From IMG/VR virus record IMGVR_UViG_3300009610_000061, positions 1 through 31,595 of that record: a DNA stretch of 31,595 nucleotides; one strand, given 5' to 3'. A model generated the notes under the pieces. That model made no database searches, was not told the DNA's origin, and saw nothing but the letters and a program-made list of their open reading frames with translations. How positions within the stretch are numbered: the stretch's first letter is position 1; the number at the start of each line of letters is the position of its first letter. The stretch is from a virus. The position numbers and the translations under genes were made by a program. Below are positions 1 through 31,595 of this stretch, one piece after another.

Positions 1-98
1 CGCTGAGCGCCCGCTGCGATTTCGGCCTGCTGCTGCATCTCCTTTTCCCAATCCACCACATCGGTGCCGGGGGTCTTGCTCTTTGCCTTTGCAACCAT
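1..98 (-). CDS. Hypothetical phage protein, N-terminal part (cut by window edge)
   Basis: Only the first 32 codons are inside the window. The start is the ATG at 98-96, preceded on the minus strand by AAGGAG seven to eight bases upstream, a strong ribosome site. The peptide begins MVAKAKSKTPG and continues into an acidic, Gln/Ala-rich helix. A short basic head followed by a D-W-E-K-E helix is, from memory, common in uncharacterised phage replication-region proteins, but I cannot name a function. It is the last leftward gene in the window and follows the 26-residue membrane peptide with a 12-base gap, so it is probably co-transcribed with it. Confidence 0.75.
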   Translation of the reverse strand, partial: MVAKAKSKTPGTDVVDWEKEMQQQAEIAAGAQ

Positions 99-110
99 GG
101 TCTTCGCTCC

Positions 111-191
111 TTATGCGTTTAGATAGATAATCAGGAAAATAAAAAACAGTATCCAGCCGAGGCATCCGCCGCAGCCTACCTCGTTGTCCAT
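111..191 (-). CDS. 26-residue single-span membrane peptide
   Basis: On the minus strand an ATG at 191-189 opens a 26-codon frame ending at TAA 113-111. The N-terminus is acidic with a CGGC motif (residues 7-10). Residues about 13-24 are an uninterrupted hydrophobic span (WILFFIFLIIYL). The preceding gene stops one base upstream, and AAAGGTG, about five bases before the ATG, acts as the ribosome site. The next gene starts 12 bases downstream. This is tight operon packing, so the frame is unlikely to be chance. Short single-span peptides in phage early regions may modify the host membrane or block superinfection, but nothing here proves a role. A holin is less likely because no lysis genes are nearby. 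It is too short for standard gene finders. Confidence 0.6.
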   Translation of the reverse strand: MDNEVGCGGCLGWILFFIFLIIYLNA

Positions 192-192
192 G

Positions 193-600
193 CTACACCT
201 TTGTCAGAGAAACGGTGACGTAATCGAACGGCTCCACGCCGGGGAGCTTCGCAGCACGCGGGGTCTCCATGTGGTCGCGGACAGCAGCGTCGTTAATCCG
301 CTTCTGGAGCATGTCATAACGCTTGTTCTTACCGACCCACGCGAAGAACTTGTTCCAGTTCTCAGGGTTGACGCGGTACTTACGGTCGCGTTTGACCTGA
401 ACGCGGTGATGCTTGCCAGCCGCGCCAGTGTCGTCCTTCTTAAGGTTGTCGATGATGTGGGTCTTGATGCGCTCTTCCTCGGACTTAAGCGAGGCTGCGT
501 ACTTGTCGGCGTCTAGGCGCTGCTGCCGCACATCAAAGAGCAGGTCAGCGCACGCCCCCATGGATTTTGGGAGCGCTTTCGGCTTAGATACTTTGGGCAT
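193..600 (-). CDS. Hypothetical protein with helical N-terminal half (135 aa)
   Basis: The ATG at 600 is preceded by AAAGAGGTTC, one of six copies of a GAGGTTC leader motif in this arm. The protein is strongly basic at its start (MPKVSKPKALPK). Residues about 15-55 form a charged helix with KSEEERIKTHI. A more strand-like C-terminal half follows, with YRVNPENWNKFF near residue 77. The layout (a charged helix that could coil, then a compact domain) loosely resembles recombination-accessory proteins such as siphovirus Gp157 types, but there is no diagnostic motif, so function is left open. It follows an 83-base gap carrying a long hairpin, so it may start a separately regulated unit that includes the two genes downstream. 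Confidence 0.88.
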   Translation of the reverse strand: MPKVSKPKALPKSMGACADLLFDVRQQRLDADKYAASLKSEEERIKTHIIDNLKKDDTGAAGKHHRVQVKRDRKYRVNPENWNKFFAWVGKNKRYDMLQKRINDAAVRDHMETPRAAKLPGVEPFDYVTVSLTKV

Positions 601-633
601 GAGAACCTCTTTCTGTGAACGAGTAAACGAGTT

Positions 634-681
634 GACCCTGCGGATTGGCCGTTCCTGGGAGGGAGAGGAGTCCGCAGGGTC
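634..681 (-). promoter_or_regulatory. 11-bp perfect hairpin in the leader of the 135-aa gene
   Basis: GACCCTGCGGA (634-644) and TCCGCAGGGTC (671-681) are perfect inverted copies around a 26-base loop, extended by one more A-T pair. The stem fills the short gap between the gene ending at 684 and the gene starting at 600. No U-run follows on the minus strand, so it is not a classic intrinsic terminator. RNA processing, mRNA stabilisation or attenuation are possible. Confidence 0.6.
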
Positions 682-683
682 AG

Positions 684-875
684 TTACTTTCTACCCCCAT
701 AGCGGCTGACTTGCAAGGCTTTACGCTCCTCCTCGAGGAATGCCTTGGCCGCCTTGGTCGTGGGGAACTGTCGCATAGCGCGCACGGCGCGGTCGAAGCC
801 GTACTCCCCTATAAGTGCCGCCTCTTCCACTGTGAGACTGTCGTAGAAGTCCATGACTGCCTTTATACGGGTCAT
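684..875 (-). CDS. Hypothetical small helical protein (63 aa)
   Basis: The frame is open much further upstream, but those codons lie inside the neighbouring ligase-like gene and do not look like protein. The ATG at 875 gives a credible 63-residue product beginning MTRIKAVMDFYDSLTVEEAA, with helices rich in Ala/Glu and a basic C-terminus (SRYGGRK). No good ribosome site precedes it, so translation may depend on coupling with the upstream gene, which stops at 904. A non-ATG start upstream is possible. No family was recognised. It precedes the hairpin at 634-681. Confidence 0.65.
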   Translation of the reverse strand: MTRIKAVMDFYDSLTVEEAALIGEYGFDRAVRAMRQFPTTKAAKAFLEEERKALQVSRYGGRK

Positions 876-903
876 GTACTGCGGTGACAGCCCAGTGGGC
901 GGA

Positions 904-1380
904 TCAGACGATGGCAGTTTCGATGGGGAGCGTTTCGTCTTCCGTACCGAACGTGCCAAACGGCTCGCGTAGGATAATCCCCGTGAAGTTTTGCTTGATG
1001 AGGGTGGCACGATAGTTCTCCAGTGCCTTGACTGATTCAATGAGCTCGTGATCGACGTACTGTATGTTCGCACCGCACGAGGTGACGAACGGCTGCACGA
1101 TATCCAAGCGGTCGCGCAATCCATAGCGCTCCGTTGTCCGTAGATCATAGACCCAGAACACGAACAGATGCACTCCGGTCGGGTTATCAACGAACGCCTT
1201 GCTGCGCTCGTAGCAATCGGGGGCTGTGGGACTGCCTACGACGATCTCCCCTACGAACTGGGGCAATCCTCCCAGTATGTCGTTGAGCATCGCGTTCTCA
1301 GTGCCTTGCGGCCTGCCACTCAGGATGCTCATGGGAACTCCGTGCATCTGAGGACGGGCCAGCTTGTACATCTCAATCAA
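904..1380 (-). CDS. Truncated, probably inactive ATP-dependent DNA ligase-like protein
   Basis: This resembles the nucleotidyltransferase domain of small phage ATP-dependent ligases. Numbered from the internal ATG at 1371, GEIVVGSPTAPDCYERS (41-57) matches the motif III block (usually DGELIVG-P). VFWVYDL (71-77) followed by LRDRLD matches the conserved FxVFDxW...ERL segment. NFTGIILREP (128-137) matches motif IV (GFEGVMxRDP). The motif I lysine site (K-x-D-G-x-R) reads QMHGVP (8-13), so the AMP-accepting lysine, the Asp and the Arg are all absent. The motif IV Glu is Thr. The protein stops about ten residues after motif IV, so motif V and the OB domain are missing. At 155-158 aa it is about half the usual ~300. 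The TTG at 1380 has GGAG seven bases upstream; the ATG at 1371 is the alternative. It overlaps the J-domain gene. It is likely a binding protein or a decaying gene rather than a ligase. Confidence 0.72.
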   Translation of the reverse strand: MIEMYKLARPQMHGVPMSILSGRPQGTENAMLNDILGGLPQFVGEIVVGSPTAPDCYERSKAFVDNPTGVHLFVFWVYDLRTTERYGLRDRLDIVQPFVTSCGANIQYVDHELIESVKALENYRATLIKQNFTGIILREPFGTFGTEDETLPIETAIV

Positions 1381-1738
1381 TGTCGTTCTCCTCGGGTTTG
1401 CCGCTGCCCGTACCACGACACAGAACGCACATCATGGATAGCGGCACTCCGAAGCCCGTGCGCTTTATGCGAATTTTTCCAGTGCCGCCGCAGGCGCGAC
1501 AAGCTCCGGCTTCTAGACTGGGGGCTGGCGGAGGGTTCTGCTTGAGCCAGAGCGTAAGCGCATCCTTAGACCAGCTTATGCGCGCCCATTGCGAAAGATG
1601 TTTCGGGCCGTGGTGGTCGGGGTGACACTCCTTAGCCTTGTTTCTGTAGGCGCGCGTCAAAACACTGGGGGTCAAGGTGGCAAGCTCAACCCCCAGTGCC
1701 TCCGCGGCATCGTGCGCCTTTGCCGCAGATATCATCAT
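1373..1738 (-). CDS. DnaJ-like J-domain protein with half zinc-finger module
   Basis: Residues about 1-65 look like a compact J-domain with the invariant HPD tripeptide at 39-41 (AKECHPDHHG). After a Pro-rich linker (68-74) come two DnaJ-type zinc repeats, CRACGGTG (80-87) and CVLCRGTG (104-111). Bacterial DnaJ has four such repeats; two would bind one zinc. J-domains stimulate the ATPase of Hsp70 (DnaK), and the zinc module binds clients, so the protein probably redirects host DnaK to a phage client such as a replication complex. The ATG at 1738 shares its A with the upstream stop (TAATG), so the genes are translationally coupled. The 3' end overlaps the ligase-like gene. At 121 aa it is far shorter than host DnaJ (about 375). 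Confidence 0.85.
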   Translation of the reverse strand: MMISAAKAHDAAEALGVELATLTPSVLTRAYRNKAKECHPDHHGPKHLSQWARISWSKDALTLWLKQNPPPAPSLEAGACRACGGTGKIRIKRTGFGVPLSMMCVLCRGTGSGKPEENDID

Positions 1739-2106
1739 TACCAGCGACGATCCTTCTTGGGTGGATCGGCCGGGAGCTGTTCGGCTTTGGCCTTTTCGTC
1801 GGCCTTGCGCTCCTTTGCCGTTCGTGCGTCGCCGGCATCTTCGGCATCGGCCACAGGAATTTCTTCCTCTTCCTCGGCCGGTGTACCGCCTTCAATGGAG
1901 CCTTCCGTGAAAGTCTGGAAGCAATCCATGCAGACAACCATCTGCTTCGTGGACGTAATGCCCGCTTCAACGACCTCCTCGAGTTCGATCGCATCCTCGT
2001 AGGTGCCGTCGTCGTTGAGAAGGATGAAGTTCGCTGGGGCGTACCTCGTCACGACGACTTCGCGCGTGCCGTTGTTGTAGACAGCACCGATAACAGGTGT
2101 AGTCAT
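1738..2106 (-). CDS. Small acidic protein, paralogue of the next upstream gene (122 aa)
   Basis: The ATG at 2106 has AAGGAG eight bases upstream. Residues 3-71 form a beta-rich domain (GAVYNNGTREVVVTRY ... EDAIELEEVV) that aligns without gaps with residues 11-79 of the protein encoded at 2405-2112. About 28 of 69 positions are identical by eye, including GA-Y-N-G, VVTR, DA-E, EG-I. A low-complexity tail follows: Glu-rich (78-85), then Lys/Ala/Glu-rich, ending KKDRRW. The Cys pair CMDC (59-62) is absent from the paralogue. Function unknown. Its place between the primase-helicase and the J-domain gene suggests a replication accessory or host-interaction protein. Confidence 0.88.
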   Translation of the reverse strand: MTTPVIGAVYNNGTREVVVTRYAPANFILLNDDGTYEDAIELEEVVEAGITSTKQMVVCMDCFQTFTEGSIEGGTPAEEEEEIPVADAEDAGDARTAKERKADEKAKAEQLPADPPKKDRRW

Positions 2107-2111
2107 GTCAT

Positions 2112-2405
2112 TTACTCCTTGGGCTCGGGGGTTTCGGGGAGCGAGTTGTCAATCTCAGCATCCTCATCAATGAGGCCTTCGTGATAGTGTTCGAAGACCT
2201 CTGCGGTGACCACGTACTTGATCGTGGCCGTCTCACCTTCGCCAACGACGTCGGTGAATTCGACTGCGTCCACCCAATCGCCCTCGGTGTCTTGGACGAG
2301 GAAGTGATTCGGCTCGAACCGGGTGACGACATAGTTGTCGCCGCCGTAATTGTAGTTCGCGCCGACCGTGGGCGTGGCGACAGGCAGTTGTTCAGCTTCT
2401 GGCAT
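2112..2405 (-). CDS. Small acidic protein, paralogue of the next downstream gene (97 aa)
   Basis: The ATG at 2405 is chosen because GAGGAG lies seven bases upstream; an earlier in-frame ATG at 2420 lies before that site. The domain at 11-79 (GANYNYGGDNYVVTRF ... VDAVEFTDVV ... FEHYHEGL) is homologous to residues 3-71 of the downstream gene product, which is evidence of tandem duplication. Here the tail is only a short acidic stretch ending ETPEPKE. It lacks the Cys pair of its twin. The gene follows the primase-helicase by 28 bases and precedes its twin by five bases, so it is in the same operon. No family was recognised. Confidence 0.85.
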   Translation of the reverse strand: MPEAEQLPVATPTVGANYNYGGDNYVVTRFEPNHFLVQDTEGDWVDAVEFTDVVGEGETATIKYVVTAEVFEHYHEGLIDEDAEIDNSLPETPEPKE

Positions 2406-2433
2406 TCTACTTCTCCTCATTAGACTGAAAGCG

Positions 2434-4512
2434 TCAGTCCCCCCGCATAGGTTGGAGCGCAATATGCTTCGTAAGTATCTTACGATCCTTTACGCGGCTC
2501 CATCTATCTGCATTCCTAATCATGTAGTATCGGCTTTGCTTGCCCTCCGGGTTTACCAACGGCCCACCGTTGTAGACTTGTCTGAAGCCTGCGGCCTGTA
2601 GCGCCCTGCTCATACCGTTCGCCGTGACCTTGCCCATTTGACGCTCGTTCTCATTTTCGTACATCGCCAGTATCTCATGGCTGGTGAACAAGTCTCGCTG
2701 ATGGCGTAGCTGGCCCAGCTTGAGATGGGGGGCAGGCGCTTCCTTAAGATCGGCGCACCACATGGCAAGGTCTGACTTGCCCGACATTATCATGCGCTCA
2801 CGCGCGCTCGTGCGTAGGGCCATGGCCTTCGGATTGAAGTCGCTGAGGTCGCGCTCCATCAACCATTGCATCAGGGCGGCAGCGCCTCCATCCTTCTTGA
2901 GCCATTTGTCATAGGCTCGGTAGAACTCGTCGGGCAGGGGAGCGCCCATTACCTCGTGGACAAAGAACCGCCTGTCTTCGTCCTCCAGGAACAACGCGTC
3001 AGCGTGGTTGCTGGTCAGGTAGTAATTCACACAGTCGGGGATGCTGAACTGGGGGATATACTTGATGTTGATGTTGATCTCTTCTTGGGTGATCATCGCT
3101 TTCATCATGTCGGCTTCGGCGCGCTTGTCAGAGCCCGATATTTCGTCGCCAAGCACGAACTGCCTGTTCTCCGCCCACCATGTATCGTACAAGTCCTTGG
3201 ATTTGATTTTGATAAAGTTCTGCCCATAGATACGCGCCAACGTGTATCCAACGAGGGTCTTGCCAGTCCCAGTCATCCGTCCGTACATGATGACGGCCGA
3301 GAACAACTTCGTTCCCGGGAATTGGATCGGGTAGGCGCACCAGTCCAAAAACCATTCCTTGACTCCCTTCTCAGCTCCCTCAAACAGGAAGTCTATCAGC
3401 GCCAGCCACGGCTTGATGTTTCCCTTGGCAGGCTCGCAGCCCCAGCCTTTCCACTGATTAAAGTAGAGAAGGTTCTCCTGCTCGGCAAAGCGCTCCTCGC
3501 CGGGGAGGTAGCTCAGCTTGTCGACAACGCGGCGCATGGGCCACTTCAGCCAGATGGGGGCGGCGCTGGCCTTGCTGACTGCCATGGTGCCGTCAGGCTT
3601 CATCTTACGCTCAGGCACGGATACGGTCGCCCAGTCGCTATGAGCGCCGAACTTGCTACAGTCCATCTTCTGGCCCGTGCGCTGTGCCACGACCATGCCG
3701 GGGTCTCGTATGTAGACGAGCTCGTTGTTCATTTGCCATAAACGCTTGGAGATGCCGAGAGGTTCCGCCCGCTTGAGCAGGGCTATGAGCTCGTCGTCGC
3801 CGCGCTCCACCAGAAAATCATCCAGCCCTGTCTTGCGGTTCTCATCATCGTACACGTTTTCCAGCGTCGCAATGAATACAAGCGCGCCTCGCTCCTGTAG
3901 CTCGTCAGCCAGCGCGTTGATCGCACCGCAGATCATGGGGTTAGTGACATAGTCGCTATCGTAGACAATAGTCACCCTGCGACGCGACCATTCAAAGGCC
4001 TCAAGCTCAGGTAGGAAGAAAATGCCTTGGGCGCTGGCCCGAAAGCTATAGACGCCGCCCAGCCCAATCGTGGGGAAGCCCTCGGCTGTGGCCTTGGTCG
4101 CCTTGAGCTCGCCTTCGGTGATGAGTATCGGCTCCTTGGGGTCGGCTGCTATGGCCGCCCAGTCTGCTAGTCGGGGGAGGTAGGCGCAGACCCCGGTGTC
4201 TCGGGGCTGAGTGTATCTGCTTGGCTTTGCGCCAGCGGCTTCAGCGAAGCCCTTCACCTGCGATTCGCCTAAGTATCGCAGACGGTAGAATTCCGGCCAT
4301 GCCTTGTGAGGGCGTAGCGGGCGGCCTCGCGTATCAAAGTACGGGATGACAAGCGCGGGCTGACTTTCAAAGTGTTCGCCCAGTTGAGCGGCGGTGTTGA
4401 CGCTGTACATTCCGCAAGAGTTCGCCTGCTCGGTTGTTAAACCTGAGGACTCTAGCTTCTGCGTCGCGGCATCGTTGAACGTGCCTGCCTTGATCCTGAC
4501 CACTTTATTCAC
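2434..4512 (-). CDS. Primase-helicase fusion (Toprim-like DUF3854 + DUF5906-type SF3-like helicase)
   Basis: A 692-residue replication protein. The N-terminal part resembles Toprim/DUF3854 modules: ITEGELKATKA (131-141, acidic Toprim motif), GLGGVYSF (150-157), VYDSD (183-187, the DxD position) and TGLDDFL (228-234). The C-terminal half has a P-loop GRMTGTGKT (411-419), a Walker B-like FVLGDEIS (452-459) and YYLTSNHADALFLEDEDRRFF, typical of DUF5906/SF3-like phage helicases. It should unwind the replication fork and perhaps prime it; the catalytic primase core is not obvious. The start is GTG 4512 because GGAAGGG lies six bases upstream; the frame also opens at TTG 4527, which lies inside the SD-masking hairpin. 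It heads the block with the duplicated pair, J-domain and ligase-like genes. Translation is probably controlled by the structure at 4519-4610. Confidence 0.9.
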   Translation of the reverse strand: MNKVVRIKAGTFNDAATQKLESSGLTTEQANSCGMYSVNTAAQLGEHFESQPALVIPYFDTRGRPLRPHKAWPEFYRLRYLGESQVKGFAEAAGAKPSRYTQPRDTGVCAYLPRLADWAAIAADPKEPILITEGELKATKATAEGFPTIGLGGVYSFRASAQGIFFLPELEAFEWSRRRVTIVYDSDYVTNPMICGAINALADELQERGALVFIATLENVYDDENRKTGLDDFLVERGDDELIALLKRAEPLGISKRLWQMNNELVYIRDPGMVVAQRTGQKMDCSKFGAHSDWATVSVPERKMKPDGTMAVSKASAAPIWLKWPMRRVVDKLSYLPGEERFAEQENLLYFNQWKGWGCEPAKGNIKPWLALIDFLFEGAEKGVKEWFLDWCAYPIQFPGTKLFSAVIMYGRMTGTGKTLVGYTLARIYGQNFIKIKSKDLYDTWWAENRQFVLGDEISGSDKRAEADMMKAMITQEEININIKYIPQFSIPDCVNYYLTSNHADALFLEDEDRRFFVHEVMGAPLPDEFYRAYDKWLKKDGGAAALMQWLMERDLSDFNPKAMALRTSARERMIMSGKSDLAMWCADLKEAPAPHLKLGQLRHQRDLFTSHEILAMYENENERQMGKVTANGMSRALQAAGFRQVYNGGPLVNPEGKQSRYYMIRNADRWSRVKDRKILTKHIALQPMRGD

Positions 4513-4518
4513 ATGATA

Positions 4519-4610
4519 CCCTTCCAAGGAGTGTCCACCTAGCGCCGAGTCCTTGGAAGGGCGGGGCGCGCGGGAGGTTCAGACCAACGGCCTTTGCTCG
4601 ACGCTAGGTG
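4519..4610 (-). promoter_or_regulatory. SD-masking hairpin with a competing helix upstream of the primase-helicase
   Basis: Arm A, CCCTTCCAAGGA (4519-4530), is a perfect 12-bp inverted copy of A' (4550-4561). On the minus-strand RNA this stem contains GGAAGGG, the ribosome site of the primase-helicase, so the closed stem blocks translation. Arm B (4536-4549, CACCTAGCG then CGAG) pairs with B' (4597-4610) over 13 of 14 positions. B lies in the loop of A and directly abuts A'. The order A-B-A'-B' means the two helices interlock. A full pseudoknot would need a five-base loop to span a 14-bp stem, so they are more likely alternatives, as in a switch. A nine-codon frame (ATG at 4630, stop at 4606-4604, no clear SD) ends inside B'. 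Confidence 0.65.
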
Positions 4611-4657
4611 AACGGCCCCTTATAGCGCATGGCCGCTACGAGGGACAAACGGGTAGT

Positions 4658-4888
4658 TTAGCGGTAAACGGGGAATGCTCCGACATCGCTCCACGTGCAA
4701 ACGTGATAGCTGCCGGTGCCGTCAACGTCACGGAGGTAAGCGATAGCTTCCTCGTCACGGTGATCCCTGAGCATGGGGCGTCGTACGTCTTCCACGCACG
4801 GACCCGGATCAGGCTCCCCTACGTCCCAACGCTTAGAGCATCGGGGGCAGAAGTATTCATCGCCCTCTCGGCGACGCATGTGGGGCAT
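4658..4888 (-). CDS. Small zinc-ribbon-like protein (76 aa)
   Basis: The ATG at 4888 follows the upstream stop (TGA 4892-4890) by one base, indicating coupled translation; a second ATG three codons later is possible. Residues 13-31 read FCPRCSKRWDVGEPDPGPC. C14, C17 and C31 are candidate zinc ligands, with H/C near residue 60 (YHVCTW) as a possible fourth, so a small zinc-binding fold is plausible. The remainder is charged with no signal or membrane segment. Function unknown; a nucleic-acid or protein adaptor role would suit the replication region. A 145-base structured leader separates it from the primase-helicase. Confidence 0.75.
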   Translation of the reverse strand: MPHMRRREGDEYFCPRCSKRWDVGEPDPGPCVEDVRRPMLRDHRDEEAIAYLRDVDGTGSYHVCTWSDVGAFPVYR

Positions 4889-4889
4889 C

Positions 4890-5123
4890 TCAGCCACCGA
4901 CTGCTTCCTCACAGAAGTCAAAGGCTTCCTGCAGAGAGTCACAGGCAGAATCGAGAGCGGAGGCCGCAGCTTCTGCCGCCTGCCCCTTCTCCGCGTTCTT
5001 CAGCCCATCGCTGAGGTTATCAAAGGACTCCTGCTCTTCGTCGCGCACGGGCTCGAGCAATTCCTTGGCTTCCTCGATCAGCCCCTGAACCTTGGCGATG
5101 ATAGCTCGTCTGGATTTATTCAC
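4890..5123 (-). CDS. Acidic all-helical small phage protein (77 aa)
   Basis: GTG 5123 is the start because AGGAG lies about seven bases upstream on the minus strand; codons further upstream in this frame look random. The product starts with basic NKSRRAI, then forms two amphipathic helices with LLEPVRDEEQESFDNLSDGL in the middle and an acidic C-terminus. The arrangement (basic start, RDEEQE-FDN turn, then an Ala/Glu helix with repeated acidic residues) matches, from memory, a very common small phage protein of unknown function. It could form a helical hairpin or coiled-coil dimer. It lies within a run of closely spaced small genes (10 bases from the upstream gene, one base to the downstream start). 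Confidence 0.88.
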   Translation of the reverse strand: MNKSRRAIIAKVQGLIEEAKELLEPVRDEEQESFDNLSDGLKNAEKGQAAEAAASALDSACDSLQEAFDFCEEAVGG

Positions 5124-5133
5124 GATTGTTCTC

Positions 5134-5433
5134 CTACAGTCCACAAACCTTACGGAGTAATTTCCGCATGTCGGGGTCGTCAACGAAATGTTCCATAGCT
5201 AGTCTAAGACCAACGCGCTCCTCCACTTCGCGCTGGATAATCCGGTTCTCCATATCGGCCAGCTCCTCGGGCGCTGCCAAGCGCGGCAACCCCAGAGGAT
5301 AGGCTTCGTGGAACTTACGCACGAGCAGACTAGGGTGAAAGCCATAGTCCGGGGCAATGGCAGCGGCAGCCGTCTCCAGAGCCGCCCCATTGCGTATGTC
5401 GGCCACAAGGTCGGCCATTGCGTCGGACAGCAT
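5134..5433 (-). CDS. Hypothetical protein, possible helix-turn-helix (99 aa)
   Basis: The ATG at 5433 has AGGGGA five to eight bases upstream and begins ten bases after the preceding stop. The long open frame upstream of this ATG overlaps the neighbouring gene and is not protein-like. Residues 20-45 (LETAAAAIAPDYGFHPSLLVRKFHEAYP) look like a helix-turn-helix: an Ala-rich helix, a turn at DYGFHP, then a basic helix. A charged helix follows (EELADMENRIIQREVEERVG), suggesting dimerisation. The C-terminus is DPDMRKLLRKVCGL. It could be a small DNA-binding regulator, but the HTH is judged by eye only. Confidence 0.8.
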   Translation of the reverse strand: MLSDAMADLVADIRNGAALETAAAAIAPDYGFHPSLLVRKFHEAYPLGLPRLAAPEELADMENRIIQREVEERVGLRLAMEHFVDDPDMRKLLRKVCGL

Positions 5434-5443
5434 GGGTCTTCCC

Positions 5444-5851
5444 CTAGTTGAGGCTGTGGCCGCGATACGAAGTAGCGTTGGCAGCGCGAGCCTTGACGCA
5501 TGTAGGGCAGTCGCACTCTGGCTCCCCTCCCATAACGATGACTTGGATACCAGCCCTGAGCGCCTCTTCCAGCGCCGTGCTGACCATGATGTTTTCCAAC
5601 CCGTCAAGGTTGACCAGCAGACCGCGCAAGGCGTAGAAGGCAGCGTCGCCGCGCACCTTGGGCGGCAAGTTATCAATAACGCTGCCCATCGCCTCACCGA
5701 CGCGCCTAACGGTCTCCATGAACGCGTTATCCATGGTCGTTGCGTCCTCCAGGCTCACGCCCTTACGCATGAGCGCGGCAACGCGGCGGGCAGTTTGTGC
5801 CTCGTCGCTGAAGTCCATGCTCTCCCTATATGCCTTTCCAAACGTGTTCAT
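5444..5851 (-). CDS. Hypothetical helical protein with C-terminal CDCPTC motif (135 aa)
   Basis: The ATG at 5851 has a near-perfect AGGAGG five bases upstream within the GAGGTTC leader motif. Residues 1-105 are mainly helical (MNTFGKAYRESMDFSDEAQTA ...), with a hydrophobic segment about residues 72-100. The C-terminus has ECDCPTCVKARAAN (111-124), a Cys cluster that could bind a metal. It is soluble, with no signal peptide. A conserved hairpin element lies 28-64 bases upstream (5879-5915). No family was recognised; genes like this are usually annotated as hypothetical in phage replication regions. Confidence 0.85.
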   Translation of the reverse strand: MNTFGKAYRESMDFSDEAQTARRVAALMRKGVSLEDATTMDNAFMETVRRVGEAMGSVIDNLPPKVRGDAAFYALRGLLVNLDGLENIMVSTALEEALRAGIQVIVMGGEPECDCPTCVKARAANATSYRGHSLN

Positions 5852-5878
5852 TAGAACCTCCTAATCCCAGTAAATCAC

Positions 5879-5915
5879 TGGTTAGGACTGCGAAGGGGAG
5901 TCGCAGCCCAGAGCA
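5879..5915 (-). promoter_or_regulatory. Leader hairpin element, copy 1 (TGCTCTG-hairpin-TAACCA)
   Basis: On the minus strand this reads TGCTCTGGG, then a stem (CTGCGA 5888-5893 with TCGCAG 5901-5906, one mismatch, then GG/CC), a seven-base loop, then CCTAACCA. The same flanks surround unrelated stems at 9201-9239 and 9975-10008. Each copy lies 30-60 bases before a gene start with a strong SD. Conservation of the flanks with changing stem sequences suggests an RNA structure under selection. There is no U-tract, so simple termination is unlikely. Confidence 0.6.
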
Positions 5916-5920
5916 ATGAC

Positions 5921-6097
5921 CTAGCGGCGATATCCTTTCTTGTTCTTCGGCCCGAACAGGACGTCGAGGTTGCGAGCGTTGAACTCAACGGGAGCGCCGT
6001 ACCTATACGGGATGCCGTCGTTCTTGGCGTTTTCAAAGAGCCGCCCGTACTTGTGCTTGACGGGGACATTGGTGACGTCTTCAATCTTATGAACCAT
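5921..6097 (-). CDS. Hypothetical basic protein (58 aa)
   Basis: The ATG at 6097 is fixed by AAGGAGG five bases upstream in the GAGGTTC leader context. A longer frame to 6184 lacks any ribosome site and its extra codons lie in the leader hairpin. The product starts MVHKIEDVTNVPVKHKYGRL and ends with NKKGYRR. It is basic overall with no membrane segment, and its strand-like composition suggests a small nucleic-acid-binding or structural fold. No family was recognised. It is bracketed by regulatory-looking hairpins on both sides. Confidence 0.75.
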   Translation of the reverse strand: MVHKIEDVTNVPVKHKYGRLFENAKNDGIPYRYGAPVEFNARNLDVLFGPKNKKGYRR

Positions 6098-6120
6098 TGG
6101 AACCTCCTTCGTGTTTGTGC

Positions 6121-6217
6121 CTCTAGACACATGGCAGTCCTGACATATGCGGCGGGTAGAGTCAACGCTTTGGCCTGAACTCATTAAGCTCGTGTCAGGA
6201 CTGAGCAGTAGCTAGAG
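6121..6217 (-). promoter_or_regulatory. Long inverted repeat in the leader of the 58-aa gene
   Basis: CAGTCCTGACA (6135-6145) and TGTCAGGACTG (6193-6203) are perfect 11-bp inverted copies around a 47-base loop. CTCTAG (6121-6126) and CTAGAG (6212-6217) form an outer six-base pair set. The structure ends about 24 bases before the start codon at 6097. It could be an RNA switch or RNase III substrate, or the 11-mers could be paired operator half-sites. The remainder of the 200-base gap has no convincing gene; an SD-like GGAGG near 6228 leads only to a two-codon frame. Confidence 0.55.
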
Positions 6218-6280
6218 CATACGACTCCTCCCTTGTTGCTGCCTTGCTAGGGCTGGCGGCAGTATAGCGGCAGGGCGAAG

Positions 6281-6306
6281 GAAGGACTAGCGCCACCTAG
6301 TCCTTC
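6281..6306 (-). terminator. Perfect 10-bp hairpin at the end of the AAA+ partner gene
   Basis: GAAGGACTAG (6281-6290), six-base loop CGCCAC, CTAGTCCTTC (6297-6306). The stem includes the last codons and the TAG stop of the gene ending at 6297. On the minus strand the stem is followed by CTTCGCC, not a U-run. It is therefore either a weak or factor-dependent terminator or a 3'-end stabilising/processing hairpin that closes the AAA+ operon. Confidence 0.5.
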
Positions 6307-7139
6307 ACATCGACGAGGGTTTCGCCCGCTGCCTTGTTAATCTGTTGCGCTGCGAACTTGAGCGCGCCCTTCATGGTCTTGCACGCCCCTTGGCTTACGC
6401 CGACGCCTCCCAGTAGGAACGCTTCACCCGCGCCTATGGTTTCCGCCAGCTCCTTTGTCAGCGAGCCACAGTGACCATATCCGGGCTGCTGCCACGACCT
6501 AGGCGTGCGCTCAATAAGGGCGAAGCCTAGCCGACGGAAGGCGGCAGGGTGAGCGATGCTATAGGCGACAGCACTGAGGTCCAGATTGTCTCCGGCCCGC
6601 TTGACCTTCCAGCCGAGGATCGCCTTGCCGCCCCTGAGGCTGTCCACAAACACGACGTCCAGCTCGACCTGACGACCAGTCGCCTCGATCTGCCCGACCA
6701 TCGCCGTTATGGCAGCTCCGTAGTTACGATATTCGTTAGCGTTGATCATCCCAGCGGCCACAGCATTGATGACCAAGTGGACAACGGGCTTCCGGCCCTG
6801 AGGGTGTCCGAAGTTGATCATGTGCATCGGGTCGCCAGCACAGTAGAGCGCGACGTCCGGCATGTATCCTGCGACGTCGTACGTGTACTCGGGTTCGGCG
6901 TCATTGGGCGGCAGGACGGCGAGCTGGTTAGCGAAGTCGCGCGCCCCCTCGGTCCAGCCCGTCTCAGCGAGCTGGCGGGCTTTGTCATAGCCCGTGCCGA
7001 GGTCCCAGCTATCGGTCGCGCTGTTGGTCGTGCTCTGGCTGACCGACCATTCGCGGGGAGTACGCTGAAGCCACAGAGCGACGTCGTGGAGGTCGCTGCC
7101 GAAGCGGACGAATACATCGCCTTGCTGATATTCCTTCAT
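6297..7139 (-). CDS. AAA+ ATPase partner protein (DUF7192/VWA-like, 280 aa)
   Basis: Encoded three bases after the MoxR-type ATPase and read with it; the ATG at 7139 has GGGAG eight bases upstream. MoxR/CobS-type ATPases commonly act with a partner carrying a VWA-like fold. Here residues about 105-165 look like such a core: KPVVHLVINAVAAGM (117-131), then MVGQIEATGRQVELDVVFVDS (a strand-helix-strand with a Ser/Asp end). The canonical DxSxS metal site is not intact (VINAVAA instead). From memory this pairing matches the phage DUF7192 family; the name is uncertain. The N-terminal half has W-rich segments (SVSQSTTNSATDSWDLG). It probably recruits the substrate that the ATPase remodels. It ends inside a strong hairpin. 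Confidence 0.82.
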   Translation of the reverse strand: MKEYQQGDVFVRFGSDLHDVALWLQRTPREWSVSQSTTNSATDSWDLGTGYDKARQLAETGWTEGARDFANQLAVLPPNDAEPEYTYDVAGYMPDVALYCAGDPMHMINFGHPQGRKPVVHLVINAVAAGMINANEYRNYGAAITAMVGQIEATGRQVELDVVFVDSLRGGKAILGWKVKRAGDNLDLSAVAYSIAHPAAFRRLGFALIERTPRSWQQPGYGHCGSLTKELAETIGAGEAFLLGGVGVSQGACKTMKGALKFAAQQINKAAGETLVDVKD

Positions 7140-7142
7140 CGC

Positions 7143-8318
7143 TCAGACTCCCCGGTTAAGGCGGGCTTGGATACGAACCCGATGATTATTGTCCAGACCC
7201 TTCCAGACAGCAGCGTCTTCCACCATGGCGCGCTCCATGCCTACTGCGAGGAGCAGCGCTCCGTCGATGCTGGCGCGCGGGCTGACCAAGTGATCAATCT
7301 CCTCGGCGAAGACTGCGGCACGTACTGTCTGAACCCATTTCGTCCACTCGTCGTTGCGAGCCCATGCGAACTCGGCCTCTTCGTCGTAGTCCATGACGAA
7401 CGTGACGTAGCGGTCCAAGGTGGAGCCGTCCAGCTTGTTACGACCGACGTAGCGTTTGTCAGCGCCGCGCCCGAAGGTGTTAGCGCCGCCCATGATCTGG
7501 AAGTCCTTGTGGGCGTAGACGATTTCCCCAGCGAACTCGCAGAACCCGTTGGCAATCGCCGAGTTGAGGGCGACGAGCGCTTGCGGATTACAATTGTCCA
7601 TCTCATCCAGCAGAAACAGGCCGCCGAACTTGAATGCCTTGTAGAAGTCAGTGTGGACGGGCTTGCCGTGGGCGTCCCTGAAGCCGAGCAGCTCGTGCTT
7701 CCCTGCTACGCTGTTCGCGCAGTAGAAGTCCTTGCCGATGATCTTGGCGCATTGGAGGGCTAGGGTTGACTTGCCGCTGCCCGCTGGCCCTACGATGAGG
7801 GGCTTGACGCCTGCCCGGAGCGCCAGCACGATAGGGGCGAGCATCTTGTGGGCGTCCTTGACGGTGATCGGCTTCGCCTTGGCGGGCTGCTTGAATTCCA
7901 CGACCCGAGTCGCCTCGTGCATCGTGCTCCGGACAAGGTCGGGAACCTTGGCAAGGAAGGCGTCGGTGACCGAGGCCACGATCGCCTGAGCAGCGGCCTC
8001 CAGCTCAGACTTTGTCGGCTGTGGCTTAGGGACTTCCTTGACCTCGGCGCTGTTACCCTGCCACTCAGTGTCAGGCAGAACGCGGACTTCGCCGAGCAGG
8101 CGGCCATGACCCATCTGAGCGCGGAGGAAGTACGCCTCGGGCAGCGGGCAGTCCTTGTGGAGGACTCCGTTGACCGAGGGCTCGCCGCTGGTCGTGGCGC
8201 GGGCGATGAGGAAGCCCTCGGCAGGGCTGACGGACTTGAGGCAGGAGCGACAGCCGCCCTCGTATTCGTTGGCGCGTGTCAGTGACCGCTTATCGGTCCA
8301 GATGCTGATGGTGGACAT
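7143..8318 (-). CDS. MoxR/CobS-type AAA+ ATPase (391 aa)
   Basis: A P-loop GPAGSGKS (177-184), a Walker B GGLFLLDEMDN (232-242), a sensor-1-like Asn in MGGANTFG (277-283) and LDRYVTF (301-307) with a probable arginine finger identify a MoxR-family AAA+ ATPase, close in layout to CobS and to many phage 'AAA family ATPase' proteins. The first 60 residues add a possible zinc site, CRSC (23-26) with HKDC (54-57). Residues about 95-150 are a linker. Such ATPases work as ring hexamers that remodel a target presented by a VWA-type partner, here the next gene. The ATG at 8318 has GAGG with the GAGGTTC motif upstream. The target is unknown; nothing nearby suggests cobalamin metabolism. Confidence 0.9.
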   Translation of the reverse strand: MSTISIWTDKRSLTRANEYEGGCRSCLKSVSPAEGFLIARATTSGEPSVNGVLHKDCPLPEAYFLRAQMGHGRLLGEVRVLPDTEWQGNSAEVKEVPKPQPTKSELEAAAQAIVASVTDAFLAKVPDLVRSTMHEATRVVEFKQPAKAKPITVKDAHKMLAPIVLALRAGVKPLIVGPAGSGKSTLALQCAKIIGKDFYCANSVAGKHELLGFRDAHGKPVHTDFYKAFKFGGLFLLDEMDNCNPQALVALNSAIANGFCEFAGEIVYAHKDFQIMGGANTFGRGADKRYVGRNKLDGSTLDRYVTFVMDYDEEAEFAWARNDEWTKWVQTVRAAVFAEEIDHLVSPRASIDGALLLAVGMERAMVEDAAVWKGLDNNHRVRIQARLNRGV

Positions 8319-8336
8319 TGTGATGAACCTCTTCTG

Positions 8337-8744
8337 TTAGTCTAGGGTGATGTAACCATTGGACACAGCCCAATGGAAGTCCAGCTTGTTCTTGGTGAAC
8401 TTGGGATTGTCGCATTTTCCATGTGCGAACATTGCATCGCTGATGCTCGTGTGAGCGAGGATCGTGGCGATCATGTAGTGGCGGAACGTGCCGAAGCGGG
8501 CGTCGTTGCGCTTGCCTGTCGGGCTGTAGCGTTGGAACCGAGGAGCTCGGCGGCTCCGGCGAGTGCGAGTGGCGGCCTTCCATCCGCCGTCGGTCGCAGG
8601 AACGGGCAGCGGTGACCGGAACGGGTCCCGGACGGGCTTGGGCGGCGCTGGCGATGCTTTCAGCAGTTCCCCCAGTGCAACGGCGAGGCCTTTGACATCG
8701 GCCTTCTTGGCGAGCGCCCTGACCGCCTTGGCAAGGTCAGTCAT
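8337..8744 (-). CDS. Basic protein sharing a C-terminal domain with the histone-like protein (135 aa)
   Basis: The ATG at 8744 overlaps the lipoprotein gene's end by eight bases and has a GA-rich ribosome site (GGGAGG). Residues 1-30 are a helix (LAKAVRALAKKADVKGLAV), followed by a Pro-rich linker (32-50) and a basic patch RTRRSRRAPRF (60-70). Residues 84-135 (FGTFRHYMIATILAH ... KFTKNKLDFHWAVSNGYITLD) align with the C-terminus of the protein encoded at 9922-9248 (SWRHHLLTMVMTHKD ... KFSANKLDFNFAAAKGYIVW). The shared pattern is RH, H, A-AH-K, KF--NKLDF--A---GYI. The basic linker and helical repeat suggest DNA or RNA binding. Function unknown. Confidence 0.85.
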   Translation of the reverse strand: MTDLAKAVRALAKKADVKGLAVALGELLKASPAPPKPVRDPFRSPLPVPATDGGWKAATRTRRSRRAPRFQRYSPTGKRNDARFGTFRHYMIATILAHTSISDAMFAHGKCDNPKFTKNKLDFHWAVSNGYITLD

Positions 8745-8964
8745 CCCAGCCCTCCCCTCCCATGTAGGCGCAGTCCTCAATGTCGAGGGCCATGCCGTTG
8801 TCCCAAGTCATGCCGCACGGGCTGTCCTCGACATTGTACGAGGCATAATCCCGGTCGGGGTGGCAGGCCGCCCGCGCGGTCACAGAGCTCAGCGTAGCGC
8901 CGAGCAACCCTGAGCAGCCCGACACAGCGGCAATCATCCCTACGATGACCAGAGCGCGCCTCAC
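8737..8964 (-). CDS. Small secreted lipoprotein (75 aa)
   Basis: GTG 8964 overlaps the upstream stop (GTGA) and has GGAG eight bases before it. The N-terminus is a classical lipoprotein signal: basic MRRA, hydrophobic LVIVGMIAA, then the lipobox V-S-G-C with the lipidated Cys at 17. The mature part is about 58 residues with three further Cys (C34, C50, C65 by eye) and an acidic end (GGEGWDD). It should sit in the periplasm anchored to a membrane. It is not Pro-rich and no holin or endolysin is nearby, so an Rz1-type spanin is unlikely. By analogy with the early lipoprotein Llp of phage T5, which is of similar size and blocks the receptor, superinfection exclusion is a reasonable hypothesis. 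Confidence 0.82.
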   Translation of the reverse strand: MRRALVIVGMIAAVSGCSGLLGATLSSVTARAACHPDRDYASYNVEDSPCGMTWDNGMALDIEDCAYMGGEGWDD

Positions 8965-9170
8965 AGGCCCGACTCCAGCTCGGCGATGTAGCGGTGACCG
9001 TCGTCGCGCTCAATGCCGCGCGCCTCACGCTGGTCCAGCGTCAGCAGGCTCGGCACAGTGCCGTCGGTCAGGGCGTCGTAGGCGGTCTCGTGGTCGGCGT
9101 ACGGGCCGAAGAACTTGGTCTCGCAGTTGAGCGCCCCATGCTGCTTCATTACGATGATATATTGTCCCAT
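8961..9170 (-). CDS. Hypothetical protein (69 aa)
   Basis: The ATG at 9170 is supported by GGAGG eight bases upstream in the GAGGTTC motif; an in-frame ATG at 9185 lies before that site. The product (MGQYIIVMKQHGALNCETKFFGPYADHETAYDAL ...) looks like a small alpha/beta domain: a beta strand, a turn, then the helix PYADHETAYDAL, similar in feel to small phage proteins that read 'FGPFDSHEEAYAAL'. No catalytic motif is visible. It overlaps the lipoprotein start by four bases, so translation of that gene is probably coupled to this one. Confidence 0.85.
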   Translation of the reverse strand: MGQYIIVMKQHGALNCETKFFGPYADHETAYDALTDGTVPSLLTLDQREARGIERDDGHRYIAELESGL

Positions 9171-9200
9171 GTTATGAACCTCCATTGTTATCCACTGATG

Positions 9201-9239
9201 TGGTTAGGGGAGTCGGCTTGTGACCGGCTCCCCAGAGCA
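9201..9239 (-). promoter_or_regulatory. Leader hairpin element, copy 2 (TGCTCTG-hairpin-TAACCA)
   Basis: GGGGAGTCGG (9207-9216) pairs with CCGGCTCCCC (9224-9233), ten pairs with one G-T, around a seven-base loop. On the minus strand it is flanked by TGCTCTG before and TAACCA after, the same flanks as at 5879-5915. It lies 31-69 bases upstream of the ATG at 9170. No U-run follows. Confidence 0.65.
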
Positions 9240-9247
9240 TATCAGTC

Positions 9248-9922
9248 CTACTTGGTCCAGACGATGTAACCCTTGGCGGCGGCGAAGTTGAAGTCCAGCT
9301 TATTGGCGCTGAACTTGCCCGACTTCGCATGGGCGGCCTTGGCGCTGTCCGTGTCCTTGTGGGTCATGACCATGGTCAGCAGATGGTGCCGCCAGCTATC
9401 CGGGCGGGCTTCGTTGGCGGTCGTGCCGACCTTGTACGCCCGGTTCGTCCCCTTGGCAGGCTGCTTCGCCTTGGCGGCCTTCGCTGCCTTGGCGGCGGGC
9501 TTGGCGGCCTTGGCGGGCTTGGCAGCAGCAGAGGCGTCGCGGGCTGCCTTGGCGCTGTGAGGGGCGGTCCGGCTGGTCACGCCCTCGGCGAGCTTGGCAG
9601 GCTTGACAGGCAGGCCAGCAACGAGCCCCTTCACGACCCGGAAGGAGCCGCCGACAATGGCAGCAGCCCGGAGCTCAGGGGTTTCGGCCGTCCGCGGATA
9701 ATTGACTGTGCCGTCCGGCGCGCAGACCACGACGTAGGACTGCGAATTGTCGTAGGTCACGGTGACGATCCGGTTGCCGTCCACCTTGGCGGCGGGCTTG
9801 GCCTTGCGGGCTGCCTTCTTGGCGGCGGGCTTGGCGACGAGCGCCTTGCCGAGGATTGCGCTGGCCTTGGCGAGCGACGGGGTCTTGGCGGAAACGGTCT
9901 TGGTTGCGTTGGTCTTGGTCAT
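9248..9922 (-). CDS. Lys/Ala-rich histone H1-like protein (224 aa)
   Basis: The ATG at 9922 has GGGAGG five bases upstream within the GAGGTTC motif. Residues 1-46 and 120-158 are Lys/Ala/Pro-rich tracts (KPAAKKAARKAKPAAK; KAAKPAAKAAKAAKAKQPAK) like the tails of histone H1-like and bacterial HctB/AlgP-type proteins, which bind and condense DNA through charge. Between them, residues 50-112 form a folded beta-rich domain (RIVTVTYDNSQSYVVVC). The C-terminal domain (173-224) is homologous to that of the 135-aa protein encoded at 8744-8337. It is probably an abundant DNA-binding protein acting on phage or host chromatin. It is preceded by a very structured leader with four hairpins. Confidence 0.88.
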   Translation of the reverse strand: MTKTNATKTVSAKTPSLAKASAILGKALVAKPAAKKAARKAKPAAKVDGNRIVTVTYDNSQSYVVVCAPDGTVNYPRTAETPELRAAAIVGGSFRVVKGLVAGLPVKPAKLAEGVTSRTAPHSAKAARDASAAAKPAKAAKPAAKAAKAAKAKQPAKGTNRAYKVGTTANEARPDSWRHHLLTMVMTHKDTDSAKAAHAKSGKFSANKLDFNFAAAKGYIVWTK

Positions 9923-9942
9923 GGGAACCTCCCTTGGATTTA

Positions 9943-10045
9943 CCCGCCACCATTGGCGGGTCCAGCGTCTGTGCTGGTTAAGCCCGTGCCGTTGCACGGG
10001 CCAAAGCAGCACAGCCGCCCGTTGCTAGCGGGCGGGCTGTTGCTT
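9943..10045 (-). promoter_or_regulatory. Cluster of four hairpins including leader element copy 3
   Basis: Four stems lie side by side: CCCGCCA/TGGCGGG (9943-9960, 7 bp, four-base loop); CCAGC/GCTGG (9962-9977); GCCCGTGC/GCACGGGC (9982-10001, 8 bp, four-base loop); and a long stem of about 15 bp from 10005 to about 10045 with small bulges and CCGCCCG/CGGGCGG near its tip. The third stem is flanked on the minus strand by TGCTTTG and TTAACCA, matching the flanks of the elements at 5879 and 9201. The cluster ends about 20 bases before the start of the histone-like gene. It could pause RNA polymerase, resist decay or regulate translation. Confidence 0.65.
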
Positions 10046-10506
10046 GGCGCTGCCTATGCGCCTCAGTGCCATTTTGCGGGCGGCCATAAACGCCCAAGGT
10101 GACACTGGTCTACGGCAGGGTATTGAAGCGGTCCTATGCGCTAACCCCCGGATCGGGCCTGTGAGCCCTCCGCCTGCCGTGTAACTTTGTAACCTCCTTC
10201 CATTGCGGCAGCAGCGCCGCCCCCCTCTTCTCTGTCCGCCTGCGAGGGATTGCAATGACCTATCGTCACGGGCGCTGGCCTCGCTGCCATGGGCGGCGCT
10301 GGCGCTGGCGCTGTCCCCAGAGGCCGCGCTCGGGACGCGCGACTAAGCGGAAAAACGGGCGCTCGCGATTGCAAGGCGCGTGCCATTCCGAAGTCCCGTT
10401 TATCGCTCCGTAAATCCGATTTGAGGAGACGCGTCGTCCCAAGTACCCAGCATGGCCGGAGCGACGATATTTCATCCCTATCGCGATTTCGGGTTTTTGG
10501 CACGAG

Positions 10507-10524
10507 TCTTGCAGGGGTGCAAGA
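10507..10524 (-). terminator. Hairpin just after the HTH/AT-hook gene
   Basis: TCTTGCA (10507-10513), loop GGGG, TGCAAGA (10518-10524): a perfect 7-bp stem starting 12 bases after the minus-strand stop at 10536. It is followed on the minus strand by CTCGTGCC then AAAAACCC, so it lacks a U-run and would be a weak or Rho-assisted terminator at best. Its place suggests that the regulator gene forms its own transcription unit. Confidence 0.4.
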
Positions 10525-10535
10525 ATCATGCCAAT

Positions 10536-10907
10536 TCACTTGGGACGCTTTCGGTAGGCTACCATTTCCAGCGGCGGCTCCGGCTCGCGGGGGAATTTCG
10601 GCTGCTTTGGCGGACGTCCTCGCGGCTTCTTGGGCTTAACAATTTGCCGCCGGACAACGGTCAGCACATCAAGCTCACCAGTGATCGGGTTTACTCGGGT
10701 CACGTGGTATTGATTACGGTGATGGGCCAGCCTAGAACGAAGACTACTTTCCTTCATGCCAAGGCGCTCGGCTGCCACCGAGTATCCGACTACTATCTCG
10801 GCTCCAGTGCTTCGCCACGTGAAAAGAAATTCTTGGCCGTCTCTTTGGGCTTTGGCTTGACGTCTCCGTGCTTCATTGGCTAACTTTATCAGTTCATCTA
10901 TTTCCAT
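10536..10907 (-). CDS. Putative DNA-binding regulator: HTH plus AT-hook (123 aa)
   Basis: The ATG at 10907 has AGGA nine bases upstream. It is the first leftward gene next to the AT-rich divergent region. Residues 1-30 form a charged helix. Residues 41-61 (VGYSVAAERLGMKESSLRSRL) read as a helix-turn-helix: helix AAERL, turn GM, recognition helix SSLRSRLAHHR. Residues 92-100 (KPKKPRGRPPK) contain PRGRPP, the core of an AT-hook that sits in the minor groove of AT-rich DNA. The C-terminus is basic and Pro-rich (RKRPK). Position and motifs suggest that it binds the repeated elements at 10921-11162 and controls the early/late switch or replication initiation, perhaps repressing itself. No exact family was recognised. 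Confidence 0.82.
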   Translation of the reverse strand: MEIDELIKLANEARRRQAKAQRDGQEFLFTWRSTGAEIVVGYSVAAERLGMKESSLRSRLAHHRNQYHVTRVNPITGELDVLTVVRRQIVKPKKPRGRPPKQPKFPREPEPPLEMVAYRKRPK

Positions 10908-10920
10908 GACGAAGCGTCCT

Positions 10921-11162
10921 TTACTGTAAGAGTTTACACTTTTGCTTTCACATTAAATGGCTAAAAACTGCCAAATCTATAAGGATTACAGTTTACACTT
11001 TTTCTTGAGAGTACTGCTTACTCACTGTAATTACATCTATACAATAACAGTTTACTTCCATTACTGCTAAGAAGAAGTGTAAAGTGAAATAGTGTAAGAA
11101 TTAGGGGCTCAACCCTTTGTTTTTACTTGATAAAAGACGATGTACACTTTTATTTCACTTTA
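10921..11162. repeat. AT-rich divergent control region with iterated TTTACACT elements
   Basis: By hand count 75 of 240 bases (31 %) in 10921-11160 are G/C, against roughly 55-60 % in neighbouring genes. The 13-mer AGTTTACACTTTT occurs at 10931-10943 and 10990-11002. Its core TTTACACT is inverted as AGTGTAAA at 11076-11083, near-repeated at 11091-11097, and varied at 11142-11149 (GTACACTT). ACTGTAA occurs at 10923, 11024 and 11213, and inverted at 10986. TAAAGTGAAA (11080-11089) and TTTCACTTTA (11153-11162) form a further inverted pair. The pattern suggests iterons or operators for a dedicated protein between divergent transcription units, and would also suit a replication origin. No gene lies between 10908 and 11266. 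Confidence 0.7.
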
Positions 11163-11230
11163 TTCGGCGGCGGTCAAACTCCCCCATAAATGGCAGAAAA
11201 CCTCGGGTTTTGACTGTAACAAATGGTCGC

Positions 11231-11260
11231 TGGTCACGACCTTGCGCGCGCGAGTACAAT
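11231..11260 (+). promoter_or_regulatory. Candidate rightward promoter, possibly leaderless
   Basis: TACAAT (11255-11260) matches a sigma-70 -10 box in five of six positions, with a weak -35-like TGGTCA at 11231-11236 (18-base spacer). A start site six to seven bases after the -10 would fall on the ATG at 11267, giving a leaderless mRNA. No SD precedes that ATG, which fits. GGTCG (11225-11229) and CGACC (11237-11241) form a small palindrome over the -35 region that could be an operator. Confidence 0.3.
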
Positions 11261-11266
11261 ACTCTG

Positions 11267-11842
11267 ATGACTAGCAAATCAACTCGCGTGATACTTAACC
11301 CGAAGCACAAAGCCTTCGCCGATCAGTATCTAATACTTGGACAGATATCTGCTGCCGCCCGCAAGGCAGGATATCCTACGAAGTCTGCTCATGTCGCAGG
11401 GAATAGGCTGCTAAAGAGACCCGATGTCCAAGCATATCTTGCCGACAGAACTGCGGCGCTCAGTGAGCAGACAGACGACATGCAAGGACGCGTAGTAAAA
11501 GAGATGGAGGCGCTCGCGTTTGCCAATATAAAAGACTTCATACGTGTCGATGAGGATGGTCTCCCGCAAGTAGACTTCAGCACAGCAACTGAAGAACAAC
11601 TCAGGGCTATCAGTAACGTCGCAAGTAAAACGACGACACGGCGGGACAAAGACGGCGGAGTTACTGTGGAGGTGAGCAGTCGGTTCGCCATGGCTGACAA
11701 GTACCGAGGGCTCGAGCTGCTCGGGCGCACGATGGGCATGTTCAAGGATGGTGAGTCACGTGTGGTCATTGATGTTGCCGACCGCCTGCTGCACGCACGT
11801 CGGAGGCTCAGTGCAATGGGTGGAGAGGACGGAGCGTCGTAA
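11267..11842 (+). CDS. terS: Terminase small subunit (Terminase_2-like, 191 aa)
   Basis: Residues about 10-60 match the DNA-binding N-terminal domain of Terminase_2-type small subunits: KHKAFADQYLILGQISAAARKAGYP followed by the second helix SAHVAGNRLLKRPDVQAYLADR. A helical oligomerisation segment follows (VVKEMEALAFANIKDFI), with the pattern KTTTRRDKDG and DKYRGLELLGRTMGMF near 150-175, typical of the family. The protein recognises phage DNA and delivers it to the large subunit. The start ATG 11267 is chosen because upstream in-frame codons lie in the AT-rich control region and read as noise. No SD is visible, so translation may be leaderless. Unusually, terL is nearly 5 kb downstream. Confidence 0.88.
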   Translation: MTSKSTRVILNPKHKAFADQYLILGQISAAARKAGYPTKSAHVAGNRLLKRPDVQAYLADRTAALSEQTDDMQGRVVKEMEALAFANIKDFIRVDEDGLPQVDFSTATEEQLRAISNVASKTTTRRDKDGGVTVEVSSRFAMADKYRGLELLGRTMGMFKDGESRVVIDVADRLLHARRRLSAMGGEDGAS

Positions 11843-11845
11843 TGG

Positions 11846-11866
11846 CAGACGAAAAACGTCTGTTTT
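11846..11866 (+). terminator. Intrinsic-terminator-like hairpin after the small terminase gene
   Basis: CAGACG (11846-11851), loop AAAAA, CGTCTG (11857-11862), then TTTT (11863-11866). The stem begins four bases after the TAA of terS and is followed by a short U-run. This is the best terminator-like structure in the window, though the stem is short. It suggests that terS is transcribed separately or is partly attenuated before the fibre genes. Confidence 0.55.
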
Positions 11867-11884
11867 CCTCGGTTTCTGAGGACT

Positions 11885-11944
11885 GGGGGATCGGAAAGGG
11901 GGGGTGCCGGGTACGGGGTCTCGGGGCTGCCGGGGGGCGGGGGG
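11885..11944 (+). other. G-run cluster, G-quadruplex-prone tract
   Basis: Seven runs of three or more G occur in 60 bases: 11885-11889, 11898-11904, 11909-11911, 11915-11918, 11923-11926, 11932-11937 and 11939-11944. Loops are mostly four to eight bases, with one of a single base, so several four-run quadruplexes are possible on the plus strand. No comparable tract was seen elsewhere in the window. It lies just after terS, where packaging recognition sites often occur, so a pac/cos role is one hypothesis. A 37-codon frame runs through it (11842-11955) but its Gly/Arg composition only mirrors the G runs. Confidence 0.7.
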
Positions 11945-12066
11945 TGGCGCTGTAATAGTGAAGATGAGTCGGTACCCAAATTCAGAAATTTTTTGGATAA
12001 CAGAGAGACAGAATATCGCAATGGTGAAGGTTCCGCGCCGCTTTTCGGAACCAACGGAGAAAACCA

Positions 12067-12135
12067 ATGGGTATTACCGACATTCTTTTACTGCTCATTC
12101 TCATCGTCCTCATCGTAGGGCAGATCCGGAGGTAA
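12067..12135 (+). CDS. 22-residue hydrophobic membrane peptide
   Basis: The ATG at 12067 has GGAG seven bases upstream. The product has a short head (MGITD), then a run of Leu/Ile/Val (ILLLLILIVLIVG) and a basic end QIRR, the expected topology for a single inner-membrane span. Its last codons contain the GGAGG that serves the next gene, so the two are coupled. A 7-bp hairpin (GGTTCCG 12029-12035, CGGAACC 12046-12052) lies just upstream. A different frame running through here joins the next gene (possible starts 11964 or 12021), but those starts have no SD. Similar minute membrane peptides occur near phage structural or lysis genes; pinholin-like or unknown membrane roles are possible. Confidence 0.6.
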   Translation: MGITDILLLLILIVLIVGQIRR

Positions 12136-12137
12136 CA

Positions 12138-12398
12138 ATGTCACTACCCCCCACTCCCGGTCCACCGTTTGACCCTCCCGGCCCGCCGAGTGGGGGGCCA
12201 CCGGGAAACCCAGACCCGCACGGGAACCCGACGCCCTTTGCAGACGAGCCTATCACGTTCGCCGCGCCCGCACAGGCGCAGGGTCAGTACATTCACGGCC
12301 AGCCGGTCACGGCTTGGCCTCCCCATGGTGGCCTTGTCCCCACGCATGGAGCGCCTATCCCAATCACGGACCCGCCCAGCGGTGCGCCCCAGCCGTAA
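12138..12398 (+). CDS. Pro/Gly-rich hypothetical protein (86 aa)
   Basis: The ATG at 12138 has CGGAGG five bases upstream. The product is low-complexity: PPTPGPPFDPPGPPSGGPPG in the first 25 residues, then TPFADEPITFAAP, QYIHGQPVTAWPPHGG and PIPITDPPSGAPQP. There is no helix or signal peptide. It ends 12 bases before the tail-fibre gene and is probably a virion or fibre-associated linker protein. The frame remains open upstream to about 11904, so a longer product cannot be excluded. Confidence 0.7.
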   Translation: MSLPPTPGPPFDPPGPPSGGPPGNPDPHGNPTPFADEPITFAAPAQAQGQYIHGQPVTAWPPHGGLVPTHGAPIPITDPPSGAPQP

Positions 12399-12410
12399 AG
12401 GAACGAGACA

Positions 12411-15401
12411 ATGCCGCCTCTCAAGATCGCGCAGTACCCGAAGAACCAAGATGGCACGCCCATGGATCTCGAGGTTCTGGTTCTTACCGACGCCGCTGGT
12501 CTTAATGGTGCGCGTCTGGAATTTACCCCCGTAGGGCCGGATGGGGCTCCCATCGACGCGAAAGCGGCGGTCGTCGTAGACCCAACTGGCGCGCTCGTGG
12601 TCAACGCGTCGGCGATATCCAACGTCCCTTATGGGCCGGTGTGGGATGGTTCGGGCATGGCGCCGAGCCAGAATACCGTTTACGACAAGATCAACGCGCT
12701 CGAGGCGACGATTTCGGGCGGTGGCATCAATTACAAGGGGACTTGGAACGCATCTACGAATACGCCTGCTATCCCAGCCGCTGCCGTCGGGAATAAAGGG
12801 TGGTATTACAAGGTATCTGTCGCTGGAACGACCTCCATCAACGGAATTAACGACTGGGGCGTTGATGACTGGATCGTTTCCAATGGCGTAACGTGGGATA
12901 AGGTCGACAACAGCGACAAGGTGTCGAGTGTAAACGGCCAGACAGGCGTTGTCACTATCACAAAAGCTGATGTAGGTCTTTCAAACGTCGATAATACGAG
13001 TGATGCGAACAAGCCGATCAGTAACGCGACGCAAACGGCGCTCAACCTCAAGTTGGATGATTCGCAGGCGTCGGCGTTTGGGCTTCAGTGGCTTGGCCAG
13101 ACAGACGCCGCGACGGCCAAGGCGTCCTTGGGGCTCACCAAGGCGGACGTAGGGCTGGATCAGGTCGATAATACGGCTGATATTGACAAACCCGTCAGCA
13201 ACGCGACACAGTTGGCTTTGAACCAGAAGGCAGGCCTCGCTGTCTTTACTCCCAGCACCAACGGCCTCGCTCCCGCTTCTGGCGGAGGTAGCGTGAAGTT
13301 CCTGTGCGCAGATGGCACGTGGAAAGATCCGCTGCTTCTGCTGCCGCAGGCCGGGGTTTCGTCTTTCAACGGTCGTACCGGCGCTGTGGTGCTCACTGGC
13401 GCTGATGTGAACACGGCGCTGGGCTATACGGCGGCAAGTACCGCGCTTGTCAGCACGAGCGCTGCTGGTCTGGCTCCCACTAGGCCGGGAGGTACGGATA
13501 CGTTCTTGCGTGGTGATGGCGCATGGGCTGTTCCAGCGGTTCCGGCGGGCAGCGTGGCATGGGGCGCGATCACTGGCACTTTGTCCAACCAGACCGACCT
13601 CCAGAATGCGCTCAACGCCAAGGCAGCGGCGGTTCATACGCACGTACCCGCAGACATACTGACCGTGCCGACTGCCACGGTGTTCTACCGGAAGACCGCT
13701 GGTACTGGCGCGGCGGAAACCCAGACGCTGGCGACGCTTAAGACGGACTTGGGCCTCACTGGCACCAACAGCGGTGACCAGACTTCGATCGCCGGGATTA
13801 CCGGGACGCTGGCGCAGTTCAACACGGCGTTGACTGACGACAACTTCGCTGGTATAGGCGCGGCGAATACTTTTACCGCTGACCAGACGATTAACAAGGC
13901 CAGCCCGCAATTCACGCTGAACCCAACGAGCGGCGGTAGCGTCGTCGAGTTGATGGGCGCGGCGGGAACGCAGGCGCTCCGGTTGCAAGGTACGACCGGC
14001 ATCGGCTATGTTCGGGCTGATACAGTTTACATCACTAACAAGACTGGCGCTGCGAACTATGGTGTCTTCAGCGCGACCGGCCTCGCCGTTACCGGAACTC
14101 TGTCGGCTACAGGTGCGGTCAGTGGCTCTAATCTCTCCGGAACCAATACCGGGGATCAATCCAGCATCGTCGGTATCACTGGTACTATAGCGCAGTTCAA
14201 TACTGCTTGTTCCGACGCGGATTTCTCCACCGTCGGTCACGTTCACGCCACTTTCACCAGCAGCGTAGCGGGCTTTGTCCCTGCCAGCGGCGGCGGCACG
14301 GCCAATTTCCTCCGTGCTGATGGGACATTCGCAGCGCCTCCGGGTGGCGGCGGACTAACCGACGGCGATAAGGGCGACGTGGTTGTTAGTGGGGGCGGCA
14401 CCGTCCTGACGGTCGAGAGCGTCGGCGGGGCGGCAATCGCCACTGTCTCCGCTCTGTCGAACTATCTGCCGCTGACCGGCGGGACAGTGACCGGCCTATT
14501 GGCGTGCAGCTCGGGCTTTGACTGCACCAACGGCAATATCGTTTCGCAGGCAGCCGCAGGAGGCAATGCCCAATACGACCTGAAAGACGACCTCAATGTG
14601 CGTCAAGGCTTGGTGTTCTGGAACCGTGGTGACGATACAATCAAAATTCGCCGCTATGATGCTGCTGGCACTGCAATTGAGGGCGAACTAACCATTGGCG
14701 CGACCATTGCCACGTTCACCAATACAACCTTGTGGTTGAATACCGACAAAATGTATATGCTGCACAACGGCACCAACGGTTATATCCGGACCGCGCCGAC
14801 CGGCGGCGGCGACCTTTATCTAGGCGCGCAGGGCGCCTCTACTCTTCAACTAATTGCAGGTGGCGCGGCTGCTTTCAGCGGTTCTCTGACAGTAGCTACA
14901 ACGCTAGCTGTCACCGGGGCGATCACGCAGGGTGGTGTGGCGGTTCTCACAGCGGGCTTGGCAACGTCATCCGGCCTGACCATGGCGGCCACCAATCGCT
15001 TCCTTGGTCGCGATACGGCGGGCAGCGGCGCGGTTGAGGAAATCACTGCTACGGCAGCGATGACCATGCTCGGCGCGGCCCCAGATGCTCCGCGTATTGG
15101 CACATCAACGAGCAACGCCACGCTGACCCCGGTCGGCACTAATGACATGACTACCCGTACGACACAGACGGTGGCGCTGACCATCGCTGCGCCGACGGGT
15201 ACGGCTGTAGACGGCTTCGGTCATGTCATACGTATCAAGGCCACCGCCGCCATTGCGACAGTCACTTGGAATGCAATCTATCGCGCTATTGGCGTCACTC
15301 TGCCAACTAGCCTAGTTAATGCCAAGACTACCTACATCGGTATCATCTATAACGCTCTCGATACTAAGTGGGACGTCGTCAGCGTAGCAACGGAGGCTTG
15401 A
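12411..15401 (+). CDS. Tail fibre protein built of repeated modules (996 aa)
   Basis: The ATG at 12411 has AAGGA eight bases upstream. The first ~100 residues would attach to the tail. The shaft is made of recurring phage-fibre modules: SSVNGQTGVVTITKADVGL (about 168-186) with VDNTSDANKPISNATQTALN, repeated at about 243-275 (TKADVGLDQVDNTADIDKPV) and again as SSFNGRTGAVVLTGADV. GLAPASGGGS-FL-ADGTW occurs three times (about 283, 354, 622). GTNSGDQTSIAGITGTLAQF occurs twice (about 452 and 576). These give slender trimeric beta shafts. The end (TPVGTNDMTTRTTQTVALTI ... VVSVATEA) is a likely receptor-binding tip or trimerisation domain. It determines host recognition. It sits between terS and terL, an unusual place. 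Confidence 0.88.
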   Translation: MPPLKIAQYPKNQDGTPMDLEVLVLTDAAGLNGARLEFTPVGPDGAPIDAKAAVVVDPTGALVVNASAISNVPYGPVWDGSGMAPSQNTVYDKINALEATISGGGINYKGTWNASTNTPAIPAAAVGNKGWYYKVSVAGTTSINGINDWGVDDWIVSNGVTWDKVDNSDKVSSVNGQTGVVTITKADVGLSNVDNTSDANKPISNATQTALNLKLDDSQASAFGLQWLGQTDAATAKASLGLTKADVGLDQVDNTADIDKPVSNATQLALNQKAGLAVFTPSTNGLAPASGGGSVKFLCADGTWKDPLLLLPQAGVSSFNGRTGAVVLTGADVNTALGYTAASTALVSTSAAGLAPTRPGGTDTFLRGDGAWAVPAVPAGSVAWGAITGTLSNQTDLQNALNAKAAAVHTHVPADILTVPTATVFYRKTAGTGAAETQTLATLKTDLGLTGTNSGDQTSIAGITGTLAQFNTALTDDNFAGIGAANTFTADQTINKASPQFTLNPTSGGSVVELMGAAGTQALRLQGTTGIGYVRADTVYITNKTGAANYGVFSATGLAVTGTLSATGAVSGSNLSGTNTGDQSSIVGITGTIAQFNTACSDADFSTVGHVHATFTSSVAGFVPASGGGTANFLRADGTFAAPPGGGGLTDGDKGDVVVSGGGTVLTVESVGGAAIATVSALSNYLPLTGGTVTGLLACSSGFDCTNGNIVSQAAAGGNAQYDLKDDLNVRQGLVFWNRGDDTIKIRRYDAAGTAIEGELTIGATIATFTNTTLWLNTDKMYMLHNGTNGYIRTAPTGGGDLYLGAQGASTLQLIAGGAAAFSGSLTVATTLAVTGAITQGGVAVLTAGLATSSGLTMAATNRFLGRDTAGSGAVEEITATAAMTMLGAAPDAPRIGTSTSNATLTPVGTNDMTTRTTQTVALTIAAPTGTAVDGFGHVIRIKATAAIATVTWNAIYRAIGVTLPTSLVNAKTTYIGIIYNALDTKWDVVSVATEA

Positions 15402-15404
15402 TCG

Positions 15405-16166
15405 ATGAACCCGTTCAAAGTTATGAGGACGCGCAGGGCTGGCGGCGGTGGCATTGTCTGGAAAGGTTCGACCTACGGCGAGAATTACAACAACGCCGGG
15501 ACCGTCACCCTCAACTATGCCGGGGGATTTTTCGACGCTGCCAACAATCCCATCACCCCGGTTGCTGATGACCTTATCGTCTGCTTCACCGGACACGCGG
15601 GACTCGCGGGTCGGTCGATCGCCCAGCTCGCGCCGGTCGGCAATGTTTCGGGCGGCTTTACCGCCGCCCATGCCGCCGCTTTTGGAATGGCGGACTCCAA
15701 CTATTTTACGGGCGGCGTTCATTATCAGTTCGTAGGCACCAATACTTCACTACAGATCGTTAACTGCGGCGTTTCGGGCGACGCAATCGGCGTCGCTATT
15801 CATGTTTTCAGTGGGGTCAACGCGACCACGGTATTAGATGTTGCATCAGTCGTCACACAGGGCGGTAACACCGGGCAGGTCAATCCTCCTGCCATTACTC
15901 CGGTAACGGCGGGGGCTAAGATTATCGTTTGCGGCGGGATGGCTGGCGGTTCTTCCAGCATTCTTCAGAACCCCGGCGATCTCAGTTCGGTCAATGGACA
16001 TTTTCGCAATTGGAACGCTTTGAGCGGAACGAGGAAGCTACAGATTGCCGCAGGGCTGAAACTCGATTGGACGAGTGGTGCATTCGATCCTGCGCTTTGG
16101 ACCGGGGGAAGCTCTAATACAACTGATAGCTGGGGCGCGGCTTGCATCGCGCTCCGACCAGCATAG
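15405..16166 (+). CDS. Beta-rich virion protein, probably fibre-associated (253 aa)
   Basis: The ATG at 15405 has GGAGG eight bases upstream, overlapping the end of the fibre gene. The product is Gly/Ala/Thr/Val-rich and strand-like throughout. It starts MNPFKVMRTRRAGGGGIVWK and ends with NTTDSWGAACIALRPA. The pattern of an ADDLIVCFTGHAG strand followed by alternating strands and a closing W-aliphatic-ALRP strand resembles jelly-roll phage receptor or decoration proteins encoded beside fibres. It contains no enzymatic motif. Order and composition suggest a fibre tip, adaptor or head fibre. The final segment was checked for a diversity-generating variable region, but no reverse transcriptase or template copy is in the window. 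Confidence 0.8.
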   Translation: MNPFKVMRTRRAGGGGIVWKGSTYGENYNNAGTVTLNYAGGFFDAANNPITPVADDLIVCFTGHAGLAGRSIAQLAPVGNVSGGFTAAHAAAFGMADSNYFTGGVHYQFVGTNTSLQIVNCGVSGDAIGVAIHVFSGVNATTVLDVASVVTQGGNTGQVNPPAITPVTAGAKIIVCGGMAGGSSSILQNPGDLSSVNGHFRNWNALSGTRKLQIAAGLKLDWTSGAFDPALWTGGSSNTTDSWGAACIALRPA

Positions 16167-16173
16167 GGGATTT

Positions 16174-17823
16174 ATGACAACAGTTAGTCTTGAGGGCATC
16201 AGAGCCATACAGCAGCAGCGGGAGCTCAAGGCTATCGCTGTGAACATTGACGATGAACTCGCCGATGAAATGGCGCTGTGCTATCTCGATCCGTATCGCT
16301 TCGTTCTCGTTGCTTTTGACTGGGGCCGTGGGGAACTTGAAAAGTTCACCGGCCCGGATAAATGGCAGACCGCCCATTTGAAGAGCATACGCGACACGCT
16401 CAACGAAACACGCAACGACGCGGAGCGTATCAATGATCCGCTGTTCTACGCGACAAAGGCAGGACACGGCGTCGGGAAGTCGGCCGACACCGCATGGATC
16501 ATCCTATGGCTCATGTCCACGCGTCCGCACTTCGCCGGGGTGGTCACCGCCAATACCAAGGATCAGCTAACCCGCAAGACTTGGCGCGAACTGGAGGTCT
16601 GGCGGCGACGCTGCATCACGGGTCACTGGTTCAAGTACAACGCGACCAGCCTGCATCATGTCGAATACAAGGATACGTGGCGAACCGACGCCATTCCGTG
16701 GAGCGATCACAATTCGGAAGCCTTCGCCGGTATGCACAACGCTGGACGCGGACAGGCTATTATCTTTGATGAGGCCTCAGGTATTTCAGATAAGATTTGG
16801 GAGGTCGCGGAAGGCGCGATGTCCGACCCCGATGCTTTCTGGTTTGTCTACGGCAACCCCACGAAGAGATCGGGACGTTTCTATGACTGCTGGCACAAGT
16901 TCGCGCGGCGCTGGACGAAATTCACCGTTGATGCTCGCGAAGCTGCAATGGCGAACAAGAAGCGCCTTGCTGAGATCATCGAGGATTGGGGCCTCGACAG
17001 CGACTATGCCCGCGTGCGCGTACTGGGCCAGTTCCCGGAGCAGGACGTCGCTACACTTATTCCAGCGGAGTGGCTTGACAAGGCACTGAACCGCCCGGTC
17101 ATTGGCTGCGACCGCTACCGCCCGATATGGGGCTTGGACGTTGCGCGGTTTGGCGATGACCGCACCGCCCTAGCCAAGCGCCGAAATCGTATGCTGATGG
17201 AGCCTATTGTCTTCTGGCAAGGCTTGAACCTGATGCAGACGGCACAACGAATTCAAGTAATGTGGGAGAACACCGATGTTGATGACAAGCCGAGCGCGAT
17301 CTGTATTGATGCAATCGGGGTCGGCGCTGGCGTGGTTGATCGCCTCAACGAAATGGCCGCTGAGGGTCATTTTGAAGGAACGCAAATCATCGGAATTAAC
17401 GTCAGTGAAGTAGCCGGTATTCACGATAAGTTCTCGCGCCTGCGCGATGAGCTATGGTGGCGTGCTCGTAGCTGGTTTGAAAAGATGGACTGCTCCATGC
17501 TGGTCGACATTGAAAAGCGCCAGATGTGGATACTTGACGAGGGTAACGAAGAATTCTTCGAAGACCCCGAGTACCGCATGTCGCGTAAGTCGCCTATTGT
17601 GGACGAAATGCGAGATATATTGTTTAGTTACCTCCCGAATGGTAAGATCAAGCTGGAGCCCAAGCAGGACACGAAGGAACGCTTGGGTCGTTCACCAGAT
17701 GGCGCGGATGCCTTTGTTCTTACATTCGCTGAGTACGACTCGCTCCTTAATACCGAAGGGGAGCGACGTGATCGTTACGCAAAGCGGGATACTCATTCAA
17801 AAGGGAGTGCATGGGCAGCATGA
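16174..17823 (+). CDS. terL: Terminase large subunit, ATPase-nuclease (549 aa)
   Basis: The start ATG 16174 has AGGGGA three to eight bases upstream and follows the previous stop by seven bases. The ATPase domain shows Walker A AGHGVGKS (96-103) and Walker B AIIFDEAS (195-202), with FVYGNPTKRSGRF (224-236) as the coupling motif region. The RNase H-like nuclease domain shows GLDVARFGDD (320-329, catalytic Asp), ICIDAIGVGAGV (377-388, second acidic site) and SPDGADAFVLTF near 521 (third acidic site). All three metal-binding positions are present, so the enzyme should pump and cut DNA. The ATG/TGA overlap with the portal gene indicates coupled expression. Confidence 0.95.
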   Translation: MTTVSLEGIRAIQQQRELKAIAVNIDDELADEMALCYLDPYRFVLVAFDWGRGELEKFTGPDKWQTAHLKSIRDTLNETRNDAERINDPLFYATKAGHGVGKSADTAWIILWLMSTRPHFAGVVTANTKDQLTRKTWRELEVWRRRCITGHWFKYNATSLHHVEYKDTWRTDAIPWSDHNSEAFAGMHNAGRGQAIIFDEASGISDKIWEVAEGAMSDPDAFWFVYGNPTKRSGRFYDCWHKFARRWTKFTVDAREAAMANKKRLAEIIEDWGLDSDYARVRVLGQFPEQDVATLIPAEWLDKALNRPVIGCDRYRPIWGLDVARFGDDRTALAKRRNRMLMEPIVFWQGLNLMQTAQRIQVMWENTDVDDKPSAICIDAIGVGAGVVDRLNEMAAEGHFEGTQIIGINVSEVAGIHDKFSRLRDELWWRARSWFEKMDCSMLVDIEKRQMWILDEGNEEFFEDPEYRMSRKSPIVDEMRDILFSYLPNGKIKLEPKQDTKERLGRSPDGADAFVLTFAEYDSLLNTEGERRDRYAKRDTHSKGSAWAA

Positions 17824-20087
17824 GCGCTATCGAACAAGCAAGGGATGACGAGTATCCCATCGCCGAGTCCGGGGAACCCTCCGACGACTTTGAATTCCGT
17901 CGCCTGAAAAGGGATATCAAGGATGGGCAACGCGCGCGGAGTAAGTGGCGCTCGGAAGCCAAGCGGGCATTCGCGTTTGTTGCCAGCGATCAATGGAGCG
18001 AGGAAGATAAGCGTGTCCTTGATGACCAGCAGCGCCCTAGTATCACGTTCAACCGTGTCGCCCCCATTCTTAACGCTGTGTGCGGACTGGAGGTCAACAA
18101 CCGGCAGACTGTTGTGTATTCCCCGCGTGAACAAGGTGACGTTGGTATAAACGAGATGATCACCTCCACCGGCAAGTGGATACGTGATGAATGCCATGCG
18201 GAGGACGAGGAAAGCGAATCATTCCGCGACATGGCTATTTGCGGCGAGGGTTGGACTGAAACCCGCATGGACTTCGACGAAGACCCGCGCGGCGTAGTGG
18301 TTGAGGAGCGGATCAATCCGCTGGAGATGGGCGTCAACCGCGGCGCTGGTCGAAAGAACTACATTGACGCTCGCATGGTGTATCGCATTCGCCAGATGGA
18401 CCCGGATGACGTACGGGCGTTGCTAGAGCTGGACGAAGAGCTTAACGACGCCGCCATTGATGCCAAGTGGCTAGATGAGGAAATTACCCCGGAAGACGGC
18501 GGTACAGGCGAGAAGAAGGATTACCCTGAGAAAACTCGCGAATTCGTGGAGGGTGCGCGCCGGGGCAAGCTGAAAACCGTCACCGTCGTACAGTGCCAGT
18601 ATTGGAAGCGCGAGCCGGTCAACATGGTGGCAACGCCTACTGATCAGGCCGTGCAGGAAATGACGGATGACGAATTCGCCGCGTTCAAGGCGCGAGCTGA
18701 GGCAGTAGGCGCGGCGGGCAGGCCAATTGAGTTCGAGCACGCGCGCGTGACGAAGAAGGTGTACTACGAATGCTTCATCGGCAACCAGATTTTGCATACG
18801 CGCAAGATCGAGATGGGCATGTTCCAGTTCCGGGCCATGACCGCCTACCGCGATCACGAGAAGAAGTGTTTCTACGGCATGGTGCGTGATATGTTCGATC
18901 CGCAGATGTGGGCGAACAAGTGGCTCAGTCAGACGATGCACATTATGAACACGAACGCGAAGGGTGGACTGCTAGCTGAGACCGACGCGTTCCAGAACGT
19001 GCGAAAGGCCGAGCGTGATTGGAGCAACCCCACGAAGATCGTCTGGGTAAAGCCCGGAGCTCTGCAGAAGAACAAGGTCAAGGAGCGGACGCCGGGGCAG
19101 TTACCGGCAGGACTTGACGGGCTGATGATGTTTGCCATTAGCAGCATCCGGGACGTTACTGGCGTGAACCTGGAATTGCTGGGGCAGGCTGACCGGGAGC
19201 AGGCCGCCAGCTTGGAAGCGCAGCGTCGTCAGAGCGCTATGACAGTCTTGGCAGCAATGTTTGACAGCCTGCGGCGCTACCGCAAGCTCCAAGGCAAGTT
19301 GATGCTCCAGTTCATCTGGTTGCTTCCCGAGGGTACGCTCGTACGCGTGGTCGAAAAGGGCCAGATCAAATATATCCCGCTGATGAAGGAAGGTAAGAGT
19401 GTAGAGAAGTTCGATGTTGTCATCGATCAGGCTCCTACTTCGCCCGACCAGAAGCAATTCATCTGGGCCATCACCGGACAAATTCTGCAAATGGGTATTC
19501 TTCCGCCGCAGGCAGCCGTGGAACTCCTCAAGTATTCCCCATATCCGGAAAGCGTGGTGGAGGAGATCAAGAAGTCCATGGGTATGGGTGCTGAATTGCC
19601 GCCGGAACAGCTTCAGGAGAAACTGAAGCAAGCCGAGGGCGCGTTGCAGATGCTTGAGCAAGAGCTGAACAAAGCCATGGAGGCTGCCAAGACTGCCGAA
19701 GATGACCGCGCGGTGGAGATGCTCAAGCTGGAGATCGACGAGTATCGCGCCGCAACCGAACGCCTCAAGGAACAGTGGGCGGCAAAGATAGATGTCGGTA
19801 GCATGATTGCTGACGGCACCCGCGCTGAAGCTGCTGTCCTCGGTGCGGAGGTCAAGGCCCGCCAGCCCGTAGCAGGCGCGGTTAGTCCTAGAGATGCGGC
19901 ACAGGAACTCCCCGATATTGGTGGCGGAGCTCCCGGCCCCGGCATTGGACAGGGCGCTGATCTAAGCGGCCTCACACAGAAAGTTGATCAGCTTGCAGGA
20001 ATGATAGGGCAGCTTCTGCAAGGACTACAGCCTCAGCAGCAGGAGCCATTACCTCCTCCGTCTGAGCCCATTGCCCCGCTTGAATAG
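17811..20087 (+). CDS. Portal protein, P22 type (758 aa)
   Basis: The start lies inside the end of terL; ATG 17811 has AAGG six bases upstream and a second ATG at 17820 overlaps the terL stop (ATGA). Residues 28-120 carry the family signature (FRRLKRDIKDGQRARSKWR; DQQRPSITFNRVAPILNAVCGLEVNNRQ), followed by a long wing and core with ICGEGWTETRMDFDEDP. About 590-665 is a coiled-coil-forming Glu/Lys/Gln stretch (EKLKQAEGALQMLEQELNKA), then a Gly/Pro/Gln-rich tail. The length of 758 is in the range of P22-like portals (about 725). Twelve copies form the DNA channel at the capsid vertex and bind terminase and adaptor. Confidence 0.93.
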   Translation: MGSMSAIEQARDDEYPIAESGEPSDDFEFRRLKRDIKDGQRARSKWRSEAKRAFAFVASDQWSEEDKRVLDDQQRPSITFNRVAPILNAVCGLEVNNRQTVVYSPREQGDVGINEMITSTGKWIRDECHAEDEESESFRDMAICGEGWTETRMDFDEDPRGVVVEERINPLEMGVNRGAGRKNYIDARMVYRIRQMDPDDVRALLELDEELNDAAIDAKWLDEEITPEDGGTGEKKDYPEKTREFVEGARRGKLKTVTVVQCQYWKREPVNMVATPTDQAVQEMTDDEFAAFKARAEAVGAAGRPIEFEHARVTKKVYYECFIGNQILHTRKIEMGMFQFRAMTAYRDHEKKCFYGMVRDMFDPQMWANKWLSQTMHIMNTNAKGGLLAETDAFQNVRKAERDWSNPTKIVWVKPGALQKNKVKERTPGQLPAGLDGLMMFAISSIRDVTGVNLELLGQADREQAASLEAQRRQSAMTVLAAMFDSLRRYRKLQGKLMLQFIWLLPEGTLVRVVEKGQIKYIPLMKEGKSVEKFDVVIDQAPTSPDQKQFIWAITGQILQMGILPPQAAVELLKYSPYPESVVEEIKKSMGMGAELPPEQLQEKLKQAEGALQMLEQELNKAMEAAKTAEDDRAVEMLKLEIDEYRAATERLKEQWAAKIDVGSMIADGTRAEAAVLGAEVKARQPVAGAVSPRDAAQELPDIGGGAPGPGIGQGADLSGLTQKVDQLAGMIGQLLQGLQPQQQEPLPPPSEPIAPLE

Positions 20088-20098
20088 GAGACGTTAGA

Positions 20099-21133
20099 AT
20101 GCCAGCCATTAACGACCTTACTCCCGAAGAAGAAGCTGAGTTCGCACAGCACGGCGTAGTTCCGGCAGGGCCGGGAGGCGAACCGATTACGGAACTGGAA
20201 GCAGAGCCGCCGGAGCCGCCAGAGGGACAAGAGCCGCCGGAGCCGCCTGCCGGACAGGAACCAGCGGAGCCGCCCGCTGAGCCGAAGCCCGGAGAACTTG
20301 GCAGCCGCCATCGCGCTGACGGCACGTTCAAGTCGGCTGATGAACTGGCGGCCGACAAGGCTACGCTGGAGGCTCAGCCTCCGGCCGAACCGCCGCAGTC
20401 CCGCATGGTGCCACACGAAGCTCTCCATGCTGAGCGCCAACGGTCTGCACAAGCTATCCGCACGGCCCAGCTTGCGACAGCTAGGTTGAACGCTATCCTG
20501 ACAGCGCGGGAACAGCGGGTGCCGGGGAACGAAGTGCCGATGCCGGATATCAACCAAGACCCGGCTGGCTACATCTTGGCGCTGGAGCAGCGGCTCGTTG
20601 ATTTTCAGAATGAGCGAGCGCAGGAGCATCAATTCCGACAGATCGATAACGCGCTGGAACAGGACGAACAGTTGTTCGCTCAGTCAGTACCGGACTACGA
20701 CGACGCCAGCACGTACTTCGTCAATTCCCGTGCTCAGGAACTGCTTCAGTTCTACCCGCCTGACCAAGCCAAGAATATAATGACCGAGGAAGCGCGACAG
20801 ATCGCTAATCAGGCATGGCAGCGCGGTATGTCGGCTGGACAGGTAATCTATCAGCTTGCCACGGCGCGCGGCTATCGTCCCAATATGAATCAGCAACCCG
20901 CCCCGCTGCCTGTGCCTCAGCCTAACGGTGGAGGCGTCCAGCCACAGGCAGCGGTGCGCGCGGTGCGAGCAGGCCAGCAGGCCAGTCGCAGCCTGAGCGG
21001 CAGCGGAGGCGTCAGCTTGTCAACTCAGGAGCTTAATGCTGAGGCCTTGCTTGCTATGTCCGACGATGAGTTCGAACAGTATCTCGGCCTTGGTCAAAAG
21101 GGCGCAAATAGTCGGTTTGCGGCGATCGGATAA
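20099..21133 (+). CDS. Capsid scaffolding protein (344 aa)
   Basis: Position between portal and major capsid genes plus composition identify it. The N-terminus is acidic and Pro-rich with three tandem nine-residue repeats of EPPEPPxGQ type (about 36-62). A highly charged helical middle (residues about 95-190) has Gln/Glu-rich heptads, then YDDASTYFVNSRAQELL and a QPAPLPVPQPNGGG linker. The C-terminal helix (TQELNAEALLAMSDDEFEQYL) resembles the coat-interacting ends of other scaffolds. The sequence GSRHRADGTFKSADEL near 68-83 is typical of such proteins. It guides procapsid assembly and leaves before DNA packaging. The ATG at 20099 has AGGAG six to seven bases upstream. Confidence 0.85.
   Translation: MPAINDLTPEEEAEFAQHGVVPAGPGGEPITELEAEPPEPPEGQEPPEPPAGQEPAEPPAEPKPGELGSRHRADGTFKSADELAADKATLEAQPPAEPPQSRMVPHEALHAERQRSAQAIRTAQLATARLNAILTAREQRVPGNEVPMPDINQDPAGYILALEQRLVDFQNERAQEHQFRQIDNALEQDEQLFAQSVPDYDDASTYFVNSRAQELLQFYPPDQAKNIMTEEARQIANQAWQRGMSAGQVIYQLATARGYRPNMNQQPAPLPVPQPNGGGVQPQAAVRAVRAGQQASRSLSGSGGVSLSTQELNAEALLAMSDDEFEQYLGLGQKGANSRFAAIG
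20204..20284 (+). repeat. Three tandem 27-base repeats in the scaffold gene
   Basis: Units at 20204-20230, 20231-20257 and 20258-20284 encode EPPEPPEGQ, EPPEPPAGQ and EPAEPPAEP-type nonapeptides. The units have diverged slightly. They make a stiff Pro-rich acidic spacer and are a likely site for repeat-number change between relatives. Confidence 0.8.
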
Positions 21134-21174
21134 AAGGCTTGCGCGGGCTGGCACTCGCGCGTATCATACACGAC

Positions 21175-21199
21175 TGGGGTGGTTGCCACGGCCACCCCA
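21175..21199 (+). terminator. Eight-bp hairpin after the scaffold gene
   Basis: TGGGGTGG (21175-21182), nine-base loop, CCACCCCA (21192-21199). It stands 41 bases after the scaffold stop, in a 209-base gap before the capsid gene. ACCTCG follows, not a U-run, so it is a weak terminator candidate or an mRNA-stabilising/processing site that could set a high capsid-to-scaffold ratio. Confidence 0.4.
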
Positions 21200-21278
21200 A
21201 CCTCGTAAGTCACCGCACGATACAGGCGACAAGGTGTAGACGACCTCAAAGGTCTTGCGCATACTCCCGGCGCACAGG

Positions 21279-21326
21279 GGGTTTCGCGGTAGTCCGGCGC
21301 ACTGGACTGAGCTGAAACCGAAACCC
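21279..21326 (+). promoter_or_regulatory. Two-tier stem-loop in the capsid-gene leader
   Basis: GGGTTTCG (21279-21286) pairs with CGAAACCC (21319-21326). Nested inside, AGTCC (21291-21295) pairs with GGACT (21304-21308). The AAAGGG ribosome site follows within about five bases and the ATG is at 21343. With the hairpin at 21175-21199 it makes the capsid leader the most structured rightward gap. A role in mRNA stability or strong translation of the most abundant protein is plausible. I saw no convincing sigma-70 promoter in the gap. Confidence 0.55.
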
Positions 21327-21342
21327 TGAAAGGGATCATCCT

Positions 21343-22437
21343 ATGGCTATGACCGAATATGGCCCCAATCATCCGCTTGCGGTGAAATTGTGGGCAAAGC
21401 GTCTCTTTATCGAAAGTCTGAGAGAGACGTTCATCGATCGGTTCATCGGTACGTCCGACAAGAACTCGATCATCCAAATGCGCGACGAACTCAAGAAGTC
21501 GGCCGGCGACAAAGTCACCTTCGGCCTGCGTCTGCAGTTGGTCGGCGCTGGTACGGCTGGCGACAATACGCTGGAAGGCAACGAAGAGGCACTCAGCACC
21601 TTCGCCGACTCCATCATCATCGACCAGCTTCGTCACGCGGTACGCAGCAAGGGCAAGATGTCCGAGCAGCGCGTGCCGTTCAGCGTTCGTCAGGAGTCAA
21701 TGGACGGCCTGAAGGATTGGTGGGCTGACCGGCTCGATGTCTGGTTCTTCAATCAGGCGGCGGGGTTCACGGCACAGGGCGATGTCCGTTATACGGGGAT
21801 GCAGCCGGTGCTGGCACCGGACGGCAACCACATCTTTCGGCCGAACAGCAAAACGACTGACGAGTCACTGACTGCCGGTGACGAGTTCAGCTTGGCACAC
21901 ATCGATCGCATGATTGCGCGTGCCAAGACGTTCGCTTCGGCGGGCGGTTCTGGCCCCGTCCCCATTCGGCCGGTGCGGTACAAAGGTGGTGACTACTACG
22001 TCCTGTTCATCCACCCGTACCAGACCTTCTCGCTTCGCTCCAACTACAACGCGGGCGCGTGGGCCGATCTCCAGAAGTCCAAGCTCATCGCGACGGGTAG
22101 CGAGGATAACCCCATCTTCCAGGGTGGGTCGTTCCTCGGTATCTACAACGGCGTGGTTATCCACGAGTCGTCACGTGTCACCAATGGTGTTCACAGCACG
22201 ACTGGCGCCGCTGTCGCCAATGCTCGCCGCGCTGTGATGTGCGGAGCGCAGGCTGTCGTCATGGCTACTGGCCGCGACGAGGCTGGGCCGGAGAAGATGA
22301 ATTGGGTCGAAGAGCTGTTTGACTACAACAATCAGCTCGGCGTTGCGGCAGGCATGATCGCCGGCCTCAAGAAGACGCAGTTCAACAATCTGGACTACGG
22401 CACGATCGTCTTCTCCACCTATGCGCCGCAGCCGTAA
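21343..22437 (+). CDS. Major capsid protein, N4-gp56 family (364 aa)
   Basis: The ATG at 21343 has AAGG about nine bases upstream. The sequence has the family features: N-arm MTEYGPNHPLAVKLWAKRL, then GDKVTFGLRLQLVG (55-68), the helix with RQESMDGLKDWWADRLD and DVWFFN, and WVEELFDYNNQLGVAAGMIAGLKKTQFN near the C-terminus. These recur in N4-gp56-type HK97-fold coat proteins of many podoviruses. The length is typical (about 350-400). It is the main shell protein. The adjacent scaffold and the small gene downstream support the assignment. No proteolytic N-terminal delta domain is evident, fitting a separate scaffold. Confidence 0.93.
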   Translation: MAMTEYGPNHPLAVKLWAKRLFIESLRETFIDRFIGTSDKNSIIQMRDELKKSAGDKVTFGLRLQLVGAGTAGDNTLEGNEEALSTFADSIIIDQLRHAVRSKGKMSEQRVPFSVRQESMDGLKDWWADRLDVWFFNQAAGFTAQGDVRYTGMQPVLAPDGNHIFRPNSKTTDESLTAGDEFSLAHIDRMIARAKTFASAGGSGPVPIRPVRYKGGDYYVLFIHPYQTFSLRSNYNAGAWADLQKSKLIATGSEDNPIFQGGSFLGIYNGVVIHESSRVTNGVHSTTGAAVANARRAVMCGAQAVVMATGRDEAGPEKMNWVEELFDYNNQLGVAAGMIAGLKKTQFNNLDYGTIVFSTYAPQP

Positions 22438-22460
22438 TCGCTGCTAGAAAGGAATAAGTC

Positions 22461-22832
22461 ATGGCGAGAAATCCTCGTGTCCTGCACACGCAGCAGGTTC
22501 ATTACTTCCGCAAGCGCGTCACCTATAATGAAGCTGGCATCGCTGCTGGCGTCTATATCGGTACGGTTCCGGCGGGAGCTATGCTGGTCGCGTTGAACGT
22601 CCGCGTTACCACGGCGTTCAACGGTACGTCGCCGGCTCTGAATGTCGGCACTACGCCAACGGGAGTGGAGGTCTTTACGGACGCCGCTGGCGCTGGCGCA
22701 CGTAGCCCGACGATCCCGAACCTTGCGTTCGCGAACGACACCGATCTCTATGTGTCGTCTGCGGCGACAGGCGCTCCCACCACTGGCCTCGGCGATGTTC
22801 TTATCGCCTACGCGCCAAACAACGATCAGTAG
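22461..22832 (+). CDS. Small beta-rich head protein, possible decoration protein (123 aa)
   Basis: The ATG at 22461 has AAAGGA eight bases upstream and starts 23 bases after the coat gene. Residues 1-35 are basic (MARNPRVLHTQQVHYFRKRV); the rest is alternating strands (AGVYIGTVPAGAMLVALNVRV ... TPTGVEVFTDAAG ... TDLYVSSAATG). The composition matches small beta-barrel proteins encoded straight after coat genes that cap or stabilise the shell. The exact family was not recognised; placement is the main evidence. Confidence 0.8.
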   Translation: MARNPRVLHTQQVHYFRKRVTYNEAGIAAGVYIGTVPAGAMLVALNVRVTTAFNGTSPALNVGTTPTGVEVFTDAAGAGARSPTIPNLAFANDTDLYVSSAATGAPTTGLGDVLIAYAPNNDQ

Positions 22833-22844
22833 GAAGGAAGGTTT

Positions 22845-23411
22845 ATGGTCCAGCGCACCTTAACCCGCGAACGAACGAAACAGGCGTACACGTTGGTCGA
22901 CTTGTCACGGCTCCATAAGGAGACGCGCAAGGATATCATCGAGGACGCCTATGGAGGCGGAGGTATCTATGGTATCCGTGTCGTTGAAGAGCACATCAAC
23001 GGGCCTGCTGTGGCTCCCGTCTATGGGTTCTACAATGACGGAGTCGACGCCGAGAAATGGGATGCTGCCAAGAAGCAGCTCAGCATTAACGGCTCGGCTG
23101 TGGAGATCATCGATCCTCAACGGGTTGAGGCGCTGCGGGGGGCGGCTGTTAGCAAAGCCGCCTCCGTTGCTTCTCGCGTGCGGGCTGCTGAGGCTAAGGC
23201 TGTTGGCGACATCGTCGGTGACAATGATGAAGTTGACGATGATGATTACATCGCTTACAATCCGAGCGCAGACCGTGACGGTGGCGAAGTGGCAGAGGCT
23301 CCGGAGCCTGAAACTCCGGATGCCGAACCTGAAGAAGCCGCCACCACTGAGCCGGAGGAAGAAGCCGAGACGCCGCGCAAGCTGGCGAAGCGGAACAAAG
23401 CGCCAAGGTAA
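22845..23411 (+). CDS. Hypothetical virion-region protein with acidic tail (188 aa)
   Basis: The ATG at 22845 is preceded by GGAAGGAAGG. The N-terminal half is a compact alpha/beta domain (TKQAYTLVDLSRLHKETRKD; GGGGIYGIRVVEEHINGP; VAPVYGFYNDGVDAEKW). From residue about 115 it becomes highly acidic (GDNDEVDDDDY; PEPETPDAEPEEAATTEPEE) and ends basic (PRKLAKRNKAPR). The acidic tail may keep it soluble or bind a basic partner. Position between head protein and adaptor suggests a minor head or connector role, unproven. Confidence 0.8.
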   Translation: MVQRTLTRERTKQAYTLVDLSRLHKETRKDIIEDAYGGGGIYGIRVVEEHINGPAVAPVYGFYNDGVDAEKWDAAKKQLSINGSAVEIIDPQRVEALRGAAVSKAASVASRVRAAEAKAVGDIVGDNDEVDDDDYIAYNPSADRDGGEVAEAPEPETPDAEPEEAATTEPEEEAETPRKLAKRNKAPR

Positions 23412-23430
23412 GTGACAAGGAGGCTCGGTC

Positions 23431-24048
23431 GTGGCTACGTTTAATGAAACCATCACACGTATCGCGACCGAGCTTCGGCGCTCCAATCTGACTGAGGATA
23501 TTAAATTCGCCATTAACGACGCTATCAAGGAAGCGGCCCAATCTCGCTTCTGGTTTAACGAGATGCTGGTGAACTTCCCACTCGTTGCCAACACAGAGTC
23601 CTACCCTGACATCAATACTCTCGTCACTATTGACGCGGTCTACTATAACGTCGGCAGCACGCGCTACAATGTAGACCCTATGAATTTCCTTGATCTTCAA
23701 GATCGCGCAAATGGCAACGCTCAGTATGGGTTGCCAGATTTCTATTCGCGGTACGAAGGGAAGATCTACCTCGACCCCATTCCTAGCGTCGCTGGTACGC
23801 TGTATCTACGCGGCCACGGCCAGCTTGATCCGTTCCCATTCGTTGGCAATGATGATACGAACCCATGGCTCAACGAGGGCGAGCTCTACATTCGCGCGCT
23901 GGCAAAGCGCAACTTGCTCCGCGATGTCATACGCGATTATGGCGAGGCGCGGGCCATGGAAGCTATTTCCGAAGATTACAAGCAGCAGCTAGAAAATGCG
24001 ACGGCTGAAAAGTCAAGCACTGGCGAGATTAGGAGCACCCAGTTTTGA
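23431..24048 (+). CDS. Head-to-tail adaptor protein (205 aa)
   Basis: GTG 23431 is the start, with AAGGAGG seven bases upstream. Residues 5-45 form the N-terminal helices (TITRIATELRRSNLTEDIKFAINDAIKEAAQ) with RFWFNE. A beta region follows (FPLVANTESYPD; TLVTIDAVYYNVGSTRY), then RYEGKIYLDPIPSVAGTLYLRGHG. The C-terminal helices are rich in Arg/Glu (LAKRNLLRDVIRDYGEARAM). This layout is that of podovirus adaptor or tail accessory proteins of the SU10-adaptor/P22-gp4 functional class, which bridge portal and tail hub. It ends in a TTGA overlap with the next gene. Confidence 0.8.
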   Translation: MATFNETITRIATELRRSNLTEDIKFAINDAIKEAAQSRFWFNEMLVNFPLVANTESYPDINTLVTIDAVYYNVGSTRYNVDPMNFLDLQDRANGNAQYGLPDFYSRYEGKIYLDPIPSVAGTLYLRGHGQLDPFPFVGNDDTNPWLNEGELYIRALAKRNLLRDVIRDYGEARAMEAISEDYKQQLENATAEKSSTGEIRSTQF

Positions 24049-25562
24049 CCGCCCTTGTCCAACTTGCTGATATCGTCGTTGATGACGTTGAACGGACTGA
24101 CGTTCCGTTTGGCGAATGGCTGCCTGATCTCCCGGAGTTGAACAATCCCGGCGCGGTGGAGGCTCTCAATGTCCTACCCATTGAGGGCGGCTACAGTCCG
24201 TTTCCCAGTCTCTCGACCAGCACGGTTCTGCCGGAGGTAGTGCGCGGCGCTACGTCGGTCATATCACCTGCCGACATTACTCAAATCTACGCGGGTACGA
24301 TTGCCGGTATCTACACGAAGTTCGGTGGCGGCGGCTTCACCAAGTTGATCTCCAAGAACAGCAATATCATAAACTCGTGGAAGTTCATACGAGTAAATGA
24401 GCAGATGGTCATGATCCATCCCGAGCATGATCCTATGCGTTCGCCTGTCGCGACCACTACTCCCCCGGTCGTACTGGGCGGCACCCCGCCGCGCGCTGCT
24501 TGCGGCGCACAGGTCGGCGACTTCTTATTCCTCGGTGACCTGCTTATCGATCCGGACGATAGCGGCGGACGTTTTCCAAGTCGTATCCGCTGGAGCGGCT
24601 TCAACAACATCGACATGCCGTGGATCAGTGATCCCATCACACAGGCTGATTTTCAAGACATGCCAGCGGAAGGCGGGCCAATCGTAGCGATAGCTGGCCG
24701 AGAACATGGCACCATCTTCCAAGCGCGTATGATCAGCCGTGCCACCTATCGCGGCCCGCCTACCATCTTTGATATCGCTACTCTGGAGGACAAGCGCGGC
24801 GCTATTGCCCGCGACTGCGTTGTTGATATTGGCCCGCTTCAGTATTTCATTGCTGAGGACGGGTTCTTTTACTGGAACGGTACGAACTCCGTCCCCATTG
24901 GGGATAGCCGCGTTAATCGCTACTTCTTCAACAAGCTCCAGTACAGCTTCCGCAATCGCATTGTCGGCGCGGCTGACTTTGTCAATGGCTGCGTACACTG
25001 GGCCTTCCCGACCGGCTCATCGGGCGAGCTGGATGAAATCATCACCTACTCCTATCGCGAGAACCGCTTCGCTCATACGCAGATACCACTGGAATATCTG
25101 TTCAGCAGCGCCGTGTCCAACATATCGGCGGAAGAGCTGACCAACCCGGCCGAAAGCTACACTGTCAGCTTCGACAGCCCTCAGTACCGCGCGGGCGGGC
25201 GTATGCGGCTGGCGGCCTTTGACACGGCTCACACCTATGGCCTCTTCGTTGGACCTAACATGGCAGCCGCTATTGATACCAGCGAGTTCACTGGGCCGGA
25301 CGGCAGGCGTGTCTTCATCAATCATGCGCGCCCATTGGTGGACATCAACGCTCCGGTCGCGCAGATGCGCGTACTTAAACGTGACCAGCTTATCGGAGGG
25401 CCTCTTGAGCTGGGCAATGCCATATGGCAGGAAGCTGACGGAACATTCTCCATTTTCGGCGATGCTCGCTACATGCGGTTCCGGGTTATCATTCCAGCCG
25501 GTGCGGCGTGGACACATGGGAATGGTGTACAGATTTCTCGCAAAGCAACGGGAGTATTCTGA
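24045..25562 (+). CDS. Tail hub protein, P22 gp10-like (505 aa)
   Basis: TTG 24045 is the start, its last two bases overlapping the adaptor stop; translational coupling explains the weak start. The product is almost entirely beta: many strand-turn repeats such as SRIRWSGFNNIDMPW (about 185-199), GREHGTIFQARMISRATYRG (about 221-240) and PLQYFIAEDGFFYWNGTN (about 263-280), as in beta-propeller tail hub/needle-knob stabilising proteins. FNNIDMPW and GPLQYFIAEDGFFYWNG are recognisable from phage 'tail hub/stabilisation' proteins. It should form the short tail tube below the adaptor. It ends with a TGATG overlap with the next start. Confidence 0.75.
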   Translation: MTALVQLADIVVDDVERTDVPFGEWLPDLPELNNPGAVEALNVLPIEGGYSPFPSLSTSTVLPEVVRGATSVISPADITQIYAGTIAGIYTKFGGGGFTKLISKNSNIINSWKFIRVNEQMVMIHPEHDPMRSPVATTTPPVVLGGTPPRAACGAQVGDFLFLGDLLIDPDDSGGRFPSRIRWSGFNNIDMPWISDPITQADFQDMPAEGGPIVAIAGREHGTIFQARMISRATYRGPPTIFDIATLEDKRGAIARDCVVDIGPLQYFIAEDGFFYWNGTNSVPIGDSRVNRYFFNKLQYSFRNRIVGAADFVNGCVHWAFPTGSSGELDEIITYSYRENRFAHTQIPLEYLFSSAVSNISAEELTNPAESYTVSFDSPQYRAGGRMRLAAFDTAHTYGLFVGPNMAAAIDTSEFTGPDGRRVFINHARPLVDINAPVAQMRVLKRDQLIGGPLELGNAIWQEADGTFSIFGDARYMRFRVIIPAGAAWTHGNGVQISRKATGVF

Positions 25563-25861
25563 TGCTAGGTAGCCCATTCGTCTTTTTGTCCAGCATAGAA
25601 GCAGAGACGCCTACTGGCGTCTACGGCTGGGCGAAGCGGCTAATAGAGATCTTTCAGCGGTGGCATCTCACCGACTTGATTGATCAACCGTTGATCGGCA
25701 ACGAACTAAAGGTAATTCGCGTAAAGGCTGACGGAGGTAGTTTCGAATACGCTGACCAGCCCGTTGTTCCGCCGCCTCAGCTACCGACTAATCTCGCTGG
25801 CAAGGGCGGCTACACAGTTAAGGTCAAGGCCGACGCATCCGGCTATGAGCTAGTGCCATAA
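25562..25861 (+). CDS. Small hypothetical virion protein (99 aa)
   Basis: ATG 25562 overlaps the hub gene stop (TGATG) with GGGAG seven bases upstream; earlier in-frame ATGs fall inside the hub gene. Residues 1-40 (MLGSPFVFLSSIEAETPTGVYGWAKRLIEIFQRW) include an amphipathic helix. The rest carries strands (LKVIRVKADGGSFEYADQ) and a Pro-rich turn, ending GYELVP. The closing GKGGYTVKVKADASGYELVP resembles the short tail-spike anchoring motifs often seen in podovirus virion proteins. Function unknown. Confidence 0.75.
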   Translation: MLGSPFVFLSSIEAETPTGVYGWAKRLIEIFQRWHLTDLIDQPLIGNELKVIRVKADGGSFEYADQPVVPPPQLPTNLAGKGGYTVKVKADASGYELVP

Positions 25862-25873
25862 AGGAAGAATGAC

Positions 25874-26611
25874 ATGGGACTTCTAGGCAGCATTGGCAAG
25901 TTCTTCGTAGGCGGCAAGAAGAAGTCGTCGAAGAGCAAGTCGGAAGGAACGAGCGACTACGATCCTTACGAGCCAACGATACCGTATATTAACGACTACT
26001 TGAAAAGTACGTCGGAGTTGTACGGCGGCGGAGCGCCCCAGATCAGCGGTTATGAGCAGGAGGGATATGACCTGCTGAAGGACATCGTTGGTCAGGGTGC
26101 TACGGCTATTGATCCTGCCATTGCTGCGAACAACAAGACCCTGAGCGGCTACTATCTCAACCCGGATACGAACCCGTACATCAAGGAAATCGCCGACCGC
26201 ATGGCTGGTCAAGCGGCGACGAACGTCAATTCTTCTTTCAGCGGCTCGGGGCGCACTGGCAGCGGGCTCGGCGGATACTACTCCGGATATGGCGCTGCTC
26301 AGGCGGGCGGCGAAGTCTACGCCAATAACTACGCGAACGAGCGTGGTAACATGATGACGGCTGCTGGCATGGCTCCGCAGCTCGAGGCTGGACGCTACCT
26401 CGGTCCGCAAGCCATGATCAGCGCAGGTCAGAATATTAGCTCGCGCCCGTACGACATCAATCAGCAGTACGGGAACACGCTAGGCAGCATTGCCCAGCTA
26501 GGCCAGCAGGGCAAGACGACAGGCCAACAGACGAACTACGGTTATCAGCAAGGGCTGATCGGTAAGGTCGCAACGTCGTTCACCAACAAACTCTTTAATC
26601 TCGGAGGATAG
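25874..26611 (+). CDS. Internal virion/ejection protein candidate (245 aa)
   Basis: The ATG at 25874 has AAGGA eight bases upstream. The N-terminus MGLLGSIGKFFVGGKKKSSKSKS (amphipathic, then Lys/Ser-rich) followed by YDPYEPTIPYINDYLK is a recurring start of podovirus internal proteins. The middle is Gly/Ala/Ser-rich (SFSGSGRTGSGLGGYYSGYGAAQAG, about 118-142), then QYGNTLGSIAQLGQQGKTTGQQ. Such proteins are packaged in the capsid and leave early in infection to extend the tail or line the channel. It heads a run of five candidate virion genes with similar composition. Confidence 0.7.
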   Translation: MGLLGSIGKFFVGGKKKSSKSKSEGTSDYDPYEPTIPYINDYLKSTSELYGGGAPQISGYEQEGYDLLKDIVGQGATAIDPAIAANNKTLSGYYLNPDTNPYIKEIADRMAGQAATNVNSSFSGSGRTGSGLGGYYSGYGAAQAGGEVYANNYANERGNMMTAAGMAPQLEAGRYLGPQAMISAGQNISSRPYDINQQYGNTLGSIAQLGQQGKTTGQQTNYGYQQGLIGKVATSFTNKLFNLGG

Positions 26612-26615
26612 GGCC

Positions 26616-27032
26616 ATGCCTTTAATGGACGGAATTCAGCGGTGGCAGCCCGCTATGATGCAGCGGCCCGGAATGCAATTCTTGCCGACTGGCTCTGTTG
26701 CGCCAGTTGAAGCTGGCGGCTTTGAAACGCCTCAGCAGCGATTTGAACGACAGGCAGCGGAACGCAAGGCCGCTGGAGGCACTGGCGTCAGGGCGGTCGA
26801 CGACACGATGGCGACGGCTGGGGGCGGAGGTCCGCAGGGAAACAAGGCGGTCGACCCCTTGGCTCCTCTGCCGGAGGGAGGCGCTGGCGGGGCAGTACCT
26901 CCCGTCGCTGGCGCAGGCGGTGCTCCCGTCGCTGGCGCTGGGGGCGCTCCCGCAGCCGCCGCAGGGGCCGGAGGTAGCGGCGGAATTATGGGCGCTATCA
27001 TGAAGATGCTTCCCATGCTAATGGGTGGCTAG
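26616..27032 (+). CDS. Gly/Ala/Pro-rich virion-region protein (138 aa)
   Basis: The ATG at 26616 has GGAGG nine bases upstream inside the previous gene's last codons. The first 50 residues are moderately normal (WQPAMMQRPGMQFLPTG; TPQQRFERQAAERKAA). Residues 75-120 are a low-complexity run of PVAGAGGA repeats. The C-terminus GGIMGAIMKMLPMLMGG is a short hydrophobic, Gly-capped helix that could insert in membrane. Probably a minor internal protein. Confidence 0.72.
   Translation: MPLMDGIQRWQPAMMQRPGMQFLPTGSVAPVEAGGFETPQQRFERQAAERKAAGGTGVRAVDDTMATAGGGGPQGNKAVDPLAPLPEGGAGGAVPPVAGAGGAPVAGAGGAPAAAAGAGGSGGIMGAIMKMLPMLMGG
26901..26948 (+). repeat. Two 24-base tandem repeats
   Basis: Units 26901-26924 and 26925-26948 (both beginning CCCGTCGCTGGCGC) encode PVAGAGGA twice, followed by a decayed third unit. 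Within the 138-residue Gly/Ala-rich gene; likely variable between relatives. Confidence 0.7.
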
Positions 27033-27043
27033 GAGTAGCGACG

Positions 27044-27808
27044 ATGCCATATCAGTCACAATACACCGGCCCGGATATTTACGACTCGTTCGATCCGCGG
27101 TACGCTGCTCCTCCGCAGCATCCGCCGAACCTTCCGTATCTACCTCCGGAGCCGCCCATGGTGCCAGCGCCAGTTCAGGGCAGCGCGGGGCCGAGTCTGC
27201 CAGTGCAGGCTTCGGCGGTCGCACCTGGAATGGCTCCGGTAGCTCCTGAGGCAGTCGCGCAGAAGAAAAAGCGCGGTATCCTCGGCGCTATCGGCGGCTT
27301 GCTGGAAGGCGCATTCATGCCGGAGCCTGACTCGCTTTACGCGGCGGCGTTGCGCGGCGGTATCTGGGATGCCAAGGCGAACCAGAAAGCGTACAAGCAG
27401 CAGCAGGAGACTCTTGACCTTGAGCGGTCTGCGGCTAACTACGAGCTGAAGCAGAAGATGACGCAGCCTCAGTACAAGGTCTTCGGCAACAGCATCCTCG
27501 TTACTCCCCCCGGAGGCGGCGAGGCTTACATCATGCAACCGCCGCGTACTGAGTCTGAGTTCGAGGCTCTCTCCAAGAAGTGGTCTTCGCTAGATGATGG
27601 CGATCCACTGAAGAAGCTGATCGAGGGTTATCTGCTCAAGTCGAATGCGACGTACGTACTGGAGTCTAAGGCGGGTACAGCTAAGGACGTCGCACGTACA
27701 CGAGCAGGCGCTACTACAGGAGCAGCCCAGATTCGCGCCAACGCGCCGCCGAAGACTGGTAAGCCAGCTCTAGCTCTGCCCCCCGGCGCTGTCGTCGTAA
27801 AGAAATAG
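27044..27808 (+). CDS. Internal virion/ejection protein candidate (254 aa)
   Basis: The ATG at 27044 has GGAG about nine bases upstream. Residues 1-65 are Pro-rich (PPQHPPNLPYLPPEPPM). Residues 73-95 are KKKRGILGAIGGLLEGAFM, a basic-then-hydrophobic Gly-zipper segment suited to membrane insertion. A Gln/Lys/Ala-rich helical segment follows (ANQKAYKQQQETLDLERSAANYELKQKM). The tail has KTGKPALALPPG. The composition and its place in the ejection-protein run support an internal role, but no family was recognised. Confidence 0.7.
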   Translation: MPYQSQYTGPDIYDSFDPRYAAPPQHPPNLPYLPPEPPMVPAPVQGSAGPSLPVQASAVAPGMAPVAPEAVAQKKKRGILGAIGGLLEGAFMPEPDSLYAAALRGGIWDAKANQKAYKQQQETLDLERSAANYELKQKMTQPQYKVFGNSILVTPPGGGEAYIMQPPRTESEFEALSKKWSSLDDGDPLKKLIEGYLLKSNATYVLESKAGTAKDVARTRAGATTGAAQIRANAPPKTGKPALALPPGAVVVKK

Positions 27809-27815
27809 GTGATGT

Positions 27816-28565
27816 ATGGCCGAAGGTACTATTATCAAGATGCAAGATGGAAGTCTACGCATCCAGACGAATGGGGAGTGGGCTCCCTATACAGGTGTCG
27901 ATCCAGCGAAGCCCAAGAAAGCGGGTATGAGCAAAGAGGATCGCCAGCGGCTGAACACCATGGGCGAAGACGCAGCGGCAGCCAAGGAAGTCGGCTCTTT
28001 GTACGATCGCGCTGAAAAGGCTTTGGCGGACATTCGTCCCGGCCCATATCGCAATAGTCTCCTGCTCAGCCCTGCTATTCCAGAAGAGGAAGGCGGCTGG
28101 GCTGACAGGGCCAGCGCGGCGACCTTTGGCGGCGTAGCGCGCGGCATCGGTGCGGTGACTCCGAAGGAAACGTCAGCGTATCAAACGGCCCGCGCTATCC
28201 AGAACGCGGCGGTGCTGGAGCGCCAGCTTCTCCAGAAAGGCGTACAGACCAATACTGATGCACAGCGCATGATGCTTGCTGACATCTCCCCTAACAAGGA
28301 TATGAAAGCGAACATGGAGATCATCAACGCTGGCCGCGATCAAATTCGTCGGCGGCAGGCCAAAGCGGCTTTCTATACGAAGTTTGCGAATAACTGGGGA
28401 CTCAATGGCGTGAGCCCAGACGGCTTCACGGCTGACGAGCTCTGGGCCAAGAGCAGCGACTATATCACCAAGAAGCTCATGGGTGACGGGAAGAAGCCGC
28501 CTCCTACCCCGGCTCCCAAAGGTCCAAAGATCACTGTTATCTCACGTACACCAAAGGCGCGATAA
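27816..28565 (+). CDS. Internal virion protein candidate (249 aa)
   Basis: The ATG at 27816 has AGGTG about six bases upstream. The N-terminus reads MAEGTIIKMQDGSLRIQTNGEW, a recurring beta-hairpin start. The rest is helical: EDAAAAKEVGSLYDRAEKALADI (about 50-72), FGGVARGIGAVTPKETSAYQTARAIQNAAVLERQLLQKGVQTNTDAQRMMLA (about 104-155). ISPNKDMKANMEIINAGRDQIRRRQAKAAFYTKFA is also typical of podovirus ejection proteins. A Pro/Lys-rich C-terminus ends it. It leads directly into the 902-residue protein. Confidence 0.72.
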   Translation: MAEGTIIKMQDGSLRIQTNGEWAPYTGVDPAKPKKAGMSKEDRQRLNTMGEDAAAAKEVGSLYDRAEKALADIRPGPYRNSLLLSPAIPEEEGGWADRASAATFGGVARGIGAVTPKETSAYQTARAIQNAAVLERQLLQKGVQTNTDAQRMMLADISPNKDMKANMEIINAGRDQIRRRQAKAAFYTKFANNWGLNGVSPDGFTADELWAKSSDYITKKLMGDGKKPPPTPAPKGPKITVISRTPKAR

Positions 28566-31274
28566 ATGGCACAGGTACGTTACAAAATTGACACCGGTGA
28601 TGAGATCATCGAGTTCGAGGCCGAGGAAGGTCTCACCGATGCACAGATCACGACGATGGCGGATGACATTATCGCTAATGCTCAGCCGGGGGTGACGTAC
28701 GAACCTTCCATCATGGATCGACCAACGAGCGAAGTGAATATCGCAGGCGAGGCTGGACAGGATCAGGAGCCTCAGCTAGAAAGCAGCGCGGGCGGTACGT
28801 TCCTTCGCGCCTTGCCCAAGGAAGCCACGTTTAATCTTGCTGATGAATTCTCGGCACGCGCCAACGCACTGATCCCCGGTGCAGCGGCACTGGATAACTG
28901 GCTTGGCATGACCAATAACCAGAAGAGTGTTTGGGGTGACGAAGGTCTCAACTACGACCAAGTCGTTGCGGGCAACATGGCTGATACCAGCGCTCAGGCT
29001 CGGGCTGACGCCGAGCAGCATCCTTACATGGACGCCGCAGGCCGGATCACTGGTGTCTTGTCTACATGGCCTCGTGCTGTCGGCGCAGCAGTTCCTCGGT
29101 TCACGCAAGCCCTCCCACGGGTGGCTGAGACCATCGGCGCATTTGCTAAGAGCCACCCCATTCTCACGGGCATGGGCGCGGGCGGCGTCACCGGCGCTGC
29201 CGGGGGCTTTGGCGCTGGTGAAGGTGATACGCGCGGTCAGTCGGCTGCTATTGGCGGCTTGGCTGGCACGTTCTTCGGCGGCCTTACATCGGGAGCGATG
29301 CAACTAGCTCCCCATGTCGCTCACTATTGGAATATCCTCAAGAACAAAATGCCAGAGGAAGCGGCTGTCAAGCAGATCATCAAGGCGTTGAAGCGTGACG
29401 GCTTTGATATCGTCAGCCCTTCTGGTGTTCAGAAGCTGAAGGACGTCCTACAGTCCTTTACTGGCAAGCCTGTCAGCTTGGCTGATATTGGCGGCGCAAC
29501 GCGCGCTCGCACGGGTCACGCTCTACGTGCGCCCAGCGAAGCCCAGCAACCTGCCATCGAAGCTCTGCAACGACGCACTAGCGGGCAGGGCGGTCGCATA
29601 ATGCAAGACGTACGCGGCAACGTGGCCCCGCGTACTGATGTTCACGCGCTTGATGAAGAGCTGGTTGCTGAGCGAGAAGAGGCAGCCAAGATCGGTCGGG
29701 AGCGAGCGTTGTTTGAAGATGCGCCAACTCCGTTGCCTCCTCCGAAGTCGCAAGTTGTCCCAACCGGCCAAGTTGCTGAGGAAGCACCGAACGCGGGCCT
29801 GATGCGCCAGATGGGCCAGGAAACACCGGACAATCCTACGTTTATTCGCGAAACGGGACCGGATACGCTGTACAGAGGCGGCGCTCCTCACGATCCTAAT
29901 TTCCAAGGGCCGTCGTTCTTCACGCCAGATCGTGCAGCCGCTGAGACTTACGCTTCTGAGCATACCATGCGCTTCGGTACTCCCGGCTCGGTTCACGAAG
30001 CTAATGTCGCTATTCAGAACCCTGCTCCTCTAGAGATAATTCAGCAAGAAGCGAAGCGTCTCGGTATAGATACTAATCTTACTCCAGCTAGTATGTTTGA
30101 CCAAGCTGTGCAAGGAGGAGACGTTAATGCGCTAGTTGCTGCTTTGAAGAAGAGAGGATTTGACGGTGCTATCCTAGACGACATTCCTATGGGCGGAAGT
30201 GGCCCTCCTATGAAGGCTCATATTCCCTTTGATATGGGGCAAGTAAAAGCGGGCGGCATGGGTCGCCAAAGCCGCATGGTTTACGATCCGCAGCTTGATT
30301 GGCTGGCGCGGCTCCCACTCGCGCAGAAAGCGCTGACCAAGGCGCTTGATCTTGCTGAGTCAGAGCGAGCTCGTCTGGCAGCCTTGGGGCAGTCTATTGA
30401 TCACCTTCCCGACCTTACTCGGGGCGGTAGCCTAGATATGCGGACGTATGACTACCTCAAGCGTTATCTTGATCAGGAAGTCACCCGCGCTTTCCGTGGG
30501 CAGTCTGACACTTTCACGATGGCGCAGGCCAGCGAGGTGAAGGCAATTCGTGATTCGCTCCGTGAACGCCTGAAAGAAGTCGTGCCAGAATATGGGGATT
30601 ACCTCAGGAGATATGGTGACGAAAGTGAAATGATCAAGTCGCTGGAAGAAGGTCGTAAGTACACAGAATTGGACCCCGAGCAGATTGTAGCGGGCCAAGC
30701 CAAGCGTTCCGAAGCTGGGCAGGAGTTCTACCGCGTCGGCGCTGCCCGCGATATGCAAGATTCTCTTCGCAGCACAAGAGGCAACGCCTATCCGGCTAAC
30801 CGCATCATGAACGACGATATTGCGAATGATCAGGTAAAAGCTCTTGGCTTGACAGACCCCGAATTCGCCAACCTCAATCGTTCTGTAACGCAGGAGCGCC
30901 AGCTCAATCTACTGAGCGACGAGCTACGCGGCTCAGGTACTCAGCAGCGCCTAGCCGCTGCGGAAGATGCAGACGCTGGCGCTAACATGGCCCTCCCATT
31001 CAACGTGGGAAGCCCGACCGGCTGGTTCGGTGCCGGGGTGCGTAATCTGACACAGCGCGCCAGTGTCAATCGTAACGCGGCGGTCAACGAGCAGATTTTG
31101 CCGCGCCTAACATTCACTGATCCGAACTCCATCGATACCGTGATCAACGAGCTAGTAGCTCAGGGCAGGGTTGCTGAGGCAGCGGCTTTGAAGCGACAGG
31201 CTCAGGAACGCGCGATAGCGGGCGTCGGCGGCGTTCACATCGGTGGCATGGTGGCACTCCCGGGAGAACAGTAA
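28566..31274 (+). CDS. Large ejection-type protein carrying an inserted ADP-ribosyltransferase-like domain (902 aa)
   Basis: The ATG at 28566 directly follows the previous stop (TAAATG) with AAAGG eight bases upstream. Residues 1-60 form a small N-terminal domain. Residues about 197-245 are a Gly/Ala zipper (GMGAGGVTGAAGGFGAGEG) suited to membrane insertion. A helical body runs on both sides of an island at about 430-555. The island reads LYRGG (435-439), GPSFFTPDRAAAETYA (448-463), then a strand and helices, and RGFDGAILDD (530-539). That is the ordered pattern of ART-type domains of phage polyvalent proteins: a beta strand with Y-R-G, an S/F-F-T-x-D-x-x-x-A-x-x-Y-A helix entry and an acidic G-x-D-G-hh strand. 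Bases 30001-30240 are about 47 % GC against 62-65 % in blocks on either side, so the domain looks acquired. The helical rest (YLKRYLDQEVTRAFRGQ; EYGDYLRRYGDESEMI) is that of podovirus ejection proteins. ART activity is inferred. Confidence 0.82.
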   Translation: MAQVRYKIDTGDEIIEFEAEEGLTDAQITTMADDIIANAQPGVTYEPSIMDRPTSEVNIAGEAGQDQEPQLESSAGGTFLRALPKEATFNLADEFSARANALIPGAAALDNWLGMTNNQKSVWGDEGLNYDQVVAGNMADTSAQARADAEQHPYMDAAGRITGVLSTWPRAVGAAVPRFTQALPRVAETIGAFAKSHPILTGMGAGGVTGAAGGFGAGEGDTRGQSAAIGGLAGTFFGGLTSGAMQLAPHVAHYWNILKNKMPEEAAVKQIIKALKRDGFDIVSPSGVQKLKDVLQSFTGKPVSLADIGGATRARTGHALRAPSEAQQPAIEALQRRTSGQGGRIMQDVRGNVAPRTDVHALDEELVAEREEAAKIGRERALFEDAPTPLPPPKSQVVPTGQVAEEAPNAGLMRQMGQETPDNPTFIRETGPDTLYRGGAPHDPNFQGPSFFTPDRAAAETYASEHTMRFGTPGSVHEANVAIQNPAPLEIIQQEAKRLGIDTNLTPASMFDQAVQGGDVNALVAALKKRGFDGAILDDIPMGGSGPPMKAHIPFDMGQVKAGGMGRQSRMVYDPQLDWLARLPLAQKALTKALDLAESERARLAALGQSIDHLPDLTRGGSLDMRTYDYLKRYLDQEVTRAFRGQSDTFTMAQASEVKAIRDSLRERLKEVVPEYGDYLRRYGDESEMIKSLEEGRKYTELDPEQIVAGQAKRSEAGQEFYRVGAARDMQDSLRSTRGNAYPANRIMNDDIANDQVKALGLTDPEFANLNRSVTQERQLNLLSDELRGSGTQQRLAAAEDADAGANMALPFNVGSPTGWFGAGVRNLTQRASVNRNAAVNEQILPRLTFTDPNSIDTVINELVAQGRVAEAAALKRQAQERAIAGVGGVHIGGMVALPGEQ

Positions 31275-31513
31275 TGGCGGTACAAGACTGGAACACTAAC
31301 GCAGACCTCAACACCACGCTTGAGGGCGTCAACGTAGCCGAGGGCAGCCTGCCTGCGGACTTCAATGATTGCTTCCGCAAGAAGGCCGCCGCCGTGCGTG
31401 TATTCTATGACAAGAGCTACCGCAAGGGCGAGAATATCAAGATCACCGCAGCGGGCGCGGCAGCCCCGACCAGCCCTGCTGAGAACGACATCTGGATTGA
31501 ATATACCCCATGA
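31274..31513 (+). CDS. Small tail-protein-like ORF (79 aa)
   Basis: ATG 31274 overlaps the preceding stop (TAATG) with GGGAG about eight bases upstream. The product MAVQDWNTNADLNTTLEGVNVAEGSLPADFNDCFRKKAAAVRVFYDKSYRKG ends GAAAPTSPAENDIWIEYTP. Ending in a hydrophilic beta-like strand, it resembles the virion-attachment segment of tail fibre or spike proteins that begin next to ejection genes. Its stop overlaps the next start (ATGA). Confidence 0.75.
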   Translation: MAVQDWNTNADLNTTLEGVNVAEGSLPADFNDCFRKKAAAVRVFYDKSYRKGENIKITAAGAAAPTSPAENDIWIEYTP

Positions 31514-31595
31514 CCATGAAAGTCCTCGTTGGCGGCGTTTACAAGACCGTCTCCAAGATAAGCGTACGCAAGAGCGGCGCTTGGAAAGAGGTGAG
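31510..31595 (+). CDS. Tail-protein-like ORF, N-terminal part (cut by window edge)
   Basis: ATG 31510 overlaps the stop of the upstream gene (ATGA). 28 codons are visible (MTMKVLVGGVYKTVSKISVR then KSGAWKEV), a strand-turn-strand pattern with KSGAW as found at the starts or repeats of phage fibre proteins. Too short to classify; the remainder lies outside the window. Confidence 0.6.
   Translation, partial: MTMKVLVGGVYKTVSKISVRKSGAWKEV

Follow-up and report, generated by a model that had tools for sequence, protein, structure and literature searches.

Can the ejection protein of a short-tailed phage gain an enzyme-type domain, and what would such a domain do once it is injected? The question is raised by a virus record of 31,595 nt (hereafter the window, meaning the whole stretch of DNA that was analysed), which carries a P22-like structural module; the final large gene of this module (28566–31274, on the plus strand like all module genes given here) encodes a protein of 902 aa. 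The sequence-only reading of this DNA had proposed an ejection protein interrupted by an ADP-ribosyltransferase (ART)-like domain, acquired late and delivered with the genome, an interpretation which as a whole is partly supported by our results. The module contains a P22-type portal protein (17811–20087; PF16510, E=1.6e-91), a major capsid protein (21343–22437; phrog_334, E=6.4e-92), a tail adaptor protein (23431–24048; PF24175 SU10_adaptor, E=3.1e-14) and a nozzle protein (24045–25562; phrog_3287, E=9e-49), the latter a short-tail module marker that aligns with proteins of Paracoccus, Microcystis and Rhizobium podophages. Directly upstream of the 902-aa gene, an ORF of 249 aa (27816–28565) has no family match in Pfam or PHROG; judged by its position alone, after the nozzle gene and before the last structural gene, it is a probable partner ejection protein. 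The locus is not an assembly accident of one record, because a second contig (L001) is identical to the window across 9,030 bases and reaches 4.6 kb beyond it.

Other genes of the phage deserve mention in their own right. A tail or fibre protein of 996 aa (12411–15401), which matches many PHROG tail families, sits upstream of the terminase gene and not after the ejection genes, and a 697-aa protein with DUF3854 and DUF5906 (2434–4527, minus strand) is likely a replication primase-helicase. Just right of the window end, L001 carries a thymidylate synthase-like gene adjoining a gene for the helical domain of a 5-hmdU DNA kinase (L001:10538-11740 and L001:11731-12567; HMUDK_hel, E 1.1e-34), a pair which suggests that the DNA of this phage contains a hypermodified thymine.

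What kind of protein carries the domain? Its gene belongs to the PHROG 5880 family (E=2.8e-26), which is listed as of unknown function: both halves of its body match the family profile, and the gene lies near the end of a portal-capsid-adaptor-nozzle module. Microcystis phage Mae-JY35 has a 655-aa protein of the same family (E=3.5e-152) in its structural cluster. Taken together, gene order and PHROG 5880 membership make the 902-aa protein a probable ejection protein. Comparing profiles of the body family and of a Rhizobium phage "injection protein" revealed no relation between the two. As a separate observation, Mae-JY35 also encodes a Macro-domain (ADP-ribose-binding) protein between its nozzle and ejection genes (L004:10033-10590).

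Homologues delimit the insertion. Related phages were fetched through alignment of the nozzle protein, and the homologues of the 902-aa protein that they encode were gathered into a first body profile (18 sequences, the window left out), later widened with further homologues found in whole genomes. Against the 18-homologue profile, the window protein aligns in two blocks, residues 72–382 (profile positions 76–357) and 572–899 (profile positions 362–669), with a total E of 3.5e-60, and the 189 residues in between (383–571, 29712–30278) fall between adjoining profile positions. The N-terminal half of the body thus comprises residues 1–382 (28566–29711), with a Gly/Ala-rich segment at about residues 203–245, and the C-terminal half comprises residues 572–902 (30279–31274). 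In the widened profile, the span of positions 335–440 is occupied by 66–125 residues in the 24 homologues that cover both halves, versus 291 in the window, whose extra residues are placed at profile position 357. The closest relative found with the gene, a 40-kb contig (L198) with a coat protein 77% identical to that of the window, makes the same point directly: its homologue of 722 aa aligns to window residues 73–384 (35% identity) and 573–898 (47%), and between the aligned halves stand 25 aa in L198 and 188 in the window. At the level of sequence, residues 383–571 are an insertion in an otherwise continuous protein family. The proposal that a domain interrupts a longer body is thereby upheld, and the refuting outcome named with it, a segment constant among homologues and of normal composition, did not appear (24 homologues lack it); the extent first given to the domain was too small. 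The insert begins with a Pro-rich linker (383 to about 430), followed by the ART domain and a short C-terminal linker. No target-site duplication is evident in a DNA alignment of the left junction.

Base composition agrees with a late gain, depending on how it is measured. Plain GC values cited in the sequence-only reading are correct (47.1% for 30001–30240, 61.7% for 29521–29580 and 65% for 30301–30360), and the whole ART stretch, at 52.2% versus a mean of 57.7%, shows a modest dip that lies at the 3rd percentile of equal windows, with dips nearly as deep in core genes at about 17.2–17.4 kb and 23.4–23.5 kb. Third codon positions are more telling: GC3 of the ART part is 44.1% versus 65.5 +/- 7.6%, the lowest of any equal stretch across the structural genes, and the ten lowest-GC3 stretches of 456 nt in all structural genes are all within or overlapping the insert. 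The absence of the insert from L198 and its outlying GC3 both fit a late gain, as had been suggested from the sequence alone, and we consider the lineage-specific acquisition of an ART by this probable ejection protein to be real.

Is the inserted domain an ART? We conclude that it is. The motifs picked out in the initial reading are present and in order inside the 902-aa protein, LYRGG at residues 435–439 (29868–29882), GPSFFTPDR at 448–456 (29907–29933) and GFDGAILDD at 531–539 (30156–30182), and they fall on the core strands of an ART, with LYRGG as strand 1 (R437), FFT as strand 2 (F451-T453), GFDG as strand 5 (D533) and HIPF..GQVK as strand 6. The core (residues 435–561, 29868–30248) resembles the ART-PolyVal family: Pfam PF18760 matches the insert at E 1.2e-4 to 3.8e-4 (21.7–23.3 bits, under the curated cut-off of 31.2), and a nine-sequence ART-PolyVal profile, gathered without the window's motif, matches it at E=4.5e-8 (Z=20000). 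Using hhalign, the domain aligned to 15 other ART-PolyVal members with a P of 95.6 and E=1.3e-8, a comparison that is less independent since the window's motif had led to about half of the rows. Written as a degenerate DNA pattern, that motif, FFTPDRAAAETYA, retrieved 34 viral contigs (L128-L161), most of them with clear ART domains by eye, the ART-PolyVal-like domains lying in ORFs of up to 4326 aa; PF18760 matches 18 of the 19 ART domains aligned, the window included and the others found via the pattern. Searches of phages, plasmids and viral contigs turned up no close homologue of this ART, and tblastn with the whole protein or the ART alone against phage and plasmid records returned no real ART relative. 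Matches of this kind to Rhizobium "internal virion protein" genes were rejected as due to chance, having no Pfam match. Running PF18760 over the related phages gave no match, a weak negative given that the same loose search also missed the window itself.

Structure points the same way. A single-sequence AF2 model of the ART was discarded (pLDDT 51.5), and a model built with the alignment of 19 domains reached a pLDDT of 81.7 and a pTM of 0.74. The best VIA-align match of this model comes from the cyanophage A4 pre-ejectosome (chain 9k3a_B; 120 residues at Z 8.0), followed by tankyrase, PARP and ParT at Z 6.3–6.8, all listed rows below the first being known ARTs; Z values of 6–8 can reflect a common arrangement and would be weak if taken alone. 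Among viral models (BFVD), 32 match at E<=1e-3, several of them named ART-PolyVal. Foldseek of the model against the PDB gave no E below 0.69, and by sequence the ART profiles matched no homologous chain at a significant level among solved chains. An ART fold is therefore supported, in the model as far as it can be trusted, by Pfam, profile comparison and fold searches, which agree with one another just as the sequence-only reading had anticipated; the other refuting outcome that it had named, a structural match to a non-ART fold, was not seen.

Whether the domain is an active enzyme is less clear. The active site of ART-PolyVal proteins consists of H in strand 1, Y in strand 2 and D in strand 5 (Iyer et al. 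2017, PMC5512222). In the window, the strand-1 H is replaced by R437 (LYRGG), the strand-2 Y is, by alignment, replaced by F451 (SFFT), and the strand-5 D is kept as D533 (GFDG), in a column that is invariant in the 15-row ART set and whose match to the published D is assigned by strand order. Neither does the site conform to the R-S-E type: R437 is present, but FFT replaces the S motif and there is no E in the strand after GFDG. Activity is thus uncertain because only the D of H-Y-D remains; by sequence, the active site appears unusual and not plainly dead, and catalysis may be lost or altered. We had considered a lost catalytic Glu in the last core strand as decisive evidence; this was dropped, the position being variable among clear members and the GFDG Asp constant.

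On balance, and with some reserve, we favour the following explanation. The product of the 902-aa gene would be an ejection (pilot) protein of a short-tailed, P22-like phage. Comparison with relatives shows that in the window lineage a short inter-helical linker of this protein was replaced by an ART-PolyVal domain with flexible linkers. To judge from gene order, the protein would be loaded into the head and leave it together with the DNA, and the ART would then lie exposed on the host side of the ejection channel. There, early in infection, it would draw on NAD+ to modify a host macromolecule, the action proposed for polyvalent proteins and demonstrated for T4 Alt.

The strongest competitor, which we nevertheless regard as rather unlikely, is that the domain, though folded as an ART, has no catalytic activity and instead plays a binding or structural part in the ejection machine, for example by binding ADP-ribose or NAD or by packing in the pre-ejectosome. 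The replacement of H by R and of Y by F speaks for it, as does the absence of an acid in the last core strand (AHIPF in the window versus E-Y-V-V-F in other members, the position being variable in these as well); moreover, the model's best structural counterpart, an ART-like region, belongs to a solved pre-ejectosome and may be structural there. Against it, the strand-5 D is retained; R is found at the strand-1 position in L134 and L150, the former a 1059-aa viral ORF with an otherwise typical ART, and the strand-2 position is occupied by F or W in several other ART-PolyVal members; and the 24 homologues without the insert do not need a purely structural one. It is improbable, in our view, that the domain works within the producing cell, or on the phage's own proteins as virions are assembled, rather than at entry. 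The gene is late by position, as such a role would have it, but the domain is embedded inside the structural body and would be packaged, and its packaged parallels (T4 Alt, the polyvalent proteins) are held to act after injection (PMC5512222). That the segment is a regular, invariable portion of the ejection protein and resembles ARTs by chance, as the sub-threshold Pfam match might allow, can be dismissed as highly improbable given the homologues that lack it, L198 among them, and the concordance of several profile and fold tests.

Returning to the favoured explanation, in which an active ART is carried into the host, why would the ejection protein accept a domain at this position? The hinge between the halves may tolerate insertion, since at least one homologue has a different domain there. 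In an alphaproteobacterial relative (L190), the homologue of 846 aa (L190:1139-3676), whose halves match at 2e-25 and 9e-24, has about 147 extra residues at profile position 357, the same as in the window. This insert of roughly 150 aa matches no family clearly and, on visual inspection, is not an ART; its candidacy as a BECR-type nuclease found no support. Two long homologues, L188:295-3729 (1145 aa) and L189:783-4151 (1123 aa), 64% identical to each other, contain a "SLARYIAxRGGI" domain with a relative (35%) in the 1069-aa phage ORF L192. Their C-terminal-half match is weak (E 8e-5 for L189 and 1e-3 for L188, with the wider profile and complete genes; for L098/L189, the C-terminal half of L098 is not significant with the first profile) and a forced full-length alignment leaves the insert unplaced, so that a third kind of insert near the hinge is probable in these proteins as far as the alignments go. 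In some 28 homologues, a small sample, two or three kinds of insert point to a tolerant hinge. It is possible, if on present balance doubtful, that the hinge is a general cargo-acceptor site into which phages splice various effector domains, the channel protein doubling as a modular effector vehicle. Should this be so, short-tailed phages would have in their ejection proteins a natural chassis for effector delivery, and scanning this junction would be a simple route to new injected effectors.

It is established that injected phage proteins can carry ARTs; the architecture described here and the existence of a with/without pair are new as far as a limited literature and the databases show. The window and L198 form such a pair, related phages between which an ejection protein has gained an enzyme-type domain, and therefore the effect of the cargo on ejection, packaging and infection can be tested. 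Comparison with known systems reveals a number of likenesses and differences: (i), the window shares with ART-PolyVal (PF18760) the fold, the order of motifs (Y[H/R]G, [FY]FT...A..YA, NP, G[YF]DG, VF.P.QIKS) and the embedding in a larger phage protein whose injection is predicted (PMC5512222), and differs in the H to R and Y to F changes and the score under the Pfam cut-off; it sits in a mid-size ejection protein with a single insert and not in a giant multi-domain protein, and Pfam, PHROG and NCBIfam recognise one inserted domain only in the 902 aa, polyvalent proteins having several unrelated effector domains; (ii), the cyanophage A4 pre-ejectosome (9k3a chain B, residues 1418–1601), a phage ejection complex by its entry title, provides the best fold match, at 15% identity, with no sequence-level match and in a much larger chain; (iii), the PHROG 5880 protein of Mae-JY35 shares the body on both sides of the insert and has no ART. 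T4 Alt, to which the domain had been likened, resembles it in the logic of delivery, being an ART that is packaged in the virion and injected with the DNA (PMC5512222), and there the analogy holds; it fails for the ART clade, since Iyer et al. separate the R-S-E clade of Alt from the H-Y-D ART-PolyVal family of polyvalent proteins (PMC5512222), into which the window's ART appears to fall, and Alt is a separate protein, with no insertion in an ejection protein. A further parallel is the N4-like virion RNA polymerase of Roseovarius Plymouth podovirus 1, also podoviral, predicted to be injected and carrying an ART from this family (PMC5512222); there the ART is fused to RNA polymerase modules, whereas in the window it is set into a P22-like ejection-protein body.
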